From Pseudomonadota bacterium (GTDB lineage Bacteria; Pseudomonadota; Alphaproteobacteria; Micropepsales; Micropepsaceae): 64,000 nt of DNA. The stretch is taken from assembly GCA_016201105.1 (NCBI GenBank), contig JACQDN010000076.1:1-64000 (forward strand), in the 5' to 3' direction. Under the pieces are notes generated by a model. The model did no database searches. It had not been told where the DNA came from and saw only the letters and a program-made list of their open reading frames with translations. The position numbers were made by a program, and so were the translations under genes. The number at the start of each line of letters is the position of its first letter. The first letter of the stretch is position 1. Positions 1-64,000 of this stretch are shown piece after piece.

Positions 1-189
1 GACCGTTTCGTACCAACCGTAATCAATCAGCGATTCGTGTGTCATCGCAGTGTGGAATCACAATCGATTCCTCTCCGCAACTGCTATCTTAGCGCCTATG
101 CCCTCAAGGGGAGGGTTGAGCAGTTGTTTGTTCGCACGCCGATGCAGTAGCGTGGCTGCCTATCTTCGAGGGGGGCCTCGATCGCTGTC

Positions 190-1641
190 ATGACGATCGC
201 TCGCATTTTCGAACACGCGCGCAAGACGCCCGACCGGATCGCCATCGTCAACGACGGCGAGCCCATCAGCTATCGCGACTTCGCGCGTGGCATCTTGCGT
301 GCGCACGCTTTCCTGGTGCAGCAGAATCTGCCGGCGGACGGTTTGGTCGTGGTGTGCGTCCGCAACGCCGTAGAGGCCTGGTGCATCCTGCTGGCGCTCG
401 CCAGCCTCGGACGTGTGACCGCGGGCGTCGGGCGCCTGACGGAACTCAAGCATTTTACCGCGCACCGCATTAGCTGCGTGATCGTCCGCGAAAGCGAACC
501 GCGGCCTATCCTCGCGGAGATGGCCACGCGGCTGGGCTTCAAGCCGATCCGCACACCCGCAAATTTCACCGGCGGCGCAGATCAGCAAAGCACCCCGGAA
601 ATCCCTGAGCGAGTTGCAGGCGGGCACCTGGTCGTCACGTCGGGAACGACGGGAATGGTCAAGAAGGTTCTGATCGATGCCGGCAACGAAGCCGTCAATA
701 TCCATCAACGCCTCGAAGCGTTCGGCATTGAGCGAAATTCGATCGTCAATCTGTTCGATTGGGCCAGGAGAACGTCCGTCGGTTACACCGTTCCGCTGGG
801 CATCTGGAGCATCGGTGCGAGCGCCGTTTTCACCGAAAAGCTCAAGGGTCACGAGTCGCTGACGCGGAAAGGCACCACGCACGTCATCGCGACCCCGCAC
901 ATGGTCGCCGATTTGCTGGCAGCGCACGCGGGCGCCTCGCGACGGCAGGAGAATCTCAAGCTGTTTGTCGGCGGCGGACCTCTGCCCGCTGCGACCGCAG
1001 AGGCCGCGTTGCGCGACATCGCGGGGCATCTGTTCACCATGGTGGGATCGACCGAAGCCGGCGTTTGGTGCGTCACGCCGGTCAAGCAACCGCAAGACGC
1101 CGCATCGCACACCATTGCGCCGTCGCGCATCGTGCACGTCGTCGATGACGAGGAACGGCCGCTGCCCGCCGGAGAGACCGGATCGGTGCGCATCGCCGTG
1201 CTGAAGGGCACCACCAGCTACTACCAAGACGAAGAAGCCACACGGACCTTTTTCCGCAACGGCTTTTTCTATCCCGGCGATTTGGGCGTTTTCGATGCGA
1301 GCGGCCGGCTGACGCTGCAGGGGCGCGTCACCGACATCATCCAGGTGAACAATATGAAGTTCGCCGTCGCGCCGTTCGAACGCAAACTGCAAACGAGGCT
1401 CCGCACGGAGGACGTCTGCATCTTCTCCGCCCAGACCGGGGGCATGGACGAGGAGCTCTATGTCGCCGTCCAGGGAAATCCCGGTTTCGACGCGGCCGCA
1501 CTCAAGGCCATCGCCCGCGAAGAACTGGCTCGCTTTCCGCACGTCATCTTCCGCTTCGTGCCCGAGTTTCCCAGAAACGAAAGCGGCAAGGTCCTTCGCC
1601 ACGAGCTCAAGGAGCAAGTCCTGTCGAGGCAGAACGGATAA
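190..1641 (+). CDS. ANL-superfamily adenylate-forming enzyme (acyl-CoA synthetase/ligase-like)
   Basis: A 483-residue AMP-binding enzyme that should activate a carboxylate with ATP. Visible motifs: the phosphate-binding loop TSGTTGMVKK near residues 150-159, the A5 motif VGSTEAG near 285-291, the A7/A8 region YPGDLGVFDASGRLTLQGR near 361-379, and a C-terminal NESGKVLRHELK whose lysine sits where the A10 catalytic lysine is expected. Family length is usually 500-560, so this is a compact member. The ATG at 190 follows a GAGGGGGG stretch and gives a good N-terminus. The first 189 bases hold no clear gene. No pathway partners lie nearby, so the substrate is unknown. Confidence 0.85.
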   Translation: MTIARIFEHARKTPDRIAIVNDGEPISYRDFARGILRAHAFLVQQNLPADGLVVVCVRNAVEAWCILLALASLGRVTAGVGRLTELKHFTAHRISCVIVRESEPRPILAEMATRLGFKPIRTPANFTGGADQQSTPEIPERVAGGHLVVTSGTTGMVKKVLIDAGNEAVNIHQRLEAFGIERNSIVNLFDWARRTSVGYTVPLGIWSIGASAVFTEKLKGHESLTRKGTTHVIATPHMVADLLAAHAGASRRQENLKLFVGGGPLPAATAEAALRDIAGHLFTMVGSTEAGVWCVTPVKQPQDAASHTIAPSRIVHVVDDEERPLPAGETGSVRIAVLKGTTSYYQDEEATRTFFRNGFFYPGDLGVFDASGRLTLQGRVTDIIQVNNMKFAVAPFERKLQTRLRTEDVCIFSAQTGGMDEELYVAVQGNPGFDAAALKAIAREELARFPHVIFRFVPEFPRNESGKVLRHELKEQVLSRQNG

Positions 1642-1704
1642 AGCTGTCGCTAGGAGCATTGAGCGTTCGAATGCGATCAGGTTGGGTTCGGTGTCGTCCT
1701 TTAT

Positions 1705-1844
1705 TTTCACCTCCCCCTTGCGGGGAGGTCGAAAAATCTTGAGCGCAGCGAAAGATTTTTCGGGTGGGGATTGGGCGAAGAGCTCAATGCCAACCGCTTC
1801 CCCCCAACCCGAAATTTGCTTGCAAATTTCGACCTCCCCGCGAG
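1705..1844. repeat. Family A palindromic repeat, copy 1, left part (split by transposon)
   Basis: Outer arm CACCTCCCCCTTGCGGGG near 1709, inner block GAGCGCAGCGAAAGATTTTT, then AAATTTGCTTGCAAATTTCG near 1812-1831 and GACCTCCCCGCGAG. The same modules recur near 7.2, 14.1, 18.1, 41.0 and 43.5 kb. The right end of this copy is displaced to 4829 by the insertion of the transposon. It lies directly 3' of the upstream gene, as most copies do. Confidence 0.75.
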
Positions 1845-1870
1845 GGTGACGTTACACTTGACATACTTGC
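1845..1870 (+). repeat. Left terminal inverted repeat of the IS1595-type transposon
   Basis: 26 bp starting GGTGACGTTACACTTG. It matches the inverted right end at 21 of 26 positions, with a 12-bp identical core ACGTTACACTTG. It is preceded by the 8-bp duplication CCCGCGAG. Confidence 0.88.
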
Positions 1871-1907
1871 ACACCATCACTAGATTTCCGTCATCGGAGA
1901 TCGTGAC

Positions 1908-2849
1908 ATGGCTAGATCAGTTTTAAACGCACCGCAATTCCAGAACGAAGAAGCCGCGTTCGCCCACGTCGAAGCGAAGCTGTGGCCAAAGGGTCCGGTT
2001 TGCCCCTTCTGCGGCGAACGGGAGCGCGTTGGCCGGTTGAACGGCAAGACCACCCGTCCGGGCCTGTGCAAGTGCTACGTCTGCCAGAAGCCTTTCACCG
2101 TTCGCATGGGGACCATTCTGGAATCCAGCCATCTGCCGCTGCATCTGTGGCTGCAGATCATCCACCTCATGTGCGCTAGCAAGAAAGGCATTTCGACCCG
2201 TCAAATCCAGCGCATGCTCGATTGCTCTATGAAAACCGCCTGGTTCCTCAGCCATCGTGTGCGTGAAGCCATGAAGGAGGGCGGGTTCGGCCCGCTTGGT
2301 GGAGAGGGCGCAATCATCGAGGCCGACGCGACCTACATCGGGGCGAAAGAGAAGAACAAGCACGTTGGCAAGCGCAACCCGAAGAACATCGGCGGGGCCG
2401 GAAAGCTGATCGTGCACACCCTCGTGGAACGCAACGGACGCGCCCGCTCTCATCACATCCCAAGCGTTCGCGGCGCAACTTTGCGCAAAGTCCTGCTCCA
2501 GAACGCCGATCCGAGATCGTCACTTATGACCGATACCGCTGGCGGCTATCTCCATGTCGGCCGCGAGTTCGCCCGTCACGAAATGGTCGATCACGGACGC
2601 GACGAATACGTGAGGGGCGATGCCTACACCAATACCGCCGAAGGCTTCTTCTCGGTTCTCAAGCGCGGGATTTATGGCGTCTACCAGCATGTGAGCGAAG
2701 CGCATTTGCATCGCTACTTGTCCGAATTCGATTTCAGGTATTCCAACCGCGAAAGACTTGGCGTCGATGACGTGAGCCGCGCCGACATTGCCCTGCATGG
2801 CGTGAAGGGAAAGCGGCTCACCTATCGAACGACTTGTGCGCCACAGTAG
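1908..2849 (+). CDS. IS1595-family (ISXO2-like) DDE transposase
   Basis: A 313-residue transposase that moves the surrounding element. The N-terminus carries a zinc-ribbon pattern (C32, C35, then C54/C56 and C59). The catalytic triad is visible as D140 (EADATYIG), D209 (MTDTAGG) and E245 (NTAEGFFSVLKR), followed by the conserved HRYLSEFDFRYSNR stretch near 267-280. The length is usual for the family and no frameshift is seen, so it is probably active. Start ATG at 1908. Confidence 0.93.
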   Translation: MARSVLNAPQFQNEEAAFAHVEAKLWPKGPVCPFCGERERVGRLNGKTTRPGLCKCYVCQKPFTVRMGTILESSHLPLHLWLQIIHLMCASKKGISTRQIQRMLDCSMKTAWFLSHRVREAMKEGGFGPLGGEGAIIEADATYIGAKEKNKHVGKRNPKNIGGAGKLIVHTLVERNGRARSHHIPSVRGATLRKVLLQNADPRSSLMTDTAGGYLHVGREFARHEMVDHGRDEYVRGDAYTNTAEGFFSVLKRGIYGVYQHVSEAHLHRYLSEFDFRYSNRERLGVDDVSRADIALHGVKGKRLTYRTTCAPQ

Positions 2850-3012
2850 GTTTCTGGCTGGTCGCGCCAAAATCCGAAACATTCTCGCACTGCTAGACGG
2901 GGAAGCGGACTAACCCGCCTGATCCATGAACAAATGGATAACGGCTAACAGCTAAATCTGATACCGTCGTTTTTCGGGGAGGGCTTCGTTTAACCCTTCA
3001 AGGAGAAAGACA

Positions 3013-3183
3013 TTGAGCAAGAGCAAGCCGCCGAAAATCGTACATCCGATCACAGCACGGAGAATTAGGCATCTCGCGGCCGTGGCGACGACGACACCTA
3101 GCAAGCTAACAACCAAACAGACGCAGGAATTAGGGGCTTCCGTTCTACGACATATTGAGCCGCGTGGCGGCAAAGTGAAGTAG
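3013..3183 (+). CDS. Small hypothetical protein with TTG start (transposon cargo)
   Basis: A 56-residue basic ORF beginning LSKSKPPKIVHPITARR and ending PRGGKVK. The start is TTG at 3013, preceded by an ideal AAGGAG (3000-3005) at 7-nt spacing, which is the main argument that it is translated. It sits 163 bp after the transposase and converges on the next cargo gene with a 2-bp gap. No family is recognised. It could be chance, but the ribosome site and clean fit between neighbours argue for a gene. Confidence 0.5.
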   Translation: MSKSKPPKIVHPITARRIRHLAAVATTTPSKLTTKQTQELGASVLRHIEPRGGKVK

Positions 3184-3185
3184 CT

Positions 3186-3464
3186 TCACAATACCCAAGA
3201 GCGAACGATTGCGCGGCGCGGTATGCGAATGATTCCGCACGCCTGCGCTTTGGCTTGTGTGATGTCTCCGAGGTTGGGAGCGAGTGCGATAGCTTTGTCC
3301 GTTTCTGCGATCATGTAGCCTACAGAGATGCACGTCACAGTTTCCGGGAGTTTATAATCCTCAACCCACTGCCAAGCCGGTATCGGTCGCGCGCTGTCTT
3401 CCCACTCAACCAAAACAAGCCGGAAAGCGCTGACTATTGGTTTTGTTTTCTTCCGGCGAACCAT
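3186..3464 (-). CDS. Hypothetical protein, phage/mobile-element type (transposon cargo)
   Basis: 92 residues with start ATG at 3464 (MVRRKKTKPIVSAFRLVLVE). The open frame extends further upstream, but the internal start gives the pattern typical of a small family common in phage and mobile DNA: an early W-x-D (VEWEDSARP), a central TCISVGYMIAETDKAIALAP and a C-terminal IPRRAIV. GAAGGG lies about 10 nt upstream of the chosen start. Function unknown. Confidence 0.6.
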   Translation of the reverse strand: MVRRKKTKPIVSAFRLVLVEWEDSARPIPAWQWVEDYKLPETVTCISVGYMIAETDKAIALAPNLGDITQAKAQACGIIRIPRRAIVRSWVL

Positions 3465-3585
3465 GACAACGCGCCCTTCATCGACTAGATTGCTCCGGTC
3501 GATGGCGCGCTGCTGTTGATTACAGATGGAAGCGGGGTTGCAGCCCCGCCCATCGTCCTGAAGCTTAGCCCAAAAGCTGGCACTG

Positions 3586-3900
3586 TTACAGTTTGCCTTC
3601 GGCTGCCAAACGCCGCCTTCTAAATTCACGTGCTTCCATCTTCAGTTGATACATTGTGTCATCCTCTGACCATCGAAGGCGACGCATCTCTTCGGCACGT
3701 TCTTTAAGGGTCGGGTGCTCTGCGAGGAGTGCCGCTAAATCCTCCTGATCGGCTTTTTGCTCTTGGCGTCGCTGAATGTCGGCGTTCACTTCCGAAATAG
3801 GACGGGGGCTAATGGCTGACCATGGGACACCAGCATCCTTGGCTTGTTCATAGCCGAAACCCGTTCGTCCGCTCGCGGGGCCGTCTGCGTTCTTTGCCAT
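3586..3900 (-). CDS. Hypothetical small charged protein (transposon cargo)
   Basis: 104 residues from ATG 3900, chosen because GGGAG lies 6 nt upstream and the longer frame has no ribosome site. The N-terminus MAKNADGPASGRTGFGYEQA is followed by a long charged helical stretch (RRQEQKADQEDLAALLAEHP to the end) rich in E, R and A, likely alpha-helical. No domain recognised. It lies divergent from the 59-residue gene at 3943, leaving only 42 bp for both promoters. Confidence 0.65.
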   Translation of the reverse strand: MAKNADGPASGRTGFGYEQAKDAGVPWSAISPRPISEVNADIQRRQEQKADQEDLAALLAEHPTLKERAEEMRRLRWSEDDTMYQLKMEAREFRRRRLAAEGKL

Positions 3901-3942
3901 CTGGCTCTCCCTTTTTCGTCCAGCAAGTGAGATACTACCTAT

Positions 3943-4122
3943 ATGCCCAAGGGACCCCAAGGCCAGAAGCGCAAGCCGAAACTCACTGATGCCCAGCGCC
4001 ACAAACGTTTCCTCGAAACGGCGCGAGCTGTGGAAGCTTCGGACGATCCGAAGGATTTCGACCGGGCGTTTAAGAAAATCGTTCGCCCTGCGGCTAAGCG
4101 TAGTGCAAGTTCCCGAGAGTGA
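3943..4122 (+). CDS. Small MPKGPxGQKR protein (transposon cargo)
   Basis: 59 residues, starting MPKGPQGQKRKPKLTDAQRH and containing KRFLETARAVEASDDPKDFD. Small proteins with the MPKGP-G-KR start are widespread in alphaproteobacteria with no known function; the second half, with its ETAREVEA-like and FDRAFKKIV helices, also recalls such families. The gene is shorter than most ORF callers report and its 3' end overlaps the opposite RusA-like gene by 29 bp. Confidence 0.65.
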   Translation: MPKGPQGQKRKPKLTDAQRHKRFLETARAVEASDDPKDFDRAFKKIVRPAAKRSASSRE

Positions 4123-4708
4123 CTTTCGACGGCCTCAAACTGACCGTGATAATCAGTCGGCAATCGTTGGTCAGAAATTCTCCTTTTGCTGTCGGGGTTG
4201 GCTGTAACAGCATGTCTGTCTCTACCGAGACGTGGCTCAAAAGTTTGTCGTCTTCGAGAAGCACAAAAAACGGGTTCTCGTCTGCTGCCGGGACATTGTA
4301 ACCGCCGAGTTCTTCTCGATATCCAGGCATCTTGAGGGCGTCGAAAAGAGTTTTGAGGCGGTTGTCGATATCTCCCGATCGAACAATTGAACCCGGAGTC
4401 CCGTCGCGCAGAAACAACACTTCTACCGCAGCGATCAGTGACAATACCTCCGTTCCAAGCGGCACGAATCGATAGCCGAGCCGCTCGTATTCGGTAGCAA
4501 TGCCCTCCCACGCTGCCACGCCGCCGCCTGTAGAATAGCGGTGGAGATCAGGGCCCGAATTTTTATCGGGGTAGCCCCACTCCTTCAGGTTAGGTTCTAC
4601 ATCCCAAAGACGTTTCAGTTGGGGATGGAACGCCTTTCTGATTTCATGTTTGTGTTTTGGAGAGCCGTTGCCGTCCAGACGGCCTTCGTAGGTGAGGCGG
4701 AACTTCAT
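4094..4708 (-). CDS. RusA-like putative Holliday-junction endonuclease (transposon cargo)
   Basis: 204 residues from ATG 4708, chosen over 4783 because a strong GGAGGA lies 7 nt upstream. The N-terminal part (MKFRLTYEGRLDG, KHKHEIRKAFHPQLKRLW) is a family-specific extension. The centre carries GDIDNRLKTLFDALKMP (D113, D115) followed by FFVLLEDDKLLSHVSVE (D153, D154). E. coli RusA has the same arrangement, DLDNLQKAAFDAL then LDDAQV, whose aspartates bind the catalytic metal. The motif and order are seen; the resolvase role is inference. Confidence 0.6.
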   Translation of the reverse strand: MKFRLTYEGRLDGNGSPKHKHEIRKAFHPQLKRLWDVEPNLKEWGYPDKNSGPDLHRYSTGGGVAAWEGIATEYERLGYRFVPLGTEVLSLIAAVEVLFLRDGTPGSIVRSGDIDNRLKTLFDALKMPGYREELGGYNVPAADENPFFVLLEDDKLLSHVSVETDMLLQPTPTAKGEFLTNDCRLIITVSLRPSKVTLGNLHYA

Positions 4709-4802
4709 GGGACATTCCTCCGGATTAAAGTCCGGGTCGAATGCCAGATAGAAGCGATTGGGCCCGGAATGTGGCGCACTCACTTAACCATACCTCCGGT
4801 AG

Positions 4803-4828
4803 GTAAGTACGCCAAGTGTAACGTGCCC
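4803..4828 (-). repeat. Right terminal inverted repeat of the IS1595-type transposon
   Basis: 26 bp that, read inward, begins GGGCACGTTACACTTG. It is followed at once by the target duplication CCCGCGAG and then the remaining right arm of the family A palindrome. Confidence 0.88.
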
Positions 4829-4885
4829 CCCGCGAGGGGGAGGTGAAAGGGGAAGAACGATTCTATCTGAATGCGTATTGCTCAG
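4829..4885. repeat. Family A palindromic repeat, copy 1, right part
   Basis: CCCGCGAGGGGGAGGTGAAA continues the palindrome broken at 1844. The tail GAACGATTC...GCGTATTGCTC also ends the copy at 7.3 kb, confirming the two pieces were one element before the transposon arrived. The rest of the gap to 5095 shows no convincing gene. Confidence 0.7.
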
Positions 4886-5095
4886 AAATTCTGGAGCGCG
4901 ACAAATAATTCCCGTGGGCCGCCACCAATGCCGGCATTTAACGCCATGAGTGTTTTGTCCGCGCGAAGCCCGCAACGAAGATGGCGATGCAGCGCAATGA
5001 CAGACCCGTGCTGCGTTCGGCGCAGACCGATTGCCGCGCGCTGCAGCGCCGCTTTCTATAAAGTGTGCGTGCGAACTTGACCGGAATTGTCCAGC

Positions 5096-5698
5096 ATGGC
5101 GGACGAAAAGACTCTCGAGTTCTGGTTTTCGATCGGCAGCAGCTACACCTATCTGTCGGTCTCGCGTCTCAAAGAGGTGGAAGCAGAGACGGGCGTGCGG
5201 TTTTCGTGGCGCCCCTTCAACGTGCGCACCATCATGCGCGAGATGGACAACATTCCCTTCGCGACCAAACCCATCAAGGCCGCCTATATGTGGCGAGACG
5301 TCGAGCGCCGCGCGGCGAAGTACGGCCTGGCGGCGCGCCTGCCCGCGCCCTATCCGCTCAAGGAATTCGATCTGGCCAATCGCGTCGCGATCCTCGGCGC
5401 TAAGGAGGGCTGGTGCGCGGAATACGTACGCGCAACATACCGGCGCTGGTTCGTGGACGGGCAAGAAGCCGGAAGCGAGCCGAACCTCTCGCAATCCTTG
5501 CGCGAAGTCGGACAAGACCCGGCGCGCGTTGTTGCCTTGGCGCAGTCGGGCGCGATCGCTGAGGCCTATGACGCCGCAACCGACGAAGCACGCAAGAAGG
5601 GGATCTTCGGCGCGCCGACCTTCGCGACACATGGCGAGATCTTCTGGGGCGACGACCGCCTCGAAGACGCGTTGGCGTGGCATGCGCGCGGCGGCTAG
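5096..5698 (+). CDS. DsbA-family thioredoxin-fold protein (2-hydroxychromene-2-carboxylate isomerase-like)
   Basis: 200 residues. The start LEFWFSIGSSYTYLSVSRL is typical of the HCCA isomerase/kappa-class GST branch, where a serine (here in SIGSSYTY) replaces the redox CxxC. Later landmarks are the helical insert (AYMWRDVERRAAKYG), IFGAPTF with the cis-proline near 176-182, and FWGDDRLEDA at the C-terminus. The ATG at 5096 was preferred to the in-frame TTG 9 nt earlier. It is probably a cytoplasmic glutathione-dependent isomerase of an aromatic degradation intermediate, but no pathway neighbours confirm this. Confidence 0.85.
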   Translation: MADEKTLEFWFSIGSSYTYLSVSRLKEVEAETGVRFSWRPFNVRTIMREMDNIPFATKPIKAAYMWRDVERRAAKYGLAARLPAPYPLKEFDLANRVAILGAKEGWCAEYVRATYRRWFVDGQEAGSEPNLSQSLREVGQDPARVVALAQSGAIAEAYDAATDEARKKGIFGAPTFATHGEIFWGDDRLEDALAWHARGG

Positions 5699-5708
5699 AC
5701 GCATTGCT

Positions 5709-6134
5709 CTAGTTTTGCGAAGTGCTGCGCTGTTTGGGCGGGCGTGCCGCCGGCTTGCCGGCCTCGACCGGCTGGAATCCGAGAATCTCCTCGTGAATGC
5801 CTGTTAGCCCCCATTGCACGATCGCCTCGAGGATCGGAACGAGGGTCTTCCCGCGCTCGGTCAAGCTGTATTCGACTTTTGGCGGCACGACATCGAACTG
5901 CTTGCGATGGATCAGACCGCGCTGTTGCAGCTCCTTAAGCTCGCGGCTCAGCACGCGCGGCGTGACGGGTTTGCTTAGCGTGCCGCGAAGCAGCGAGTTG
6001 CGGATTTCGCCGTAGCGATAGGGCCTCTGGTTCAGCACCCAGAGGATCCGGAGCTTGTACTTTCCGCCCACGATCTGACTGAAGCCCACGGCGGGGCACA
6101 AACCCAATTCCGATGGGGCTTTCAGGCGTGCCAT
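5709..6134 (-). CDS. HxlR-family transcriptional regulator
   Basis: 141 residues from ATG 6134 (MARLKAPSELGLCPAVGFSQ), with AAGGAAG 8 nt upstream. It has the HxlR winged helix: GGKYKLRILWVL, then TPRVLSRELKELQQRGLIHR as the recognition region, and the wing VEYSLTERGKTLVPI. The conserved N-terminal cysteine (C13), often the redox or electrophile sensor in this family, is present. It is divergent from the SnoaL-like gene at 6246, its probable target together with its own promoter. Confidence 0.9.
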   Translation of the reverse strand: MARLKAPSELGLCPAVGFSQIVGGKYKLRILWVLNQRPYRYGEIRNSLLRGTLSKPVTPRVLSRELKELQQRGLIHRKQFDVVPPKVEYSLTERGKTLVPILEAIVQWGLTGIHEEILGFQPVEAGKPAARPPKQRSTSQN

Positions 6135-6150
6135 CGCATGGTCTTCCTTT

Positions 6151-6200
6151 GTAAGTACGGCAGCGAGCATAGTATCGTTTTTGTCCATACTTGCAATAAC
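6151..6200. promoter_or_regulatory. Divergent promoter and putative HxlR operator
   Basis: For the regulator gene (minus strand) a -35 TTGCAA (6191-6196) and -10 TACTAT (6169-6174) lie 16 bp apart. TTGCAA is its own complement and could also serve the plus-strand gene, with a weak -10 17 bp downstream. Flanking inverted half sites AAGTA (6153-6157) and TACTT (6188-6192) are placed as expected for a dimeric HxlR operator. The assignment is by pattern only. Confidence 0.4.
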
Positions 6201-6245
6201 GTACCATCGGGACAATGTTCGGCTTCACACCGATGGAGGCCGCAC

Positions 6246-6737
6246 GTGAACACGAAACTTAATCGCCGCTCCGCTCTCACGCTCGCTGCCGGCGCGGCGC
6301 TCATCGCGCCAAGCTCCATGGCGGCGGCGCGGCTTCATCCCACTGGAGGACAAGACATGACCGCGATCGCTGCAGCATGCGCCGCTTATTTCGACGCCTG
6401 GGCGCGCAAGGACCTGGACGGTCTCGCCGCGCTCCTGCATCCCGAAGTTCATTTCAAGAGCCCGACCGCGCAAACGGACGGCCGCGACAAATATCTGGCG
6501 GCTGCCGCGCGCGTTTTTCCGCTCCTGGAGGGGTTCAAGATTCGCGCGCAGTTCGTTTCCGGCGAACGCGCAATGGCCGCTTACGATTTCATCTGTCGCG
6601 CGCCGATCGGCGTCAGTGCGACGGCGGAATTGATCCGCTTCGAAGGCGGCCTGGTCCGCGAGAGCGAAGTCTTCTTCGATGCACGGCCGTTCGAAGCCTT
6701 TGCGCGCGCGATGGCTCAGCGTCCGACAAAGAATTGA
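6246..6737 (+). CDS. Exported SnoaL/NTF2-like protein
   Basis: 163 residues from GTG 6246 behind GGAGG. The N-terminus NRRSALTLAAGAALIAP followed by SSMAAA is a probable Tat-type signal with twin arginines. The mature part starts ITAACAAYF-like (IAAACAAYFDAWARKDLDGL) and has the NTF2 cone pattern: a helix, LLHPEVHFKSP, then alternating strands ending FFDARPF. Such domains bind or isomerise small hydrophobic ligands. It is divergent from the HxlR gene, so it may be induced by that regulator's signal. Confidence 0.75.
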   Translation: MNTKLNRRSALTLAAGAALIAPSSMAAARLHPTGGQDMTAIAAACAAYFDAWARKDLDGLAALLHPEVHFKSPTAQTDGRDKYLAAAARVFPLLEGFKIRAQFVSGERAMAAYDFICRAPIGVSATAELIRFEGGLVRESEVFFDARPFEAFARAMAQRPTKN

Positions 6738-6745
6738 GGCGCGTT

Positions 6746-7132
6746 GTGCAAGTCGCGTCCCGGATACTTTTCGCTTTTTCGGCGCTGTGCCTCGCACCGG
6801 GTGCGGTCGTTCATGCCGCCGCCTACCCCAAGGCGGCAGTCGTGATCGACGGCTCCAATCTGCCCGCGCGCTTTGCCGCGATCTTCAAGGGACTCTGGCT
6901 CGGGGATTGCGCAACAGTGTTTGGCGTGGCGCTCGCCTTTGCCCTCATCGCGATATGGCCGCGGCTCGCCTCCAAACCGTTGATCGTGCTTCTCGCGCTC
7001 CTGCCTGTGGCGTCCGCCGCGGCAATTTACGCGACCGTTGGAAATTTCCTTCCCGGCCATCTCCTGCTTGTCGCCGGCGGTGCCGCCCTCCTCGGCGTGA
7101 CAAATTCGCGGGTCGCAAGACGTTCAACCTGA
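6746..7132 (+). CDS. Hypothetical small integral membrane protein
   Basis: 128 residues from GTG 6746 (a TTG at 6734 overlapping the previous stop is an alternative). The first hydrophobic stretch (ILFAFSALCLAPGAVVHAAA) may be a signal or a membrane anchor; three further membrane segments follow (CATVFGVALAFALIAIW, PLIVLLALLPVASAAAIYA, LPGHLLLVAGGAALLGV). No domain recognised. It probably shares a transcript with the SnoaL-like gene 8 bp upstream. Confidence 0.6.
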   Translation: MQVASRILFAFSALCLAPGAVVHAAAYPKAAVVIDGSNLPARFAAIFKGLWLGDCATVFGVALAFALIAIWPRLASKPLIVLLALLPVASAAAIYATVGNFLPGHLLLVAGGAALLGVTNSRVARRST

Positions 7133-7169
7133 GTGAGTGCGCCAGTTCACAGTTTCATTGTTGACGGGC

Positions 7170-7323
7170 GCTCCGCGCGCAGCGAAGAATTTGTCGGGGG
7201 GCGAAGAGTTCATTGCCGACCGCTTCCCCCACCCTCACTTTGCTTCGCAAATTTCGACCTCCCCACCACAAGGGGCCCACAAGGGGGAAGTGAAAGCGGG
7301 AGAACGATTGAACGCGTATTGCT
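7170..7323. repeat. Family A palindromic repeat, copy 2 (degraded left arm)
   Basis: The right half is clear: ACTTTGCTTCGCAAATTTCG then GACCTCCCC, with the tail GAACGATTGAACGCGTATTG. The left arm is reduced to the GCGCAGCGAAGAATTTGTCG block, and the loop CGAAGAG...GACCGCTTCCCCC matches copy 1. It fills the space between two convergent genes. Confidence 0.6.
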
Positions 7324-8274
7324 CTAGTTTCCGCGCCTTGTTCCGATGAATTCGACGATCTCCCGCAGCACCTGGCCATAGCGTCCTGCAAGTGCATGAC
7401 CGCCTGTGGGATAGATGATGGCTTTTCCGTTCGGCACATATGCGGCGATATATCTCGCGCGCGTGGCGGTGCCGAACGCGTCGTCTTCGGCGCTGATGGC
7501 AAGCACGGGGCAGGAAATCTTCTCCAGCGCATAGGGCTCGCGCGTCGCGGCCGTCTTGACGTCGAACTGCATGCCTTTGCTGCGCGCGCTGACCGGCAGG
7601 AGATGTTCCAGCACTTGGTTCACGCGCGCCTTCTCCTCGGGGGAAGCCGCGTTGATCACTTCGGCGTCGGTGCCGAGCATCATCTCAGTCATCGCGCCCG
7701 GCATGATGGGCGTCAGCTTCAACATCGCCCAGGCCACAAAGTCCGAATGGAACATCGCACCGACAAGTGGGCCGCCGTGAATGGCCGTGCCCTTCGGCAG
7801 ATAATCGGCCGGCACCAGCAGCACCAGCGCGCGGCAGCGTTCGGGATGACGAATGGCAAATTGCAGCGACGACCACGCACCGGCGGAAATCCCGACAACG
7901 ACCGTCTTGTCGATGCCGAGGGAATCGAGAAGTTGGGCATAGGCATCGGCCTGCATCGCCGTCGTCAAGCCGGCGGGCATGCTCGAGCGCAGATAGCCGA
8001 AGCGCGACGGCGCGATGAGCTTATAACCGCGCTTCGCCAGTGCGCCGGTCATGTCCAGGCCCTGATCGAAACCGCCGGCAGCGCCATGTATGGCGAGCAC
8101 CGGATCGCCTTCACCTGCAACAGCGTATTCCAGCGTGCCGAAGGAGGTCTGCATCGTCTTGCTGTGGCCGGTCAGTCGCGCACGCGCATCGGAAAGATCG
8201 CGGGCAAACAGCGCGTAGATGCCGCTGCCGGCAAGAATGAGGATGACGAGGACGACGAGAAGCGTTCGGTTCAT
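7324..8274 (-). CDS. Membrane-anchored alpha/beta hydrolase
   Basis: 316 residues from ATG 8274 (MNRTLLVVLVILILAGSGIY), whose first 20 residues form an N-terminal anchor or uncleaved signal. The hydrolase fold is clear: AIHGAAGG oxyanion region, nucleophile elbow GISAG, acid in SAEDDAF, and histidine in GGHALAG near the end. It is likely a periplasm-facing esterase or related hydrolase; the substrate is not predictable. It ends against the family A repeat. Confidence 0.82.
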   Translation of the reverse strand: MNRTLLVVLVILILAGSGIYALFARDLSDARARLTGHSKTMQTSFGTLEYAVAGEGDPVLAIHGAAGGFDQGLDMTGALAKRGYKLIAPSRFGYLRSSMPAGLTTAMQADAYAQLLDSLGIDKTVVVGISAGAWSSLQFAIRHPERCRALVLLVPADYLPKGTAIHGGPLVGAMFHSDFVAWAMLKLTPIMPGAMTEMMLGTDAEVINAASPEEKARVNQVLEHLLPVSARSKGMQFDVKTAATREPYALEKISCPVLAISAEDDAFGTATRARYIAAYVPNGKAIIYPTGGHALAGRYGQVLREIVEFIGTRRGN

Positions 8275-8406
8275 GGAGATCACCGCCGGACTGCGATGGC
8301 AACCTGGCGCGACGGCTTGCTTCGCACATTGACCGGCGTCAATGATCAACGCTTAGACAAGGGCGCCCCTCAACCCGATGCGGGAAGAAAGACAAGCCGT
8401 CAGGCG

Positions 8407-8874
8407 CTAGTGGCAGCGCTGCACGATGAAAGCGATGTTGTGATCGCCGTTTTGTGCGGTCGACGCGGTCTCGTTGCTGCCTCTTTGAATCGTGTAGGAG
8501 ATATTGCTGTCGCCTTGTTGGGTGACCGTCGCGCTATCGTTCGATCCGCTCTGCATCACGGAAGCCAGATTGCCGCTTCCCGTTTGATCGAGGCTTACAT
8601 CGTTGGCCAAGCCGCTTGTGCGACAGGCGCGCGAACCAGGCCATCCCCGCTCACCGATCCGCGCGACGCGGGTGGCAAGCCGCTCGCTGATCCGATCATA
8701 GCGGCGCTCGTTCACTTGGCGCGTATTCACGTGGCTGACGTCGCCATGCTGCCTGACGACCGTGTAGGTATAGCTGCCGGACTGGTCGACCGCCGCGGTC
8801 TGCGCCGACGCGCCGGCCGGTTGCATCGCCATAAACATCGACATCAGGAATGAGGGGGCAAGAATGCGCTTCAT
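8407..8874 (-). CDS. Curlin-like repeat protein (CsgA/CsgB type), orphan
   Basis: 155 residues with a cleavable signal peptide (MKRILAPSFLMSMFMAMQPA, AGASAQ). The C-terminal half carries three clear curlin-type repeats of about 22 residues: DQTGSGNLASVMQSGSN, VTQQGDSNISYTIQRGSN and AQNGDHNIAFIVQ, each with the Q-x-G-x-x-N spacing of amyloid-forming curli subunits. A degenerate repeat may lie near residues 30-45, and a charged segment separates the two parts. No csgG, csgE or csgF is present, so export would depend on genes elsewhere. Confidence 0.65.
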   Translation of the reverse strand: MKRILAPSFLMSMFMAMQPAGASAQTAAVDQSGSYTYTVVRQHGDVSHVNTRQVNERRYDRISERLATRVARIGERGWPGSRACRTSGLANDVSLDQTGSGNLASVMQSGSNDSATVTQQGDSNISYTIQRGSNETASTAQNGDHNIAFIVQRCH

Positions 8875-9072
8875 CGTCTTCTCCGCTCCGGGAAGGGACG
8901 AGCGCCCTTTCCGTTCGAGAATGTCTTAGGCCTGCACCCATGATCGGCGCCTGAAGAAGCTGTTCATTTCGCGTTCATGAATTGCAGTTGCGGAGGCTCA
9001 AGAAATTCGGCAACAGGGTAACGTCGTTCAGAGAACGGGGTATAGTGCTCCTGTCACCGGACTCCCAGGTCA

Positions 9073-9408
9073 CCGGACTCCAACAGCCCGGCGGAATGCC
9101 TTGGCGCGAAGAAGACGAGTATCGAGGGAAATCCCGATCCCAAGCATGTTTCCACGTCATACGCAGAACGCAACAACGGCATCATCCGCCAGCACTGCAA
9201 ACGCTATGCGCGCCTCACGCTCGCGTTTTCAAAGAAGATTGAAAACCACGTTTATGCCTTCGCCCTCCACACGATGTACCACAACTTTGTGAAAATCAGC
9301 GGCGCACACCGTATGACCCCGGCAATGGCCGCTGGCGTCGATAAGCGCCTTTGGGAGGTTTCTGATATTGTGAAGGTGGCGGAGGAATGGGAAGCGGCGA
9401 ACTCATAG
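9073..9408 (+). pseudogene. IS1-family transposase remnant (C-terminal part)
   Basis: One frame ending TAG at 9406-9408 reads SPAECLGAKK, IEGNPDPKHVSTSYAERNN, RYARLTLAFSKKIENHVYAF, FVKISGAHRMTPAMAAG and RLWEVSDIV. This is the C-terminal half of the DDE domain of IS1-type transposases (usual form ISTSYVERQNLTMR...RRFTRLTNAFSKK). There is no start codon or N-terminal part, and upstream a 13-bp block GTCACCGGACTCC is directly repeated (9053-9065, 9069-9081). It is a decayed relic. Confidence 0.75.
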
Positions 9409-9420
9409 AGGGGTACGAGG

Positions 9421-9705
9421 ATGACGGCGCGCACTGGGATTCTGATTCTGCTCGCAATAGTGTGTCTGACGACAAGCTGGATGCTTGGCTATCGCGAGGG
9501 CCAGCAGGAGGGCGCTTTTCGCTTGCTGCGTGAGGGGGCGGAGTACACCATAGACACAAAGGAGATAAAGGACGTCATGGACATGGACCGCGATCAAGTC
9601 TGCAACGAGATAAGGGACTACAAGCTCTCAATGGCTAGAGACTTGGATGAGAACACTCAGATTTGCGGCTGGCCCGACATGGATGGCCCGAAAAACTCAA
9701 ACTGA
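9421..9705 (+). CDS. Hypothetical single-pass membrane protein
   Basis: 94 residues from ATG 9421, with GAGGGG 9 nt upstream that overlaps the end of the transposase relic. Residues 6-24 (GILILLAIVCLTTSWMLGY) form one membrane segment; the rest is charged and soluble, with two cysteines (QVCNEI, ICGWPD). No family is recognised. The position right behind a transposase relic suggests it arrived with or near mobile DNA. Confidence 0.55.
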   Translation: MTARTGILILLAIVCLTTSWMLGYREGQQEGAFRLLREGAEYTIDTKEIKDVMDMDRDQVCNEIRDYKLSMARDLDENTQICGWPDMDGPKNSN

Positions 9706-9776
9706 CCCACTACCAAAATTTCACGTCCCTTGACTTTAGACTTTCAAAGTTCTTTGTTCGATCCATTCTTCGCGCC

Positions 9777-9816
9777 CGCCCTCACCGCCATCCGGCAGCG
9801 AGGGCGTTTCTTTTTG
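9777..9816 (+). terminator. Rho-independent terminator
   Basis: Stem CGCCCTC / GAGGGCG (9777-9783, 9800-9806) followed by TTTCTTTTTG. It lies after the small membrane gene and just before the hydrolase gene, so it separates their transcripts. Confidence 0.6.
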
Positions 9817-9842
9817 TCTCCACCTCACAAGGAGACTTTGCG

Positions 9843-10616
9843 ATGAACACCGCAGCGAATATCGGATTTACCCTGCACGGCACCGGGCCCGAAGGCGTGC
9901 TGGTGATGCACGACTGGATGGGCGATTCCACTATCTACGATGCGATCCTGCCCTATCTCGATAAGAGCGTCTTCGCTTATGCCTTCGTCGATCTGCGCGG
10001 TTATGGTCTGTCGCGCGATATCGCGGGCGAATACACGGTCGGCGAAATTGCGCATGATTGTCTTGCCGTGGCCGACAAACTCGGATGGCAACGCTTTCAC
10101 GTCATGGGCCATTCCATGACCGGCATGGCGACTGAGCGCATGGCGGCGGACGCGCCTTCGCGCGTCAAAAGCGCGATTGCGGTGTGTCCGGTTTCGGCGG
10201 CGGGAAATCAGATCGACGCCAACGCCAAGGCGTTCTTTGCCAGCACGACCGAGAGCGACGACGCGTTCCGCCGCCTGATCAAATTCGTCGGCCCCGGACT
10301 TTCCGATTCCTGGGCGGAAGCGAAATTGCGCTTGAACCGCAGCGCGGTGTCGCCCGCTTGCCGCTTGCGCTATCTCGCCATGCTGACGGAGACCAATTTC
10401 GTCGAGGACGTTGTCGGTCTCGAAACGCCGTTCCTGGTGGTGATCGCGCAGAAGGATCCCGGTCTCGACGAAGCGGCGATGAAGAAGACGTTCCTCGCCT
10501 GGCATCCCAATGCGGAGCTGGTGACAATTCCGAATAGCGGCCACTACCCGATGCAGGAGTGTCCGCCACATTTTGTGAGCGTGGTGGAAGGGTTTTTGAG
10601 GAAACACAAAGGTTGA
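9843..10616 (+). CDS. Alpha/beta hydrolase
   Basis: 257 residues without a signal peptide, ATG 9843 behind AAGGAG. The nucleophile elbow is GHSMTG, the acid is in IAQKDPGLDE, and the histidine is in NSGHYPMQECPPHF; the N-terminal VLVMHDWMGD corresponds to the oxyanion strand. It resembles soluble esterase or C-C hydrolase relatives. It is transcribed alone, between a terminator and a long repeat-like spacer. Confidence 0.82.
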   Translation: MNTAANIGFTLHGTGPEGVLVMHDWMGDSTIYDAILPYLDKSVFAYAFVDLRGYGLSRDIAGEYTVGEIAHDCLAVADKLGWQRFHVMGHSMTGMATERMAADAPSRVKSAIAVCPVSAAGNQIDANAKAFFASTTESDDAFRRLIKFVGPGLSDSWAEAKLRLNRSAVSPACRLRYLAMLTETNFVEDVVGLETPFLVVIAQKDPGLDEAAMKKTFLAWHPNAELVTIPNSGHYPMQECPPHFVSVVEGFLRKHKG

Positions 10617-11132
10617 AATTCCTGTCGTCCCCGGCGAGCCGCACGAAGCGCGGCGAGGGCTCATAGCGACAGCGTATGGGCGGGAACCAGGTCGTCCAAG
10701 CGGCGCGATCTATAGGGAACAGCACGAAATGCGCTGTCCTTTCCACACCGCGTTCGTTCGACCACCTGGTTCCCTTTGACGTCTTTGCGAATAGGGAAAC
10801 GGAAGCTTCGCAATACTCAGACCGCCTCTGTTTTTTTGGAGGAGAGGGATTCTTGAATGTTATTTTTATAAAGAGAGAATTCGCCCGAGAGTTCTCCATG
10901 TCTACTTCGTCCCCTCGCCATCGCCCGCACGCATCGCCGCCACAAGGTGTGGATATTGATGGGGGAATAGAGAATGACCTCTCCCTTGGAGGGAGTAAGT
11001 GATTATTGCTCTGCGTTGCGTGCAAGTCATCATCCTCACAAAGTCATGATCTCGGACCATGGCGCGAATGCGCCAAGCTGACTATCGTGCGCCCGGCCGT
11101 CCATCGCAGCGGCGCCAATCTCGGGGATCTTC
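10617..11132. other. Intergenic region with inverted repeats, no convincing gene
   Basis: 516 bp. It contains a perfect 11-bp inverted repeat, GGGAACCAGGT (near 10682) and ACCTGGTTCCC (near 10762), closing a long loop with the small palindrome ACAGCACGAAATGCGCTGT inside. Near 10974 CCTCTCCCTTGGAGGGAG followed by ATTGCTCT looks like one arm and tail of family A. Open frames here have poor coding character. The region looks like accumulated palindromic DNA. Confidence 0.5.
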
Positions 11133-12752
11133 ATGAAAAGAATTGCTCTTTCGGTCGTAGCGGCCAGCTTTGCCGCCATCATCGCATCCACGCTTTCGAG
11201 CGATGCGGAGAGTTCCAAATCGGATAGCGCGGCCAGCAGCGTCGAGGCGCCGAAGGGAAAATATTTCAAACCCGAAGAATCGCAGAGCGACGGCTCGGTC
11301 AGCGTGAACGGAAGCCGCATCGAATATCACGCGGTCGCCGGAACCCTGATCGTGCATCCCAAAGGCTGGGACGACGTGCCGGTGCCGGACAAAGCCAAAG
11401 CCGACGAACAGAATCCCGACGCCGAAGCCTCGATGTTCTACGTCGCCTATTTCAAGCGCGGCGAAATGCCGGACCGGCGTCCCATCACGTTCCTCTTCAA
11501 CGGCGGCCCCGGTTCATCCACCGTGTGGCTGCACATGGGCGCGTTCGGGCCCAAGCGGGTGGTGACGGCGGACGACAGCCACTCGGCGGCGGCGCCCTAT
11601 GATTTCATCGAAAACAATTCGAGCCTGCTGGACGCCAGCGACCTTGTGTTCATCGATGCGCCGGGCACCGGTTTCAGCCGCATCGCGGGCAAGGACAAGG
11701 AAAAAGCGTTCTACGGCGTCGATGCCGATGCGCACGCCTTCGCCGATTTCATCACCGCGTTCCTGGCCAGACACGGCCGCTGGAATTCACCGAAGTATCT
11801 GTTCGGCGAAAGCTACGGCACGACCCGCGCCGCCGCCCTGATCAATCAGCTGGAGACCGACCGTTCCGTAGACTTCAACGGCGTCATCATGCTCTCGCAG
11901 ATTCTGGCGTTCGACATGAGCGCCGACGGGCCGGAAACCAATCCCGGCGTCGATCTGCCCTATCAGCTGGCGCTGCCGACCTATGCCGCGACGGCCTGGT
12001 ATCACCACAAGCTGCCCGGCAATCCCAAAGACCTGCACGCCCTCCTGAAGGAAGTGCAGCAATACGCGATGTCGGACTATGCCTGGGCGCTGCAGGCGGG
12101 CGCCGTGCTCAACACGGCCCAGCGCAAGGCCGTCGCCGAGAAGCTGCACAAATATACCGGGCTTCCGGTCTGGTACATTTTGAAAGCCGATCTGCGGATC
12201 AATGGCGGCGAGTTCGAAAAGAATTTGCAGGACGACAGCGGCACGACGACGGGCCGCCTCGATACGCGCTTCTCCGGCCCCACCATGGATCCCTTGAGCA
12301 AGGAATCCGACTACGATCCGCAATCCGCCGCGATCAGTTCGGCCTATGTTTCTGCGTTCAACAATTACGTGCGCAAGGATTTGCATTTCGGACAGGACAA
12401 GGTGTTCAAGCCGGGAATCGACGCCTACCTGACCTGGAATTTCCTGCATCAGCCGGCGGGCGTTCCCATTCCTCTGCCCCAGGCCACCAATGTGATCCCC
12501 GATCTCTCCGCGGCGATGAAATACAATCCCAACCTAAAGGTGATGCTGAACGGCGGCTACTACGATCTCGCAACGCCGTTCTACGAAGGCATCTACGAGA
12601 TGCGGCACATGCAGATTCCGAACCGGCTGCAGGCCAACATCGAATACAAATATTACGAGTCCGGCCACATGGTCTATGCGCATGAAGAATCGCTGAAGCA
12701 GCTGCACGACAACGTGGCCGACTTCATCCGCAGAACGGACAATGTGAAGTGA
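11133..12752 (+). CDS. Exported S10-family serine carboxypeptidase
   Basis: 539 residues with an N-terminal signal peptide (KRIALSVVAASFAAIIASTL). S10 landmarks are all present: FLFNGGPGSS (oxyanion hole), FIDAPGTGFSR, the nucleophile GESYG, the acid region MLNGGYYDLATPF and the histidine ESGHMVY near the C-terminus. Length is normal for the bacterial branch. It should remove C-terminal residues from peptides in the periplasm or outside. ATG 11133 sits behind GGGGATC. It stands alone, followed by a family C repeat. Confidence 0.93.
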   Translation: MKRIALSVVAASFAAIIASTLSSDAESSKSDSAASSVEAPKGKYFKPEESQSDGSVSVNGSRIEYHAVAGTLIVHPKGWDDVPVPDKAKADEQNPDAEASMFYVAYFKRGEMPDRRPITFLFNGGPGSSTVWLHMGAFGPKRVVTADDSHSAAAPYDFIENNSSLLDASDLVFIDAPGTGFSRIAGKDKEKAFYGVDADAHAFADFITAFLARHGRWNSPKYLFGESYGTTRAAALINQLETDRSVDFNGVIMLSQILAFDMSADGPETNPGVDLPYQLALPTYAATAWYHHKLPGNPKDLHALLKEVQQYAMSDYAWALQAGAVLNTAQRKAVAEKLHKYTGLPVWYILKADLRINGGEFEKNLQDDSGTTTGRLDTRFSGPTMDPLSKESDYDPQSAAISSAYVSAFNNYVRKDLHFGQDKVFKPGIDAYLTWNFLHQPAGVPIPLPQATNVIPDLSAAMKYNPNLKVMLNGGYYDLATPFYEGIYEMRHMQIPNRLQANIEYKYYESGHMVYAHEESLKQLHDNVADFIRRTDNVK

Positions 12753-12966
12753 CGCTCGCAATCATCATTGCGAGTGTCATCCCGGCCTCGCCGCCTTCGC
12801 TAAAAGCTACGGCGCGCCTTGCGCACATATCTGCCGCGCCGAAGCGAAGCGTAGGCGGGTGCCGCGATCCATAAACACGGTGTGGAAATAAGAGACGTTT
12901 ATTCCAAACCGCGATTATGGATCCCGGCACACGCGTTGCTGAGCAACGCTTGGCCGGGATGACGAT
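12753..12966. repeat. Family C palindromic repeat
   Basis: Outer arms GTCATCCCGGC (12776) and GCCGGGATGAC (12953-12963) enclose inner arms around CCGCGATCCATAA / ATTATGGATCCCGGC. A short separate hairpin, CTCGCAAT / ATTGCGAG, precedes it at about 12755. The pattern matches the GTCATCCC-type intergenic palindromes common in alphaproteobacteria. TTTTT follows the right arm, so it may also terminate the peptidase transcript. Confidence 0.65.
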
Positions 12967-12996
12967 TTTTGAGAAAGCGGCTAGGCAGGTTCAGCA

Positions 12997-14022
12997 ATGT
13001 CCGAATCCCTCGCAGCCTACAAAGCGATCGCCAAGCTCTACAACGCGCTGATGACGGGCGTGGTGTTGACGCTGGTTACGCGCAGGAGCGCGGACGCGGC
13101 GCGGCGGTTCGTGTTCGGGCATTTTCGCAAACAGCATCTGGAAAAGTTTCTGCCGGGACTAAAGAAGCTCGGCCTCGACACGCTTCCCGATGCGGTCGCC
13201 TGCGCGCAGTACCACTATTTCTCCAATGCGCTGGGCGGAGTGAAAACCGAATATGCCGCGGAATCGGATCGCAAGGCGTGGGTGCGCTATCCGCCGCCGC
13301 GCTGGATCTGGCAGGGCACGGCGATTTGCGCGGTGCCGCGCGAAGTCAACGAAGCCATGCTGCATGGCTGGCACGGACACAACGGCGTCTCGCTGAAAAA
13401 TCCGCGGCTGGGTTTTGTCTGCACCGGACAAACAGTCGAAGGCGATCCCGGGCTCGAAGGCTATTACTATGAATACGACCGCGAGCTGCGCGAAGACGAG
13501 CGCGTGCGTTTCGCGCGGGGCGAACGCGCGCCGCGTTTCGATCCCGCGTTGGCGCCGAAACTCGATTCGCAATCCTGGCCGGAAGAACGGCTGCGCAAAG
13601 TCGAACGCTCCTACGCCATGGAATATGTGCGTTCGATGATGCCGGTGCTGCTGGACTTGTTCGGCGCGGATGAGACCAAAGCACTCGCCAGCCGCACCGC
13701 GCGGCTGATTGGGTTGCAGTTTCATGACGAGACGGCGGCAACGCTCGGCGTCGCGCGCGACGGCGGCGCGGAGAGCTTTGCGTCCTATCTCGCCGCCCTG
13801 GCGCGCGCACAAGGCGAGAGCTGCGACGTCGCAAAGAATTCAAATGGCGTCACTGTCACCCAACAAGGCTGGCGGCTGATGGACGGCATTGCGCTTTCAA
13901 GCGATGCGCCGTTCTGGGCCTGGAACGCGCTATGGGAAGGCGCTCTCGCCGCGCACAATCGCGCGCTGACGCTCAAGACCGAGCGGCGTGGCGACGCGAT
14001 CCAGTGGTGGATCGGGGAATAG
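12997..14022 (+). CDS. Hypothetical protein
   Basis: 341 residues from ATG 12997, no signal peptide and no clear membrane segment. Conspicuous blocks are YPPPRWIWQGTAICAVP, MLHGWHGHNGVSLKNPRLGF and YYYEYDRELREDERVRF, which look like a conserved enzyme or ligand-binding core, and a C-terminal part with FWAWNALWEGALA. No family could be assigned with confidence. It is followed by a family A repeat and is probably monocistronic. Confidence 0.7.
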   Translation: MSESLAAYKAIAKLYNALMTGVVLTLVTRRSADAARRFVFGHFRKQHLEKFLPGLKKLGLDTLPDAVACAQYHYFSNALGGVKTEYAAESDRKAWVRYPPPRWIWQGTAICAVPREVNEAMLHGWHGHNGVSLKNPRLGFVCTGQTVEGDPGLEGYYYEYDRELREDERVRFARGERAPRFDPALAPKLDSQSWPEERLRKVERSYAMEYVRSMMPVLLDLFGADETKALASRTARLIGLQFHDETAATLGVARDGGAESFASYLAALARAQGESCDVAKNSNGVTVTQQGWRLMDGIALSSDAPFWAWNALWEGALAAHNRALTLKTERRGDAIQWWIGE

Positions 14023-14033
14023 GGAAATGTCTT

Positions 14034-14206
14034 CCTCCCCCCGCCATTTGCGGGGGAGGTGCCGAGCGTAGCGAGGCGGAGGGGGTGGCGACAGCGGAGA
14101 AAATAGGTCGCAATTACAATCAATTGTCTAATTCCTCGCCACCCCCTCCGTCTCGCGCTGCGCGCGAGCCACCTCCCCCGCAAACGGCGGGGAGGAAGAA
14201 ATCAGC
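14034..14206. repeat. Family A palindromic repeat, copy 3 (variant)
   Basis: Arms CCTCCCCCCGCCATTTGCGG on the left and CACCTCCCCCGCAAACGG on the right enclose GAGCGTAGCGAGGCGGAG and CTCCGTCTCGCGCTGCGCGC, which pair with each other. The overall plan is that of family A, with the inner AAATTTGC block replaced. It lies just 3' of the hypothetical gene. Confidence 0.65.
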
Positions 14207-14314
14207 GCGCTGACGCAAGTTTCATTAAATTTCTGTAGTCGGGGAACTCGTGACGCATTTCTCGCGCTACCCTGCTCAAGCGGCATTGTGCCGTTGTCAC
14301 TTCAGGGGGTTCTT

Positions 14315-14566
14315 ATGCAGTCTAAATTGAAAGTCGGTCTTACCATCGGTGCGTTAGGCGTTGCACTGCTGTCGGGCGTTTTCATGGGTGAAGCCCTGGC
14401 GCGTCAGCGGCATATGCAAGCCGCCGTCGGATATCTCCAGGAAGCGCGCGATGAATTGCAGGACGCGCGCCACAACAAAGGCGGCCATCGCGTGGAAGCG
14501 TTGCGGCTGACCAATGCGGCGATCGCCGAAACACGCGCCGGCATGGATTCCGCAGAAGACTGGTAA
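14315..14566 (+). CDS. Small exported helical protein with KGGHR motif
   Basis: 83 residues from ATG 14315 behind AGGGGG. The N-terminal signal or anchor is VGLTIGALGVALLSGVFMGE. The mature part is predicted helical, with YLQEARDELQDARHNKGGHR and ALRLTNAAIAETRAGM. Small periplasmic proteins with an A-x-L-x-x-A...KGGHR...A-I-x-E-x-x-A-G pattern are common in proteobacteria and uncharacterised. A strong terminator follows 20 bp downstream. Confidence 0.7.
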   Translation: MQSKLKVGLTIGALGVALLSGVFMGEALARQRHMQAAVGYLQEARDELQDARHNKGGHRVEALRLTNAAIAETRAGMDSAEDW

Positions 14567-14578
14567 GCTCGCGTTTGC

Positions 14579-15067
14579 TTAAACAGAACTCGCCGCGCTC
14601 CACAGCGCGGCGAGTTTTTCTACGCCCGCGCGATCGTCTTCATCGAAGCGGTTGAGCAGCGGACTGTCGAGATCCAGCACGCCGACGACTTTTCCGTTCT
14701 GGCGCAATGGCACCACGAGCTCTGAACGCGAGGCGGAATCGCACGGGATGTGTCCGGGAAATGCATCCACGTCCGCAACGACGATCGATTCCTTGCGCGC
14801 GACCGCTGTGCCGCACACGCCTTTGCCGATGGCGATGCGCACGCAAGCAGGCTTGCCGTGAAACGGGCCGAGCACCAATTCTCCGCTTTTCAGAAAATAG
14901 AATCCCGACCAGTTCAAATCCGGCAGCGCGAACCAGATCAGCGACGCCAAATTCGCCGCGTTGGCGATGGCGTCGCGTTCGCTTGCGAACAGGCCCTCGG
15001 CCTGTTGCGCAAGCTCGCGATAGATCTCGCTCTTGGTTCCCGTTGGTTTTGCGGCGGCAAAGGTCAT
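14579..15067 (-). CDS. msrC: Free methionine-(R)-sulfoxide reductase (GAF domain)
   Basis: 162 residues from ATG 15067, which overlaps the stop of msrB (ATGA). It reduces free Met-R-sulfoxide in the cytoplasm. The GAF domain carries the three family cysteines at C75, C85 and C109 ([15 protein letters not shown] and [12 protein letters not shown]), with the same 10 and 24 residue spacing as E. coli fRMsr C84/C94/C118. Coupled to msrB, it makes a repair unit for both free and protein-bound R-sulfoxide. Confidence 0.92.
14587..14620 (+). terminator. Strong rho-independent terminator
   Basis: A perfect 13-bp stem AACTCGCCGCGCT / AGCGCGGCGAGTT with a 4-nt loop and a following TTTTTCT. It terminates the small exported-protein gene. 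It overlaps the last codons of the convergent msrC, so the same bases encode that protein's C-terminus. Confidence 0.85.
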
Positions 15068-15510
15068 TTGTTCTTGGCTTCGACTTTTTGGGGCTCGAAT
15101 TTCAGTGCGGCACCGTTCATGCAATAGCGCAGTCCCGTCGGCTGCGGACCATCCGGAAAGACATGCCCCAAATGTCCGCCGCACTTGGCGCAGTGCACTT
15201 CCGTGCGCGCCATCAGATGGCTGCGGTCTGTCGTGGTCCCCACCGCTCCTTCCTTCGGCGCATAGAAGCTCGGCCATCCCGAACCGCTTTCATACTTGGT
15301 CTTGGAATCGAACAAGGGTTCGCCGCAACCGGCACAAAAAAATTCGCCCTCGCGCTTTTCGCTGTTGAGGGGGCTGGTGCCGGCGCGCTCGGTGCCGTGC
15401 TGGCGCAGCACGCGATAGGCTTCCGGGGAAAGCTCGCGCTGCCAATCTTGATCGATCTTTTTGGCTTGATCGGCCTTTTGGGCGACATTCCTCTTGTGAT
15501 CGTCGGTCAT
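15064..15510 (-). CDS. msrB: Peptide-methionine (R)-S-oxide reductase
   Basis: 148 residues from ATG 15510. The catalytic cysteine is C130 in [11 protein letters not shown]; the four structural zinc cysteines are C59/C62 and C107/C110. [11 protein letters not shown] and [10 protein letters not shown] are the usual substrate-site blocks. It repairs R-sulfoxide in proteins using thioredoxin. The longer open frame upstream was not used because the family starts near the chosen methionine. Translationally coupled to msrC. Confidence 0.95.
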
Positions 15511-15602
15511 CTGTTTCTCCGCATTGGCTTCATGCGTCCTTCGCCCCGGAGCGCCTGATTGTAACACTTCATCTGAGCACGATTCGATCAAGATCGATCG
15601 GA

Positions 15603-16946
15603 TCATGCTCCAGATTCATTGATTGTCGCGCAATCTAGCGGCGTTCCCACTTCGCCGGATTGCGCTCCCGATGTGAGGTTGCGCGCAACGATACGGGGCG
15701 CGGTTTCCTTGGACATGGCCATGGCAACGACGCCGAGCGCCACAGCGACCGCCAGATACCAGGCTGGCGCCAGGGGATCCCCCGTCCATTTGATCAGCCA
15801 GGCGATGATGCCCTGCGTGGTGCTGCCGAAAATCGCAACCGCCAGCGCATAGACCGTTCCGAGCGAGGCGCAGCGCACATTCTTGGGAAAGCTTTCGGTG
15901 ACGGCAACAAGGGCCACCGCACCGCTCGGCTGATTGAGGAAGGACAGCGCGATCGTCACGGCAAAAATCGTCATCGCGGTGGGAAAGACATTCAGCAGCA
16001 TGAAAAGCGGATAGGCGCAGAGTGCAAGCACGATGCGCTGGGTCACCATGACGGGCTTGCGTCCGATGCGATCGGAGAGCCAGCCGCCGGGAAGTGCAAA
16101 GATCGTGTTGCAAAAGCCCAGTACCGCGGTTGCCGCCAGCGATACGGTCGTATTCATGTGCAGCGTGGTGATGGCGTAGGTGGTGATGTAGGCGAACACA
16201 TAGAACGGAATCGTCAGCGAACTGATGATGACGAAGCCGAGCACGACCGCTCGCCCATGTGTGGTCATCAATTGCGCGAAGCTCACCGTATTGTTCGCAT
16301 CGTCTTGCTCGGTGCGATGCAGCGTTTCGGGCAGCGAACGGCGGATGAAAATCCCCAGCGGCAGGATGAGCGTTCCGATCAGGAACGGCACGCGCCAACC
16401 CCAGGCATACATCTGCCCGGTGGAGAGCCAGATCGACAGCGCAAGACCGATCATGCCGGACGCCAAGGTCGCGAGTCCCTGACTGGCGACCTGCAATCCG
16501 CCAAATACGCCGCGCCGTTCGGGCTCAGCGGCTTCCAGCATGAACGCGGTGGCTGGCGCGATTTCGCCGCCGAGCGCAAAACCCTGCACCAGCCGCGCCA
16601 CGACGATGATGAGCGGCGCGGCAATGCCGATGGTTGCGTAGCCCGGCGTGAGCGCAAGCGCCGCCGAGCCGACTCCCATCAAAATGAAACTCACCATCAT
16701 GGCCGGCCGGCGGCCCGCGCGGTCCGCATAGGCCCCGATGAGAATTCCCCCCAGCGGCCGGCTCAAGAACCCGATACCGAAGGTCGCCAGCGACAAAATC
16801 AGGCTGACGAATTTGTCGTGCGTGGGGAAAAACGCAGTGCCGATCATCACCGCGAAATAGGCATAAGACGTGAAGTCGTAGACTTCGAGCGCATTGCCCA
16901 TCACCGCGGCCAGCAGATGACGAGCCTTGGCGCGCGGCGCGCTCAC
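15603..16946 (-). CDS. MFS transporter, metabolite:H+ symporter (MHS) family
   Basis: 447 residues, about 12 membrane segments. The MHS signature is clear: [20 protein letters not shown] in helix 1, then [20 protein letters not shown] in the helix 2-3 loop, and [18 protein letters not shown]. The second-half loop [14 protein letters not shown] is also present. MHS members import organic acids or betaines with protons; the substrate cannot be told. It lies between the DUF3828 gene and msrB on the same strand. Confidence 0.9.
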
Positions 16947-16980
16947 TTGCAGTGGAATCGCAGCGGCGCTCAGCGGAGTA

Positions 16981-17529
16981 TCATCCGTTGGCGTTGGCGA
17001 TGGCGAATTTGAGCGTCTCGCTCAAACGGCCTTTGTTGCCGAAATCCCAGCTGCCGCCGTAGCCGATATCGTCCACCCGCCAGCCCGCGTCGGTTTGAAC
17101 AAGATAGACGGTGTCGGTCCAGACCACGGGTTTTTGATTGGGGCTTGCATAAGTGAGCTCGGCCGCGCAGGTGCCCTTCCTGCCCTCGCTTTTGCAGGTG
17201 CCGATCTTGAACGAGGTCGCGCCCTCGAACAAAGAGGTGAAGACATCGCCTTCAAGCAGCGGCGGCGATTGGCCTTTGGTGCCTTGCGCGAAAGCAGCTT
17301 CGGCCGCGGCCGCGTCGCTCAACAGTTTTTCCAGCGTCTGCGAAATGAACGGCTCTAATTTCGTGCGGCCCGCTGCGTCTGGCACGCCGTCTGCCGGCAG
17401 CGATTTGTAGGCGCTGTAAAAGCCTGCCGCAGTGGCGGACATATCGTCCGCATCGCTCTTGGCACTGCCAGGCGCTGCCGCGAACGCGCCGATCGCTACG
17501 GCAACAAGGAATGGTCGGATGAAGTTCAT
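16981..17529 (-). CDS. Exported DUF3828-like protein
   Basis: 182 residues with signal peptide [20 protein letters not shown]. The body has the DUF3828 layout: a helical [12 protein letters not shown] start, [16 protein letters not shown], and the strand pair [22 protein letters not shown]. Members are periplasmic and of unknown role. The start ATG overlaps the mscL stop (ATGA), so the two are cotranslated, perhaps both linked to envelope stress. Confidence 0.75.
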
Positions 17530-17939
17530 GAGCGAGCCTTCAGGGAATCGCGAATTTCGCGCAAGAGCTTGATGTCTTCCGGCGGTTCGATCGCAGCCGA
17601 TTCCGGCGGCGGCGCCTTCAACCGATTGAGCGAGCGCACCACCAGAAAAAGCACGAATGCAATGATCAGAAAATTGATCACGGCATTGATGAAGAGGCCG
17701 TAGTTGATCGTCACGGCGCCGGCGGCTTTGGCTTTGACCAGCGTGTCGGCGTGGGATCCCTTGAGCACTGCGAAGAAGTTGGACAGATCGAGACCGCCCA
17801 TCAGCCAGCCGATCGGCGGCATGACGATGTCGTTCACCAGCGAATTCACGATCCCCGTAAACGACGCACCGATCACGACACCGACCGCGAGGTCGATGAC
17901 ACTGCCGCGCATCGCGAATGTCTTGAATTCACTGAACAT
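17526..17939 (-). CDS. mscL: Large-conductance mechanosensitive channel MscL
   Basis: 137 residues from ATG 17939; an in-frame TTG 27 nt upstream is possible, but [20 protein letters not shown] matches the family start. It forms a homopentameric channel that opens under membrane tension. TM1 is [22 protein letters not shown]2 is [20 protein letters not shown]; the cytoplasmic C-terminal helix is [13 protein letters not shown]. The periplasmic loop between them has normal length. Confidence 0.95.
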
Positions 17940-18013
17940 GAAGTTCTCGTGAGACGGCTCTGCCAAGAGGAACGTTAGACGAGAAGGGGATCGGCGAACA
18001 GCGAAGTTATAAT

Positions 18014-18163
18014 CACCTCTCCCTCGGGAGAGGTCGAAAAATCTGCGAGCGTCAGCGAGTGGATTTTTCGGGTGAGGGGAAGCCTCACCAGTTGCGCCGT
18101 CTTCTTACCCCTCACCCGAAATTTGCTGCGCAAATTTCGGCCTCTCCCAAGGGAGAGGCGATT
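18014..18163. repeat. Family A palindromic repeat, copy 4
   Basis: Nearly complete: CACCTCTCCCTCGGGAGAGG on the left and CCTCTCCCAAGGGAGAGGCG on the right, with GCGAGCGTCAGCGAGTGG and AAATTTGCTGCGCAAATTTC inside. It lies between mscL and the VanZ-like gene, and its right tip supplies the stop codon of the latter (18162-18164). Confidence 0.75.
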
Positions 18164-18551
18164 AGTCTGGCGAAGAACGTCCAACAACCCTGTCATGAAC
18201 GATCACCAGCACCCAGCCGATCAGTCCCCCCGAGACCGCGCCGATGATGTTGGCGATTTCATCCATGATCTCGGGATCGCGGCCGACGAAGCTTTGGACG
18301 ATTTCGAGCACCCCGCCGAACAGCGCCAGAGCGAGCACCGCCCAGATCGCATTGCGCGACGCCCGCGTCGCCAGCGTGGCGAACAGCGCCAGGCCGAAAT
18401 AGGCCGTGAAATGCAACGCTTTGTCCCAGATCAATTGGACTTCGTGCGGCGGGCTCGGCGTCAGCTCGCCCCACACCACCACGGCGAGCGCAGGCCAGAA
18501 CAGCCACGCCAGCACGCGGCGCAGGACATGGGTCAGACGATCAAAAAACAT
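18162..18551 (-). CDS. VanZ-family-like membrane protein
   Basis: 129 residues from ATG 18551 (MFFDRLTHVLRRVLAW). Four membrane segments, with the VanZ-type DKALHFTAYFGLALFA after TM1 and FGGVLEIVQSFVGRDPEIMD (the E...Q...R-D pattern) before TM4. The role of such proteins in most bacteria is unknown. The C-terminal residues and stop are donated by the family A repeat, a sign that the repeat trimmed or extended the original gene end. Confidence 0.75.
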   Translation of the reverse strand: MFFDRLTHVLRRVLAWLFWPALAVVVWGELTPSPPHEVQLIWDKALHFTAYFGLALFATLATRASRNAIWAVLALALFGGVLEIVQSFVGRDPEIMDEIANIIGAVSGGLIGWVLVIVHDRVVGRSSPD

Positions 18552-18799
18552 GAAGAGCTTTCCGGAGGCGCGCCGTTCTAACGGAGGTGGAGAAAAATAC
18601 AATAGTATCAAACAGTTAACAGAACGGTCCTGAAGCTCGCTCGGCGGCGGCGGCCGAAATGCGCGCTAACCTCCACGCCCGCCTTGCAAATTCGAAGCGA
18701 TTCCGTGTAAGTCGCCGCCTCTTCGGGGCCGCCCGGCGTAAGGGCATGCCGTGGCGATCCGAAAGCGACCGAGGCCTCGCGCCTCCAGGAGATGCGCAA

Positions 18800-18991
18800 A
18801 TGCCCAAAATGAAGACCAAATCGGGCGCCAAGAAGCGCTTCAGATTCACCGCCACAGGCAAGATCAAGACGGGGCAGGCCTATAAGCGCCACCGCCTCAT
18901 CACCAAATCCAAGCGCACGCGCAAGGAGCTGAAGGGCGTGTTGTCCCCATCCGAAACCCAGCGCGTCAAGCGCTGGATGCCGTACGGTTGA
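18800..18991 (+). CDS. rpmI: 50S ribosomal protein L35
   Basis: 63 residues, [20 protein letters not shown] onward, with the family's basic [11 protein letters not shown] and a C-terminal [14 protein letters not shown] lies 7 nt upstream of ATG 18800. infC, the usual upstream partner, is absent: the 248 bp upstream have no gene and the next gene is the opposite-strand VanZ-like gene. Co-transcribed with rplT 11 bp downstream. Confidence 0.97.
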
Positions 18992-19002
18992 GGGAGGATT
19001 AG

Positions 19003-19362
19003 ATGTCACGCTCTCCCCGTTCCGTTGCTTCGCACGCGCGCCGCAAGCGCGTTTTCAAGCAGACCAAGGGCTTTTACGGCCGCCGCAAGAACACGATTAC
19101 GTCCGCCAATGCGGCCGCCGATCGCTCGCTCCAGCACTCCTATATCGGGCGCAAGGAGAAGAAGCGGAATTTCCGCGCGCTTTGGATTCAGCGCATCAAT
19201 GCGGCCTGCCGCATTCATGGGCTGACCTACAGCCGATTTATCAGCGGGCTCGCCAAGGCCGGGATCGAGGTGGACCGCAAGGTTCTCGCCGATCTCGCCG
19301 TGCACGAGCCCGATGCCTTCAAGGCGCTGGTGGATCAGGCCACAGTAAACGCGGGCGCGTAG
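19003..19362 (+). CDS. rplT: 50S ribosomal protein L20
   Basis: 119 residues with the conserved [27 protein letters not shown] and [10 protein letters not shown] blocks. It binds 23S rRNA early in 50S assembly and in some bacteria represses its own operon. GGAGG lies upstream of ATG 19003. It is followed by an 84-bp spacer with a large hairpin, then pheS. Confidence 0.97.
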
Positions 19363-19370
19363 TCTCGCTA

Positions 19371-19443
19371 AAACCCCCATCAGAGCCGGCCGGATTTGGC
19401 GTGAGGCCAAATCCGTGATTCAAGCCGTATCAGATCGGGGTTT
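19371..19443 (+). promoter_or_regulatory. Nested hairpin in the rplT-pheS spacer
   Basis: An inner perfect 9-bp stem GGATTTGGC / GCCAAATCC (19392-19400, 19406-19414) lies inside an outer stem AAACCCCCATC / GATCGGGGTTT with one mismatch (19371-19381, 19433-19443). The outer right arm covers the GGGG that is the only ribosome-site candidate for pheS at 19447. There is no U-run, so this is not a simple terminator; it could control pheS translation. Confidence 0.45.
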
Positions 19444-19446
19444 CAG

Positions 19447-20526
19447 ATGAGCGATATCCAAACACTCGAGCGCGAAATTCTCGCCGCGATTTCTGCCGCG
19501 CGCGATGAAGCGGCGCTGGAAGCGGTGCGCGTCGCCGCGCTCGGCAAGAAAGGCGCGATCAGCGAGCTCCTCAAGACTCTCGGCGGCATGAGCGCCGATG
19601 AGCGCAAGGAAAAGGGCCCGACCTTCAATTCGCTGCGCGATAGGATCGCGGACGCCCTCGCCGCGCGCAAAGCCGCCCTCGCCGACGACGCGCTGAGCGC
19701 CAAGCTTGCGACCGAGCGCGTCGATGTGACGTTGCCGGCGCGTCCCGAGCCGCGCGGCACCATTCACCCCGTCTCGCAGGTGCTGGACGAGATGACGGCG
19801 ATCTTCGCCGATCTCGGTTTCGCCATCGCCGAAGGTCCCGACGTCGAGTATGACGACTACAACTTCACCAAGCTGAACATTCCGCCCGATCATCCGGCGC
19901 GCCAGATGCACGACACCTTCTATGTTGCGCCGCAGGCGGATGGTTCACGCCATGTGCTGCGCACGCACACCTCTCCGGTGCAAGTGCGCACCATGCTCAG
20001 CCAGAAGCCGCCTATCCGCATCATCTCACCGGGGCGTACCTATCGGGTGGATTCCGACGCGACGCACTCGGCGATGTTCCACCAGTTCGAAGGCTTGGTG
20101 ATCGACGAGGTGACGCATCTTGGAAATTTGAAATGGGTGTTGGAAGAATTCTGCAAGGCCTTCTTCGAAGTGGATCAGGTGGAGATCCGCGCACGGCCGT
20201 CCTTCTTCCCGTTCACCGAACCGAGCGTGGAATGGGATCTGCGCTGCGATCGTTCCGCGCCGGGCAAAATCGTCTTCGGCACCGGCAATGATTGGCTGGA
20301 GCTGGCCGGCTCCGGCATGGTCCATCCACGCGTCTTGGAAATGTGCGGTATCGATCCGGAAAAATATCAAGGCTTCGCCTTCGGCGGCGGGCTCGATCGC
20401 CTCGCCATGCTGAAATACGGCATTCCGGATATCCGCCCGTTCTTCGAATCCGATCTGCGCTGGCTGCGCCATTATGGATTCGCAGCGCTCGACATCCCCA
20501 CGCTGGATGGAGGGCTGTCGCGATGA
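19447..20526 (+). CDS. pheS: Phenylalanyl-tRNA synthetase alpha subunit
   Basis: 359 residues. It carries the class II catalytic core that charges tRNA-Phe, as an alpha2-beta2 enzyme with PheT. N-terminal coiled-coil (to about residue 90), then motif 2 region around [40 protein letters not shown], and motif 3 [18 protein letters not shown]. Length is normal. pheT follows after a 277-bp spacer occupied by a family B repeat. Confidence 0.97.
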
Positions 20527-20585
20527 GCGCACTCTATAGCGGATGCCTGGTTTTTCGCGGCCGTGCAAATACCGACAAAGAAAAT

Positions 20586-20757
20586 GGTTCACGCGGAGAC
20601 GCGGAGACGCGGAGGTATCGCTGTCTTCGGCGCACTTCCGTTGAGAGTTCGGGCACGAACCGGCGCGCGTTGCGCGCCAACCTATCTTGGCCAGGCCAGA
20701 AAATCTCGAGTTCGGCCAGCGCAAGTCGCTCCGCGGCTCCGCGGCTCCGCGCGAGTA
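20586..20757. repeat. Family B palindromic repeat, copy 1
   Basis: Left arm GGTTCACGCGGAGACGCGGA, right arm CTCCGCGGCTCCGCGGCTCC then GCGCGAGTATTT. It sits between pheS and pheT, genes that are usually adjacent, so it has been inserted into an operon. Other copies are at 24.5 and 54.8 kb. Confidence 0.7.
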
Positions 20758-20803
20758 TTTGTTTGCCGACTTCAGGCGCAGGGCTCGAAGGAAGGAGCGC
20801 GTC

Positions 20804-23230
20804 ATGAAATTCACGCTCTCCTGGCTCAAAGCGCATCTTGAGACCGATGCCGACGCGGCGGCGGTGGCGGAGAAGCTCACCTCCATCGGCTTGGAAGTAG
20901 AAGGCATCGAGGACAAAGGCGCTGCGCTGAAGGATTTCACCGTCGCCCGTGTCATCTCGGCCGAGAAACATCCCAATGCCGACAAACTGAAAGTCTGCTT
21001 GGTCGATATCGGCGGCGGCGCACCGGCCTCAAGTAGCGAAGCGGTAGGCCAAAATGTTGTTCAGGTCGTGTGCGGCGCGCCCAACGCCCATACCGGCATG
21101 AAGGCGGTGTTCGCGAAACCAGGCGTCGTGATTCCTTCAAGCGGCGAAGTGCTGAAGATCGGCACTATCCGCGGCGTGGAATCGCGCGGCATGCTGTGTT
21201 CGGAACGCGAACTGCTGCTGTCCGAAGAGCACACCGGCATCATCGAACTTCCCGCTGATGCGAAAGTCGGCTCGCCGGCAGCGGATGCGCTGGGCAGCGG
21301 CGATCCGGTGATCGATGTCTCCATCACCCCCAATCGCGGCGATTGCACCAGTGTCTACGGCATCGCGCGCGATCTGGCGGCAGCAGGATTGGGAAAACTG
21401 CATAGCGCTTCCGTCTCGCCGGTACCGGGCAAGTTCGCGTCGCCCAAGAAAGTGCATCTGAATTTCGATAGCCATGCCAAACCTTGTCCGTTGTTCGCTG
21501 GGCGCTTTATCCGCGGCGTGAAAAACGGTCCGTCGCCGAAGTGGGTGCAGGACCGTTTGCGTGCCGTGGGTTTGCGCCCGATTTCCGCGCTGGTGGATGT
21601 GACCAATCTTCTGTCGCTCGATCGTGGACGGCCGCTGCATGTGTTCGACGCCGACAAACTTTCCGGCGACGTGCAGGCGCGCATGGCCAAGGACGGCGAA
21701 CAGCTTTTGGCGCTTGACGGCAAGACCTACACGCTGGACGGCACGATGTGCGTCATCGCCGACGAAAAAGCCGCGCGCGGCATCGGCGGCGTGATGGGCG
21801 GCGAGGATTCCGGCTGCACCGAAACCACGGCGAATGTGTTCGTGGAATCGGCCTATTTCGAGCCGGCCAGCATCGCGCAGACCGGCCGCAAGCTCGCCAT
21901 CATCTCAGATGCGCGCTATCGCTTCGAGCGCGGCGTCGATCCGGAATTTGTCGTGCCGGGAATTGAGCTCGCGACTAAACTCATTCTCGAATTCTGCGGC
22001 GGCGAACCATCGGAAACCGTGATCGCGGGCAAGGTGCCTGAGTGGCGGCGCAAAATCACGTTCACGCCGGCGGCGGTAACACGGCTTGCCGGCATCGACG
22101 TGCCCAAGGCCGAGATCGTGCGCATTCTCATGAATCTCGGTTTCACGGGGGATGACGGAGATCCGATGCAGGTTGTGCCGCCATCGTGGCGCAGCGATGT
22201 GGAGGGCTCTGCCGATCTCGTCGAAGAAGTAGTGCGCATTTACGGATTGTCGAAGGTACCGTCGGCGGCGATGTTGCGGCCATCGGTCATTGCGCGCCCC
22301 ACACTGACATCGGCCCAGCGCCGCGCCCGCATCGTGCGCCGGGCGCTCGCCGCGCGCGGCTTCAACGAGACGATCAACTTCTCGTTCCTTCCGCGGGCGC
22401 AAGCCAAACTGTTCGGCGGCGGCGACGACGCGCGCCAGATCGAGAATCCCATCGCGGCCGATCTGGATGCATTGCGTCCGAGCGTGCTGCCGTCCTTGCT
22501 GGCGGCGGCAGTGCGCAACGCAGCGCGCGGCAACGCCGATTGCATGCTGTTCGAAATCGGCGCGCAGTTCGATAGCGGCGTGCCGGGCGCGCAGCAGACC
22601 ATCGCCGCCGGCATCCGCGCCGGCAGCGGGGTGCGCACTTGGACCAAAGCCACACACGAGCCGGATGCCTTCGATGCCAAGGCCGACATGCTCGCCATTT
22701 TGGAAAGCGCGATGGGCACGGCGATGACCGCACCGGTCAAAGCGGGCGCGCCGCCCTGGTATCATCCGGGACGATCGGGAACGCTGGTGCTGGGGCCCAA
22801 GCCGCTCGCCTATTTCGGCGAGATTCATCCCGCCGTCCTGGCCAAACTCGATCTCAAAGGTCCGGTCGCGGCATTCGAAGTGTTCCTGGATGCGATACCC
22901 GAACGCAAAGTCAAAGGCAAAGCGCGCAGCCCGTTCTCGCCCTCGCCCTATCCGGCGGTGGAACGCGATTTCGCGTTCGTGATCGACCAACGCGTGGCCG
23001 CAGAAGAAGTGCTCAAGGCCGCGCGCAACACAGACCGCCAGCTGATCGAGCGGGTGGACGCGTTCGACCTCTACGAAGGCAAGGGTGTGCCCGAGGGCAA
23101 GAAGTCGCTCGCCATCGCCGTGCGAATCCAGCCCAAGGACAAGACGCTGACCGACGCGGAGATCGACGCGATTGCCGAAAAGATCGTCGCGGCGGTGACC
23201 AAGGCGACGGGCGGCGTGTTGCGAACATGA
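20804..23230 (+). CDS. pheT: Phenylalanyl-tRNA synthetase beta subunit
   Basis: 808 residues from ATG 20804 behind GGAGCG. It has the N-terminal tRNA-binding OB domain (HPNADKLKVC, VVCGAPNAHTGMKAVF), the B3/B4 editing domain, B5, and the C-terminal anticodon-binding domain (FSPSPYPAVERDFAFVID). Residues about 73-85 ([13 protein letters not shown]) have no counterpart in ordinary PheT, where a short VDIGGG-type turn leads straight into QVVCGAPN; they are encoded by the in-frame mini-palindrome D. The longer open frame upstream is non-coding. Confidence 0.96.
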   Translation: MKFTLSWLKAHLETDADAAAVAEKLTSIGLEVEGIEDKGAALKDFTVARVISAEKHPNADKLKVCLVDIGGGAPASSSEAVGQNVVQVVCGAPNAHTGMKAVFAKPGVVIPSSGEVLKIGTIRGVESRGMLCSERELLLSEEHTGIIELPADAKVGSPAADALGSGDPVIDVSITPNRGDCTSVYGIARDLAAAGLGKLHSASVSPVPGKFASPKKVHLNFDSHAKPCPLFAGRFIRGVKNGPSPKWVQDRLRAVGLRPISALVDVTNLLSLDRGRPLHVFDADKLSGDVQARMAKDGEQLLALDGKTYTLDGTMCVIADEKAARGIGGVMGGEDSGCTETTANVFVESAYFEPASIAQTGRKLAIISDARYRFERGVDPEFVVPGIELATKLILEFCGGEPSETVIAGKVPEWRRKITFTPAAVTRLAGIDVPKAEIVRILMNLGFTGDDGDPMQVVPPSWRSDVEGSADLVEEVVRIYGLSKVPSAAMLRPSVIARPTLTSAQRRARIVRRALAARGFNETINFSFLPRAQAKLFGGGDDARQIENPIAADLDALRPSVLPSLLAAAVRNAARGNADCMLFEIGAQFDSGVPGAQQTIAAGIRAGSGVRTWTKATHEPDAFDAKADMLAILESAMGTAMTAPVKAGAPPWYHPGRSGTLVLGPKPLAYFGEIHPAVLAKLDLKGPVAAFEVFLDAIPERKVKGKARSPFSPSPYPAVERDFAFVIDQRVAAEEVLKAARNTDRQLIERVDAFDLYEGKGVPEGKKSLAIAVRIQPKDKTLTDAEIDAIAEKIVAAVTKATGGVLRT
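21025..21050. repeat. Mini-palindrome D inside pheT, in frame
   Basis: 26 bp beginning GGCCTCAAGTAGCGAAGCGG and ending TAGGCC. A copy differing at one position lies at 26691-26716. The ends GGCCT / TAGGCC are complementary. Here it is read through in frame and adds roughly ten residues to PheT. Confidence 0.65.
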
Positions 23231-23257
23231 ACTTCCTCCCCCGCTTGCGGGGAAGGA
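23231..23257. repeat. Short hairpin related to family A arm
   Basis: CTTCCTCCCCCGCTTGCGGG followed by GAAGGAAA forms a hairpin in the 40-bp gap between pheT and the MFS gene. It resembles the outer arm of family A without the core and may stabilise the pheT mRNA end. Confidence 0.45.
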
Positions 23258-23270
23258 AAACGGATGACGT

Positions 23271-24446
23271 ATGACGACTCAAACCTTCGACAAGAAATCC
23301 GGGCTCGCCTTCATCATCGCTTTCGGCGTGGTGAGCCTGTTTGCCGACGCCGCCTACGAAGGCATGCGCGGTATCACCGGTCCTTATCTCGGATTGCTGG
23401 GCGCAACTGGCACGGCAGTGGGCGCCATCGCGGGAACTGGAGAGCTGTTCGGCTATCTCCTGCGGCTGGTTTCGGGCCGCTTCGCCGAACGCACGCGCGC
23501 CTACTGGCTCTTCGCGGTGCTGGGCTATGCGGTGCAGATGGCGGCCGTGCCGCTCATGGCGTTTGCGGGCGTGTGGTGGGCGGCGGCCATTCTCATCATC
23601 ATCGAGCGCACCGGCAAAGCGATCCGCAATCCGTCCGGCAATTTCATGATGTCGCGCGCCGGCAGCCATATTGGGCAAGGCTGGGCCTTCGGCTTGCATG
23701 AGGCGATGGATCAGATGGGCGCTTTGAGCGGTCCGTTGATCACCGCGCTCGTGCTTGCCCATCATGGAAGTTATCACGACGCTTTTTTGTGGCTTGGCAT
23801 TCCTGCGGCCCTGACCGTTCTCAGCGTCATCGCCCTTGCGTTGCGCTTTCCCTTCGCTGGGCATGTCGAGCAGGCGGCACCGGAAGCCCATCGCACGTCC
23901 TCGCTGTCGCGCGAATTCTGGTTCTACGCGGCAAGCGCGGCACTGATCGCGTTCGGCTTCGCCGATTGGCCGCTCATCGCGTTTCATTTTGCGCAGGCTA
24001 AGATCGTGTCGCCCGCGATGGTTCCCGTTCTCTATGCCTTGGCGATGGCGGGAACGGGCGCGGGAGCGCTCGTCTTCGGACGAATGTTCGACAAATACGG
24101 CTTTGCGGTGTTGCTGCCGGCCATTCTGACCGCCGCCGTGACGACACCGCTTGTCTTCTTCGGCAACGAGCTTGTGAGCGCCGTGGGCGCGGCTGTGTGG
24201 GGCATCGCTCTCGGCGTCGAGACCTCGGTGTTCAACGCCGGCGTCGCTCATCTTGTCCCCGAACAATCGCGCGCGCGCGCCTATGGAATCTTCTCGGCGG
24301 TTTTCGGAATTGCGTGGTTTGTCGGGAGCGCGCTTCAGGGCGTGCTGTACGATGTGTCATTCGTCCTGCTGGTCGCGGTTTCCATCGCCGCGGAGCTGCT
24401 GGCGATCGTGCCGTTTGTGGCGGCGACGCAGTTGAAGAAGGTATGA
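23271..24446 (+). CDS. MFS transporter
   Basis: 391 residues, about 12 membrane segments. N-terminal SLFADAAYEGMRGITGPYLG, the helix 2-3 region YLLRLVSGRFAERTRAYWLF, and IIIERTGKAIRNPSGNFMMS resemble the drug/metabolite branch of MFS found next to many alphaproteobacterial genes. Substrate unknown. It is 40 bp downstream of pheT, perhaps read through from it, and is followed by a family B repeat. Confidence 0.88.
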   Translation: MTTQTFDKKSGLAFIIAFGVVSLFADAAYEGMRGITGPYLGLLGATGTAVGAIAGTGELFGYLLRLVSGRFAERTRAYWLFAVLGYAVQMAAVPLMAFAGVWWAAAILIIIERTGKAIRNPSGNFMMSRAGSHIGQGWAFGLHEAMDQMGALSGPLITALVLAHHGSYHDAFLWLGIPAALTVLSVIALALRFPFAGHVEQAAPEAHRTSSLSREFWFYAASAALIAFGFADWPLIAFHFAQAKIVSPAMVPVLYALAMAGTGAGALVFGRMFDKYGFAVLLPAILTAAVTTPLVFFGNELVSAVGAAVWGIALGVETSVFNAGVAHLVPEQSRARAYGIFSAVFGIAWFVGSALQGVLYDVSFVLLVAVSIAAELLAIVPFVAATQLKKV

Positions 24447-24455
24447 AGAAAAAGG

Positions 24456-24621
24456 GGTTCACGCGGAGGCGCGGAGCCGCAGAGTTAGAGAATAGCGATC
24501 ATAAACCCGCGAATTGTCCAGACTGTTGGCCTGGCGAAGCCCGGCCGGAGCAACCCTTCACTGGGTGACCCTGATGGCGAAGGAAACTCAAACTCCGCGG
24601 CTCCGCGCCTCCGCGTGAACC
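24456..24621. repeat. Family B palindromic repeat, copy 2
   Basis: The best-conserved copy: GGTTCACGCGGAGGCGCGGA on the left and GCGCCTCCGCGTGAACC on the right are almost perfect complements, extended by GCCGCAGAG / CTCCGCGGC. The loop is about 100 bp. It fills the gap between two convergent genes and may act as a bidirectional mRNA end. Confidence 0.75.
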
Positions 24622-24629
24622 ATTCTTTT

Positions 24630-25466
24630 TTATGAGTTCGAAGAAAGCAGCGTAGGCATTGCGCCGAACTGGGCGACGAGCTTGTCCAATTCTGCTTTCG
24701 CCTGCGCGTTCGAGCGTTGGTGGCGTTCGGCGAAGATGAATTCGTTCTTCAGCGAATGCTCCATGCCGGTGAATTCCGTCACCCGCACCTTGTAGCCGTG
24801 CGATTCCAGGAACAGCCCGCGATAGACGTTGGTCAGATGGGAGCCGAATTCGCGGCGCTGCACGGGGTGGCGCCAGAGCTGACGCGTCGGTCCATCGACA
24901 TGTTCGAGGTTGCGCGCAAGTTCGGCCTGGCAGCACGGCACCAGCGCCACGAATTTTGCCTCGTGCTTGAGCGCGAACAGAATCGCTTCGTCCGTCGCAG
25001 TATCGCAGGCGTGCAAGGCGGTCACCACGTCGGCCTTCCCGCTGGGAAGCTCTGCATCCTTGATCGCGCTTTCGATAAAATGCATGCGCGCGAAACCGCT
25101 TTCGGCGGCAATTCTTTTCGATGTCGCGATGAGATCATGGCGCGCTTCGATGCCGTAGACGGTTCCTTTGTCCTGCTTGGCGAAGAAAAGATCGTAGAGC
25201 ACAAAGCCAAGATAGGATTTTCCGGCACCGAGATCGGCCAGGATCGGCTCTTCTCTTTCCGCGAACGCCCAATCGAGCGCCGGCTTGATCAGCTGCGCCA
25301 GATGCAGGACCTGCTTGAGCTTGCGCCGAGAATCCGCGTTCAAGCCGCCGTTCGGGGTCAGGATATGCAGCGCCTTGAGCAACGCAGTCGATTGGCCGGG
25401 CCACAACTGCGCCAACACCTCTTGCGGCGAGGCTTGCATGCGTACGGAGGGTTTTGGTTTTGCCAT
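24630..25466 (-). CDS. Class I SAM-dependent methyltransferase (Methyltransf_32-like)
   Basis: 278 residues from ATG 25466 (a methionine three codons earlier is possible). SAM-binding motif I is ILADLGAGKSYLGFVLYDLF, followed by the acidic VYGIEAR end of strand 2. ALHACDTATDEAI and ALVPCCQAEL are characteristic of the METTL25/GSTCD-like branch. The target is unknown in bacteria; RNA is plausible. It ends against a family B repeat. Confidence 0.82.
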   Translation of the reverse strand: MAKPKPSVRMQASPQEVLAQLWPGQSTALLKALHILTPNGGLNADSRRKLKQVLHLAQLIKPALDWAFAEREEPILADLGAGKSYLGFVLYDLFFAKQDKGTVYGIEARHDLIATSKRIAAESGFARMHFIESAIKDAELPSGKADVVTALHACDTATDEAILFALKHEAKFVALVPCCQAELARNLEHVDGPTRQLWRHPVQRREFGSHLTNVYRGLFLESHGYKVRVTEFTGMEHSLKNEFIFAERHQRSNAQAKAELDKLVAQFGAMPTLLSSNS

Positions 25467-25499
25467 AGGCTTCACTCTATCGCGTCATGCGTCACAAAA

Positions 25500-25533
25500 G
25501 AAAACGGCGGCTCCGCATCGCGGAACCGCCGTC
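25500..25533 (-). terminator. Rho-independent terminator of the repeat-protein gene
   Basis: Stem ACGGCGGCTCCGC / GCGGAACCGCCGT around 25504-25532; on the minus strand the stem is followed by TTTTCTTTT. It lies 18 bp after the stop of the gene at 25550. Confidence 0.8.
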
Positions 25534-25549
25534 TCTCATGCAAGCACTG

Positions 25550-26539
25550 CTACTGGCGCAGCCAATAGGTCATCGGCGGATTGGGCCGCGCGACGAAACA
25601 TTGGCGGTTCAAGTTGTACGCAGTGATGATCGACATGGCTTGATCGGCCTGCGGCTTGTTGGAGCCGAAATCGGCGATCCATTGGCCGCTATCGACGATT
25701 TTCCACGCGCCGCCCACATGCTCGACATGAGTGGTGGCGGGATTGAAGCCGATGCAATCGTCGCCCGGCATTCCGTTGTGGGGAATGTTGTTGCCCTTCT
25801 TCCAATAGGTCATGGAAGGATTGGGCCGGCCGACAAAGCATTGCTGGTTGAAGTTGTAGTGATGCACGACATCCTCGGCCTGATGCGCGGCCGCAGCGTT
25901 GCCGCCGAAGTCGAGAATCCATTGGCTGCCGTCCACCAGCTTCCAGTCGCCACCGACGAACGCGGCCTGCGTCGTGTCAGGGTTGAAGCCGATGCAGTCT
26001 TCACTCATCGGACCGGGGCCGGGCGGTGTGCCAGGACCGGGAGGCGTTCCAGGGCCAGGCGGGAAGCCTGGCGGCCATCCCGGAGGCCAACCGGGAAATC
26101 CGAACATGGCGCGCTGCAAGCGGCCGTTCATGTCGAAGTCGCGCCGGCCCGAACCGTCGTTGAAGTCGGTCAGGATTTCGAACTGCAGGCGATTGCCATT
26201 GCGTTCGCGCAAGACGATCGTGCGCCGGGCAAAGCCCTGATCGAACACCGCCAGCACGCTCCTCACGTGATCGGAACCGGGCGAGTCGAAATAACTGTGC
26301 GCGACCACGTCACCCCAATCGCAATCGGAAGGGTGACATTGACCGAACACGCGCACACGCACCCGGTTGGGGCCTTGGGGCGTAACCACCATGCGGGTGA
26401 CGCCGGTGGTGTCGCTATCCTGATTGACCCAATTGCCTACGAAGTCGGAAACGTCTGCGGATGCGGCCCCCGCCAGTCCGAGCGTGCCCAACAACGTGGC
26501 GGCAAAAATGCCGCCCTTGCGCAAAAACCCAAATGTCAT
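25550..26539 (-). CDS. Exported two-repeat protein with proline-glycine linker
   Basis: 329 residues. Signal peptide ([17 protein letters not shown]), then an N-terminal domain of about 120 residues ([20 protein letters not shown]...), then the linker [20 protein letters not shown], then two copies of a domain of about 68 residues. Each copy reads CIGFNP-TT, GG-WK-VD, QWI-DFG-N, QCFV-RPNP-MTYW. This module occurs in other exported bacterial proteins of unknown function. The duplicated C-terminus suggests surface or ligand binding. Confidence 0.75.
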
Positions 26540-26690
26540 GGGAAACTCCCGAGATATCCCCGCGCAGACCTCCCTCTCGGCCCCGCGGGAACAACGAAGT
26601 TTACCCTAGGTTTCGCGGCAGGAATACGACACGGAATTGGGCGGTTTGGCCGCTGGACCCCAGGAATACCCGCCGCTATACCCCCGCCTC

Positions 26691-26716
26691 GGCCTCAAGC
26701 AGCGAAGCGGTAGGCC
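26691..26716. repeat. Mini-palindrome D upstream of lepA
   Basis: GGCCTCAAGCAGCGAAGCGG then TAGGCC, one base different from the copy inside pheT. It ends 14 bp before the lepA start, so it lies in the lepA leader and could form a stem next to the ribosome site. Confidence 0.65.
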
Positions 26717-26730
26717 ATTTTAGAGACTCC

Positions 26731-28533
26731 ATGACCGACCTCGCCCTCATCCGCAATTTCTCGATCATCGCCCATATCGACCATGGCAAATCGACCCTGG
26801 CCGACCGGCTGATCCAGGTTACCGGCGGGCTCACCATTCGCGAGATGAAGGACCAGGTGCTCGATTCCATGGATATCGAGCGCGAGCGCGGCATCACCAT
26901 CAAGGCGCAAACCGTGCGCCTCACCTACACCGCCAAAGACGGCAAGACCTACACGCTGAACCTGATGGACACGCCGGGCCATGTGGACTTCGCCTATGAA
27001 GTTTCGCGCTGCCTCGCCGCCTGCGAGGGCGCGCTTTTGGTGGTGGATGCGAGCCAGGGTGTGGAAGCGCAGACGCTGGCCAATGTCTATCAGGCGATCG
27101 ACGCGCATCTGGAAATCGTGCCGGTGCTGAACAAGATCGACCTGCCCGCCGCCGAGCCCGAGCGCATCCGCCAGCAGATCGAAGACGTCATCGGCATCGA
27201 TGCGTCCGAAGCGGTCGCCATTTCCGCCAAGACCGGCCTCAACATTGAAGACGTGCTCGAAGCGGTCGTCACGCGGCTGCCGCCGCCCAAGGGCGATGCG
27301 AATGCGCCGCTCAAGGCGCTCTTGGTGGACAGCTGGTACGATTCCTATCTCGGCGTCGTCGTGCTGGTGCGCATCGTCGACGGCGAAATCAGGAAGGGCC
27401 AGAAGATCCGCATGATGGCGGCCGACGCCGTCTATCAGGTGGAACGCGTCGGCGTTTTCACGCCCAAGCAAGTGGCGGTGGATTCGCTCGGTCCCGGCGA
27501 AATCGGCTTCATCACCGCGCAGATCAAGGAAGTGGCCGACACGCAGATCGGCGACACCATCACCGAGGAAAAGCGCGGGGCCACGACGGCGCTTGCGGGC
27601 TTCAAGCCGGCGCAGCAGGTGGTGTTCTGCGGCCTCTTCCCGGTGGACGCGGCGCAGTTCGAAGATCTGCGCAATGCGCTCGGCCGCCTGCACCTGAACG
27701 ATGCGAGTTTCACCTACGAGATGGAAACCAGCGCAGCGCTCGGCTTTGGCTTTCGCTGCGGCTTTCTTGGGCTGCTGCATCTGGAAATCATCCAGGAACG
27801 GCTGGAGCGCGAGTTCAATCTCGATCTTATCGCGACGGCGCCGAGCGTGATCTATCGCCTGCACATGAGCGACGGCACGACGCGGGAGCTGCACAATCCG
27901 GCGGACATGCCGGACGTGACGCGCATCGCCTTCATCGAAGAACCATGGATCAAGGCGACGATCCTGGTGCCCGACGACTATCTGGGCGCGGTGCTGAAGC
28001 TCTGCGAAGATCGCCGCGGCACGCAGATCGAGCTGACCTATGCCGGTTCGCGCGCGATGGTGATTTATCGGCTGCCGCTCAACGAAGTGGTGTTCGACTT
28101 CTATGACCGCTTGAAATCGGTGTCACGCGGCTATGCCAGCTTCGACTATCACCTCGACGGCTACGAAGAGGGCGATCTCGTAAAGATGTCGATCCTGGTC
28201 AACGGCGATCCGGTCGACGCGCTTTCTATGATCGTGAACCGCGCTCGCGCCGATGCCCGCGGCCGGGTGATGTGCGAAAAGCTCAAGGAGTTGATCCCGC
28301 GCCATCTCTTCCAGATTCCGATTCAAGCGGCCATCGGCGGCAAGATCATCGCGCGCGAAACCATCAGCGCGCTGCGCAAGGACGTCACCGCCAAATGCTA
28401 CGGCGGCGACATCACCCGCAAACGCAAGCTCCTCGACAAGCAGAAAGAGGGCAAGAAGAAGATGCGCCAGTTCGGCAAGGTGGAGATTCCCCAGGAAGCC
28501 TTCATCGCGGCGCTGAAGATGGATCAGGACTAG
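26731..28533 (+). CDS. lepA: Elongation factor 4 (LepA), translational GTPase
   Basis: 600 residues. It back-translocates or remodels stalled ribosomes. G1 is [13 protein letters not shown]2 lies around [13 protein letters not shown]3 is [10 protein letters not shown]4 is LNKIDLP, G5 is SAKTG. Domains II-V follow and the LepA-specific C-terminal domain ends [20 protein letters not shown]. Start ATG 26731 matches the family, although only a weak AGAGA precedes it. Confidence 0.97.
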
Positions 28534-28553
28534 ATAACAGTTTCAATGTCCTG

Positions 28554-28841
28554 TCAGGCGGCTTTGCGCTTGGGCAATTTCTTGATTTCTGAGCCGATCG
28601 CATTTTCGGCGAGCCGAAGCTCGTAGAGTTTCTGCAGATTCAACCACATCTCAGCGCTTGTACCGAAATAGTGGCCGAGACGGAGCGCCGTATCGGCGGT
28701 CACCGCTCGCTTCTCGTTGAGAATTCCAGTGATCCGGTTTGTCGGCACACCTAGCTGTCGCGCCAAATCGGTCGCCGACATTTCCAATTCTTCAAGTGCC
28801 TCGGCCAGGTGTTCCCCGGGATGGATAGGGTCACGTGCCAT
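28554..28841 (-). CDS. higA: HigA-type antitoxin (XRE family)
   Basis: 95 residues from ATG 28841. It has the HigA start PIHPGEHLAEALEELEMSAT, the helix-turn-helix LARQLGVPTNRITGILNEKR, and RLGHYFGTSAEMWLNLQ. It neutralises HigB and represses the operon through the palindrome upstream of higB. The toxin gene comes first, the usual higBA order, with 8 bp between them. Confidence 0.92.
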   Translation of the reverse strand: MARDPIHPGEHLAEALEELEMSATDLARQLGVPTNRITGILNEKRAVTADTALRLGHYFGTSAEMWLNLQKLYELRLAENAIGSEIKKLPKRKAA

Positions 28842-28849
28842 GTTCGACC

Positions 28850-29134
28850 TCAATGATAGTCCACAATTTCAACGCTGCTGGGACCAGAAGTGCTCGCCGC
28901 CCATATAAAGCAGATGCGCCACTGATCGTTGATGCGTACACTCCACTGTCCTCTTCGATCGCCTTTGAGTTTTTCGAGTCGATGCCCCGGAAAATTTGCG
29001 ATGTCAGCCAGTCCAGTTGCGGTGTTCAACCTATCCAGAACACGTTCCGCCTTCCGGCGAAACGGTTCGAATTGTTTGATCCTTTCGCCACGCGCAAATT
29101 TCTCGGTTCGCACGTCGCGATAGTCTAGGATCAT
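28850..29134 (-). CDS. higB: HigB/RelE-type toxin
   Basis: 94 residues from ATG 29134. RelE fold landmarks: an N-terminal helix with ERIKQFEPFRRKAERVLDRL, then NFPGHRLEKLKGDRRGQWSV and the last strands INDQWRICFIW...VEIVDYH. The family cleaves mRNA on the ribosome when HigA is lost. The gene looks intact and in frame with a well-formed promoter. Confidence 0.92.
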   Translation of the reverse strand: MILDYRDVRTEKFARGERIKQFEPFRRKAERVLDRLNTATGLADIANFPGHRLEKLKGDRRGQWSVRINDQWRICFIWAASTSGPSSVEIVDYH

Positions 29135-29143
29135 GTTGCGTTG

Positions 29144-29180
29144 ACAATACTGAAGATTATGCGTTACGTCAAGCGTAACG
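29144..29180 (-). promoter_or_regulatory. higBA promoter with palindromic operator
   Basis: On the minus strand, -35 TTGACG (29167-29172) and -10 TATTGT (29144-29149) are 17 bp apart, with the higB ATG 10 bp downstream. The palindrome CGTTACG-N5-CGTAACG (29162-29180) covers the -35 box, a typical position for an autorepressing HigA operator. It also lies 10 bp upstream of the divergent TTG-start gene. Confidence 0.75.
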
Positions 29181-29190
29181 GAGGACCGCT

Positions 29191-29595
29191 TTGACCGAAC
29201 TCGATCTTCTCAATCTCGCGCGTTCGACGACCCAGAACGAAGTCAGCATGTTCGGGCAAGTCATCACTATCAATTTCGCGATGGTGGTGGCCATCTACTA
29301 TTTCCTCAATCAAGCCAACCTGGTGATGAAGATCTTCACTTACTTCTTCGCCTATCTCGTGGGCATGATGCTCTATTTGGGCGAGATGCTGCTCGAGACG
29401 AATGTGAAGTCGGCCGTGCTGCAATCGCTGCGGGCGCTGCCGCATCCCTCGTCCGTGACCCAGCGCTACCTGGGCGTGGGCGACAGCTGGCTTGGTCTTG
29501 CGACATCCGTTCTCTTCAACGGCGCATTCTGGATTCTGGCGCTGACGATGTTTTACCTCCTCTTTTTCTGGAAGAAGTCCGAACCACGTCACTGA
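29191..29595 (+). CDS. Hypothetical membrane protein with TTG start
   Basis: 134 residues from TTG 29191 behind GGAGG at 6 nt. Three probable membrane segments: INFAMVVAIYYFLNQANLVM, FTYFFAYLVGMMLYLGEML and VLFNGAFWILALTMFYLLFF. No family recognised. Its promoter region is shared with the higBA operator, so HigA could affect it. Confidence 0.7.
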   Translation: MTELDLLNLARSTTQNEVSMFGQVITINFAMVVAIYYFLNQANLVMKIFTYFFAYLVGMMLYLGEMLLETNVKSAVLQSLRALPHPSSVTQRYLGVGDSWLGLATSVLFNGAFWILALTMFYLLFFWKKSEPRH

Positions 29596-29655
29596 TTGCG
29601 GCGGATTGGCACCGCGCTTTGCGCGAGCCATGCGCGTGCCTCTATAAGTCCTCAC

Positions 29656-30315
29656 ATGGCCGGCACCGTCGCCCTCATCGATTATGGCTCGGGGAATTTG
29701 CGTTCCGCCGAGAAGGCACTGGCGCGCGCAAGCCTCGAAGGCGCGACGGGGCATACCATCGTGGTGACCGACAAACCCGACGTCGTGAGCCGGGCGGAGC
29801 GCATCGTGCTGCCGGGCGTTGGCGCGTTTGCCGATTGCATGGCCGGACTTTCGAAGATCGCCGGCATGATCGAGGCGCTGGGAGGAGCGGTACGAGACCG
29901 CGGCGTGCCGTTCCTCGGCATCTGCGTCGGCATGCAGCTGCTGGCGACCGTGGGGCGCGAATTCGGCGACACCAAAGGTCTCGGCTGGATCGAAGGGGAC
30001 GTGGTGCGTCTTAGCCCCGCCGATCGCTCGCTCAAGATTCCGCATATGGGCTGGAACGAATTGGAGATTGCCCAAAAGCATTCATTGGCGCATCCTTTGC
30101 TCGAAGGTCTCGGCGAAAATCCGCACGGTTATTTTGTGCATTCGTTCGAGCTGCGCGCGAGCCATCCCTCGGATGTGATTGCGACGGCCGATTATGGCGG
30201 CGCCGTCACCGCCGCCGTGGCGCGCGGCAATATCGCGGGCACGCAATTTCATCCCGAGAAGAGCCAGGCGGTGGGCTTGCGGATTCTGCGCAATTTCCTG
30301 GGCTGGACGCCGTGA
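29656..30315 (+). CDS. hisH: Imidazole glycerol phosphate synthase, glutaminase subunit
   Basis: 219 residues from ATG 29656. It releases ammonia from glutamine for HisF in histidine synthesis. [10 protein letters not shown] is the family start; the nucleophile cysteine is in [11 protein letters not shown]; the histidine and glutamate are in [10 protein letters not shown]. The stop overlaps the hisA GTG start. The partner hisF is not in this window. Confidence 0.95.
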
Positions 30316-31055
30316 TCCTGTTTCCTGCCATCGATCTGAAGGACGGCGCCTGCGTGCGCTTGAAGCGCGGCGCGATGGAAGAGGCGACGATTTACAATCG
30401 TGATCCCGCCGCGCAAGCAAAGCTCTTTGCCGAGGCGGGCTTTCAATGGCTGCACTGCGTGGACCTGAACGGGGCCTTTGAAGGACGTTCGGCCAACGCG
30501 GATGCGATCCGCGCCATCCGGGCGGCGATCGATCTTCCCATCCAGTTGGGCGGAGGCATTCGCGATCGCGCGGCCATCGAAAGCTGGCTCGCCGCCGGCA
30601 TCGCAAGGGTGATCCTGGGGACGGCGGCCTTGCGCGATCCGGCCCTGGTGAAGGAAGCGGCGAAAGCCCATCCCGGCCGGATCGCCGTAGGGATCGATGC
30701 GCGCGGGGGCAAAGTGGCCGTCGAAGGCTGGGCCGAGACGTCGGACATGGAGGCGGCCGCGCTGGCGCGCCGCTTTGAAGACGCCGGCGTCGCGGCGATC
30801 GTTTTCACAGACATCAGCCGGGACGGAATGCTGCAAGGCGTGAATGTCGACGCGACCGCAACGTTATCGAACAGTGTTCAGATTCCGATTATTGCGTCCG
30901 GAGGCGTCGCCAACGAAGCGGATATCGAGAAACTCATCGCAGCCAAGGCCCCCAACATCTTGGGGGTCGTGATCGGTCGCGCTTTGTACGATGGTCGCAT
31001 CGATGCAAGAGCCGCGTTAAGGCTGGCTACAGCTGTGGAAAACTCTGTGGATTAA
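30312..31055 (+). CDS. hisA: ProFAR isomerase (phosphoribosylformimino-AICAR-P isomerase)
   Basis: 247 residues, a TIM barrel starting [16 protein letters not shown] (catalytic Asp in AIDLKDG), with IQLGGGIRD for phosphate binding, FTDISRDGM containing the second Asp, and IIASGGVA. It catalyses the fourth step of histidine synthesis. GTG start overlapping hisH. Its last codons overlap the end of parB (convergent, 4 bp) and contain two DnaA-box-like sequences. Confidence 0.95.
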
Positions 31056-31229
31056 AAGCTTTGCGAGGTGTTGCTCAGACGGCGGATTATTTCGTCTAAT
31101 TGTTCCAATGACTTATAGTTAATTCTGACCTCGCCGCCCTTTTCACCTTTATGTAAAATCTGAACTTTCAACCCGAGTTTATTGGAAACATTGGATTCTA
31201 ACGCGCGCGTATCCACATCTTTATCCACA
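31034..31229. other. Cluster of DnaA-box-like sites at the hisA/parB junction
   Basis: TTTTCCACA (minus, 31034-31042) and TTATCCACA (plus, 31221-31229) match TTWTNCACA exactly; TAATCCACA (minus, 31046-31054) and GTATCCACA (31209-31217) miss by one base. An AT-richer stretch (about 31080-31200) lies between. All sites lie in coding DNA, so amino-acid constraint may explain part of this. Confidence 0.35.
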
Positions 31230-31945
31230 CGCGGCTTTGCCTTGCCTGACTTCCTGCCAGAACGCTGTTCGGCCTCGCGGACGCTAAGTCCGGCCCTCAA
31301 TATCTCGTGGGCCGCCTTTTCCGGGTCTGACGAACCGATCAACGTTCGGGCATGACCGGCGGTGAGCTTTCCGGCACGGACAAACTCCTGCACCGTCTCG
31401 GGCAAAGTGAGCAGCCGAAGCGTATTGGCGATGTGGACGCGGCTCTTGCCGACTTCCTGGGCCACTCGCTCCTGGGTGTAGGAGAACCGGTTCATCAACT
31501 CACGGTACGCGGCCGCCTCTTCAATGGCGTTCAAGTCGGCGCGCTGGACGTTCTCGATAATGGCGAACTCCAGCGCTTCGCCATCCCCGATTTCGCGAAC
31601 CACCACCGGCACGTCGTGCAGCTTGGCAAGCTGGGCCGCCCGCCAGCGCCGCTCGCCGGCGACGATTTCGAACGCATTGGCCTCACCCGCCACCGGTCGC
31701 ACCAGGATCGGCTGCAGGACACCTTTCTCGCGGATGGAGTTGGCTAGGTCCTGAAGTTCTTCCGCCGCGAAATTCTTGCGTGGCTGAAAGCGGTTAGGTT
31801 TCAAGAAGGCGATCGGTACCAAGCGGGCGCCCTTGTTTTGGGCGTCAGCCGCTTTCACGGACGCCGCCGGCTCATCGCCGATCAGCGACGAAAGTCCGCG
31901 GCCCAAACCCCGCCTTGCATCGTCGTGCAGATTGCGCGTGTTCAT
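31052..31945 (-). CDS. parB: Chromosome partitioning protein ParB
   Basis: 297 residues. N-terminal [15 protein letters not shown] contacts ParA; the CTPase/box region holds [14 protein letters not shown] and [15 protein letters not shown]; the helix-turn-helix around [20 protein letters not shown] binds parS; the C-terminal dimer domain ends ISYKSLEQL-like ([16 protein letters not shown]). It loads on the two parS sites downstream of parA and spreads. parA lies 9 bp upstream. Confidence 0.97.
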
Positions 31946-31954
31946 AGGTTCTCC

Positions 31955-32785
31955 TTAGGCCGCCAGCCTCACGCGTTCACGCTGGATCAGCTCGCCGGCG
32001 AGTTTGATGTAGGCCTGACTGCCGGGGCACTTGAGGTCATAAACCAGCGCCGGCAGACCGTGGCTCGGCGCCTCGGATACCCTCACATTGCGGGGGATGA
32101 TCGTCTTGTAGACCTTGTCACCCATATGCCCGCGCACATCGGCTTCCACTTGCTCGGACAGCCGGTTGCGGCGGTCGAACATGGTCAGGACGATGCCCTG
32201 GATCTCGAGATCCGGGTTGAGGTTGCCCTTCACCAGGTCGATCGTTTTCAAGAGCTGGCTAAGCCCTTCCAGCGCAAAGAACTCGCATTGTAGCGGCACG
32301 ACGATGGCATGGGCCGCCGCCATGGCGTTGACTGTGAGCAGCGTCAGCGATGGCGGGCAATCGATCAACACATAGGAAAACCGCCCCGGATGCTCCTGTG
32401 CAAACTCGGCAAGCGAGTCCTTGAGGCGGAAATTGCGGCGTGGAATATCGATGAGCTCAAGCTCGGCACCCGAGAGGTCTACCGTTGAGGGCACCAGGGA
32501 AAGCCCCGGAATCTTGGTCGGCATCACGGCTTCGGCGATCTTGGCCGCGCCCACCACCACGTCATAGGTCGTAAGCTTCCGCTCCGCCCTGGGCACGCCC
32601 AGTCCGGTCGAGGCGTTGCCTTGTGGATCGATATCGACCACCAGGGTTGGCGCTCCCACGGCGGCCAAGGCCGTCCCAAGGTTGATGGCAGTGGTTGTCT
32701 TGCCCACGCCGCCTTTCTGATTGGCGACGACCAGGATTCGCGGGCCACTAGCCCGGGCGTTTGGTCTGTTTTGCGTGACCGACAT
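31955..32785 (-). CDS. parA: Chromosome partitioning ATPase ParA
   Basis: 276 residues from ATG 32785. Deviant Walker A VANQKGGVGKTTTAINLG, Walker A' DIDPQGNAS and Walker B VLIDCPPSLTLLTVNA. It moves ParB-parS complexes on the nucleoid. The start overlaps the end of rsmG by 38 bp, so parA, parB and the mnm/rsm genes form one leftward operon. Confidence 0.97.
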   Translation of the reverse strand: MSVTQNRPNARASGPRILVVANQKGGVGKTTTAINLGTALAAVGAPTLVVDIDPQGNASTGLGVPRAERKLTTYDVVVGAAKIAEAVMPTKIPGLSLVPSTVDLSGAELELIDIPRRNFRLKDSLAEFAQEHPGRFSYVLIDCPPSLTLLTVNAMAAAHAIVVPLQCEFFALEGLSQLLKTIDLVKGNLNPDLEIQGIVLTMFDRRNRLSEQVEADVRGHMGDKVYKTIIPRNVRVSEAPSHGLPALVYDLKCPGSQAYIKLAGELIQRERVRLAA

Positions 32786-33434
32786 GGCGCAGCTCCCGTA
32801 CATCCAGAATCGAGCCGGATGAATCCGTAAGGCTTGGGTGCCGTAGGGCTTTCATCCTCCAAGATTTACGGGCTTGGGTCAATTCAACCTCTACATTTTG
32901 TCCCTTGAGGAACAGGCAGATCGTATCCGGGCCCGAGAATAGCTGTGCATAGGAAAGCAGTTTGTCGAGCGGCGCGCAGGCCCTCGCGGTGACGATGTCG
33001 AAAGCCTTTGGTTTGGCCTGCTCCATTCGCTCATTGCGGACTTCGACCCTCGCCAGTACGCGCTGCGCCGCAGCCTTGAGAAACTCGGACTTTTTGCGGG
33101 TCGCTTCGAACAGCGTGACCGATAGTTCAGGGCGCAGCATGGCGAGCACAAGTCCTGGAAACCCTGCTCCACTGCCAAGATCAGCCACGGTCTTGGCGCC
33201 GGTGGGAATCAACGCCAGCAGCTGTGCGCTGTCCCAGACATGACGGCGCCAGACTTCGGCGAGCGACGACTTCGAGACGAGATTGTGTCTGGCGTTCCAC
33301 TCCTCAAGCAGCGCGACGAAAGCCTTTAGTCGCGCGAGTGTTTCACGTGAAACATCGGTCTCGCGCGCGAAGTCTTCCGGCCCGAAAGAGTTAGGAGGCA
33401 CGTCTGGATTCTCGCGCGGCTTTCGCGCGGACAT
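32748..33434 (-). CDS. rsmG: 16S rRNA (guanine-N7) methyltransferase RsmG (GidB)
   Basis: 228 residues. SAM motif [18 protein letters not shown], plus [20 protein letters not shown] (upstream helix) and [15 protein letters not shown]. It methylates 16S rRNA near the decoding site. The start ATG lies 44 bp inside the end of mnmG. A perfect parS site is embedded in its coding sequence at codons for DVSRETLA. Confidence 0.96.
33339..33354. promoter_or_regulatory. parS site 1 (inside rsmG)
   Basis: TGTTTCACGTGAAACA, a perfect match to the universal 16-bp ParB-binding site. It lies in the rsmG coding region and encodes the VSRET residues. It is about 14.3 kb from the proposed origin. Confidence 0.97.
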
Positions 33435-35262
33435 GACCGAGCACCAGCGTCAACGCCGCCGGCGTCACACCGTCGATGCGCGCGGCCTGACCGATCGTGG
33501 CGGGGCGAATGCTTGAGAGTTTGAGCATGGCTTCGGTCGAAAGCCCGTGCACCTGACGATAGTCCAACTCGGCAGGAAGCTGGAGCGCCTCGTCGCGGCG
33601 GAAGCCGACAATGTCGGCCTCTTGGCGATCGAGATAGCCCGCATATTGTGCATCGACTTCAAGCTGTTCGACCACGTCCGGACGGATACTCGAGAGTTCC
33701 GGCCAAATTTCTGTAAGCCGAGTAAAGTCGACATTGGGAAGGCTCAGGAGATCAGAGGCCGTGCGGCGAATACCGTCCTGGCGGATGGTCATGCCGTATT
33801 TCGACGCCTCGTTCGGAGTGAGTACGCGCTCGCGCATGAGGGTGCGCCCCTGCTCAAGGCGCTCCATCTTCTCGGCAAAGGCCGACTGCCGACGGGTGCC
33901 AACGCAGCCTGCCCGCTCCCCAATCGGGGTCAGCCGCTGATCGGCATTGTCCGCCCGCAGCGAAAGCCGGTACTCGGCCCGCGAAGTGAACATCCGATAG
34001 GGCTCGGTCACGCCTTTGGTCACGAGATCGTCGATCAGAACGCCAATATAGGCCGAAGCGCGATCCAGGATGATGGCATCCTGTTCGCCGGCCGCGCGCG
34101 CAGCATTCAGCCCGGCCATCAGGCCCTGTGCAGCCGCTTCTTCGTAGCCCGTGGTGCCGTTGATCTGGCCAGCTAGATAGAGGCCTTTGACACGCTTGGT
34201 TTCCAGCGACGGCAGCAATTCACGCGGGTCGACATAATCGTATTCGATGGCATAGCCAGGCCGCCGAATGACGACGTTTTCCAAGCCCGGAATGGTCTTG
34301 ACGAGGGCTGTTTGCACATCCTCTGGCAGCGAGGTGGAAATGCCGTTGGGATAGACCGTGTCGTCGTCCAAGCCTTCGGGTTCCAGGAAAATCTGGTGCG
34401 TCTCGCGGGCCGCGAAACGAACGACCTTGTCCTCGATCGAGGGGCAGTAACGCGGTCCCGTACTCTCGATCTGGCCAGAATACATCGGCGCGCGATGGAG
34501 ATTGGCCCGGATGATCGCGTGGGTTTCAGGCGTTGTGCGAGTGATGTGACAGGCAACCTGAGGCGTCGTGATCCGGCTCGTCAGAAACGAGAATGGCACC
34601 GGTGGATCGTCGCCCTGCTGTTCTTCAAGGGAAGCCCAGTTGATCGTCCGCCCGTCCAGCCGCGGCGGCGTCCCGGTCTTCAAGCGGCCCATTGCCAGGT
34701 CGAGGCCATACAGGGTCTTTGACAGCCCAAGGGATGGCGCTTCGCCCACACGTCCTGCTGGAATCTTCGTCTCGCCCATGTGGATGAGCCCGCGCAGGAA
34801 TGTACCGGTGGTGAGAACAACGGCCCCTGCAAAAATGCGTTCGCCGGAGGCCGCAATGACGCCTGCCGCTCGTCCGTTTTCCAGAATCAGGTCTTCGACC
34901 GCCGCTTCGCGGATTTCGAGATTGGCCTGCTCGGCCAAAGCGGCCTGCATGGCCTGGCGATAGAGCTTGCGGTCGGCCTGGGCGCGGGGTCCGCGGACGG
35001 CTGGGCCTTTGCGCCGGTTGAGTAGACGGAACTGGATTCCCGCGGCGTCCGCTATCCGGCCCATGACCCCGTCCAGGGCGTCGATTTCCCTGACCAGATG
35101 GCCCTTCCCCAATCCGCCAATCGCGGGGTTGCAGGACATCTCGCCGATCGTCGCCTGCATGTGCGTCAGCAGGAGCGTCCGGGCGCCAATGCGTGCGGAA
35201 GCCGCCGCGGCTTCACAGCCAGCGTGGCCTCCTCCAATCACGATGACGTCGTAGCGGGTCAT
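33391..35262 (-). CDS. mnmG: tRNA uridine-5-carboxymethylaminomethyl modification enzyme MnmG (GidA)
   Basis: 623 residues from ATG 35262. FAD-binding [40 protein letters not shown], the second half signature [17 protein letters not shown], and C-terminal helical domain. With MnmE it installs cmnm5 at wobble U34 of tRNAs. Overlaps rsmG by 44 bp; parS 2 lies just upstream. Confidence 0.97.
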
Positions 35263-35301
35263 GGCCGGCTCCATACGCGCTGGCCCAGCGCTGGACAAGG
35301 A

Positions 35302-35317
35302 TGTTTCACGTGAAACA
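35302..35317. promoter_or_regulatory. parS site 2 (between mnmE and mnmG)
   Basis: A second perfect TGTTTCACGTGAAACA in the 56-bp gap between mnmE and mnmG. It is 1.96 kb from site 1; multiple clustered parS sites strengthen ParB spreading. Confidence 0.97.
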
Positions 35318-35318
35318 T

Positions 35319-36623
35319 CTACTTGCCGATGCAGAAATCCCGGAAAATCACGTCCAGGAGTTCCTCCAAATCGACCCGGCCTGTGATCCGGCCGACAGCA
35401 CGCAGGGCGAGGCGGAAATCCTCCGCCATAAGCTCGCTCTCCTCGGCCCGGATCGCCCGCTCCAAAGCGGCTTTCGCGACCTCGAGTTCGTGGCGATGGC
35501 GGGCCCGCGTCAGAAGGGGAGAATTTGATTTAACTTCAAGTTCTTCTCGAACCTTCTTCGCAAGAAAAGTGAGCAGTTCCGGAAGGCCCTCGCCAGTCTT
35601 GGCCGAAATTTTGATGCCTTCGTGCCTGGCCGGCCAGGGCCGGTCTGCCTTGTTCCAAACCACGAAGCTGGCTTGTTGCTCTTCCAGTCCTTCAGCCGAA
35701 TTGACGACCGTTCCATCGAGTAATAGTATAGTGATATCAGAAGTTTGTGCTCGATTCGTCGCTCTGCGCACGCCTTCGGCTTCGACAGGGTCCACAGTAG
35801 GCCTGAGACCCGCGGTGTCGGACACGATCACGGGATAGCCGCCGAGGTCCAGCCGCACCTCGAGCACATCGCGTGTTGTGCCGGGGACCTCCGAGACAAT
35901 CGCAACGTCCCTCTTGGCTAGAGCGTTAAGAAGAGAACTCTTACCACTGTTCGGTGGACCGATCAGTGTTAGATACACCCCTTCACGAATGAGTTCACCC
36001 CGGTGAGAATCGGCCAAATGACTGGAAATTTCTCTTAGAATCCGTAACCCCGTCGCTCTGGCTTGTCCCAGAAGGTCGTCGGGCAGCTCTTCATCCGAGA
36101 AGTCGATCGCAGCTTCCGCCCAGGCCGCGGCCCGGATCAGACGTGTGCGCCAGCTCTCATAAAGTTCGCCGAGCGCGCCCTCATACTGGCGCAGCGCCTG
36201 TTTGCGCTGGCCTTCGGTTTCGGCCTCGATGAGATCGGCCAAGGCTTCCGCTTGGGTCAGATCGAATTTGCCGTTTTCGACAGCCCGGCGGGTGAATTCC
36301 CCCGGATCGGCAGGCCGCAGCCCGGTCTTCCCGCCAAGCGCCTCCAATAGTGCGCGGACGATGGCGGGCCCGCCGTGAACGTGGAATTCCGCCACGTCTT
36401 CGCCGGTAAAACTGGCCGGTGCGGGAAACCACAAGACCAAGGCCCGATCGAGAACCATGTCGCCGACTCTCAGATCCCGAAGGGTCGCCCGGCGCGCCTC
36501 GATCTTAGCACCGGCCAGTTCGGACAAAACTCCCCCCGCCGCCGTCCCCGAAACACGCACCACCGCGACCCCGGCACGCCCATGGGCGCTCGAAAGGGCA
36601 AAAATCGTGTCGCGTCGGTCCAC
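35319..36623 (-). CDS. mnmE: tRNA modification GTPase MnmE (TrmE)
   Basis: 434 residues. N-terminal formyl-THF-binding domain ([19 protein letters not shown]...[17 protein letters not shown]), helical domain, inserted G domain ([38 protein letters not shown]) and the essential C-terminal tail FCIGK with the catalytic cysteine. It works with MnmG on U34. Confidence 0.97.
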
Positions 36624-36629
36624 GAACGA

Positions 36630-36908
36630 TCAGCGCGAGGTGTCTTTGCGGGCGGAGTCCTTGGAAGGGCTCCCTCCGGCCGCCGCCCGCGCACTCTCCC
36701 AAAGAAAGCGCTGGAATTGCTCAAAACCCTGCGCTCCCATGGGCAACCACGCTTTGAACATGGCCTCGGGATCGCTGGCGTCGAGGGCGACTTTCATCCG
36801 CCGTTCCATCTCCGCGAGCATCTTGTCCTGCAGCGCGGTGACATCGGGCAGGCCCATCAACTTGCGCGCTTCCTCCGGCGTCATGTCGAGCTGGATGTTG
36901 AATTTCAT
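36630..36908 (-). CDS. Small conserved protein, DUF6489-like
   Basis: 92 residues. The start MKFNIQLDMTPEEARKLMGL is the hallmark of a small alphaproteobacterial family (K-V/I-x-I-D-x-T-P-E-E-A-R), followed by EMERRMKVALDASDPEAMFK and a tryptophan-containing WLPMGAQGFEQFQRFLWESA. Length and pattern resemble phasin-like helical proteins, but the function is not established. It lies 6 bp upstream of mnmE, same strand. Confidence 0.7.
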   Translation of the reverse strand: MKFNIQLDMTPEEARKLMGLPDVTALQDKMLAEMERRMKVALDASDPEAMFKAWLPMGAQGFEQFQRFLWESARAAAGGSPSKDSARKDTSR

Positions 36909-37035
36909 GGTCTTTACCGCGAGTTAGGTTGCTGCTTGTTCGCGCCTCTAAAGGTGCTTATTGGAAGCTACAACAACGCCTTGCTTCAGCGCCACGGCCC
37001 ATCGGGCCCTGCGGGCGCTCTCATCGGGATGAAAC

Positions 37036-39132
37036 ATGAGCCGCAATCTGCTCGACCAGGAAACGAGTCCGTATCTGCTTCTGCACAAGGACAACCCGGT
37101 GCATTGGCGCCCTTGGGGGCCGGACGCCCTTGCCGAAGCCGAAACCAGCGGCAAGCCCATCCTGCTCTCGGTCGGCTACACCGCGTGCCATTGGTGTCAC
37201 GTGATGAATCACGAGAGCTTCGCCGATCCCCAAACGGCGGCGCTGATGAACGAGTTGTTCGTCAACATCAAGGTCGACCGCGAGGAACGTCCCGACATCG
37301 ACCAGATCTACCAGGCCGCAGCCAACGTTTTGGGCCACTCAGGCGGATGGCCGCTGACGATGTTCCTCAACGCCAAGGGCGAACCGTTTTTCGCGGCCGC
37401 GTATCTTCCCAATGAAGAGCGCTTCGGACAGCCGGCCTTCAAAACCGTTCTCACGCGCTGCTCGGAAATCTACAAAGACCAACCCGACGCGGTCACCAAC
37501 ACCAATGCGCGCGTCCAAGACGCTTACAACAAACTGTGGAATCGCGACCTCAGCGGCGTATTCGACGCGGTGACGTTCGATTCCATAGCCATCCATGTCG
37601 GTCAGCGCTTCGACACGTTCTACGGCGGACTGACCGGCGCTCCCAAATTTCCCACCACGGGACTGGTGGAGCTTCTGTGGCGCGGTTATCTGCGCAGCAG
37701 CGTTCCGCAATTTCAGCAACTCGTGCAGACGACGCTGGACTATATGAGCATGTCCGGCATCTACGATCATGTCGGCGGAGGCTACGCGCGCTACGCCATG
37801 GACGAAACCTGGTTCGTCCCGCACTTCGAGAAGATGCTCTACGACAACGCGCTGATGATCGACATCCTCACGCTTGTCTGGCAGTCCGACCGGCTCGCAC
37901 TCTATCGCGATCGCATCGAAGAGACCGTCACCTGGGTATTGCGCGAGATGATGGTCGAGCACGGATTTGCATCGAGCATCGATGCGGATTCCGAAGGCGA
38001 GGAGGGCAAATACTATCTCTGGACGGAAGCTGAAATCGACGCCGCGCTCATGGGCACCTACGTCCAGAAATTCAAAGATACCTACAACGTTCGCCGCGAA
38101 GGCAACTATCAAAACGGTCGCAATATCCTGCATCGCATCGGGCCGCAGTCCGGCTATGCGATCCCCGAAGCCGATGCGGCCTTGCTCAAACGCCAGCGCG
38201 ATCTGCTTCTGGCTGCCCGCAAGCAGCGCACGGCCCCCATGCGCGACGACAAGGTTCTCGCCGATTGGAACGGCATGATGATCGCGGCGCTGGCCAATGC
38301 GGGCGCCGTATTCAAGAAGCTGGAATGGACGGCGGCGGCGATCCGTGCGTTCGAATTTGTCGTGAAGGTGCTCGGCGACGGCGATCGGCTCTATCATTCC
38401 TGGCGCGAAGGAAAGCGCCAGCACACTGGTTTCGTTGACGACTACGCGCACATGGCGCGTGCGGCCATCGCGCTGTGGGAAGCAACTGGCGACAAGAACT
38501 ATCTCTCTTATGCCCAGCGCTGGGTGCACGTTCTCAACGAGCATTTTTGGGACGTGCAGAACGGCGGCTACTTCTATACGGCCGACGATTCCGATCCGCT
38601 GATCGTGCGCTCGCGCATGGTGTTCGACCAGGCAATGCCTTGCGCCAACGGCACGATGGTGACGGTGCTCGGCAAACTGTTCCACGCCACCGCCGACAAT
38701 GCCTATCGTGACCGCACGAACGCCCTCATCCAGGCCTTCGCCGGCGAGATCAACCGCGCCTATATCTCCATGGGCTCCTATCTCAACGGCATCGAGTTCA
38801 TTCTGGCGGGCGTACAGATCGTCATCGTCGGTCCGATCGCCAATGCCAAGACCCATCAGCTGGCCGATGCCGTGCTCGGCCGCAGCCTTCCGAACAAGGT
38901 TGTCATGCTGGTCGATCCCAAAGAAACTTTGCCGGAGGGTCATCCCGCCTTTGGAAAGACGATGGAGAATGGCCAACCAACGGCCTATCTCTGCCAGCGC
39001 AACATCTGTTCGCAGCCGATCACCAATCCGGTGCAGCTCTCGCAGATCCTGTTGCTTCCCGCGCGCGTGGCGCAGCAACAGCAAATGCAGGCGCAGCAAC
39101 AAGCCGCGATGCAACCGGCGGGCAGGGCATAG
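37036..39132 (+). CDS. Thioredoxin-domain protein (YyaL/SSP411 family)
   Basis: 698 residues. The N-terminal thioredoxin-like domain starts NLLDQETSPYLLLHKDNPVH and carries GYTACHWCHVMNHESF, a CHWC variant of the redox motif, then GGWPLTMFL. The rest is an (alpha/alpha)6 barrel of N-acylglucosamine 2-epimerase type (YDHVGGGYARYAMDETWFVP, HFEKMLYDNA). Family length is usual. Its biological role is unclear; the C-terminus is glutamine-rich. Confidence 0.92.
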   Translation: MSRNLLDQETSPYLLLHKDNPVHWRPWGPDALAEAETSGKPILLSVGYTACHWCHVMNHESFADPQTAALMNELFVNIKVDREERPDIDQIYQAAANVLGHSGGWPLTMFLNAKGEPFFAAAYLPNEERFGQPAFKTVLTRCSEIYKDQPDAVTNTNARVQDAYNKLWNRDLSGVFDAVTFDSIAIHVGQRFDTFYGGLTGAPKFPTTGLVELLWRGYLRSSVPQFQQLVQTTLDYMSMSGIYDHVGGGYARYAMDETWFVPHFEKMLYDNALMIDILTLVWQSDRLALYRDRIEETVTWVLREMMVEHGFASSIDADSEGEEGKYYLWTEAEIDAALMGTYVQKFKDTYNVRREGNYQNGRNILHRIGPQSGYAIPEADAALLKRQRDLLLAARKQRTAPMRDDKVLADWNGMMIAALANAGAVFKKLEWTAAAIRAFEFVVKVLGDGDRLYHSWREGKRQHTGFVDDYAHMARAAIALWEATGDKNYLSYAQRWVHVLNEHFWDVQNGGYFYTADDSDPLIVRSRMVFDQAMPCANGTMVTVLGKLFHATADNAYRDRTNALIQAFAGEINRAYISMGSYLNGIEFILAGVQIVIVGPIANAKTHQLADAVLGRSLPNKVVMLVDPKETLPEGHPAFGKTMENGQPTAYLCQRNICSQPITNPVQLSQILLLPARVAQQQQMQAQQQAAMQPAGRA

Positions 39133-39183
39133 CCACGCGCGCTGAAACTCGTTTACCGTAGCCTTCGCGATATGGAGGCGAAC

Positions 39184-39882
39184 ATGGCCGGCAGCGACAT
39201 CACCATCAAAGGCCCCGACGGAAGCTTCGGCGGGTATCTCGCCACGCCCGACGCCGGCCGCGGGCCCGGCATCGTCGTCATCCAGGAAATTTTCGGCGTC
39301 AATGCCGTGATGCGCGGCGTCGCCGATGCGTTCGCCGCGCGCGGCTATTTCGCGCTGGCGCCCGATCTGTTCTGGCGGATCAAGCCGGGGATCCAGATCA
39401 CGGACAAGACCGACGCGGAATGGAAACAGGCCTTCGATCTGTTCGGAAAGTTCAACGCCGACACCGGCGTGAAGGATATTCAGGCGACCACCACGCATTT
39501 GCGCGGCGTTTCGGGCTGTACGGGAAAAGTCGGCGCGGTCGGCTATTGCCTCGGGGGGTTGCTGGCTTATCTGACGGCGGCGCGCACCGACAGCGATGCC
39601 AGCGTCGGCTATTACGGCGTGAACATTCATCAGATGCTGGGTGAAGCCAAAAACATCAAGAAGCCGCTGATGCTGCACATTGCTGGCAAGGATGAATACG
39701 TCCCGCCGCCGGCACAGAAAGCCATTCAAGACGGGCTAAAAGCCAATCCGAACGTCACCATCCATCTCTATCCGGAAATGGATCATGCCTTCGCGCGCGA
39801 AGGCGGCGCCCATTACGACAAAGCGTGCGCCGATCTCGCCAATGGCCGTACGGCCACCTTCTTCCGCCAGCATCTGAGCTGA
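39184..39882 (+). CDS. Dienelactone hydrolase family protein
   Basis: 232 residues from ATG 39184, chosen because GGAGG lies 6 nt upstream, where the alternative start at 39172 lies. Catalytic triad: cysteine in VGYCLGG, aspartate in AGKDEYVPP, histidine in MDHAFAREG. IQEIFGVNAVMRGVADAFA is the usual N-terminal block with the substrate glutamate. It hydrolyses lactones or esters; followed 48 bp later by a quinone reductase. Confidence 0.92.
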   Translation: MAGSDITIKGPDGSFGGYLATPDAGRGPGIVVIQEIFGVNAVMRGVADAFAARGYFALAPDLFWRIKPGIQITDKTDAEWKQAFDLFGKFNADTGVKDIQATTTHLRGVSGCTGKVGAVGYCLGGLLAYLTAARTDSDASVGYYGVNIHQMLGEAKNIKKPLMLHIAGKDEYVPPPAQKAIQDGLKANPNVTIHLYPEMDHAFAREGGAHYDKACADLANGRTATFFRQHLS

Positions 39883-39929
39883 GCGGCAACGCAAGAATCA
39901 AAATCACAATAGGGAAAGACAAGTCAGAC

Positions 39930-40898
39930 ATGAAAGCGATACGGTTCTCGGAAGTCGGCGGCCCGGAAGTCATGAAGCTGGAAGACGTCGAGCTTCCCGC
40001 GCTCGGTCCCAATCAAGCGCGCGTGAAACACACAGCCATCGGCGTCAATTTCATCGACACCTATCACCGCTCCGGCCTCTACAAATTGCCGCTGCCGTCG
40101 GGCCTTGGCAGCGAAGCCGCCGGCGTTGTCCAGGAGTTCGGCGCCAATGTGAAGGGCTTCAAGAAGGGCGACCGCGTCGCCTATGCCGGCCCGCTGGGCG
40201 CCTATGCCGAAGCCAATAATGTCCTGGCGGAACGTCTCGTCAAGCTTCCCAAGAACATCTCCGATGACGTCGCCGCGGCCGCGCTGCTCAAAGGCATGAC
40301 GGTGCAATATCTCATCAAGCGTACTCACTGCGTGAAGAAGGGCCAAACGATCTTGCTGCATGCCGCAGCGGGCGGTGTCGGCTTGATCGCCTCGCAATGG
40401 GCCAAGCATCTGGGCGCCGTCGTGATCGGCACGGTCGGGTCGCAAGACAAGGTCGCGCTCGCCAAGGAAAACGGCTGCGGCCACGTTCTCATCCTGGGCA
40501 AGGACGAATGGGTCAAGCGCGTGCGCGAGATCACCAAGAATGCCGGTGTGCCGGTGGTTTACGATTCCATCGGCAAGGACACCTTCCTGAAATCGCTGGA
40601 TTGCCTGAGCGCACGCGGGCTGATGGTCTCTTACGGCAATGCCTCAGGCGCCGTGCCGCCGTTCGACCCGGGTCTACTGGCCGCCAAAGGCTCGCTCTTC
40701 CTCACCCGCCCGACGCTGGCCCATTACACCCGCGACCAGAAGGAACTGCAGGAAACCGCCGACGATCTGTTCGCGGTGATCGCCTCGGGCGCGGTTAAGA
40801 TTCAAATCAACCAGCGCTTCAAGCTGGCGGACGCGAAGGCCGCGCATCAGGCGCTGCATTCGCGCAACACCACGGGCGCCACCATTCTGACGCCTTAG
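39930..40898 (+). CDS. qorA: NADPH:quinone reductase, zinc-independent MDR family
   Basis: 322 residues. MKAIRFSEVGGPEVMKLEDV start, GVNFIDTYHRSGLY and GSEAAGVVQEFG in the catalytic domain, AAAGGVGLIASQWAKHLGA for the nucleotide fold. The zinc cysteines of alcohol dehydrogenases are missing, as in Qor. It likely reduces quinones or reactive enones in the cytoplasm. Possibly in one transcript with the dienelactone hydrolase. Confidence 0.9.
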   Translation: MKAIRFSEVGGPEVMKLEDVELPALGPNQARVKHTAIGVNFIDTYHRSGLYKLPLPSGLGSEAAGVVQEFGANVKGFKKGDRVAYAGPLGAYAEANNVLAERLVKLPKNISDDVAAAALLKGMTVQYLIKRTHCVKKGQTILLHAAAGGVGLIASQWAKHLGAVVIGTVGSQDKVALAKENGCGHVLILGKDEWVKRVREITKNAGVPVVYDSIGKDTFLKSLDCLSARGLMVSYGNASGAVPPFDPGLLAAKGSLFLTRPTLAHYTRDQKELQETADDLFAVIASGAVKIQINQRFKLADAKAAHQALHSRNTTGATILTP

Positions 40899-40940
40899 CG
40901 AACTTCAGAGTTTCACGCCCAGGGAACGCGTCAAGATTTC

Positions 40941-41092
40941 TACCCTCCCCTTGAGGGAGGGTCGGAAAATTTACGAGCGTAGCGAGTGGATTTTCTGGGG
41001 AGGGGTCACGCCGTGACGTCGGATCACGCGTAGTCGAAGATGACAATCAAGTCTTGGTAGACCTCGGCATGACCCCTCCCCGAAGCATCCTG
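40941..41092. repeat. Family A palindromic repeat, copy 5 (right arm truncated)
   Basis: Left arm TACCCTCCCCTTGAGGGAGG, core TTACGAGCGTAGCGAGTGGA, then CTGGGGAGGGGTCA pairing with TGACCCCTCCCCGAAG. The last outer arm is missing: after GCATCCTGTGCAAACT the sequence runs into the stop of the next gene. Confidence 0.65.
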
Positions 41093-41098
41093 TGCAAA

Positions 41099-41539
41099 CT
41101 AAACTCTTGCGGCGGGTGCGACGATGGCGGCGATGCGTCCTTGCTGATGCAGCACGCCTGCGGTATCGAAAAATTCCGAACAGGAGACGATCTTCCCGTT
41201 TTGGAATTGCCAGCGGTTCACCAGCGCGAGCGACACGGTCCGCCCGGTGCGGCGGTCACGGGCTTCGACCTGACAGCTGGCCCAGACGACATCGCCTTCG
41301 CCGATGATTTCGTCCACCGCATAGCGTTCGATGGCAAAGTCGGTTGCGATCATCGAGAGCGCTTCGATGGCGCCGGCGCGGCCTTCGCGCCGGCCGCCGA
41401 AACGAAAGTGTCCGGCCAATGCGTTAGACGTCCACACGACGTTTTCGTCGAGAAGGGACAAGACCGGATCGAAATCGCCGAGCTCGTAGGCCTTCAGGAC
41501 GCGACGCAGAATATTCTTGTTGGCTTCGGCGTCGTCCAC
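41099..41539 (-). CDS. SnoaL/NTF2-like protein
   Basis: 146 residues with no signal peptide. Helix-rich start NKNILRRVLKAYELGDFDPV, then SLLDENVVW and the alternating strands ERYAVDEIIGEGDVVWASCQ and LALVNRWQFQNGKIVSCSEF, ending FFDTAGVL. Typical cone-shaped ketosteroid-isomerase-like fold; ligand unknown. It follows the HD protein by 4 bp, so the two probably work together. Confidence 0.85.
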   Translation of the reverse strand: MDDAEANKNILRRVLKAYELGDFDPVLSLLDENVVWTSNALAGHFRFGGRREGRAGAIEALSMIATDFAIERYAVDEIIGEGDVVWASCQVEARDRRTGRTVSLALVNRWQFQNGKIVSCSEFFDTAGVLHQQGRIAAIVAPAARV

Positions 41540-41543
41540 GCGG

Positions 41544-42158
41544 TCACTCCGCGGCTTGTGCCGTTGGCAACGTGCCGTCCTTGCGCAGATAGATCGAACG
41601 CTTCGGACGCGCCATCACCCGCTCGACCATCGGCATGAACGCCTCGAGCGGCATGGTGTCGTAATTCGGATCGAAGGCGTTCTGGTCGTGCCGGGCGCAG
41701 AACATCGCGGTCCTTTCAAAGCAGGGATGGCTGCGGAACTGCTCGCGCATGTTCCTGTCGAGGCCGATGTAGTGGAAGAAGTAATAGCCCTGGAAGATTC
41801 CGTGATGCTGCAGCATCCACCAGTTCTCTTCCGATACGAAGGGCTTGAGAATCGTGGCGCCGAGTTCGGCATGATTGTGCGAGGCGAGCGTGTCGCCGAT
41901 GTCGTGCAGCAGCGCGCAGACGACATATTCCTCGTCCATACCGTCGCGGTGCGCGAGCGTGGCCGATTGCAGCGAATGCTCCATGCGGTCGACGGCGAAG
42001 CCGCCGCAATCGCCTTCGAGAAGCCTCAGGTGGGTGAGAACACGCCCCGGCAGCTCCTTGTTGAAACCCTGCGCGGCCATGCCGATCTTCATCCAGTCTT
42101 CCTGGGTGCCTTGCGCCATCGCATGGAATTGCGCGCGATCGCTTGGATGTTCGGCCAT
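41544..42158 (-). CDS. HD-domain metal-dependent phosphohydrolase-like protein
   Basis: 204 residues. The HD signature is present: RMEHSLQSATLAHRDGMDEE followed by YVVCALLHDIGDTLASHNHA, giving the metal-binding H...HD...D pattern. Similar proteins are annotated as HD-domain or phosphonate/inositol degradation-like enzymes; the actual substrate is unknown. In an operon with the SnoaL-like gene downstream. Confidence 0.82.
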   Translation of the reverse strand: MAEHPSDRAQFHAMAQGTQEDWMKIGMAAQGFNKELPGRVLTHLRLLEGDCGGFAVDRMEHSLQSATLAHRDGMDEEYVVCALLHDIGDTLASHNHAELGATILKPFVSEENWWMLQHHGIFQGYYFFHYIGLDRNMREQFRSHPCFERTAMFCARHDQNAFDPNYDTMPLEAFMPMVERVMARPKRSIYLRKDGTLPTAQAAE

Positions 42159-42233
42159 GGGAAATCTCCGGTTGCAGCTGTGGGTAGTTTCAACTCGCGT
42201 TGACGACCCGTCAACCGCGTTGCGCCGCGCCCG

Positions 42234-42362
42234 TCAAGAAATCCGCGCGCCCGGCACCGTACCGACCTCATCCAACAGTGCATTGGTGTAGGGCGCCATG
42301 CCGTTTGCCAGAATCTTGAGCCGCTCGGTCGCTGACGCCGCCGAGAATAATGTACTCCTCAC
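42234..42362 (-). CDS. Possible small ORF or gene remnant
   Basis: 42 residues from GTG 42362, ending ATERLKILANGMAPYTNALL then DEVGTVPGARIS. It begins 10 bp after the stop of the exported-protein gene upstream and reads more like a protein C-terminus than a random frame. No clear ribosome site and no recognised family. It could be a decayed gene end. Confidence 0.25.
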   Translation of the reverse strand: MRSTLFSAASATERLKILANGMAPYTNALLDEVGTVPGARIS

Positions 42363-42371
42363 CACTCGCGC

Positions 42372-43208
42372 CTATTCCGCCGAAAGCTGGTTGGCCGAAC
42401 AGCGCACATAGGTGCGCTTCCATTCCGGCACGCTGGCGCGTCCGTCGATGGTGGGTGCTAGCGTGATCGTCGCCGTGTCGCCGCGCGAGTCGTTGGGCGG
42501 AATCGATTCGGTGATGGTGAACTTGTAACCGTTCGCCACCGCTTCGGCCTTTTCGATCGTCCAATTCGACACTTCGTCAACGGCGAGCTTGGGCTTCTTG
42601 CCGTCCGCCAGTTGTTCGGCGAGATGAAAGCTATTCCAGCGACCGATGGTAAAACCGAGCGGGCCGACAAGATCGATGGTTAGATATTGATAGTCGAGCG
42701 CCTTGCAGCCTTTCTTGGCGCGTGCATCGACGAAGATGACGTGGTTTGGCGGCATCGCGGAGGAAACGATGCCGATCTGATCCTTGCTGAGTTTGATCGC
42801 GCGCCTGTCGGCGGCGGGCCGGCAGCGGTGAAACACCAAACCCTTCTGTTCCGCGTAAAGGTCGGGCGGAGAATCGGAGATCAGCGCATCGCCCTGGCGG
42901 GTGAATTTCCACACGCCGTCTTTGCCAAGGTTGAATGTGGCGGCTTTGGCGCTGGTGTCGACCTTCACGGCAAAGGTCTGTGAAGATTCTGTGCCGTCGC
43001 CCACGAAGATCTGTCCGTCAGTGAGGGCGAATTCGAGCGTGAAACGCATGTCGCCGGCGCTGGCATTCTGTCCGCAGGCGCCGCCAGGTTTTTGCGAATT
43101 GGCGCGCCACTCGCCCGCGAACTTCATCTGATCGATCGGGTTGAGCGGCGCGGCTTGCGCCGCCGTTGCAACAACGCAAGCAAATGCCGCAAGAACTACG
43201 CAACGCAT
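42372..43208 (-). CDS. Hypothetical exported protein
   Basis: 278 residues from ATG 43208 behind AGGGGGATCGAG. Signal peptide MRCVVLAAFACVVATAAQAA. The mature part looks like two related beta-rich halves (FAGEWRANSQ..., VGPLGFTIGRWNS...), with cysteines in ACGQN, FHRCRPA, KKGCKAL and YVRCSAN that could form disulfides in the periplasm. No family recognised. The longer open frame upstream covers the kinase relic and is not used. Confidence 0.7.
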   Translation of the reverse strand: MRCVVLAAFACVVATAAQAAPLNPIDQMKFAGEWRANSQKPGGACGQNASAGDMRFTLEFALTDGQIFVGDGTESSQTFAVKVDTSAKAATFNLGKDGVWKFTRQGDALISDSPPDLYAEQKGLVFHRCRPAADRRAIKLSKDQIGIVSSAMPPNHVIFVDARAKKGCKALDYQYLTIDLVGPLGFTIGRWNSFHLAEQLADGKKPKLAVDEVSNWTIEKAEAVANGYKFTITESIPPNDSRGDTATITLAPTIDGRASVPEWKRTYVRCSANQLSAE

Positions 43209-43245
43209 CTCGATCCCCCTCTGTGATGATGAAGCATAAAGCTTC

Positions 43246-43477
43246 TCAGCGAAGCCTGAAACGCCCTTTGGCGCGGCCCGCGCGGATTGCCTCTGCGGTC
43301 TCTTCCGCACTGTGGCCGGATGTGTCGATCACGTGCGAAGCGTCAATCGGATCCAGACATGGAAATCGTCGGTGTGCAGATGCACGGCGCGCCAACCGCC
43401 GAAGCGACCAGCTTGCGGGCGACGGTCGATTTTCCGGCGCCCGATGCACCGGTGAGGAGAAGGATGGAAGAAGACAT
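43246..43477 (-). pseudogene. Broken P-loop kinase gene (internal deletion and frameshifts)
   Basis: From ATG 43477 one frame reads SSSILLLTGASGAGKSTVAR, a P-loop kinase start, and stops soon after. A second frame continues with AVHLHTDDFHVWI, the segment that normally follows the P-loop in small nucleoside-kinase-like proteins. The third frame holds a plausible C-terminus, IDASHVIDTSGHSAEETAEA to the stop at 43246. About 100 central residues are missing. This is a decayed gene beside a family A repeat. Confidence 0.7.
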
Positions 43478-43491
43478 CTTGGATCGGCCTC

Positions 43492-43625
43492 CACCCTCCC
43501 TTGGGAGGGTCGAACAATCCGGAGCGATAGCGGAGGATTTTCGGAGAGGATGTGCAAAGAGAGCACGCCTTTCGGCATCCTCCCCGAATTTGCTTCGTAA
43601 ATTCGACCCTCCAGAGGGAGGGTCG
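43492..43625. repeat. Family A palindromic repeat, copy 6
   Basis: CACCCTCCCTTGGGAGGGTC on the left, CGACCCTCCAGAGGGAGGGT on the right; inside GAGCGATAGCGGAGGATTTT and GAATTTGCTTCGTAAATTCG. It separates rho from the broken kinase and may act at the rho transcript end. Confidence 0.75.
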
Positions 43626-43633
43626 ATACCAGC

Positions 43634-44917
43634 TTACGTATTCATGCTGTCGAAGAAGTCGCCGTTGTTCTTGGACGAGCGCAGCTTGTCGAGCAGGAAT
43701 TCGATCGCATCGATGGTGCCCATCGGCGCCAGAATGCGGCGCAGGACGTACATCTTGGCGAGCGTGCCCTTGTCGACGAGGAGTTCGTCCTTGCGGGTGC
43801 CGGATTTGAGAATGTCGATCGCGGGGAAGACGCGCTTGTCGGCGACTTTGCGGTCGAGGATGATTTCCGAGTTGCCGGTACCTTTGAACTCTTCGAAGAT
43901 CACCTCGTCCATGCGGCTGCCGGTATCGATCAGCGCGGTGGCGATGATGGTCAGCGAACCGCCTTCTTCGATGTTGCGCGCGGCGCCGAAAAAGCGCTTG
44001 GGGCGCTGCAGCGCGTTGGCGTCGACGCCGCCGGTCAGCACCTTGCCCGACGAAGGCACGACGGTGTTGTAGGCGCGGCCGAGGCGCGTGACAGAGTCGA
44101 GCAAAATCACCACGTCGCGCTTGTGTTCGACAAGGCGCTTGGCCTTCTCGATCACCATTTCGGCGACCTGCACGTGGCGCGAGGCCGGTTCGTCGAAGGT
44201 GGACGAAATCACTTCGCCCTTCACCGAACGCTGCATGTCGGTGACTTCTTCGGGGCGTTCGTCGATCAAAAGCACGATCAGATAGATTTCGGGGTGATTG
44301 GCGCTGATCGCCTTGGCGATGTTCTGCAAGATCACCGTCTTGCCGGTGCGGGGCTGCGCGGTGATGAGCGCGCGCTGACCCATGCCCTGGGGCGCCACGA
44401 TGTCGATGACGCGGCCGGTTTTGTCTTTGAGGGTGGGATCTTCGATCTCCATCTTCAGCCAGCGCGTGGGATAGAGCGGCGTCAGATTGTCGAAGTGCAC
44501 CTTGTGCTTCATCTGGTCGGGGTCTTCGAAATTGATGGTCGAGACCTTGAGCAGGGCGAAATAACGCTCGCCGTCCTTCGGCCCGCGGATAGGACCTTCC
44601 ACCGTGTCGCCGGTGCGCAGGCCGAAGCGGCGGATCTGGGAGGGGGAAACGTAGATGTCGTCGGGACCCGGCAGATAATTGGATTCCGGAGAGCGCAGGA
44701 AGCCGAAGCCGTCCTGCAGCGTTTCGACGACGCCCGCGCCCATGATCTCGACGTTGCGCTCGGCGAGCTCCTTGAGGATCGCGAACATCATGTCCTGCTT
44801 GCGCATGGACGAGGCGTTCTCGATCTCGAGCTCTTCGGCGAACGCCAGAAGATCGGTGGGGGATTTGGTCTTCAAATCCTGCAGCTTCATCGCTTGCAGG
44901 CCTTCTTGAACTGTCAT
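43634..44917 (-). CDS. rho: Transcription termination factor Rho
   Basis: 427 residues from ATG 44917 ([20 protein letters not shown]). N-terminal helix bundle, RNA-binding cold-shock-like domain with [20 protein letters not shown], Walker [15 protein letters not shown], Walker [16 protein letters not shown], and the R-loop region [15 protein letters not shown]. Length is normal. The 227-bp leader up to hemJ has no gene. Confidence 0.97.
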
Positions 44918-45144
44918 GGGAAATACACCTGAAACATTGGGAAAGGAGGTTGGGCTCAAACATCCACCGCGGTGTTTCGCACCGCTTTTGAACTTCGATG
45001 GAAATTTGGTCGACGGCCGCGACCGGCTTTTGACCGGGCAAGGTCTCGCGTTTTCTTGCGAAAACCTGCGGCGTCAATGGGGAACTAACGCCTTATACCC
45101 CGATTTGGTGCCGATGCAAACACCCGTCAAGGGCCGACAGGAAT

Positions 45145-45597
45145 TTAAAACGGCTGGACGATCACCAGGATGACGATGACAACCATCAAAACCGCCGGAA
45201 CCTCATTCCAGATTCGGTACACTCGCGCCGGGTAGCGCCGCTCGTCGCGCTGGAACTGTCGCGCCATGGCCACGAACACTCCGTGGCTGCCGCTCAAAAG
45301 GATCACCAAAACGAATTTCACCTGCAGCCAGAGATCGAGATAGGCGCCGGTCAGCCAGGCCAGCAGCGGTCCCAAAATCCACACCGCGATCATCGAGGGA
45401 TTGATGATCATGCGGATCAGTTTCCACTCCATCACCTTGAAGCGTTCGGAGTCCGCCGCACCGGGAGTGGTTTGCGTGTGATAGACGAAAAGCCGCGGCA
45501 GATAGAGCATGCCGCTCATCCAGGCGATCACGGCGATGACGTGAAAGGCTTTGATCCAGTCGATGTAGTTCGAAAGAAAATTTTGCAGACCACTCAT
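45145..45597 (-). CDS. hemJ: Protoporphyrinogen IX oxidase HemJ
   Basis: 150 residues, four membrane segments. WIKAFHVIAVIAWMSGMLYL holds the essential histidine, LPRLFVYHTQ the next block, and MARQFQRDERRYPARVYRIW with NEVPAVLMVVIVILVIVQPF close the protein. It oxidises protoporphyrinogen, the step before HemH, and its start overlaps the hemH stop (ATGA). Confidence 0.95.
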   Translation of the reverse strand: MSGLQNFLSNYIDWIKAFHVIAVIAWMSGMLYLPRLFVYHTQTTPGAADSERFKVMEWKLIRMIINPSMIAVWILGPLLAWLTGAYLDLWLQVKFVLVILLSGSHGVFVAMARQFQRDERRYPARVYRIWNEVPAVLMVVIVILVIVQPF

Positions 45598-46625
45598 GAA
45601 GCATGCTCTCCAAAACCGCAGCGTTTGATCCCAGCCGGGCAGATCCGTCCCGTGCCGCAGGTGGCCGGCGAAGCCGAAAGCGCCCGCTCCACCAGTCCGG
45701 CCAGGCCTTCGATAAAGGCCGGATGGGTGCCGGCCGTCGCGGCCCGCAGATAGTCCGGAACCCCGGCTAGTTGCGAGAGCTTCGCATATTCAATGTCGAG
45801 TTCCACCAGCGTTTCGGAATGTTCTGAGACAAAAGCGATGGGTGCGACGACAAGGCCTTTGCCCTCAGCGCCCGCCCGGCGGATTTCGCCATCGGTCGCG
45901 GGCCCGATCCATTCCAGCGGTCCCACCCGGCTCTGATAGCAGACGACCCAGTCGAGATCTCTTATCCCCAGTCTGTCCACAACCGCTTGAGCCGTCTTTT
46001 CCACTTGCCATCGATAGGGATCGCCCTTCTGCACCGTGCGTTTGGGCAGCCCATGCGCAGATAACAACAGGCGATAGTCCACATCCGGCTTTCGCTTGCG
46101 CCACTCGGCTTCGATGTGACCGGCAACCGCGGTCACGAAACCGTCCTCCCACGGATAACAACAAACCTGGGCCGAGGCGGCGAACGCTTTTTCGCCCACC
46201 GCTTCACGCCAGGCGCCGAGCGAAGATGCCGATGTCGTCGTGGAATGCTGCGGGTAGAGCGGCAGCAGAACCGTGCGCTCCGGCGCGAAGTCTTCGACCG
46301 CGCGCGCGGTCTCGGCGCTGAACGGTTTGGCATAGCGCATGGCGATGAAAGCGCGTGCTTCGTATCCGCGGGTGGCCAGAACTTTCTCCAAAGCCCGCGC
46401 TTGGGCTTCAGTCTCTTCCAGGATGGGAGACCGGCCGCCGATCTTGGAATAGATCTCCCGTGCAATCGGGGTGCGGCGCGCGGCGATCAGGCGTGCGATC
46501 GGCAAACGTAAGAAACTTGGCAGCGCGATGATCGCAGGATCGGAAAACAGATTGCGCAGAAACGGTTCGACCTCCTCGAGCGCCGCGGGCCCTCCGAGGT
46601 TGAACAGTACGACGGCGAGCTTCAC
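45594..46625 (-). CDS. hemH: Ferrochelatase
   Basis: 343 residues from GTG 46625, overlapping the hemE stop (GTGA). It inserts iron into protoporphyrin. VVLFNLGGPAALEEVEPFLR is the family start; the catalytic histidine is in LLSAHGLPKRT and the glutamate in FVSEHSETLVELDIEY. The C-terminal tail has three cysteines (CGTGRICPAGIKRC), which recalls [2Fe-2S] ferrochelatases although the spacing is not the one I know best. Confidence 0.94.
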   Translation of the reverse strand: MKLAVVLFNLGGPAALEEVEPFLRNLFSDPAIIALPSFLRLPIARLIAARRTPIAREIYSKIGGRSPILEETEAQARALEKVLATRGYEARAFIAMRYAKPFSAETARAVEDFAPERTVLLPLYPQHSTTTSASSLGAWREAVGEKAFAASAQVCCYPWEDGFVTAVAGHIEAEWRKRKPDVDYRLLLSAHGLPKRTVQKGDPYRWQVEKTAQAVVDRLGIRDLDWVVCYQSRVGPLEWIGPATDGEIRRAGAEGKGLVVAPIAFVSEHSETLVELDIEYAKLSQLAGVPDYLRAATAGTHPAFIEGLAGLVERALSASPATCGTGRICPAGIKRCGFGEHAS

Positions 46626-47656
46626 GCAGAACTCCGCACGCACGCGATCAATTGCGCGACATGCTCCACAGGCGTCTCAGGCAATATGCCGTGGCCCAAA
46701 TTGAAAATAAACGGCACGCCTTCGAACGCATCCACAATCCTGTCCACAGCGGCCGCGAGCGCATCGCCGCCAGCGATCAACGCGATGGGATCGAGATTTC
46801 CCTGCACGGCCACACGCTTTCCCAATATCTTCGCAGCCCAGCGCGGCGGCACAGCGGTGTCGATCGAGACTGCATCCACACCGGTTTCGTTTGCATAGGC
46901 TTCGTAACCGGCAAGCGTGGTAGCTCGCGGAAAGCCAATGATTTTTGCGTCGGGCTTAACCGCGCGAACTTTTTCCACAATGCGTTTCGTCGGTGCAATG
47001 ACCCAGTCGGCAAATTCCCGCTCCGGCAATCCGGAAGCCCAACTGTCGAACAGCTGTACAGCGTCAGCGCCTGCGTCCAGCTGGCGAACGAGATGGAGCG
47101 CAACGCAGTCACCAAGAATGTCGAGAAGGCGCGCAAAGCCCTGAGGATCGTTGTAGCCCCACAATTTCGCGGCACGTTGATCGCTCGAGCCTTTGCCTTC
47201 TGCCATATAGGTCGCCAGCGTCCATGGCGCGCCGGCAAATCCGAGCAGCGCGGTCTGCGAATCCAACTCGGCGCGCACCATGCGAAGCGTTTCGTACGCC
47301 GGGGATAATCTACGCGCCCATTCTTTTTCATCACGCCGCAACGCATCTGTCGTCGTGATCGGCGTCAACGTCGGTCCGATGCTTTCCTCGAACACAACAT
47401 CGAGACCCAGCGCATAAGGAATCGTCAAAATATCGGAAAACAAAATCGCCGAGTCGAACCCGAACCGCTGGATCGGTTGCAGCGTGATCTCTTTCGCCAT
47501 CTCAGGCGACATGCACATGGTCCAGAACGAGCCAGCCTTCGCCCTGAGCGCCCGATACTCCGGTAGATAGCGCCCTGCTTGGCGCATCAACCAGATCGGG
47601 GGTGGCGTGACGTTCTTCTTTGAAAGAACGCTCAGCAGTTTCACATCTTCCTTCAA
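46622..47656 (-). CDS. hemE: Uroporphyrinogen decarboxylase
   Basis: 344 residues. PIWLMRQAGRYLPEYRALRA holds the catalytic arginines, FSDILTIPYALGLDVVFEES the aspartate, and GFAGAPWTLATYM another core block. It starts the branch to coproporphyrinogen. TTG 47656 has AGGAG 10 nt upstream; GTG 47644 is an alternative. First gene of the leftward hemE-hemH-hemJ unit and the left flank of the proposed origin. Confidence 0.96.
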   Translation of the reverse strand: MKEDVKLLSVLSKKNVTPPPIWLMRQAGRYLPEYRALRAKAGSFWTMCMSPEMAKEITLQPIQRFGFDSAILFSDILTIPYALGLDVVFEESIGPTLTPITTTDALRRDEKEWARRLSPAYETLRMVRAELDSQTALLGFAGAPWTLATYMAEGKGSSDQRAAKLWGYNDPQGFARLLDILGDCVALHLVRQLDAGADAVQLFDSWASGLPEREFADWVIAPTKRIVEKVRAVKPDAKIIGFPRATTLAGYEAYANETGVDAVSIDTAVPPRWAAKILGKRVAVQGNLDPIALIAGGDALAAAVDRIVDAFEGVPFIFNLGHGILPETPVEHVAQLIACVRSSA

Positions 47657-47909
47657 CGAAGAAGGACTCCTAAAGATGATGAGTAGTGTTGTTTGGTCTG
47701 TGAATTGGGGATGAACCGGTGAGTCCGCTTTCCTCTAGGCTCCAAGCGGTTGGGACTCAAGGGGAGTTTGATCGGTGCCGGTGTGTACGGAGGTTCACGT
47801 ATCATCGACTCCCATTAGCGGTCGTGCACTGTGAGAGCTCGGATGGGCAAGAGTCTCGCCCTGCTGTGCGGGAATTGGGTATGGTTGTGGGCTTTGCAAG
47901 GATGAATCT
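47657..47909. other. oriC: Candidate chromosome replication origin (hemE-ppsR gap)
   Basis: 253 bp between divergent hemE and ppsR (DUF299, RP001 homologue). In Caulobacter and Rickettsia the origin lies exactly between these two genes. The gap holds an imperfect hairpin, TGAGTCCGCTT / AAGC...GGGACTCA (47720-47730, 47744-47759), but no perfect DnaA box and no TTAA-N7-TTAA CtrA site. The call rests on gene order and on transcription diverging from here, not on motifs. Confidence 0.55.
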
Positions 47910-48740
47910 GTGAGCGGTCCTTTTCATCTCCATCTGATCTCCGACGCGACCGGAGAAACCTTGAACGCGATCGCCAAGGCGGCGGTGGCGCAGTTCGAAG
48001 GTGTGGAGGTGCGCGAACATTTTTATGCGCTGGTGAGAAGCCGGCGGCAGCTGGAGCGGGTGGTGGAGCATATCCGCGACGAGCCGGGGTTGGTGTTTTT
48101 CACCCTGGTCAATCCGGAGCTCCGCCGGGAGCTGGAAGCGCAATGCAGCCAGATGAAGGTGCCATGCCAAGGCGTGCTGGACGGACCGATCTCGATGATG
48201 GGAAAATTTCTGGGGTCGGCGGAAACCCATCGTCCCGGCGGCCAGCACGAAGTCGATCAGCGCTATCTCCAGCGCATCGAAGCCTTGAATTTTACGATCA
48301 CCCACGATGACGGCCAGAATCTGGACGGTATCAACGATGCCGAAGTGGTGCTGACGGGGGCCAGCCGCACCTCCAAAACACCGACTTGCGTCTATCTGGC
48401 GATCCGCGGCATCCGGGCCGCGAATGTTCCGATCGTGCCGAATATTCCTTTGCCCGCCCAACTTCTCTCGGCGACCAAGCCGTTGGTCGTCGGATTATGG
48501 GCGTCACCCGATCGTTTGATACAGGTACGCCGCAACCGCCTGCAGACCCTGGGCGAGGTGCGCGACACCTCCTACATCGATCTGGAAAATGTCCGCCACG
48601 AAGTGACCGCAACGCGCAAACTGTTCGACCAGCAAGGTTGGCCGGCGATCGATGTGTCGCGCCGTTCGGTGGAAGAAACGGCCGCCGCCGTGCTCAACCT
48701 TCTTGGCGACCGAAATTCCCGTCGCGGAGACGGCGCGTGA
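47910..48740 (+). CDS. ppsR: Bifunctional kinase/pyrophosphorylase regulating PEP synthase or PPDK (DUF299)
   Basis: 276 residues from GTG 47910 behind AAGGA. HLHLISDATGETLNAIAKAA start, P-loop-like LTGASRTSKTPTCVYLA, and DRLIQVRRNRL. It uses ADP to phosphorylate, and phosphate to restore, pyruvate-PEP enzymes. First of four coupled rightward genes (ppsR-maf-aroE-coaE), each overlapping the next by 4 bp. Confidence 0.94.
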   Translation: MSGPFHLHLISDATGETLNAIAKAAVAQFEGVEVREHFYALVRSRRQLERVVEHIRDEPGLVFFTLVNPELRRELEAQCSQMKVPCQGVLDGPISMMGKFLGSAETHRPGGQHEVDQRYLQRIEALNFTITHDDGQNLDGINDAEVVLTGASRTSKTPTCVYLAIRGIRAANVPIVPNIPLPAQLLSATKPLVVGLWASPDRLIQVRRNRLQTLGEVRDTSYIDLENVRHEVTATRKLFDQQGWPAIDVSRRSVEETAAAVLNLLGDRNSRRGDGA

Positions 48741-49330
48741 AACTCCTCCTCGCTTCGGCGAGCGTGTCGCGTGCGCGCATGTTGCAGCACGCGGGAGTGG
48801 ATTTCGACGTCGTGCCGGCGCGCGTCGATGAAGATGCCATCAAGGATTCCCTGCTGGCGGAGAAAGCGGACCCTGCCGCAGTTGCCGACGCATTGGCGGA
48901 ATTGAAGGCCGTCAAAGTCTCGGCCTCGCGCGAGGGCGTGCTGGTGCTCGGCGCCGATCAGGTCCTGAATTTCGAGGGCGAGCTAATTTCCAAATGCCAG
49001 ACGCTCGAGGAAGCACGCGCATTGCTGATGCGGCTTCGCGGCAATAGTCACGAGCTGATCAGCGCGGCGGTACTGGCTTTGAACGGCGCGCCCACCTGGC
49101 GATTTGTAGGCTGCGCGCGGCTTTGGATGCGCGCTTTCAGCGACGATTTTCTCGAGGACTACATCGCGCAGGAAGGCGAGAATTTGTTGATGGGTGTTGG
49201 CTGCTACAAGCTCGAGGGGCTGGGCGCGCAATTGTTCGAACGGGTGGACGGCGACACCTTCACGATTTTGGGGCTGCCGCTTTTTCCGCTATTGAGCGCG
49301 CTGAGAGAGCAGGGCGTACTTTCAAGATGA
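48737..49330 (+). CDS. maf: Maf-family nucleotide pyrophosphatase
   Basis: 197 residues from GTG 48737. KLLLASASVSRARMLQHAGV is the start block, with the second basic residue replaced compared with the usual S-x-R-R, then VLGADQVLNFEGELISK (catalytic acidic residue) and ALLMRLRGNSHELISAAVL. It hydrolyses non-canonical or regulatory NTPs. The overlap arrangement links it to ppsR and aroE. Confidence 0.9.
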   Translation: MKLLLASASVSRARMLQHAGVDFDVVPARVDEDAIKDSLLAEKADPAAVADALAELKAVKVSASREGVLVLGADQVLNFEGELISKCQTLEEARALLMRLRGNSHELISAAVLALNGAPTWRFVGCARLWMRAFSDDFLEDYIAQEGENLLMGVGCYKLEGLGAQLFERVDGDTFTILGLPLFPLLSALREQGVLSR

Positions 49331-50187
49331 CGGGCGCGATGAGGGAAAAGACCAAGCTCGCGGGCGTCATCGGCTGGCCGATCTCCCATTCGCTGTCGCC
49401 GGCGCTGCACAATTTCTGGCTCAAGCAACACGGTATCGACGGCGTCTATCTTCCCGTCGCCATCAAGCCGGAAGAATTTTCCCGCGCCGTTGCGGCGCTT
49501 GGCGAAGCCGGCTTTGCCGGCGTCAACGTTACGGTGCCGCACAAGGAAGCGGCCTTTGCGATTTCGGATCTGCGCGACGAACGCGCCGAGGCGGCAGGCG
49601 CCGTCAATCTGCTTCTTTTCAGGAACGGCAGGATCGAAGGGCGCAATACCGATGCCGACGGACTCGCGGCAAGCCTCAAGCAATCTCTCGGCGCGGATTT
49701 TCTGCGCGGCGCGCTGGGTGTCGTTCTGGGAGCAGGCGGCGCGGCGCGAGCGGCCGTTCTCAGTTTGGATTCCTTGGGCGCTCGCGAAATCCGCATCGTC
49801 AATCGCACGCCGCAGAAGGCTGCGGCCTTGGCAAGCGCGCTGCAGGCAAAAGTCAGGGCCAAACTCTTCGCGCAAGGTCTGGGCGATTGGAACCAGGCCG
49901 CGAACGGCGCCAGGCTTCTCGTCAACGCGACCAGCGCGGGGATGAAGAATTCGCCGCCGCTTGAACTGTCTTTGGACGCATTGCCTCTGGATGCCGCCGT
50001 TTGCGACATCGTCTACAATCCGCTGGAAACCGATCTTTTGAAGCGGGCGCGCGCGCGCGCTCATCGCACGGTCGATGGATTGGGCATGCTAATGCATCAA
50101 GCGGTTCCCGCCTTTGAAGGCTTCTACGGCGTGACGCCGCGTGTCACGGCGGAGCTGCGCGCCGCGCTCGAGAAAGCGCTGGCATGA
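49327..50187 (+). CDS. aroE: Shikimate dehydrogenase (NADP+)
   Basis: 286 residues from ATG 49327. GWPISHSLSPALHNFWL binds shikimate; NVTVPHKEAAF carries the catalytic lysine; GRNTDADGL the aspartate; VLGAGGAARAAVLSL the NADP fold; DIVYNPLETDLL closes it. Fourth step of aromatic synthesis. ATGA overlaps on both sides. Confidence 0.95.
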   Translation: MTGAMREKTKLAGVIGWPISHSLSPALHNFWLKQHGIDGVYLPVAIKPEEFSRAVAALGEAGFAGVNVTVPHKEAAFAISDLRDERAEAAGAVNLLLFRNGRIEGRNTDADGLAASLKQSLGADFLRGALGVVLGAGGAARAAVLSLDSLGAREIRIVNRTPQKAAALASALQAKVRAKLFAQGLGDWNQAANGARLLVNATSAGMKNSPPLELSLDALPLDAAVCDIVYNPLETDLLKRARARAHRTVDGLGMLMHQAVPAFEGFYGVTPRVTAELRAALEKALA

Positions 50188-50807
50188 GCAACCGCCCTTA
50201 TCTCGTAGGCCTCACCGGCTCTATCGGCATGGGCAAGACCGAAACCGCCAAGATGTTCGTGGCGCTGGGCATCCCGGTCTATGACGCCGATGCGGCCGTG
50301 CACCGGCTTTACGAAACGGGCGGAGCAGCCGTGGCCCCCATTGACAGTGCATTCCCCGGCACCGTGAAGAACGGCAGAGTGGACCGCGACGAACTCAGCA
50401 AAAAACTCGCCGCCGATCCGGCACTGTTCAAGAAGCTCGAAGAGATCGTCCATCCTCTCGTCGGCCTCGAGCAGCAGAAATTCATGGCCGAAGCGACTGC
50501 CAAGGGCGCGGAGATGGTGGTGCTGGACATCCCGCTCCTGTTCGAAAAGGGCGGCCACAGCCGGATGGACGCCATCGTGGTGGTGTCGGCCCCATCCCAA
50601 ATTCAGCGCGCGCGTGTGCTGGCGCGGTCCGGCATGACGCAAGACAAATTGGACCAGATCCTTTCGCGCCAGATGCCCGACGAAGAAAAGCGTGCAAAAG
50701 CCCATTTTGTGGTTGTGACCGACAAGGGTTTCGATCATGCCTTGGCGCAGGTGAAGATGATCGTGGCGGCCCTGCACGAACGCAGGCTCGCCGAGCAGGA
50801 AAAATAA
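50184..50807 (+). CDS. coaE: Dephospho-CoA kinase
   Basis: 207 residues. P-loop GLTGSIGMGKTETAKMF, GIPVYDADAAVHRLY, and IVHPLVGLEQQKF; DIPLLFEKG and VSAPSQIQRARVLAR complete the pattern. It performs the last step of coenzyme A synthesis. Coupled to aroE and 16 bp before dnaQ. Confidence 0.95.
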   Translation: MSNRPYLVGLTGSIGMGKTETAKMFVALGIPVYDADAAVHRLYETGGAAVAPIDSAFPGTVKNGRVDRDELSKKLAADPALFKKLEEIVHPLVGLEQQKFMAEATAKGAEMVVLDIPLLFEKGGHSRMDAIVVVSAPSQIQRARVLARSGMTQDKLDQILSRQMPDEEKRAKAHFVVVTDKGFDHALAQVKMIVAALHERRLAEQEK

Positions 50808-50823
50808 GCGCAGGGAAAGCCGC

Positions 50824-51513
50824 ATGCGTGAAGTGGTGCTGGATACCGAAACGACGGGGCTCGATCCCGCCGACGGTCATCGCATCATCGAAATCGGCTG
50901 CGTCGAGCTGATCGATCACATCCCGAGCGGCATGACCTTTCAGGCCTATTTGAATCCCGACCGTTTCGTCCCGCCGGACTCGCAGCGCATCCACGGCATC
51001 ACCGACGAATTCCTCGCCGACAAGCCCTTCTTCGCGCAAAAATGCGACGAGCTGTTGGAATTCCTGGGCGATGCGCCGCTTGTCATCCACAATGCCGGCT
51101 TCGATCTTAAATTCCTCAATTCCGAATTCCATCGCGCGTCCCGGCCGCCGATTCCTTTTTCCCGCGCCATCGACACCATCGACATCGCCAAGTCGAAGAT
51201 CCCCGGCGCGCGCTATTCGCTGGACGAGCTGTGCAAGCGTTTCGGCATCGATCTTTCCGGCCGCACCAAGCATGGCGCGCTGCTCGACGCGGAACTGACG
51301 GCGCGCGTCTATCTGGAGCTGGTGGGCGGGCGGCAGACCAAGCTGATGCTGGGCCCGCGCGACGCCGAAACCGTCGCCGCGATGGCCGACAACCGCCCCA
51401 TCCATGTGCGGCCCGAACTGCTCCCGCCGCGCGTGAGCGCGGAAGAGATCGCCGCGCACGAAAGCTTCATCGCCAAGGAACTCGGCGCCCAAGCGGTATG
51501 GAACTGGCGCTGA
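50824..51513 (+). CDS. dnaQ: DNA polymerase III epsilon subunit (3'-5' proofreading)
   Basis: 229 residues from ATG 50824. Exo I VLDTETTGLDPADGHRIIEI, Exo II region PLVIHNAGFDLKFLNSE, Exo III HGALLDAELTARVYLEL, all with the catalytic acidic residues. The C-terminal segment after about residue 185 binds the alpha subunit. It ends 4 bp from convergent secB. Confidence 0.96.
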   Translation: MREVVLDTETTGLDPADGHRIIEIGCVELIDHIPSGMTFQAYLNPDRFVPPDSQRIHGITDEFLADKPFFAQKCDELLEFLGDAPLVIHNAGFDLKFLNSEFHRASRPPIPFSRAIDTIDIAKSKIPGARYSLDELCKRFGIDLSGRTKHGALLDAELTARVYLELVGGRQTKLMLGPRDAETVAAMADNRPIHVRPELLPPRVSAEEIAAHESFIAKELGAQAVWNWR

Positions 51514-51517
51514 TGTC

Positions 51518-52006
51518 CTAAACCGGCGCGCCTACGCGGGCTTGCATTTCGCCCTGCTTGGCGCGGTAGAGCGCCGAGAAATCGATCGGCTCGATCATCA
51601 GAGGCGGCATGCCGCCGTCGCGGATGACGTCGGCCACGATCCGGCGCGCGAACGGAAACAGCAGGTGCGGCGCTTCGATCAGAAGCACCTGCTGCAAAAT
51701 CTCGTCGGGGGCGTTCTGCACCAGGAAGTAGCCGCCATAAACGAGCTCGAGCAGGAAAGCGGGCTTGTCGTCCACCTTGGCCGATACGCGTAGCTTGATT
51801 TCGATCTCCGCATGATCGCCATCGACGCGGCGCGCCTGCACGTCCACGCCCAGATCGATCGCCGGGCGTGCCTGGAACGCCTGGGGCGCACCGGGGTTTT
51901 CGAAAGAAAGGTCCTTGATGTACTGGCCAAGCACCTGAACGCGAATGCCCTGATCCATGTCGGGGCCTTGGGGTTGGCCGCCGTTCGATTGTGGATTGTC
52001 GCTCAT
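51518..52006 (-). CDS. secB: Protein-export chaperone SecB
   Basis: 162 residues. VQVLGQYIKDLSFENPGAPQ, VYGGYFLVQNAPDEILQQVL and LFPFARRIVADVIRDGGMPP are the family blocks. It forms a tetramer that holds preproteins unfolded for SecA. Length is usual for alphaproteobacteria. Confidence 0.96.
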   Translation of the reverse strand: MSDNPQSNGGQPQGPDMDQGIRVQVLGQYIKDLSFENPGAPQAFQARPAIDLGVDVQARRVDGDHAEIEIKLRVSAKVDDKPAFLLELVYGGYFLVQNAPDEILQQVLLIEAPHLLFPFARRIVADVIRDGGMPPLMIEPIDFSALYRAKQGEMQARVGAPV

Positions 52007-52206
52007 GGATGGCTGGTCTCTCGAAAAAGCGCGCGGGGGCTACCATGGATCGCCGAGGTGTGACAAGCGAACTCCTTGGCGCAGCTGTTCTTTCGCACAT
52101 GGCCAAATGCCATCGCAATGCCCATATTGTGGGTTAACTACTATGTGCTCGCCCGATGATGCGACGCTGGACCGGTCGAGGGCCGAGGTTTAGGCTCGAA
52201 TTCTTC

Positions 52207-52245
52207 CCAGAGCGATTGGCCAGAGCGATTGGCCAGAGCGATTGG
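52207..52245. repeat. Triple 13-bp tandem repeat upstream of timA
   Basis: Three exact, adjacent copies of CCAGAGCGATTGG. The array lies 44 bp before the timA start, in the gap between secB and timA. The rest of that 283-bp gap shows no gene. It could be a regulator-binding array or replication slippage. Confidence 0.7.
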
Positions 52246-52289
52246 CGAGCGCGACGGAACCATGCGGGGCGGGCAAAGGTATTAGTGCA

Positions 52290-52979
52290 ATGTTGAACTC
52301 GCCGTTTTTCGATGTGCTGCTGTTGGCGATGATCGCAGGTGTCATCCTGTTCCGTCTGTACAGTGTGCTTGGCCGGCGCACCGGCAATGAGCGTCCGCCG
52401 CAGGAACGTTATGGCTTGAACGCGCCGGTGCAAAAAAGCGGGCAGAAGACCGGCGGCGACAATGTCGTGGCCATTCCCGACCGCTCGACCCAACGCGCCC
52501 AGGCCGCAATCGAAAAGCCGATCGATCCGGTGGCGCGCGGACTTCTCGACATCAAACTGGCCGACAGAAGCTTCGATGCCGACCACTTCATCGACGGCGC
52601 GCGCCATGCTTACGAGTTGATCGTCACAAGCTTCGCCGCCGGCGATCGCTCCGCGCTGCGCCCGCTTTTGAACGGCGAAGTCTTTGGCGCGTTCGACGGC
52701 GTGATTGCCGGCCGCGAAAAGCGCGGCGAGAAGGTGGAATTCACGTTTGTCGGCTTGAAAGACGCCAAAATCGTCACTGCCACCCTCAAAGGGCGCGTGG
52801 CGGATATCACCGTCTCCTTCGCGGCGCAGTTCATTTCGGCCACGCAGGACACCAGCGGCGCCGTCGTCGAAGGCGATCCCAAAGCGGTTCGCGACGTGAC
52901 GGATATCTGGAGTTTCGAGCGCGACGTGCGCGCCGGCGATCCGAACTGGACGCTGGTGGCGACCTCCGGCGAGGGCTGA
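52290..52979 (+). CDS. timA: Tim44/TimA-domain protein
   Basis: 229 residues from ATG 52290. N-terminal membrane anchor FFDVLLLAMIAGVILFRLYS, a linker, then the Tim44-like domain: FDADHFIDGARHAYELIVTS, LRPLLNGEVFGAFDGVIAGR, and IWSFERDVRAGDPNWTLVAT. In mitochondria the homologue tethers Hsp70 to the import channel; in bacteria its role is less clear. Followed 9 bp later by mltA, the usual alphaproteobacterial order. Confidence 0.9.
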   Translation: MLNSPFFDVLLLAMIAGVILFRLYSVLGRRTGNERPPQERYGLNAPVQKSGQKTGGDNVVAIPDRSTQRAQAAIEKPIDPVARGLLDIKLADRSFDADHFIDGARHAYELIVTSFAAGDRSALRPLLNGEVFGAFDGVIAGREKRGEKVEFTFVGLKDAKIVTATLKGRVADITVSFAAQFISATQDTSGAVVEGDPKAVRDVTDIWSFERDVRAGDPNWTLVATSGEG

Positions 52980-52988
52980 TACTCCGCA

Positions 52989-54233
52989 ATGGCGCTGACG
53001 CGTCCGCGGATTTTTCTTCTCGTTCTTGTTTTTCTCGCCATCGCATTGATCGTTGCCTGGCGCTGGGGCCATCGCGGCCTGCCGAGCGGCGAAGCACCGC
53101 TTCGCTTGACGCCGGTTTCTTTCGCCGAGATGCAGGGCTGGGCCTCGAGCGATCCGCGCGCGGCGCTGTCGGCGTTCAAACGCTCCTGCGCTGTGCTGGT
53201 GAAGAAATCCCCGCTCTCGGCGATGGGGGGTGTGGGCTACGCCGGCACGGTTGGTGACTGGCAAGGCGCCTGCTCGGCCGCGCCGTCATCGGCCTCCAAC
53301 GCGGCAGATGCGCGGCGATTTTTCGAGACCTGGTTCTCACCGGTCGCCGTCAGCGCGGGCGACGACAACGAAGGCCTTTTCACCGGCTATTACGAGCCGG
53401 AACTGCGCGCGAGCCGCACCAGGCACGATCGTTATCAAACGCCGATTCTCGGCCAGCCCGACGATCTCATCGAGGTCGACCTCGGCCTGTTCAGGCCCGA
53501 ATTCAAGAACGAGCACATTGTCGGGCGGATCGAGCGACAGACTTTGCTGCCTTATCCCACACGCGCGGAGATCGACACGCATGGACTCTCCCGCGCGCCG
53601 ATCCTTGTCTACGCTGAAGATCCGGTGACGGTGTTTTTCCTTCACATCCAGGGCTCGGGGCGGGTGCGTCTCGACGATGGCTCCATCATTCGCCTGGCCT
53701 ATGCCGCAAAGAACGGCCGCGCTTACACGCCCATCGGACGCACGCTGATCGCGCGCGGCGAACTGGATCGCGCAATCGTTTCGCTCCAATCCATCCGCGA
53801 TTGGCTGAACACCCATCCCGCGGACGCGCGCGAAGTCATGGAAACCGATGCCTCTTACGTCTTCTTCAAGGAAGAGCCGTTGGCCGATCCCGCGCTCGGC
53901 AGCGAAGGAAGCGAAGGCGCGAAGCTGACACCCGAAGCCAGCCTCGCGGTCGACTATCGCCTGCATCCTCTGGGTGCGCCGTTTTTCCTCGAGGCCGATG
54001 TGCCGGACGGCGATGCCGCGAAACCGGATCGGTCCTTTCGCCGTCTCTTGATCGCGCAAGACACCGGCGGCGCCATTCGCGGCGCCGTGCGGGGCGACGT
54101 GTTCTGGGGACTCGGCAGGCGCGCGGAAGAAATTGCTGGCCGCATGAAGGCGCATGGCAAATTCACAGTATTGTTGCCCAAGCCTGTCGCGGCAAAACTT
54201 GGGGCCCACAAGGATTTTGGACATTCGCCGTGA
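52989..54233 (+). CDS. mltA: Membrane-bound lytic murein transglycosylase A
   Basis: 414 residues. An N-terminal membrane segment (IFLLVLVFLAIALIVAWRWG) is followed by the MltA barrel with GLFTGYYEPELRASRTRHDR, FFLHIQGSGRVRLDDGSIIR, and the 3D domain IAQDTGGAIRGAVRGDVFWG carrying the catalytic aspartates. It cuts peptidoglycan to 1,6-anhydro products. The stop overlaps the GTG of the Smr gene. Confidence 0.95.
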   Translation: MALTRPRIFLLVLVFLAIALIVAWRWGHRGLPSGEAPLRLTPVSFAEMQGWASSDPRAALSAFKRSCAVLVKKSPLSAMGGVGYAGTVGDWQGACSAAPSSASNAADARRFFETWFSPVAVSAGDDNEGLFTGYYEPELRASRTRHDRYQTPILGQPDDLIEVDLGLFRPEFKNEHIVGRIERQTLLPYPTRAEIDTHGLSRAPILVYAEDPVTVFFLHIQGSGRVRLDDGSIIRLAYAAKNGRAYTPIGRTLIARGELDRAIVSLQSIRDWLNTHPADAREVMETDASYVFFKEEPLADPALGSEGSEGAKLTPEASLAVDYRLHPLGAPFFLEADVPDGDAAKPDRSFRRLLIAQDTGGAIRGAVRGDVFWGLGRRAEEIAGRMKAHGKFTVLLPKPVAAKLGAHKDFGHSP

Positions 54234-54769
54234 AACGAAGATTGAGCGAGGAAGAACGCGAACTCTTCGAAACCACGTTCAGAGACGCGCGTCCGCTCAA
54301 GAAGCTTGGACGCAAGCCCGCAAAGAAGATCGCGCCGGCAACGCCTAAGGAATCCGCAACGCTCGCCCCGACTGCAACATCCCATTCGCGCGGCACAGGC
54401 GGCGGGCTCGACGGTCGCACCGCCGAACGGCTGCGGCGCGGCGTGCTTGAACCTGAAGCGCGCCTGGATCTGCACGGGCTGACGGAAGATGCCGCCCATC
54501 GCGCGCTCGCGACGTTTCTGCGCGGCGCCTCGGCGCGCGGTCTCAGGCTTGTGATCGTCGTCACCGGAAAAGGCGCCAAACCCGCCGCGCCCGACGAACC
54601 TTTCGATCTGGAACTCAATTCGCGCAGCCGCGGCGTACTCAAAGCCGTGACGCCGCGTTGGCTCAAGGAGCCGGAATTGGCGCGGTTCGTCGTCGATGTG
54701 CGCAGCGCGCATCGACGCCACGGCGGAGCAGGCGCGCTCTACGTCTATTTGCGAAAGCCGGTGCGGTGA
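54230..54769 (+). CDS. Smr-domain protein (MutS2-like small nuclease domain)
   Basis: 179 residues from GTG 54230. A charged variable N-terminus (EEERELFETTFRDARPLKKL) is followed by the Smr domain: LDLHGLTEDAAHRAL, LRLVIVVTGKGAK and the C-terminal RRHGGAGALYVYLRK. The LDLHG motif is the nucleic-acid-cleaving signature in related proteins. Coupled to mltA, a conserved pairing. Confidence 0.9.
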   Translation: MKRRLSEEERELFETTFRDARPLKKLGRKPAKKIAPATPKESATLAPTATSHSRGTGGGLDGRTAERLRRGVLEPEARLDLHGLTEDAAHRALATFLRGASARGLRLVIVVTGKGAKPAAPDEPFDLELNSRSRGVLKAVTPRWLKEPELARFVVDVRSAHRRHGGAGALYVYLRKPVR

Positions 54770-54792
54770 AACACAAAAAACAAAAATGAAGT

Positions 54793-54970
54793 GTTCACGC
54801 GGAGACGCGAAGCCGCAGAGATAGCGAGTTCCACGCGTATTGCCTTGCAATCACGTTGTTAGTTGGCGCGCATAGCGCGCCGATAATTCAGTTCGGTCTC
54901 CAAGAATGCGCGCCGGGAAGCGTGGTGTCTTCGCGGCGCAGCGAAGCTGCGCCCGCGTCTCCGCGTGAAT
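54793..54970. repeat. Family B palindromic repeat, copy 3
   Basis: Left arm GTTCACGCGGAGACGCGAAG, right arm CGCGTCTCCGCGTGAAT; inner GCGGCGCAGCGAAGCTGCGC forms its own hairpin. It fills the gap between the Smr gene and the convergent kinase gene, as copy 2 does. Confidence 0.7.
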
Positions 54971-54979
54971 CATTCTTTC

Positions 54980-55978
54980 TTAGAGCAGTCCCACGTCCGC
55001 CGCCAAAGTTCTGAGCGACACTTCCGGGCGCGCACCGTAGTGCGAGATGACTTCCGCCGCCGCGATGCCGCCCAGCCTGCCGCAATCGCCGAGCGATTTG
55101 CCGCGCGTGAGCGCATAGAGGAAACCGGCGGCGTATTGATCGCCCGCGCCTGTCGTATCGACGACACGCGCGGCGGGAGCCGCATCGACGACGTGCACTT
55201 CTTTGCCGCGCGCTACGACGCAGCCTTTTTCCGATCGCGTTAGCGCCGCGATACCCGGCCAATCGCGCAGTGCCTGCAGCGCCTCGTCGAAGGTTTCGAC
55301 TTCGAACAGGCTTTTGATTTCGGCTTCATTGGCAAAGACGATGTCGAGGCTGTTCTTCAGCATGGCCTTGAACTCGCCCCGCCAGCGCGAGACGCAGAAG
55401 GGATCGGAAAGGGCCAGCGCCACTTTGCGTTTGGCGCTCTTGGCCGCTGCGATGCATTTGACGATAGCCGCTTTCGCCTCCGGCGCATCCCACAGATAGC
55501 CCTCGATGTAGAACACCTGCGCGGAAGCGATTTCGTTTTCGTCGACGTCGCGGGGTGCGATCTCGCGGCTGGCGCCCAGATAAGTGTTCATGCTGCGATG
55601 CCCGTCCGGCGTCACGGCGATCAGGCTGCAGGCCGTCGACGGCCCGCCTTCGGCGAAGCGCGTCGTAAAGCGCACGCCGGTATCGCGCATGCTGGCGGCG
55701 AAACTCGCCCCCAGCCGGTCGTCTTTCACCTTCCCGACGAAGAGGCCCTTGCCGCCGAGCGAGGCAAGCCCCGCCATGGAATTGGCGACGGACCCGCCGC
55801 CGATTTCCTGCCGCTCTTCAAACGCTTCGTAGAGTTGGCGGGCGCGGAATTCGTCGATCAGCGTCATCACGCCTTTGGCGATGTTGTGCTTCAGCAGAAA
55901 GCCGTCGTCCACCGGCGCGATCACGTCCACGATGGCGTTGCCGATTCCGGCGACGTCGAAGAAGCTGTTTTGAGTCAT
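54980..55978 (-). CDS. PfkB-family sugar/adenosine kinase
   Basis: 332 residues. VAGIGNAIVDVIAPVDDGFL start, the N-terminal signature GGSVANSMAGLASLGGKGLF, and the C-terminal VVDTTGAGDQYAAGFLYALT with the catalytic aspartate. The IGNAIVD start and full length are typical of bacterial adenosine kinase-like enzymes; the exact substrate is inferred. Confidence 0.9.
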   Translation of the reverse strand: MTQNSFFDVAGIGNAIVDVIAPVDDGFLLKHNIAKGVMTLIDEFRARQLYEAFEERQEIGGGSVANSMAGLASLGGKGLFVGKVKDDRLGASFAASMRDTGVRFTTRFAEGGPSTACSLIAVTPDGHRSMNTYLGASREIAPRDVDENEIASAQVFYIEGYLWDAPEAKAAIVKCIAAAKSAKRKVALALSDPFCVSRWRGEFKAMLKNSLDIVFANEAEIKSLFEVETFDEALQALRDWPGIAALTRSEKGCVVARGKEVHVVDAAPAARVVDTTGAGDQYAAGFLYALTRGKSLGDCGRLGGIAAAEVISHYGARPEVSLRTLAADVGLL

Positions 55979-56026
55979 TCGTGCGGTCCATTACAGTCCT
56001 GCACGCCCCGATAGTGGAACGGCCCC

Positions 56027-56698
56027 ATGTTCGCAAGCGTCGGCAAAGCGCTCGGCATTTTTTCCGACCGCGCCTTTCTGGGCGTCGTGCTCAAGGCGCT
56101 GGCGCTGACGGCGCTGCTGTTCGCCGTGCTGTTCGTTGGCCTTCGCTACGGGCTCGCGCATCTGCCGACGCTCGAGTGGCACTGGGTCAACGTGCTGCTG
56201 GATTGGTTCGCCCAGTTCGCTCTGCTGTTTTTGCTGTTCTTTCTGGGCGCACCGGTGGCGGCGATTTTCGCATCTCTGTTTCTGGACGAGATCGCGCAAG
56301 CCGTAGAGAGGAAGGACTATCCCGAGGATCCGCCGGCGCCGGGAACCCGCTTTTCAACCGCGCTCTATGTCGGTCTGCGTCTTGCCTTGTGGATCGTCCT
56401 GCTCAACATCCTGCTCTTGCCGGTCAACTTGTTTCCCGGAATCGGCACGGTCGTTTCCCTGCTGGTGAACGGCTGGCTCCTGGGCCGTGAATTTTTCGAG
56501 CTCGTCGCGATGCGCCACATGACGCTCGCCGAGGCCGACGCCATGCGGCGGCGCTACGGCGCGGGCGTGCTGTGGGCCGGCGTGCTTATCGCGATTTTAA
56601 CGCTCATTCCCTTCGTAAACCTCCTCGCGCCCCTTTTCGGCGCCGCTTTCATGGTGCATGTGTTCAAACGCTACGCGCATGAGGATCGCGCTCGATGA
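56027..56698 (+). CDS. EI24-domain membrane protein (CysZ-like)
   Basis: 223 residues, four to five membrane segments (LKALALTALLFAVLFVGLRY, WFAQFALLFLLFFLGAPVAA, LALWIVLLNILLLPVNLFPG, VLWAGVLIAILTLIPFVNLL). FLDEIAQAVERKDYP after TM2 and the NGWLLGREFFELVAMRHM block are characteristic. CysZ imports sulfate, but many EI24 proteins are uncharacterised. Overlaps the lipoprotein gene by 4 bp. Confidence 0.85.
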   Translation: MFASVGKALGIFSDRAFLGVVLKALALTALLFAVLFVGLRYGLAHLPTLEWHWVNVLLDWFAQFALLFLLFFLGAPVAAIFASLFLDEIAQAVERKDYPEDPPAPGTRFSTALYVGLRLALWIVLLNILLLPVNLFPGIGTVVSLLVNGWLLGREFFELVAMRHMTLAEADAMRRRYGAGVLWAGVLIAILTLIPFVNLLAPLFGAAFMVHVFKRYAHEDRAR

Positions 56699-57048
56699 AC
56701 CGTATCGTCCTTCTTGCCATCGCCTGCGCCTTGCTCGCCGCCTGTGCCGCGCAGCCTCGCGTCGCCAGCATTCCAACGGCGCCTCCGCCGGGGGAAATTT
56801 CAGGGCTTGCGGGGCTTGAGGCCTCGCAGGTGAAGCTCGCCTATGGCGCCCCCAACTTCGTGCGCAAGGACAACGGTTTTGAAATCTGGCGCTACGACGG
56901 CGCCAACTGCAAAGCGTTTTTCTTTCTCTATCGCGAAACCAGCAGGCTCGCCGTGCGCCACGTCGAAACCATGCCGCGCGGCCAGGGCATCGCGGCGGAC
57001 GCTAGTTGTCTCGACGCCTTGAAGGCGCGTGCCCACGCAATTTCTTAG
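56695..57048 (+). CDS. Small lipoprotein
   Basis: 117 residues. Lipoprotein signal with lipobox LLAAC at residues 13-17. The mature part carries LKLAYGAPNFVRKDNGFEIW-like residues (VKLAYGAPNFVRKDNGFEIW), a pattern seen in small outer-membrane assembly-like folds, and two conserved cysteines (NCKAFFF, SCLDALK). Its 3' end overlaps nth by 47 bp on the opposite strand. Confidence 0.8.
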   Translation: MNRIVLLAIACALLAACAAQPRVASIPTAPPPGEISGLAGLEASQVKLAYGAPNFVRKDNGFEIWRYDGANCKAFFFLYRETSRLAVRHVETMPRGQGIAADASCLDALKARAHAIS

Positions 57049-57715
57049 GGCGCGATTCCTTATCGTCCACCTCCCGCGTCTTGTCCTTGTAGCGGCAGAG
57101 TTCGCGCACCACGCAAACCGGACATTTCGGCGTGCGCGCGACGCAGGTGTAGCGCCCGTGCAGGATCAGCCAATGATGTGCGTGCAGGTGATATTGGTCG
57201 GGCACGACCTTTTCGAGGCCCGCTTCCACTTCGCGGGGATTTTTTCCCGGCGCGATTGCCGTGCGGTTGCCGACGCGAAAAATATGCGTATCCACCGCGA
57301 TGGTCTTTTCCCCGAACGCCACATTGAGCACGACATTCGCCGTCTTGCGACCGACCCCCGGCAGCGCTTCCAGTTCTTCGCGCGTTCGCGGCACTTTGCT
57401 TTCGTGGTTTTCGACTAGGGCCCGCGACAGCGCAATGACGTTCTTTGCCTTGGTGCGATAGAGTCCGATGGTGCGGATATATTCGATCAGCTTGGTTTCG
57501 CCGAGCGCGATCATCTTCTGCGGCGTATCGACAAATTCGAACAACGGCTCGGTGGCTTTGTTCACGCTCTTGTCGGTCGCTTGCGCAGACAGCACGACGG
57601 CGACGAGCAACGTATAGGGATTGAGAAATTCCAGTTCGGTTTGTGGAATCGGATTGACGGCCGAAAGACGCGCGAAAAATTCCTCTGCTTCTTTCTTGGT
57701 GAATGGGCGGGCCAT
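57002..57715 (-). CDS. nth: Endonuclease III
   Basis: 237 residues. It removes oxidised pyrimidines and cuts the strand. The helix-hairpin-helix ALPGVGRKTANVVLNVAFGE, the catalytic lysine in that helix and aspartate in VDTHIFRVGNR are visible, followed by the [4Fe-4S] cluster pattern C-x6-C-x2-C-x5-C (CVARTPKCPVCVVRELC). Normal length. It overlaps the lipoprotein gene tail to tail. Confidence 0.96.
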   Translation of the reverse strand: MARPFTKKEAEEFFARLSAVNPIPQTELEFLNPYTLLVAVVLSAQATDKSVNKATEPLFEFVDTPQKMIALGETKLIEYIRTIGLYRTKAKNVIALSRALVENHESKVPRTREELEALPGVGRKTANVVLNVAFGEKTIAVDTHIFRVGNRTAIAPGKNPREVEAGLEKVVPDQYHLHAHHWLILHGRYTCVARTPKCPVCVVRELCRYKDKTREVDDKESRPKKLRGHAPSRRRDN

Positions 57716-57828
57716 CGGGGCGAAATCCTTGCGCGCCCTTGTGCCACAGAACCGCCTGGAAGTTCCAACGGAACATTGGACCGCCGTTTGTGCTTGCGGG
57801 GAAATTTGGAGTGGAGCAGGCTTTGTCC

Positions 57829-58314
57829 ATGACAGTGCAAAGCGAGCCTGTCTTTTTCGACGCCGTGCTGCGGCCCAATCCGCCGATGAAGCCGCGCGCG
57901 TTGCTCGTTGTGCTGATGGCCGTGCTCGCGGTCAATCTCGCATTCGCACTCTATTTCGTTTCGCGCGGCGCCTGGCCGATCACCCCGTTCATGGGTGCGG
58001 ATGTTCTGCTGTTGGCTTGGGCGTTTCATGCCAGTCGCGTGGCTGCGCGCAGATTCGAGCACCTGCGGCTGACCCATGCGCTGCTTTCAGTTTCGCACCA
58101 TCCCCCGCGCGGACGCCCGCGCGAGTCCCGCTTCAATCCCTATTGGGTGCGGGTGCGCGCGCCCGAACCCGACGTCATCGGCGCGCCGCTTCTGCTGGTC
58201 AGCCACGGTCAATCGCTCAGGATCGCAAGCTTTCTGGGAGCCCAGGAAAAGCTTTCGCTCGCGCAGGCCTTGAAAGAAGCGCTGCAAAAAGCGCGGGAAT
58301 TTCGGGAAAACTAG
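57829..58314 (+). CDS. DUF2244 membrane protein
   Basis: 161 residues from ATG 57829. VFFDAVLRPNPPMKPRALLV start, two membrane segments, then the soluble part with FEHLRLTHALLSVSHHPPRG and NPYWVRVRAPEPD, ending in LAQALKEALQKAREFR. Widespread in alphaproteobacteria and often next to cytochrome oxidase or nth genes; function unknown. Divergent from nth. Confidence 0.85.
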   Translation: MTVQSEPVFFDAVLRPNPPMKPRALLVVLMAVLAVNLAFALYFVSRGAWPITPFMGADVLLLAWAFHASRVAARRFEHLRLTHALLSVSHHPPRGRPRESRFNPYWVRVRAPEPDVIGAPLLLVSHGQSLRIASFLGAQEKLSLAQALKEALQKAREFREN

Positions 58315-58373
58315 GGGATTTCAGGCGCAAGAATCGGGTCGCAGCGCCGCCTCTTCCGCCCCATATTGGTTCC

Positions 58374-59273
58374 ATGGATACGTTATACGAAGATCAGGAA
58401 TCGGGGCCCGATTATCGCCGCATGGGCAAGGCCATCCGCTATCTGGCCGAACACTATCTGGACCAGCCGAGCCTCGATGCGGCGGCCGAAGCGGTCGGGC
58501 TTTCGCCGTTTCATTTCCAGCGGCTTTTCACCCGCTATGTCGGCGTCAGTCCCAAATCCTTCGTCGGCCATCTCACGCTCGGCCGCGCCAAGTCGGAACT
58601 AAACCGCGGCGTCAGCGTGCTCGACGCGGCGCTCGATGCGGGACTCTCCGGTCCCTCGCGCTTGCACGATCTTTGTCTGAAGATCGAAGCGATGACGCCG
58701 GGCGAATATGCGCGCGGCGGCGCCGGCGTGACCGTCGACTACGGCTTTCATGATTGTCCCTTCGGCATCGCACTCCTGATGATGACGGACAAAGGCGTGT
58801 GCGGACTTGGCTTCGGCGATGAAGGCGAAGAAGCCGCCATGCTGGCCGACATGAAAGCGCGCTGGCCGAAGGCGGTGTTTCGCGAGATGCCGGCGCGCAC
58901 CGCGGACGTGGCGGCGAAGATCTTTCAGCCCAAAGCAAGCGACACCGTCGGCCTGCATCTTCTGGGCACGCCCTGGCAGATCAAAGTTTGGCAGGCCCTG
59001 CTCGCCATTCCGCAAGGCAAGGTCACGACCTATCGCACCATCGCCTCCAAGATCGATGCCATGAACGCGTCGCGCGCCGTGGGCACTGCCGTCGGGCGCA
59101 ATCCGATTTCCTGGCTCATTCCTTGCCATCGCGTGCTGGGAAGCGACGGCGCGCTGCACGGTTATCACTGGGGCTTGCCGCGCAAACGCGCGATGCTTGC
59201 TTTCGAAGCGGCGCGCGCGGAAGTTCAGGCCGCCAACCTTCAGGAAAGACCCAGAACGTCGGCCATCGCGTAG
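58374..59273 (+). CDS. Ada-like AraC regulator fused to methylated-DNA-cysteine methyltransferase
   Basis: 299 residues from ATG 58374. Residues about 15-115 form an AraC helix-turn-helix pair ([30 protein letters not shown]-type turn); the C-terminus is an O6-methylguanine methyltransferase with [20 protein letters not shown] and the acceptor cysteine in [12 protein letters not shown]. The N-terminal Ada zinc domain with its methylphosphotriester cysteine is missing, so any regulatory switch must differ from E. coli Ada. Confidence 0.93.
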
Positions 59274-60046
59274 AGGCCGGGCTTCTTGCCCTGACCCCAG
59301 CGCGCGGCGACCAACGCGCCATTGGCAAAGATGGTGCGGTCTTCCGCGACATGACTGAGCACGAGGCGCTCATGGGAGCCGGCCAGCACCACTTCGTGTT
59401 CGCCCACCACAGTGCCGCCGCGCAGCGAGGCGAAACCGATGGTGCCGTCCTTGCGCGCGCCGGTGTGCCCGTCGCGCAGGCGCACGGATTTTTCTTCCAG
59501 CGAAACTTGACGGCCTTCGGCGGCGGCGCGGCCCAATAGCAATGCTGTCCCCGATGGCGCATCGACTTTCTGGCGATGGTGCATTTCCACGATCTCGACG
59601 TCGAAATCGGGCAGCGCCTTGGCGGCCTGCTTTACGAGCGCGGCCAGCATGGTCACGCCCAGACTCATATTGCCCGATTTGACGATCACGGCATGGCGCG
59701 AGGCGGCGCGGATCTTGATTTCATCGTCCGCGGAAAAGCCTGTCGTTCCCATCACGTGCACGATGCGCGCTTGGGCGGTGAGCGCCGCCAATTCCACCGA
59801 TGCTTTGGCAACGGTGAAATCGATCAAGGCCTGGGTCTCGGCAATGGCGGGCAACGGATCGTCGGTGAGCGTCACGCCCATTGTCTTGGCGCCGATCAGC
59901 GTTCCCGCGTCGGCGCCGAGATCGGGATGACCGTGCCTGACCAAGGCGCCGGTCAGCTCAAGATCGTCCGCTTCGGAAACGGCGCGCACAAGTGCGCGGC
60001 CCATGCGGCCGCTGGCCCCTGCCACGACAACGCGAATCTTGTTCAT
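59240..60046 (-). CDS. dapB: 4-hydroxy-tetrahydrodipicolinate reductase
   Basis: 268 residues from ATG 60046. NAD(P)-binding [30 protein letters not shown], and the catalytic [20 protein letters not shown]. It makes tetrahydrodipicolinate for lysine and peptidoglycan. The 3' end overlaps the Ada-like gene by 34 bp; the start overlaps the stop of the upstream membrane-protein gene. Confidence 0.95.
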
Positions 60047-61107
60047 CCTGAAAATCTCACGAAGTGCTCGACGAAATACTGTGCCACCGCCTGGCCGAAC
60101 CAGGGAATCGCCGGAATCAGAACATAGGCCGCCACGCGCACGGCCGTCGACTGATCGAACGGCCACTCGCGCACGCCGTGAATGCGGGTCTCATAAGCGA
60201 GCAGTCCTTGCAGGCGCGAGGCGGCATGCGGATCGCTGCCGATCTGCCGACGCGTCTGTTCGATCTCGCGCCGCGTGTGCTCCAGTTCGGCCGTCTTGGC
60301 TGCGTGAATCTTGCGATGCACCGCGTGGAGCGTACCCACGAACATCCACAGTCCCATCGCCGCGCAAGCGACAAGAAGCGCGACGGTGAACCAGTCCATG
60401 CCGCCGCCCACGAAGAAGAGGCAAACCACGGCAGTCACCGAAAACCAGATCAACGCACCGCGCGCGGCCGAACGGCCGAGTACCGCGAGGTTCTCGACCC
60501 GCAACAGATCGATGACGAGTTCCGATTCCATCAATTTGCGGAAAGACGCACCGGCCTTGCGAGACATTTCCACGCCGCGCGTGAACGACATCATCAACAG
60601 CGTGATGACGACCAGGAACCACACCATGGTCCCGATATGGCTGCGGAATCCGCTTGCGGTGGACTGGCTGGCGAGAATGGCCACGCTCGCAACAACGCCC
60701 AGCAGCAGGCCCGCAAAAGTCGCGCGGCCTAGCTTGGCATCGTGCGGCGCCCATTGGCCCATGATATCCGCCGTGGAGCGGCCGCTTTTGAAAATCGCCG
60801 TGAACGATTCCACGTCGGCGAGTTCTCTGGTGCGGATGTAACGCTGAACGCCGAGGGCCGTGCAGCAAAGAAGCACAAGAACCAGCGCGGGCCACGCCCC
60901 GGACGACATCGTGATGTGACGATCGGCAAAGCTGATGGTTGGCGCGCGCTCCAGCGTCGCGATCAGCAGGAAACCGCCGTAGAGCAGAACGAAGATCAGT
61001 GCCGTGGTCGCAAGAATGCCGAACGGCGAAAGCATGTAGAGGCGATGCTCGAAAGGAACGAGCGGAGCAGGCGCGTCGGTCGGTTCGAGGGCGGCGGACT
61101 GGCTCAT
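60043..61107 (-). CDS. Hypothetical integral membrane protein
   Basis: 354 residues from ATG 61107. Six to seven hydrophobic segments ([94 protein letters not shown], and others), with a charged cytoplasmic stretch ([20 protein letters not shown]) likely forming a coiled coil near residues 280-310. No family recognised. Translationally coupled to dapB by ATGA. Confidence 0.7.
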
Positions 61108-61166
61108 GCGGCCAGCTTCGCGCCGGTGCGCCAAACTGTCGAGAGGAGCCTGTCGAAGGGCGCCCT

Positions 61167-61733
61167 CTACGACGTCGTGTTGACCGTGCTCGAGGCCGGG
61201 GACTCAGCCTTCGCCACCGTCACCATGGCGGGACGCAGCAGCCTGTCGCCGATCACGTAACCCTGCTGCACCACGCTCACGATCGAACCGGGGGGCTTGC
61301 CGCTCCCCGGTACTTCGGCAATGGCTTGGTGCAGATTGGGATCGAACTTGCCCTCAAACGTATCGATCGGTTTCACGCCATAGCGTTCCAGGGTGGCGAG
61401 CAGTTGGCGCTCGGTCGCTTCGACGCCTTCGATGACGGCTTTGACCTGCGGGCTCGCGCTTTCGCGCGCATCGGCCGGGCAGGCTTCGATGGCGCGCTGA
61501 AAATTGTCGGCGATGCCCAGGATATCGCGGGCGAACCGCGTGACCGCGTATTGTGCGGTTTCCCTTTGGTCGCGCTCGGCGCGCCGGCGCGTGTTTTCGG
61601 CGTCGGCCAGCGCGCGCAAGGCGCGATCTCTCAGCTCGGCGACTTCGGCGCGCAGCTTCGTCAATTCGTCGATCGCGCCTTCCGGGGCCTCCGGCTGCGC
61701 TTCCGGCATCGTGTCTTCTTCTTCGGGAATCAT
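61167..61733 (-). CDS. grpE: Nucleotide exchange factor GrpE
   Basis: 188 residues. An acidic N-terminus, long coiled coil (LTKLRAEVAELRDRALRALA then ENTRRRAERDQRETAQYAVT), and the beta-wing FEGKFDPNLHQAIAEVPGSG with VVQQGYVIGDRLLRPAMVTV. It releases ADP from DnaK. Lies 9 bp downstream of hrcA. dnaK and dnaJ are not in this window. Confidence 0.96.
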   Translation of the reverse strand: MIPEEEDTMPEAQPEAPEGAIDELTKLRAEVAELRDRALRALADAENTRRRAERDQRETAQYAVTRFARDILGIADNFQRAIEACPADARESASPQVKAVIEGVEATERQLLATLERYGVKPIDTFEGKFDPNLHQAIAEVPGSGKPPGSIVSVVQQGYVIGDRLLRPAMVTVAKAESPASSTVNTTS

Positions 61734-61742
61734 TTTAAAATC

Positions 61743-62834
61743 CTATGCCAGAAGGCGCCCCACGACCTTCGCCGTGTGATCGACCATGGGAATGATGCGC
61801 GCGTAGTTGAGACGGGTGGGTCCGAGAACACCGATCACGCCGATCACCTTGCCTTGCGCATTGGCGTAAGGCGCCGCGATGATCGAAGAACCGGAAAGGC
61901 TGAACAGCCTGTTCTCCGAACCGATGAATATCCGCACTCCGTGACCTTCGGTTGCGAGTTCCAACAGACGGATCAAATCGTTCTTGCGTTCGATATCGTC
62001 GAACAGGGTGCGCACGCGCTCCAGATCGGCCTGGGCTTCCACCGTATCGAGCAGATGCGATTGGCCGCGTACGATCAGAACCTTCTCTTCGGCGCTTCGT
62101 TCCGTGCCGCCGGGCGCGGCGAGGGTTGCAAGGCCTTCGGAGACGATCTTGGCGGTGAGGGTGTCGAGCTCGGCGCGCTCGCCTTCGAGTTCGGTCTCGA
62201 TCTCGCTGCGGGCCACGTTGAGCGTGCGTCCGCGCAGCCGCGCGCTCAGATAATTGGAAGCTTCGCTCAAGGCGGACACCGGCAGGCCGAGCGGGGTATC
62301 GATCAAACGATTTTCCACCTGGCCGTCTTCGCTCACCATGATGACCATCGCCTTGCCGGGCGAGACGGCGACGAACTCGACATGCTTGAGCGTCGCATCC
62401 TGCTTGGCCGCGACCACCAGACCGGCACAGCGCGAAAGGCCCGACAGCATCAACGTCGCTTGCGTCAGCACATCTTCGATGCCGCGATTGGTGGAAGCGA
62501 CGCGCGCTTCGATGGTGCGCCGTTCGTCCGGCGTCAGCTCGCCGATCTCGAGCAGACCGTCGACGAAGAGACGCAAACCTTTTTCCGTCGGCACGCGGCC
62601 CGCGCTGGTATGCGGGGCGTAGAGCAGGCCCATGGCTTCCAGATCCGCCATCACGTTGCGGATGGAAGCCGGCGAAAGCGAATGGGGCAGGCGCTGGGAC
62701 AGCGAGCGCGATCCCACCGGCTCGCCGGAGGCGAGGAACGCATCGACCAGATGGCGAAAGACCTCGCGCGGCCGCTCGCCCATCTCGGCGGCCAGCATGC
62801 GCGCCTGGCCTGCATCGATCGGATTTGCACCCAA
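61743..62834 (-). CDS. hrcA: Heat-inducible transcription repressor HrcA
   Basis: 363 residues. Winged helix FLASGEPVGSRSLSQRLPHS and SPASIRNVMADLEAMGLLYA, then PHTSAGRVPTEKGLRLFVDG, the GAF-like domain, and the C-terminal GVIGVLGPTRLNYARIIPMV. It normally represses by binding CIRCE; no CIRCE palindrome is visible in the 144-bp gap to rph. The TTG at 62834 is the assumed start; the ATG codon of residue 14 is an alternative. Confidence 0.95.
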   Translation of the reverse strand: MGANPIDAGQARMLAAEMGERPREVFRHLVDAFLASGEPVGSRSLSQRLPHSLSPASIRNVMADLEAMGLLYAPHTSAGRVPTEKGLRLFVDGLLEIGELTPDERRTIEARVASTNRGIEDVLTQATLMLSGLSRCAGLVVAAKQDATLKHVEFVAVSPGKAMVIMVSEDGQVENRLIDTPLGLPVSALSEASNYLSARLRGRTLNVARSEIETELEGERAELDTLTAKIVSEGLATLAAPGGTERSAEEKVLIVRGQSHLLDTVEAQADLERVRTLFDDIERKNDLIRLLELATEGHGVRIFIGSENRLFSLSGSSIIAAPYANAQGKVIGVIGVLGPTRLNYARIIPMVDHTAKVVGRLLA

Positions 62835-62978
62835 GGTTTCGAACTCTCCATCCCGCCTGGCGCCAGCCTAGGCCATTGATGCAACAAATGTTTGGGCAAA
62901 TTGGGCGGTCCGCATTGCGGCGCCTTGCCCGGGGAGGCTAGGTAACCGCAGAAAGTCCGAACTTCAAGGGATCAAACC

Positions 62979-63692
62979 ATGCGCCCCTCCAAGCGCGCGC
63001 CCGATCAATTGCGCGCCGTAAGCCTGCAGCCGGGCTTCGCCAAACACGCCGAAGGCTCCTGTTTGGTGAAGTTCGGCGACACCCATGTGCTGGTGACCGC
63101 GAGCCTGGAAGAAACCGCGCCCTCTTTCCTGCGGGGCACCGGCAAAGGCTGGGTGACGGCGGAATACGGCATGCTGCCGCGCTCCACCCATGAGCGCATG
63201 CGCCGCGAGGCCGCGCAGGGCAAGCAATCGGGGCGCACGCAGGAGATCCAGCGCCTGGTCGGCCGCTCGTTGCGCGCCATCGTCGATCTTTCGGCGCTGG
63301 GCGAAAAGCAGATCGTCATCGATTGCGACGTCCTCCAGGCTGATGGCGGCACGCGCACGGCCTCGATCACCGGCGGCTTCATCGCGCTGCATCAGTGCGT
63401 CGCCTTCATGAAGAAGACCGGCATGATCGCCAAGCCCGCGATCAAAGACCATGTCGCGGCGATTTCCTGCGGCATCTGGAAAGGCGAGCCGGTCCTCGAC
63501 CTCGATTACGACGAGGATTCGACCGCCGAGACCGATGCGAATTTCGTGATGACGGGCGGGGGCGGAATGGTGGAAGTCCAGGGCACCGCGGAAGGGGCAC
63601 CCTTCAGCGACGAACAATTCGCCGAGCTGCTCAAATTCGCCCGCAAAGGCATCGGCGAATTGGTGGCGCTGCAGAAGCAGGTTTTGGGATGA
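62979..63692 (+). CDS. rph: Ribonuclease PH
   Basis: 237 residues. [20 protein letters not shown] start, [20 protein letters not shown] and [20 protein letters not shown] (phosphate site), then [20 protein letters not shown] with the catalytic aspartates. It trims tRNA 3' ends with phosphate. Divergent from hrcA, coupled to rdgB. Confidence 0.96.
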
Positions 63693-64000
63693 AGCTCGCG
63701 CGCGGCAGCGTTCTCCTCGTCGCGAGCCACAATCCGGGCAAGGTGCGCGAGATTGACGATCTGCTCGCGCCGTACGGAATTGAGACCAAGGGCGCGGCGG
63801 AACTCGGGCTCGACGAGCCCGAGGAAACCGCAAACACGTTCGCCGAGAACGCCTTGTTGAAAGCGCGCGCTGCCGCCGATGCCTCCGGTCTTATCGCACT
63901 CGCCGATGATTCCGGCCTCGCGGTCACGGCGCTTGGCGGCGCGCCGGGAATCTATTCGGCGCGCTGGGCGGGACCGAACAAGGATTTCTCTATCGCGATG
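63689..64000 (+). CDS. rdgB: Non-canonical purine NTP pyrophosphatase (RdgB/HAM1), 5' part only
   Basis: First 104 residues; the gene runs off the window. [20 protein letters not shown] is the SxNxxK start, followed by [40 protein letters not shown] and SARWAG, the ITPase/XTPase signature. It clears dITP and XTP. ATG 63689 overlaps the rph stop. Confidence 0.93.

Follow-up and report, generated by a model that had tools for sequence, protein, structure and literature searches.

The 253-bp gap between hemE and ppsR (47657..47909) is very probably the chromosomal replication origin of this genome—that is, judging from sequence comparison, a Caulobacter-position origin of the weak-box type. Positions refer to the window, the whole stretch of 64,000 nucleotides analyzed here, which forms the start of a 79-kb contig in a draft genome of 84 contigs and 3.85 Mb. 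The evidence comprises the position of the gap, the conservation of an element within it, the single match of that element in the genome, its retention in relatives without hemE at this spot, parts that follow a similar order in other families, an enrichment of GANTC sites, and a terminus lying opposite in two congeners. The first-pass annotation had already placed the origin in this gap, and the conserved element, the DnaA boxes in the homologous gap of other families, the GANTC sites, and the dif/KOPS geometry described below all support that placement. The genus numbers at least 49 sequenced species, for which the gap is a candidate origin that standard predictors, namely the skew minimum and canonical DnaA boxes, could miss or assign to another place. 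Furthermore, its members form a natural series: boxes disappear, hemE moves away, and a single core element persists, which helps to narrow down the segment probably responsible for opening the DNA.

Genomic Setting of the Gap

The gap is flanked on the left by hemE (46622..47656, minus strand; Pfam URO-D, PF01208, E 3.6e-109) and on the right by the DUF299/COG1806 Kinase-PPPase gene, referred to here as ppsR (47910..48740, plus strand; Pfam Kinase-PPPase, PF03618, E 5.7e-89). These Pfam assignments agree with the earlier description of a gap between hemE and a DUF299 kinase gene, in a setting like that of Caulobacter and Rickettsia, from which the genes diverge; indeed, hemE is transcribed leftward and ppsR rightward, with the gene starts and ribosome sites at the gap judged by eye. 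Beyond the genes neighboring the gap, the coding strand shows no sharp switch. With respect to the features of a Cori-type origin, the gap is an intergenic region bounded by hemE and COG1806, and its AT content is above average, although only mildly so for the gap as a whole (54% GC, compared with approximately 60% in the window). The 35 bp to the left of the box-like element described below have a GC content of 40%, compared with the 54% of the gap and the approximately 60% of the window.

The parAB genes and two perfect parS sites are located 12–17 kb to the left of the gap, much as the first-pass annotation had stated (12–16 kb). parB (31052..31945, minus strand) contains the Pfam domains ParB_N, HTH_ParB, and ParB_C, and the adjoining open reading frame, ParA-type by eye, is parA (31955..32803, minus strand); parA adjoins parB in all 31 regions compared. 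The parS sites lie at 33339..33354 and 35302..35317, both on the plus strand, and none of 100 shuffles gave two such sites with up to three mismatches allowed.

DnaA, CtrA, and IHF Sites

Within positions 47657–47909, no match to TTATCCACA was found at up to one mismatch, and no match to TTWTNCACA was found. The cluster of DnaA boxes or G-boxes that belongs to a Cori-type origin is likewise absent from the gap at up to one mismatch, TGATCCACA included, and the best DnaA-box match there, TCATCCCCA at 47706 on the minus strand, has two mismatches. The CtrA site TTAA-N7-TTAA does not occur in the gap at up to one mismatch; its only occurrence at this threshold in the 64 kb is at 56586, outside the gap. 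For IHF, the gap of the window contains one two-mismatch match only, and the three other congeners viewed have different ones. The gap had previously been described as lacking perfect DnaA boxes and CtrA sites, which holds even with one mismatch allowed, and the accompanying suggestion that control may differ from that in Caulobacter fits the absence of CtrA sites and strong DnaA boxes. Control by CtrA as in Caulobacter, through TTAA-N7-TTAA sites, is unlikely.

An alignment of 33 genus gaps revealed a weak DnaA-box-like pair at 47699..47714 (minus strand), consisting of TGTGAAT and TGGGGATGA; the latter reads TCATCCCCA on the minus strand and includes the W-box core TCCCCA. In most congeners, TGTGA-N-TTGTGGA or a similar sequence is found at the position of this pair in the alignment. 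The gap contains one W-box TCCCCA, in the form given in the available part of PMC4285127, and TGTGGA or a near form occupies the same spot in most congeners. DnaA boxes at up to one mismatch number only 5 in the gaps of 23 genus genomes. In the homologous gaps of eight other families, which are 318–890 bp long, 23 such boxes were found, distributed over seven of the eight gaps with none in the remaining one, and the highest 250-bp bin holds 13 boxes, compared with 0.35 expected per bin. Thus, strong DnaA boxes seem, from these counts, to have been lost from the gap in this genus.

Several DnaA-box matches inside genes were set aside. Those in dnaQ near +3.1 kb, present in 16 of 23 genus genomes, correspond by eye to VIHN codons and were not counted, and a match at −98 in parB, corresponding by eye to I(L)HKG codons, was omitted from the count of TCCACA cores given below. 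The matches in hemH (20 in 23 genomes; for example, at 45962 in the window) sit at repeated residues, mainly LYPQ and VDYR codons, and are probably coding artefacts, 16 hemH matches being concentrated in two 250-bp bins in the genus genomes.

A Conserved Core in the Genus

The conserved core of the predicted origin is 101 bp long (47661..47761, plus strand). It was identified with a sequence-only model, R1, built from 32 congeners with the genome studied here excluded, which scores 63.7 bits in the window and has a single match in the 3.85-Mb genome at E up to 0.1, with an E-value of 3.2e-17. The R1 element is present in 48 of the 49 genus genomes searched, 16 of these 48 being absent from the model set; in the one exception (G041), ppsR was likewise not found. 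All 48 matches are on the ppsR strand and lie 106–214 bp upstream of ppsR, with a weak second match in two genomes and a weak match (E 1.1e-5) at the locus of G009. In 32 genomes from outside the genus, R1 gave no match at the ppsR gap, and its six weak matches there (E 0.009–0.07) are all located elsewhere than in that gap.

Of 23 genus genomes compared over regions of 26–40 kb, 6 have no hemE match within the region; hemH faces ppsR in these genomes, and the core nevertheless persists. The genomes without hemE between hemH and ppsR are G014, G022, G025, G028, G029, and G047 (L131, L113, L115, L117, L119, and L123, with their partner stretches).

Order of Parts in Other Families

The loci compared from outside the genus are those of the closest ppsR relatives, comprising 27 loci from 99 genomes with a ppsR match. 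By eye, most of the eight other-family gaps carry, beside hemE, an AT-rich stretch, a G-rich triplet tract, TGTGGAT or a similar sequence, and then CGGGGAT. When 18 further families were searched with a profile of the eight, the gap was recovered in 5 of them at E up to 0.1.

Searches with nhmmer and the family profiles did not report the gap of the window, the best match in the window having an E-value of 2.9 and lying at 17682, outside the gap; for the genus, the score was reached by no more than 5 of 100 shuffles in 8 of 33 gaps, and most gaps went unreported. A block model derived from 18 non-genus cores, and built after both alignments had been seen, placed its best match on the plus strand in each of the 33 genus gaps; in 30 this match coincided with the core, and in 25 no more than 10 of 200 shuffles reached the score. 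Applied to the window by itself, this model gives no significant result: 13 of 200 shuffles reach its score, and higher scores occur at three positions of the 64 kb. As assessed by these models, the core of this species, taken singly, has weak homology to the cores of other families.

Triplet Tract

Between the weak box pair and hemE lies an AT-richer triplet tract (47672..47696, plus strand), which is DnaA-trio-like, with a putative function in opening, and reads GAT GAG TAG TAG AAA in the 3′→5′ direction from the boxes. The relaxed DnaA-trio pattern given in the available part of PMC8287927 consists of at least three triplets with a central A, and the window triplets 3′-GAT GAG TAG TAG AAA-5′ can be read as fitting that pattern as stated there. 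The period-3 run of A in the window tract is 5, and that of G is only 3. Period-3 G runs of at least 6 occur in 12 of 33 genus cores and 9 of 18 other-family cores, compared with 3–4% of shuffles, and A runs of at least 6 in 5 of 33 and 1 of 18, compared with about 1% of shuffles, the 18 other-family cores in both counts being a selected set (8 chosen by eye and 10 obtained via a profile of those 8). As for the spacer, 21 of the 33 genus gaps have G[GC]C ahead of TGTG, and 12 of the 18 other-family cores have SSSTG(T)G.

GANTC Sites

The gap contains six GANTC sites, at 47665, 47721, 47754, 47807, 47851, and 47904 (spanning 47665..47908), and is the densest 250-bp GANTC stretch of the window. 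Against shuffles of the whole window this count is not extreme, at least six sites per 250 bp being reached in 85 of 100 shuffles. The enrichment emerges across the genus: in 23 genomes, the density is 11.4 sites per kb in the gaps, compared with 2.9 in other noncoding and 1.8 in coding sequence; 33 gaps contain 100 sites, where shuffling these gaps gives 32; and in 8 of the 23 genomes no 250-bp stretch of the compared region is denser in GANTC than the gap. In 26 non-genus gaps—those of the 27 loci with hemE adjacent, including four genomes shared with the eight-family set—77 sites were counted, compared with 15.1 expected from the mostly coding surroundings. In G028, no 250-bp stretch in the 400 kb sampled reaches the five GANTC sites of its gap; in G047, the three sites of the gap are equalled by 42 stretches in the 400 kb sampled.

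The genome encodes GcrA and a CcrM-like methyltransferase with a RAMA domain and a DPPYN motif. According to the excerpts of PMC3973325 available, several GANTC motifs occur in the Caulobacter origin and in the origins of its relatives, and the presence of GANTC sites is therefore a trait already known there. Methylation was considered as a timer of origin re-use and was left out of the broader scenario given below: in the same excerpts, Caulobacter without CcrM shows normal replication control, CcrM not being required for the control of initiation, and the part played by CcrM is called indirect in the available text of PMC10073500.

Terminus Geometry and GC Skew

Two congeners, G028 and G047, are assembled as single contigs, from which 29 and 32 stretches were sampled, respectively, some of them near the expected ends. 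The FtsK-orienting motif (KOPS), GGGNAGGG, points toward one site in each congener, with ratios of 44:5 and 45:5 within 500 kb and of 80:30 and 79:29 over all sampled stretches. At this convergence site lies the 17-mer TATAAGTAATATTATGG, which has the form of a dif site. It is one of 7–9 loose pattern matches per genome and the sole one that is identical in G028, G029, and G047; in the genome studied here, it occurs once at up to two mismatches, at C46:75935-75951 (L216), which is a probable dif site. The parB–ppsR block departs from the antipode of dif by 3.2% and 2.9% of the chromosome, or about 160 and 140 kb, in the two congeners. This geometry supports, coarsely, an origin in this neighborhood. 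In the 40 kb around the locus in G028 and G047, KOPS do not single it out: in G047, five point away and two towards in the left stretch, with three towards in the right stretch, and in G028, three and four point away and none towards.

In the sampled stretches of G047:C1 and G028:C1, each of the four arms shows a slight excess of C on the leading strand, with a GC skew of −0.010 to −0.015 per arm, nominal values that were used only beside KOPS and dif. GC skew was rejected as an origin locator, being weak and inverted in sign in these two congeners. With the skew inverted, its minimum would point towards the terminus, and the check proposed in the first-pass annotation, namely locating the skew minimum of the chromosome, would therefore mislead.

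Proposed Opening Mechanism

From the anatomy of the gap, DnaA, domain IV of which carries the usual GGRDHTTV motif in this genome, would bind the weak box pair at 47699–47714 and spread leftward over a 12-nt spacer onto the triplet tract at 47672–47696, and the duplex would open next to hemE. With such weak boxes, this step would hinge on the level or cooperativity of DnaA. A leftward promoter on the hemE side may transcribe across the triplet tract. The GANTC sites would be hemimethylated after passage of the fork, and a contribution of this state to the control of re-use is conceivable.

Alternative Readings

The conserved block might instead be only the promoter and 5′ leader of hemE or hemH, kept for gene regulation. 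Part of it can be read on the minus strand as a −35/−10 pair, a possible leftward hemE promoter (TTGAGT, 17 nt, TAGAGG; 47732..47760, by eye), in which the CAAG of ACTCAAG is invariant or nearly so among congeners, and the hemE ribosome site AGGAG, also on the minus strand, lies within the block. A promoter scan missed this pair and reported TTCACA-17-CATCAT at 47704-47676, inside the core, instead. The retention of the block where hemE is gone speaks against a purely regulatory role, although hemH could use the block there, as does the comparable arrangement in other families, where DnaA boxes accompany it. In the congener alignment, the hemE leader shows no consensus RNA fold and no pairs, its folding energies are like those of shuffles (mean z −0.27, n=33), and the only two Rfam matches, at E 2.7 and 4.2, are both far under their cut-offs. 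The best 40 columns of the core reach 1.35 bits, compared with 1.12 upstream of rho and 1.17 upstream of secB; values of 1.34 and 1.31 bits come from mnmE|yyaL and the parB end, which contain coding sequence and are therefore poor conservation controls. A block serving as promoter and leader alone is very improbable. The main rival to an origin in the gap is a cluster of four DnaA boxes in the parB 3′ end and the junction with hisA (31034..31229), which could be an accessory site or a rival origin, the hemE|ppsR element then being an ancestral or regulatory remnant. The cluster consists of two facing tandem pairs, with boxes 12 bp apart within each pair and an AT-rich stretch between the pairs; it is the densest DnaA-box stretch of the window, lies 16.6 kb from the gap and close to parS, and accounts for two of the three matches to the tandem-box pattern in the genome, the third (C47:73314) corresponding by eye to coding repeats in a hisF-like gene. 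Moreover, TCCACA cores are enriched in genus parB tails, with 20 in 10,150 bp compared with 13 in 95,986 bp elsewhere, a count that takes in the genome studied here and omits the coding-driven parB site. However, a core outside that site is found in the parB tail at only 10 of 29 genus loci (at least two cores at 6) and in 1 of 8 other families, whereas the gap element is found in 48 of 49 genus genomes, and the gaps carry cores more densely, at 3.6 per kb. The minus-strand genes parA, mnmEG, rho, and hemE would also meet a fork from the parB end head-on, an argument weakened by the orientation of the par–mnm block not being fixed, with inversions in G007 and G023. That replication starts at the parB end is a very unlikely reading of the sequence.

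Almost every genome of the genus has the gap element, which is not true of the cluster, and the cluster is therefore better read as an accessory site for DnaA—either a reservoir or a modulator of the datA/DARS type—serving a weak-box origin 16.6 kb away, which is compatible with an origin in the gap. datA and DARS are DnaA-modulating sites with a box arrangement and an IHF site. The accessory role, to which we give slightly less than an even chance, fits the placement of strong boxes outside the origin and weak ones at it, as well as the presence of the cluster in part of the genus; against it, part of the signal may reflect codon choice in parB. A broader scenario, in which Alphaproteobacteria share an opening element with a G-phased triplet tract after weak boxes, in place of a strict central-adenine DnaA-trio, the origin of this genus has shed strong boxes, and some lineages, including this one, meter DnaA via parB-3′-end boxes 16.6 kb off, is speculative and, as a whole, rather unlikely.

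Two further features of the par region were observed. An AT-rich spacer of the ATATTAA type and GAAC-N3-GTTC palindromes recur, by eye, around the parB stop in several congeners (L040, L041, L045, and L048). In G007 (L143) and G023 (L163-L164), the yyaL-mnmE-mnmG-rsmG-parA-parB block has the opposite orientation with respect to hemE-ppsR.

Comparison with Known Origins

The origin predicted in the hemE|ppsR gap resembles those of Caulobacter crescentus (Cori) and Rickettsia prowazekii in having the same flanking genes, hemE and COG1806, in divergent orientation, as described in the available parts of PMC1914354, PMC4468827, PMC4285127, and PMC3973325. Like Cori as reported in the passages available, the gap combines a stretch of higher AT content with weak DnaA sites and with GANTC sites. 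In contrast to these origins, there is no TTAA-N7-TTAA CtrA site, no G-box TGATCCACA, and no clear IHF site in the gap; the gap is only 253 bp long, and hemE is missing from the spot in some congeners. The predicted origin is thus of the Cori type by position, but in its parts it lacks the strong boxes and CtrA sites that belong to that type in the accessible text of PMC1914354, PMC4468827, and PMC4285127.

The basal unwinding system (BUS) of Bacillus subtilis and other bacteria, as presented in the available excerpts of PMC8287927 and PMC8235120, has a box pair, a GC-rich spacer, a 3-nt-periodic tract, and an AT-rich stretch, an order that the putative parts here resemble. The weak pair TGTGAAT/TGGGGAT would stand at the tandem-box position of the BUS, and the window has five central-A triplets. 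The boxes of the genus differ in being weak and about 7 bp apart, and phased G is found in more cores than phased central A; the triplet rule here seems, from the cores compared, to be looser than in the BUS. BUS predictions across bacteria, with the five proteobacterial classes included according to a figure legend, are already printed in PMC8287927, as far as its available text goes, and such an element in an alphaproteobacterium is therefore not new as an idea. A full-text literature search for DnaA-trio and Alphaproteobacteria surfaced, in the portions of text returned, only work on epsilonproteobacteria.

The closest parallel to the departure of hemE is found in Wolbachia, Ehrlichia, and Anaplasma, where rearrangement has separated hemE or COG1806 and, according to the part of PMC1914354 available, the origin has been kept though one flanking gene was replaced. 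In those genera, the gene that stays is hemE and the one that leaves is COG1806; here the roles are exchanged in 6 of the 23 genus genomes compared, in which COG1806 remains and hemE is gone from the spot.
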